A DNA stretch of 7,590 bases from Pirellulaceae bacterium (lineage in GTDB: Bacteria; Planctomycetota; Planctomycetia; Pirellulales; Pirellulaceae). The stretch spans positions 1-7,590 of the forward strand of contig JAKVBZ010000150.1 in NCBI GenBank assembly GCA_022448645.1, read 5' to 3'. The position numbers were made by a program, and so were the translations under genes. Shown piece after piece: positions 1-7,590 of this stretch; within the stretch, counting starts at the first letter, position 1, and each line of letters starts with the position of its first letter. The notes under the pieces are model-generated. The model was given only the letters and a program-made list of their open reading frames with translations. It was not told where the DNA came from and did no database searches.

Positions 1-2811
1 CAGTCGGGAGTCGAAGACATCTCCGCCGGAATGGGAGTCACCAGGAGCGACTTTGATCGCGACGGATGGATGGATCTCTACGTCAGCAACATGTTCTCGT
101 CTGCCGGCAACCGCATCGCCTACCAGCGGACATTTAAACCGCGCGCTGCCGACGAAGTACGTTCGTTGTTTCAAAGGCACGCACGTGGCAACACCTTGTT
201 TCGAAACACGGGCAGAAGTGGTTCGTCACCCTTTTCTTTTGTGGATGTCAGCCAACAACATGGTGTTACGATGGGACGCTGGGCCTGGTCGTCTCAATTC
301 GCAGATTTGAATAATGACGGATGGGATGATTTGCTGGTGGCCAATGGCTACATCACAGGGAATCACCCCAATGATTTGTGAAGCTTTTACTGGCGGCAGG
401 TCGTGTCGCAATCGCCTCTTCATTCCCGACAGCACCCTACGATGCGGAGAAAGTACAGCGATGCATGGGACGCATTGAGCCATTTGCTGCAATCTGGCCG
501 AAGTTTTAGCGGACACGAACGCAATTGCTGTTTTTTGAACCTGGGGAACATGCCGGGCGCTGGCGCCCAGTTTGCCGATACATCCGCAACCAGCGGATTC
601 GACTTTCCCGATGACGCCCGTGGACTGGCGCTGGTCGACTGGGACCAAGATGGTGATCTGGACGTCTGGACCAGCAACCGTACGGGCCCGACGGTACGAT
701 TCTTGCGAAACAATCTCGACCAAGAAGCGAACTATTTGTCCATTAAACTCGAAGGTCGCTCGGGAAACCGCGATGCCATCGGAGCACGCATCAGCGTCCA
801 TCTTTCCGGCGACGATGAAACGGGTTCTCCATTGACGCGAACGCTTCGCGCAGGTTCGGCCTACCTCTCACAATCCAGCAAGTGGCTACATTTTGGCCTG
901 GAACCGCAGTCCGTTGTCGCTCGCTGTGTCGTCCGCTGGCCCAATGGCCAGGAGGAAGACTTTTCCGGTATCGATTTGCAAACCAGCCGACGATACGTGC
1001 TGCGTCAGTCAACTTCTGTCGCAGTGTCGTGGACAACATCTGCACGCTCGCTAGCCGTGTCCCCGACGCCGTCACCCGAGCCGCCTACCAACGCCGCCGC
1101 CGTCCGTCTCTTCAGTCGGCCGCTCATGCCCAAAATAAATTACCAAGACTTCACAGGCCAAACCATGGCGTTGGACAAATCCGTGGGGCAACCGATGCTT
1201 GTCAGTCTTTGGGCTACTTGGTGTTCACCCTGCATTCGCGAATTCACCGAGTGGTCGAATCATGAGCGGGAGATTAGAGATGCGGGTCTTCAGATTATCG
1301 CACTGAGTGTCGACCAATTGGGCACGGCAGCAGCCAGTGACGAGGCAGTGCAACCGCAAGAAGTCCTGCAAAAGATTGATTTTCCTTACGTCTCCGGTTG
1401 GGCAACCACCGAACTGGTCCAACAATTCGACCTCGTACAAAAAGCTGTTTTACAGCGAGATCGTCCGTTACCCTTGCCAGTCAATTTTTTGTTGGATGCG
1501 GAAGGTCGATTGGCCATCCTCTACAAAGGCCCCGTGGGCCTGCAACGTTTGGTCACCGACGTCAAGTCGCTCAACATCCGGCCCGACGCATCCCGCCAGT
1601 TGGCGTTACCGTTCGCCGGTCGTTGGCTTCATCCGCCAGCGCCCACCAGTATGTCGCGCAGGACGGTCCGGCAATTGGGAGAAATGGGACAAGTTGAACT
1701 CGCTATTCGCTATGCTCGTCGTCTCGAGCGGCAAAGCCAACAGTCTACCGTCGCCAACGATCCGCCAGCTGCGCTGGACCGCACCGAACTGGCCAACGTG
1801 TTCGCGACGCTGGCAGACACGCTGCGTGAACGGGACCACCTGGATAAAGCGTTAGAGAACTACCGGCACGCATTGACCTACGACACCAATCACAAGCGAT
1901 GTCACCTTGCCTTGGGAGAGATGTTAGCCCAAGCAGGAAATCTCGACGACGCCGCACGTTACTTCGAACGTGCTTTGGATAACCACCCGAATGATCCCGA
2001 AGTATTGAGCAATCTAGGCGTGATGCGGATGCGAAAGGGACAAGTACAGGAGGCGCGCCTCTTGTTTGAGCAGGCTCTCCAGGCGCGCGCCGGAGATCCC
2101 GACATCTTAAAGAACCTGGCAACGGCGAATTTACGTCAAGGAAAAATTGACGACGCGGCGTCGCAACTGGAATCGGTGCTCCACATGCGGCCTGACGATC
2201 CCGGTGCGCTGTACAACATGGCATATATTCGCATGGCGCAGCAACGGCCTGCGGACGCCGAGGCGATCTACCGGCAGTTCCTCCAGATTGAGCCGGATGA
2301 TGCCCAAGCCTGGAACAGTCTAGGTGTTGCCTGTTTGCGACAAGACAAAGCCAATCTGGCGCGCGAATACTTTGAGAAAGCGTTAACGCTCGACACCCAT
2401 TTGAGCTCAGCTCGGCTCCAAATGGGACTGCTGTTGAGAGACGAAGGTGATACCCGAGAAGCTGCCGCACATTTCCGGGAATTGCTGGAACACACGCCAG
2501 GCTCAGCAGAAGCTGCATCCGCTGCACTGGAACTGGCTTGGATCTTGTCCACACATCCAGACGCGGACGTCCGAGACCCGGATTTGGCCTTGAAGCTAGC
2601 CGAACGAATATGCGAAGCACATCAATACCGATCGGCACGTGCCTTAGAGGCACTTGCAGCCGCACATGCCGCAGCGGGCCAATTTGATCAGGCCCAAGCT
2701 GCAGCAGAAAAGTTACTCCAGCTGGCTCGCGAACAGGACAGTCCACAGCTCATCGCACGCGTCGAGGCACACATCGTAAGATTTCGTGAAGGACTTTTAG
2801 TGGAACCGTAG
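1..2811 (+). CDS. CRTAC1-like FG-GAP/ASPIC-UnbV protein fused to thioredoxin-like domain and TPRs; probable selenoprotein with in-frame UGA (5' partial)
   Basis: The frame is open from base 1, so the N-terminus, presumably with an export signal, lies outside the window. It runs to TAG at 2809-2811 (936 visible residues), interrupted only by TGA at codon 127 (379-381). Counted in window codons: FG-GAP/integrin-like calcium-binding motifs at about 17-32 (DFDRDGWMDLYVSN), 98-115 (DLNNDGWDDLLVANG) and about 213-227 (DWDQDGDLDVW); an ASPIC/UnbV domain at about 244-334; a Pro/Thr/Ser/Ala-rich linker at about 338-369; a TlpA/redoxin-like domain at about 380-527 with W-C-S-P-C at nt 1219-1233; then seven successive 34-residue TPRs and two looser ones at about 595-912. 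The peptide before the TGA (NGYITGNHPNDL) and the one after it (SFYWRQVVSQSP) join smoothly as one family segment, so I annotate a single CDS with Sec at codon 127. An alternative is a split gene with a GTG start at 403, but that start would fall within the FG-GAP region and has no signal peptide and no well-placed ribosome site. FG-GAP propellers and TPRs usually mediate protein or ligand binding; the thioredoxin fold suggests extracytoplasmic thiol chemistry. The substrate is unknown. The domain calls are firm; Sec decoding is an inference. Confidence 0.85.
379..381 (+). other. In-frame UGA, probable selenocysteine codon
   Basis: TGA sits in the same frame as at least 126 upstream and 809 downstream sense codons. 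The local peptide reads NDL-U-SFYWRQVV. No frameshift or second stop is present and family motifs continue on both sides, which fits recoding better than decay. TGA also serves as a normal stop in this genome (6544-6546 ends the nitrilase gene), so a general UGA reassignment is unlikely and a local signal would be needed. A nonsense mutation or a base-call error remains possible. Confidence 0.72.
393..409 (+). promoter_or_regulatory. Candidate bacterial SECIS hairpin
   Basis: Directly visible stem: GCGGCA (393-398) pairs with TGTCGC (404-409), six pairs including one G-U (396/406). The five-base loop GGTCG (399-403) has G at its first two positions. The loop begins 18 nt after the TGA. Bacterial SECIS elements lie within the coding region about 15-40 nt after UGA, with a short stem and a G among the first loop bases, recognised by SelB. 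From memory, the E. coli fdhF element has a GCAGGTC core at nearly the same distance from its UGA; here GCAGGTC spans 396-402. A wider pairing of GGCG (392-395) with CGCC (413-416) is an alternative fold. Binding by SelB is inferred. Confidence 0.68.
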
Positions 2812-2846
2812 AAGGTTGGCCGGTGGGCGCATGACCTTTGTTTCAA
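2811..2846 (+). terminator. Possible weak intrinsic terminator after the CRTAC1-like gene
   Basis: Immediately after the TAG stop, AAGGT (2812-2816) can pair with ACCTT (2834-2838). Inside, GCC (2819-2821) can pair with GGC (2826-2828). T-rich TTTGTTT follows at 2837-2843. The stem is interrupted by an asymmetric internal loop, so this is only a moderate candidate. It would separate the upstream gene from the LamG gene. Confidence 0.35.
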
Positions 2847-2936
2847 AACATGATCCAAACTCGCTGGCACAGAACCATCTTAATCGTTTTTAGAAACTTA
2901 TCATCCTCACAGATGTTATCATAACCACACAACTTC

Positions 2937-2964
2937 TTGATTCTTGGTACAACAATTCAATAGT
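2937..2964 (+). promoter_or_regulatory. Weak sigma-70-like promoter candidate for the LamG gene
   Basis: TTGATT (2937-2942) and AATAGT (2959-2964) are 16 nt apart, each matching four of six consensus bases, in an AT-richer tract just before the ATG at 2987. Planctomycete promoters are poorly defined and AT-rich DNA yields such matches by chance. No clear Shine-Dalgarno site precedes the ATG. The rest of the 2812-2986 gap holds no gene that I can see. Confidence 0.28.
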
Positions 2965-2986
2965 CTTTCAATCTCTAGAAAATCCA

Positions 2987-5677
2987 ATGAAACGTATCAC
3001 TACAGCGATTTTTACTGTCAGCTTAATTTTCGTAGCGCCTGCCGGTGCAGATACCGTCGCACTCTGGTTATTTGATGACCCTGCTGGACTGCCCATCGCA
3101 CATGATTCCAGCGGCAACGGCTACCATCTGACACTGGGCCCTGACGCAACAATCGTTGCAGGTGGACAATTCGGTGGAGCGTTGGATGCCGATGCAACCA
3201 ACGAAGATGGCCTGGGCGCGTTTCGCTACCGGGCAGAAAAACCCCTCAACCCTGGTGACGAAGATTGGACGTTGGAATGTTGGCTGAAAGCCAAGCCGGG
3301 AATGGTCGCCGACAACCGAATCTGGGGGCTGTCCGGAGTCAACTACATCGATTATGGACGCGGCGATTCCCTGCAGGGATTGTTCGTGGCCAGCCGGTAT
3401 CTGCCGCTTGACGGGGTGGAAAGCTGGAACAAACCGACTGGTGACTTACAGGCAGACAACCAGTTTCATCACTTTGCCGTGGTCTACGATTCGACTGCGG
3501 AACAGCTCCGACACTACTTTAATGGACAGTTGCAGTTCACGGCCCCCGGCAAGTGGAAGGACGTTCCAAGCGGAAAAGCACCCTACGCAAACGTCATCAT
3601 GCCACCGCATTATCCGATGCTGCAAATAGGTTGCCGCGACGCGTACCAACAGTGGAATCATCGAGAAATTCATCAACACGACCGCCACATGAAAAAATTT
3701 CAGGGCTACATCGACGAGATGCGTTTCTCTGATGAAGTTGTTTACCATTCCGATTTTACCCCACCCCCTTCGTTCGCACGGCCCACCATTCACGTTTGGC
3801 CGTCAAAGATCAGTTTGGTCGCGACCCAAGAAGAGCTACCTTCGTCACTTCGAGCATATTTTGCGATCTGTGCGACGGGACGAGCAAGTACTCAGGCGAA
3901 AATCGTTCCTGACAAACCGTGGCTGCAGGTCACTTCCCTTAGCGGTTCCTCCAAAACGGCAGAGGGCTACACTCACGCCACGATCGTCAACACGTCAACA
4001 CTCGCCACTGGAAAACACACAGCAACGTTAACGGTAATCACAGATTCAAAAAACATTGAAGTGCCGATGACTGTGACCGTTCTGGGAACCAAAGATGTGA
4101 TCGAGGTAGGCGATCGAAAACAGTTATTCATCGACGAACGTTTTATTGCCAGCCAAACGAATGTGAAGCTGCATACCAACCCACCTGTCAAAATGGGGCC
4201 ACTCATCGAAAACGCCCATTATCCTCGCAACATCGTTTACCTCGAGGATCAGAAGGTGTGGCGCATGTATTTGGCCCCTTGGTCGAATTTGGAACGTGCC
4301 GAGTCAACTGATGGAATCCATTGGAAACGATTTGGACAAGGAGAAATTGTCTACGAATCCGAGCAAGAACCGGGCAAACTGATCCCACTCAATTTTGCTG
4401 CCACCGTCATGCTCGATCGACAGGACATTCCTGAGCGTCGCTTTAAGGCCTTTATGGAAGTAACGACTCATAGCCTGGACGCAGACGGGTATGAGATCGC
4501 CTCCAATCAAGGAAAAGAGAACAAGCGTTCCTTGGCTGGCGTCTATGCCATGTATTCGTCGGATGGGCTACGGTTCAAAGTTTCTGGACGGGTGTTACCG
4601 ATATTGCCTGAGTTCGTGTCCTTTGCTCCCCAATGGGATCCCAACATCGACAAATATGTTTCCTATTTTCGTTGCGAAAACGCGGGTGTGCCAGGAATCA
4701 CAGCTGTGCAAGGCTGTCAATTCTTTTACCACTACGGATTCTCTTACGAACAGCCCGAAAAACTCGTCACGGCGGTAGCACCGGACACGATGGGTCACCC
4801 CGGCTTCGAGAATTTACGTTCGGTCGCACGCATCGAGGTCGACGATTTGCTGCAACCGTGGCCAACTTCTCCCGACGCGGAAGAAACCACGATGTATGCC
4901 ACCAGCCAACAAGTTCCGATGGTGTTTACGGCTGACCATTGGGATGGCTTTGCCGATTACTATGTGCATTCGACCATGGTCTATCCGTATGCCGAAAACG
5001 TTTACTTAATGTTTCCTACTTACTTTCGTCACTTCCATCCCTCTCGACAGCCCTACTTTCACGGCTTCGACGATGCGAACGGACCACTGGAAACAGTTCT
5101 GGCTGTCAGCCGCGATGGCAAGAATTGGAATCGGCTCGACCGCAAAGCCTATGTGGAACTAGGACGAAATGACGAGTGGGATCGAGGTAGAGCCATGCTG
5201 GGATTGGGAATGGTTCGACATGGAAACAATCTGTACCAGTACTATTGGGGTGGTCCGACACTCCATGATTCGCTGATATTGCGCAAGGATTTGCCGGAAC
5301 CCAAAAACAAATTCGGAGGTATTGGTTACGTCAAGCAGCGTTTGGACGGATTCGTCTCGGCCGACGTCGACTATCAAGGGGGCTCCCTCACGACCCCACC
5401 GATTCGCTTTTCGGGCAATCGGTTACAAATCAATCACAAGTGTGGCGGACAAGGAACGATTTTCGTCGAACTGCGCGATGCGAACGGAGTGCCACTGCCA
5501 GGCTTTACCCTAGGCGACTGTGAAGAAGTAGCTGGCGACGATGTTGCTTGGGAAATCCGCTGGCGTGGTAGCGCGGATATTTCTCAGTTTGCCGGACAAC
5601 CAATTCGACTACATTTCAAGATGCGGCATGCGAAACTATACGCATTTCAGTTCGTACACACCAACAAGGATGAATAA
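2987..5677 (+). CDS. Secreted LamG-domain protein with Ig-like domain and GH32/43- or sialidase-like beta-propeller
   Basis: 896 residues from ATG. The N-terminus has two basic residues, a hydrophobic core and a likely signal peptidase site near residue 21 (PAGA|DTVA), so the product is probably exported. A LamG/concanavalin-like domain spans about 22-260 (starts VALWLFDDPAG, includes WTLECWLKAKPG and ends YIDEMRFSDEVVY). An Ig/BACON-like beta domain covers about 267-366. A propeller-like region spans about 373-770, opening with RKQLFIDERFIAS and carrying Asp-box-like S-x-D-G-x-x-W/F motifs at 440-446, 524-530 and 708-714. A C-terminal beta-sandwich (about 785-892, from RLDGFVSADVDYQGG to KLYAFQF) resembles a tail I recall from many planctomycete exported proteins. 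The fold suggests carbohydrate binding or hydrolysis, but I cannot assign catalytic acids, so activity and substrate are open; a purely binding role is possible. It lies 41 nt upstream of a nitrilase-family gene and has a convergent paralogue at 6713-7590. Confidence 0.88.
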   Translation: MKRITTAIFTVSLIFVAPAGADTVALWLFDDPAGLPIAHDSSGNGYHLTLGPDATIVAGGQFGGALDADATNEDGLGAFRYRAEKPLNPGDEDWTLECWLKAKPGMVADNRIWGLSGVNYIDYGRGDSLQGLFVASRYLPLDGVESWNKPTGDLQADNQFHHFAVVYDSTAEQLRHYFNGQLQFTAPGKWKDVPSGKAPYANVIMPPHYPMLQIGCRDAYQQWNHREIHQHDRHMKKFQGYIDEMRFSDEVVYHSDFTPPPSFARPTIHVWPSKISLVATQEELPSSLRAYFAICATGRASTQAKIVPDKPWLQVTSLSGSSKTAEGYTHATIVNTSTLATGKHTATLTVITDSKNIEVPMTVTVLGTKDVIEVGDRKQLFIDERFIASQTNVKLHTNPPVKMGPLIENAHYPRNIVYLEDQKVWRMYLAPWSNLERAESTDGIHWKRFGQGEIVYESEQEPGKLIPLNFAATVMLDRQDIPERRFKAFMEVTTHSLDADGYEIASNQGKENKRSLAGVYAMYSSDGLRFKVSGRVLPILPEFVSFAPQWDPNIDKYVSYFRCENAGVPGITAVQGCQFFYHYGFSYEQPEKLVTAVAPDTMGHPGFENLRSVARIEVDDLLQPWPTSPDAEETTMYATSQQVPMVFTADHWDGFADYYVHSTMVYPYAENVYLMFPTYFRHFHPSRQPYFHGFDDANGPLETVLAVSRDGKNWNRLDRKAYVELGRNDEWDRGRAMLGLGMVRHGNNLYQYYWGGPTLHDSLILRKDLPEPKNKFGGIGYVKQRLDGFVSADVDYQGGSLTTPPIRFSGNRLQINHKCGGQGTIFVELRDANGVPLPGFTLGDCEEVAGDDVAWEIRWRGSADISQFAGQPIRLHFKMRHAKLYAFQFVHTNKDE

Positions 5678-5718
5678 AGCAGGCCATTACGTGTCGTTGT
5701 TCCAAGGTAAGGTGAAAT

Positions 5719-6546
5719 GTGAGAATTGCCACGTGCCAGTTTCCCATCTCCGCCAACATTCGCCGCAACACTACCGCCCTGGCGAACCAATTGGTTGCGG
5801 CAGCCAAACAGGGTGCTCAGGTAGTACACTTTCCGGAATGTGCCTTGTCGGGTTATGCAGGCACAGACTTTCAGGATTGGTCGCGATTCGATTGGGATCT
5901 ACTGCTCGAAAAGAGCCGCCACATCGTCGACCTGGCAAAGAGGCATCGAGTCTGGTTGCTATTCGGTAGCAGCCATCGCTTACGCCGCCATCTTCCTCAC
6001 AACAGTGTTTATGTAGTGAGCCCCTCCGGTCGAATCGTCGACCGCTACGACAAAAGATTTTGCACCCGCAGGGATCTTCAGTATTATTCTCCTGGTAACC
6101 ATGCGTGCAGATTTCGAATTGGCAAGCTTCATTGTGCGGTTACCATTTGCCATGATGTGCGTTACCCAGAGCTATTTCGAGATCATAAGCGGTCGGGTGT
6201 GAACATCGTTTTTCAATCGTTTTACAATGCCAGGGCCGAGGGCAGAACAGACCATTCGGATATCATGCATGCTACCGTACAAGGACATTCCGGTTCGAAT
6301 TACATGTGGAGTAGCGTGGCCAATGCGTGCGGCTACTATCAATCATGGCCGAGTATCTTTGTATTGCCTAACGGTGCGATCTCCGGACATTTGCGTCAAC
6401 ATCGCAGCGGCATACTCATCAGCGAAGTCCACCGCAACGAAAAATACCGCGATGCGTCGGAGTTTCGAGACATGGCGATGCAAGGAGTCTTGCACAGCGG
6501 CAAAAAGGTGAACGAAGCCCGTAGTCGCAACCGGACGGAACTATGA
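5719..6546 (+). CDS. Carbon-nitrogen hydrolase (nitrilase superfamily)
   Basis: 275 residues, a normal length for a single-domain CN hydrolase. The start is GTG: an in-frame TGA lies at 5713-5715, two codons upstream, leaving no room for a longer protein, and MRIATCQFPIS is a typical superfamily N-terminus. An AGGTGA sequence at 5710-5715 may serve as the ribosome site, though it is close to the start. The catalytic triad is visible: Glu40 in HFPECALSGY, Lys112 in RYDKRF and Cys144 in VTICHDVRYPE. The family cleaves amide, nitrile or carbamoyl C-N bonds through a cysteine acyl-enzyme. There is no signal peptide, so it should act in the cytoplasm. The 41-nt gap from the secreted LamG gene on the same strand suggests co-transcription, and the cytoplasmic amidase may act on a product imported after extracellular degradation (inference). 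The specific substrate cannot be named. The stop is TGA, and reading past it gives only nine codons before TAA. Confidence 0.9.
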   Translation: MRIATCQFPISANIRRNTTALANQLVAAAKQGAQVVHFPECALSGYAGTDFQDWSRFDWDLLLEKSRHIVDLAKRHRVWLLFGSSHRLRRHLPHNSVYVVSPSGRIVDRYDKRFCTRRDLQYYSPGNHACRFRIGKLHCAVTICHDVRYPELFRDHKRSGVNIVFQSFYNARAEGRTDHSDIMHATVQGHSGSNYMWSSVANACGYYQSWPSIFVLPNGAISGHLRQHRSGILISEVHRNEKYRDASEFRDMAMQGVLHSGKKVNEARSRNRTEL

Positions 6547-6606
6547 TGGAAATGGGATTCCAGGCCGCCAGGATAAAGCTGTGACGCATGACGGTTGCCA
6601 TTTCAA

Positions 6607-6633
6607 GTAGGATGGGCCTCCGGCCCATCCTAC
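6607..6633. repeat. Perfect 12-bp palindrome, REP-like element between convergent genes
   Basis: GTAGGATGGGCC (6607-6618) and its exact complement GGCCCATCCTAC (6622-6633) flank a TCC loop. The perfect stem and three-base loop lie 60 nt past the nitrilase stop. The trinucleotide CAA borders both sides. No T-tract follows on either strand, so it is not a classical intrinsic terminator, though so strong a hairpin could block transcription or protect the mRNA 3' end. Similar GTAGGATGGGC palindromes are, to my recollection, dispersed in Pirellulales genomes, which would make this a REP- or MITE-like repeat. Only one copy is visible here. Confidence 0.7.
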
Positions 6634-6680
6634 CAACAGTCAACCGCATCGCACATAGAAAATACTTCACCGTGCTGCAT

Positions 6681-6703
6681 CAGAAAAACACCAGCGACGC
6701 TGG
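6681..6703 (-). terminator. Intrinsic terminator of the minus-strand LamG-family paralogue
   Basis: On the minus strand CCAGC (6703-6699) and GCTGG (6695-6691) form a five-pair GC-rich stem with a GTC loop, followed by TGTTTTTCTG (6690-6681). The hairpin begins 9 nt after the gene's TAG stop (6715-6713). Position, stem and T-run all fit a Rho-independent terminator. Confidence 0.72.
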
Positions 6704-6712
6704 AAAACCTTG

Positions 6713-7590
6713 CTAATCCGATTCGAATTGAAAAGCATACAGCTTAGCAGCGCGCATCTTAAAATGTAGTCGAATCGGTCGTCCAGCCAACTGAGAAATA
6801 TCCGCACTACCACGCCAGCGTACTTCCCACCGTACGTCATTGCAGGTGATCTCTTCGCAGTCGGCCAACTCGTAACCTCGAATCGGTTGATTGTTCAAAT
6901 CTCGCAGTTCGACGAAAATAGTACCTTGTCCGCCCGCGTTTTGATTCAATATCAATCGCCGCCCACTGAACACCAGTGGTGTCGTCGTCAGTGAACCTCC
7001 CTGGTAGTCCGCGTCCATCGACACAAACCCATCTAGTCTCTGCCGGGTCCCGAAAATTCCCAACGAAGCATAAGCCCACTTCTCAAGATCGCCATCCAAC
7101 GGATACTCGTCGCGCAAGGGTACCGTGTCGTGAAGCTGAGGATTAGCCCAATAATAGCTGTAAAGATAATTACCGACTTTGATGATCCCTCCTCCCATCG
7201 AAGTCCGGCCCCGATCGACCTCATCCATTAAACCGAGCGGTATATACTCTTTGCGGTCCAAGCGATTCCAGGTAACACCATCGCGACTGAACGCGATCAC
7301 GGTTTGCAAAGGACCATTCAGATCTGCGTATCCTGGAAACCAGGGCTGCCGTGACGGGTGAAAATGACGTAGTGTTTTGAGGTACATAATGTGTACGTCT
7401 TCGGCCCAGGGATATTGCGCCGGAAAGCAACTATAGAAGTCCTTGAACCCATCCCACTTGTCCGCGCTGAGTGCCATGTTCACGTTGCGGGCGGTCGCGT
7501 ACGAGGTGGAACCTTCGTAAGCGGATGGAAAAACACCTTCGGTCCACGGTTGTAACAAATCATCGGCAGTCAGTCTGGCGAATGAGCGCA
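6713..7590 (-). CDS. Secreted beta-propeller protein, paralogue of the LamG gene (C-terminal part, 5' truncated by window edge)
   Basis: The frame is open to the right edge: codons before the TTG at 7558 read RSFARLTADD, matching RSVARIEVDD in the paralogue (its residues 611-620). The true start is therefore outside the window and TTG 7558 is not a start. About 292 residues are visible, ending at TAG (6715-6713). They match residues 611-892 of the 2987-5677 product along their length, including DDLLQPW, RHFHPSRQP, an Asp-box-like S-R-D-G-V-T-W and a nearly identical C-terminal sandwich (RLDGFVS, YQGGSLTT, GGQGTIFVELRD, RWRGSADISQ, KLYAFQF). The main difference is a longer segment before the sandwich (around DEYPLDGDLEKWAYASLGIFG). 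By eye the last 110 residues are about two-thirds identical, while synonymous positions differ widely, which indicates an old duplication. The N-terminal LamG and Ig-like domains are expected upstream but cannot be seen. Function is as uncertain as for the paralogue. Confidence 0.85.
   Translation of the reverse strand, partial: RSFARLTADDLLQPWTEGVFPSAYEGSTSYATARNVNMALSADKWDGFKDFYSCFPAQYPWAEDVHIMYLKTLRHFHPSRQPWFPGYADLNGPLQTVIAFSRDGVTWNRLDRKEYIPLGLMDEVDRGRTSMGGGIIKVGNYLYSYYWANPQLHDTVPLRDEYPLDGDLEKWAYASLGIFGTRQRLDGFVSMDADYQGGSLTTTPLVFSGRRLILNQNAGGQGTIFVELRDLNNQPIRGYELADCEEITCNDVRWEVRWRGSADISQLAGRPIRLHFKMRAAKLYAFQFESD

What the first reader, a model, noticed from the sequence alone, without database searches (positions are those of the whole stretch)
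379..409. Putative selenocysteine in a CRTAC1-like FG-GAP/ASPIC-UnbV protein
Seen: a single in-frame TGA in a long intact frame, family-like sequence on both sides (NGYITGNHPNDL before, SFYWRQVVSQSP after), and a hairpin at 393-409 with a GGUCG loop 18 nt after the UGA. Known: bacterial SECIS elements have this position, small size and loop G, and the E. coli fdhF element carries a GCAGGUC core as here. Inference: UGA is decoded as Sec, adding an exported beta-propeller family to the bacterial selenoproteome. I am not aware of a characterised selenoprotein of this type.
Basis: partly seen in the sequence, partly recalled or inferred. Interest (0 to 1): 0.92.

Follow-up and report, generated by a model that had tools for sequence, protein, structure and literature searches.

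The report
Selenocysteine in bacterial CRTAC1-like propeller proteins
An apparent stop codon in this bacterial gene very probably inserts the rare amino acid selenocysteine into a propeller-shaped protein, and the gene belongs to a large selenoprotein family whose members are often cut short in databases.

Summary
Frame 1-2811 carries one in-frame TGA (379-381) with a hairpin 17 nt behind it. Of 80 related loci from other genomes, 79 have TGA at this codon. The hairpin is kept by compensatory changes: all six pairs form at 123 of 152 distinct UGA sites, at 0.5% of 3039 control windows and at none of 21 sense-codon sites. SelA and SelB are each found in 44 of 50 host genomes searched. Of 120 listed database hits, 96 begin just behind the UGA. 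The fold of a relative is CRTAC1. Sec lies at a helix start and goes with an intact CxxC in the fused TlpA-like domain (78 of 79 Sec copies, 16 of 119 with another residue). That suggests a redox relay, though the link is not significant after tree correction. Five genomes hold 14-24 copies with a TGA. A 119-family review and text searches show no such family. Not shown: selenium in the protein, its substrate, and Sec genes in the window's own genome, which is not held.

The parts
1..2811 (+). Coding frame (5' end cut by the window edge) of a CRTAC1-like FG-GAP/ASPIC-UnbV/TlpA-like/TPR protein, read through one TGA; 936 residues in the window
   Evidence: translation; Pfam domains
379..381 (+). 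In-frame UGA, proposed Sec codon (residue 127)
   Evidence: TGA at the homologous codon in 79 of 80 loci
393..409 (+). Bacterial SECIS-type hairpin: stem 393-398/404-409, loop 399-403 (GGUCG)
49..339 (+). FG-GAP_3 beta-propeller repeats (residues 17-113)
   Evidence: PF13517
775..975 (+). UnbV_ASPIC domain (residues 259-325)
   Evidence: PF07593
1126..1512 (+). TlpA/ResA-like thioredoxin-fold domain (residues 376-504)
   Evidence: PF00578; PDB profile matches to TlpA 1jfu and ResA are from the family profile A4
1222..1233 (+). CxxC (CSPC) of the thioredoxin-like domain, 281 residues after the Sec
1756..2502 (+). TPR repeats (residues 586-834)

Best explanation
The UGA at 379-381 is read as selenocysteine by the ordinary bacterial SelB/tRNA-Sec route, directed by the hairpin at 393-409. 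The product is a CRTAC1-like beta-propeller, exported by inference from relatives, with an ASPIC domain, a TlpA/ResA-like thioredoxin domain and TPR repeats. Sec stands at the start of a helix in the propeller region. Most likely it is a redox-active selenol kept reduced by the CxxC of the fused thioredoxin-like domain. Conservation of the UGA and of the hairpin, and co-occurrence with SelA and SelB in relatives, are shown. Sec insertion itself, the relay, the export of the window's protein and the substrate are inferred.
For: TGA at the site in 79 of 80 loci found without regard to the codon, none with TAA or TAG. Of the 150 best matches in 199 genomes, 119 hold one TGA, 26 span the site without a stop and 5 do not span it. 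Hairpin: 97.6% of cells paired on 83 sites, against at most 68.4% when slid; all six pairs in 123 of 152 distinct UGA sites, 0.5% of 3039 controls and 0 of 21 sense-codon sites; 33 compensatory cells among those 123. Synonymous bias averages 1.17 bits in 7 conserved columns of codons +1 to +9, against 0.115 in 99 others; GTG in 71 of 71, TCG in 68 of 69. SelA 44 of 50, SelB 44 of 50, tRNA-Sec at 53 bits or more in 38 of 50. In the 199-genome sample 47 of 51 genomes with a TGA copy have SelA, against 89 of 148 others (Fisher 8e-6). UGA is an ordinary stop in the same genes: 31 of 84 end in TGA. AlphaFold of the relative L001: pLDDT 91.3, pTM 0.91, Sec at residue 471 in helix 470-481. CxxC in 78 of 79 Sec copies against 16 of 119 copies with another residue.
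Against: Listed intact relatives have Cys at the site in only 6 of 131, unlike the Sec/Cys exchange usual in selenoproteins. No genome is held for the window, and its hairpin alone does not beat shuffles. Three of 50 host genomes show none of SelA, SelB or a clear tRNA-Sec, and the MAG richest in copies (G006) lacks SelA and SelB; incomplete MAGs are the likely cause but this was not tested. Four of 51 genomes with TGA copies lack a strong SelA match. SelA is common in that phylum anyway (136 of 199). Some serine columns elsewhere have codon bias as high as 1.45 bits. The Sec-CxxC link is not significant after tree correction. The nearby GHERNC cysteine is not constant, so no fixed partner residue is known.
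Confidence: 0.93

Rival explanations
1. The UGA is a true stop and the downstream part is a second protein, started by re-initiation at the GTG 24 nt after it or at another start nearby, as gene callers assume.
For: 96 of 120 listed database proteins begin 3 to 37 residues after the site; GTG at codon +8 in 71 of 71 loci with Val there.
Against: The stop would fall inside one confidently folded unit (pTM 0.91). In 11 of the 123 sites with all six pairs, pair 20/26 is G-C, the codon is GCG (7) or ACG (4), so GTG is lost while the hairpin is kept. TAA and TAG were not seen at the site, and the TGA copies track SelA.
Confidence: 0.04
2. Sequencing or assembly error, or a decayed gene.
For: The window is one short record with no genome held.
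Against: The same TGA stands at the same codon in 79 of 80 loci from many records, in frames that run on past it, with constrained synonymous codons.
Confidence: 0.01
3. UGA is read as another amino acid (code change or suppressor tRNA) in these bacteria.
For: The site tolerates many residues in intact relatives.
Against: UGA is used as an ordinary stop: 31 of 84 family genes end in TGA, as does the window gene at 5719-6546. The six-pair hairpin is found with the UGA and not at 21 sense-codon sites.
Confidence: 0.02
4. Sec is inserted, but serves as a metal ligand or substrate-binding residue, not in a relay with the CxxC domain.
For: No constant Cys partner near the site; acidic FG-GAP motifs; the tree-corrected test of Sec with CxxC has only 4 pairs; 16 of 119 copies without Sec or Cys keep the CxxC.
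Against: CxxC is intact in 78 of 79 Sec copies and in only 16 of 119 copies with another residue, where Ser most often replaces the first Cys.
Confidence: 0.35

Closest known systems
CRTAC1 (cartilage acidic protein 1), murine structure 9etn
   Different: The sequence match of the site region to 9etn covered only the part behind the Sec segment; the Sec codon and the TlpA-like and TPR parts were not seen in it. The structural alignment at the Sec helix itself was not shown.
Bacterial selenoproteins (review PMC13188914, Table 1)
   Same: In-frame UGA, hairpin within the published bacterial limits, SelA/SelB hosts.
   Different: No entry of the 119-family table is named for an FG-GAP, ASPIC/UnbV or CRTAC1 protein; here Sec lies outside the thioredoxin-like domain, in the propeller region.
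TlpA/ResA-like thiol-disulphide oxidoreductases
   Same: The fused domain matches TlpA 1jfu at E 1.8e-14 and ResA, with CxxC in 78 of 79 Sec copies.
   Different: Here it is a domain within a much larger protein; NCBIfam TlpA and ResA models score below their cut-offs.
Intact 'tetratricopeptide repeat' or 'FG-GAP-like' homologues, some named as Acidobacteria or Terriglobales
   Same: Same domains and WRQVV segment.
   Different: Ser, Ala, Gly and others at the site, mostly without the full CxxC; the six-pair hairpin was absent at 21 sense-codon sites, which are other loci.

Membership tests
Bacterial selenoproteins | In-frame UGA conserved across relatives | tested here: met
   79 of 80 loci; 119 of 145 site-spanning rows among the 150 best matches in 199 genomes hold a TGA
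Bacterial selenoproteins | bSECIS: 3-9 nt loop, 4-16 bp stem, G in first two loop positions, 16-37 nt from UGA, MFE at or below -7.5 (PMC13188914, section 5 read) | tested here: met
   Window: 5-nt loop GGUCG, 6 bp, 17 nt, -8.7 kcal/mol for the 45 nt after the UGA. Family: 135 of 152 at or below -7.5 for the 19-nt hairpin, against 1.6% of controls
Bacterial selenoproteins | Sec machinery in the same genome | tested here: inconclusive
   Not testable for the window; in relatives SelA 44/50, SelB 44/50, tRNA-Sec 38/50 at 53 bits or more
Bacterial selenoproteins | Cys at the site in non-Sec relatives | tested here: inconclusive
   Cys in 6 of 131 listed intact proteins; TGC in 8 loci of one divergent clade
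Bacterial selenoproteins | Selenium in the protein | not testable with these tools
   needs 75Se label or mass spectrometry
CRTAC1 / ASPIC-UnbV proteins | FG-GAP propeller plus UnbV_ASPIC domain | tested here: met
   (PF13517, PF07593 over their cut-offs)
CRTAC1 / ASPIC-UnbV proteins | CRTAC1 fold | tested here: met
TlpA/ResA-like domain | Thioredoxin fold with CxxC | tested here: met
   PF00578 at 376-504 and CSPC in the window
Exported protein | Signal peptide or lipobox | tested here: inconclusive
   Window starts inside the gene; many relatives show signal- or lipobox-like N-termini by eye, no predictor was run

The most novel reading that the evidence does not exclude
Planctomycetota, Verrucomicrobiota and some others, several of them from ocean-water samples by their record titles, carry a multi-copy selenoprotein superfamily in which a Sec displayed on a CRTAC1 propeller trades electrons with a thioredoxin domain in the same chain. 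With up to 24 copies with a TGA in one MAG, this one family would place them among the most Sec-rich bacteria known, in a habitat that the 2026 review holds unfavourable to Sec if they live with oxygen, and it would have escaped notice because gene callers tend to shorten each copy.
Probability: 0.5. Interest if true: 0.9.

Novelty: new variant of a known kind. Interest (0 to 1): 0.82.

Why it matters
It would add a large selenoprotein family on a fold (CRTAC1-type propeller) not named in the 2026 inventory of 119 prokaryotic families, in phyla whose names do not occur in that review's text, and it would explain why 96 of 120 listed database proteins start just behind this codon. It also offers a testable partner for the Sec within the same chain, and a bacterial handle on CRTAC1, whose role in animals is, from recall, poorly understood.

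Tried and rejected
Viral contigs: 98 stretches matched a pattern, none encoded a relative. Rfam at gathering scores: no match in the window. The nearby Cys of GHERNC as resolving partner: doubted, because it is Cys in 71 of the 79 UGA copies in which the motif was found (not found in 4 more) and replaced in divergent subfamilies. The Sec-CxxC link on a tree of 203 rows: 4 independent pairs on supported branches, on average 2.3 the same way, 0.0 the other way and 1.7 without difference; too few for significance. A 194-genome sample of the phylum of G016 gave one genome with TGA copies (G016 itself, the centre) and SelA in 9 of 194, so the family is patchy and eight SelA genomes there had no match at E 1e-12. 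The DNA upstream of the truncated database proteins was not seen; that they end at a UGA is inferred. The second structure job was not used.

Papers: PMC13188914: abstract, sections 5, 7 and 10, part 2 of the references, and term searches. PMC4807772: section 17 and passages. PMC12013277, PMC9402790 and PMC9312934: term searches only. All others: search listings.

Full report
OBSERVATION. Frame 1 of the window (1-2811, cut at its 5' end) has a single TGA at 379-381. Pfam finds FG-GAP_3 before it, and UnbV_ASPIC, AhpC-TSA and TPR after it. The hairpin 393-409 is as described. Alone it does not beat shuffles (37 of 200 as good), so the case rests on comparison.

RELATIVES. A protein search listed 120 of 6603 hits. 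Of the 120, 96 begin at query residues 130-164, just behind the UGA, and 24 begin before it. That is what gene callers produce at an in-frame stop, though the DNA of those entries was not seen. Read through the stop, 79 of 80 have TGA at the site and one (L070) has AAC. L032 and L034 hold a second copy and L067 a divergent one, each with TGA. By title the hosts are mainly Planctomycetota and Verrucomicrobiota MAGs, with single ones titled Acidobacteriota, Thermoanaerobaculia and Proteobacteria.

A SUPERFAMILY. In 199 genomes of the phylum of G001 (the genome of L001), 131 had a match at E 0.001. Of the 150 best matches 119 hold one TGA, 26 span the site without a stop and 5 do not span it. The site codon was read in 99 further loci: 79 TGA, 20 other. 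Of these 99, 30 come, 29, and 40 were picked by me, 20 as TGA rows and 20 as non-TGA rows, so this is not an unbiased count. All 20 picked TGA rows have the TGA at the homologous codon, in several subfamilies (DL-U-SFFWRQVV, DT-U-S.YWRHVVAS, DY-U-THFWRQVVAD, DL-U-LPFAEGAV, DG-U-.CLWQAVV, D.-U-S..WRAVVR). Eight of the non-TGA rows have TGC (Cys), with DYCT.FW or DHCT.FW, and form one clade (support 100/100). Copies with a TGA in the match: G001 15 (13 close, 2 divergent); G006 24 of 29 rows; G016 17 of 19, G013 14 of 14, G026 15 of 19, G038 4 of 15; G164 10 of 10, G195 8 of 8, G156 2 of 2. The place of the TGA was checked only in the loci that I fetched. G156 is nearly one contig (9,503,417 bases), so the signal is not confined to fragmented bins.

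THE HAIRPIN. On 83 aligned sites (75 distinct) 97.6% of cells pair, with 10 compensatory cells; sliding the partners gives at most 68.4%. On 152 distinct sites all six pairs form in 123, in 0.5% of 3039 control windows of the same genes, and in none of 21 sites with a sense codon; over all 152 sites 89.6% of cells pair, and the 123 hold 33 compensatory cells. A set of 133 rows chosen with a pairing threshold gives 98.2%. The other 19 have hairpins in other registers, found by a search over registers and so weaker evidence. Seven conserved columns in codons +1 to +9 carry a synonymous bias of 1.17 bits on average, against 0.115 for 99 other conserved columns, of which the highest, a serine, reaches 1.45. 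This argues for selection on the RNA.

MACHINERY. In 50 of the 63 genomes holding the loci: SelA in 44 over cut-off (2 of 14 control genomes), SelB in 44 over cut-off (2 of 14), tRNA-Sec at 53 bits or more in 38 (the gathering score itself is not specific: 5 of 14 controls pass). By my reading of the three tables only G005, G023 and G034 lack all three. G006, richest in copies, shows a tRNA-Sec but no SelA or SelB over cut-off. In the 199-genome sample 47 of 51 genomes with a TGA copy have SelA (E below 1e-60), against 89 of 148 others (Fisher 8e-6); of 8 genomes with only sense-codon matches 4 lack SelA. Genomes share ancestry, so these P values overstate the case. G047, whose copy L070 has Asn at the site, also has SelA and SelB.

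RIVALS. Re-initiation at the common GTG would explain the gene callers' choice, but in 11 of the 123 sites with all six pairs the pair is G-C and the codon GCG or ACG, so the GTG is lost and the pairing kept. UGA remains a stop elsewhere: 31 of 84 of these genes end in TGA.

KNOWN OR NOT. The 2026 review's table of 119 families names no FG-GAP, ASPIC/UnbV, VCBS or CRTAC1 protein. Full-text searches found no paper with UnbV and seleno-, none with FG-GAP and selenocysteine, and two with CRTAC1 and selenocysteine that concern peroxiredoxin 6 by their listings. NCBIfam showed no model specific for it among the best 25 of 40. The library holds open-licence papers only, and the supplementary selenoprotein table of PMC4807772 could not be read, so earlier notice is not excluded. 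That paper, and SelA in 136 of 199 genomes of the phylum sample, show that Sec use by planctomycetes is not itself new.

Noticed in passing
window 2987-5677 (+) and 6713-7588 (-): Two genes facing each other, 59% identical over 288 residues, flank a carbon-nitrogen hydrolase (5719-6546): an inverted duplication. The longer one has a Laminin_G_3 (concanavalin-like) domain in its N-terminal part.
   Followed up: partly
window 376-378 and 382-384; the codons on either side of the UGA in 82 rows: Leu before the UGA is TTG or TTA in 76 of 82 rows, and Ser after it is AGT in 75 of 80, although both lie outside the hairpin. The window itself has TTG and AGC. Unexplained context constraint.
   Followed up: no
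G006:C746:4 and G006:C970:4: In two contigs of one MAG the match begins at base 4, right behind the Sec position, as if assembly broke at the shared hairpin sequence; repeated copies may be undercounted in MAGs.
   Followed up: no
G164:C253, G195:C204: Five and four UGA copies of a divergent subfamily on one contig, a hint of tandem expansion.
   Followed up: no
L151-L158: Eight loci of a divergent clade (D[YH]CT.FW) have TGC at the Sec codon and at most three of the six hairpin pairs; it may be a natural Cys form.
   Followed up: partly
L162-L167: A subfamily with DL-U-LPFAEGAV or similar keeps the UGA but lacks the tryptophan-rich segment; its hairpin sits in another register.
   Followed up: no
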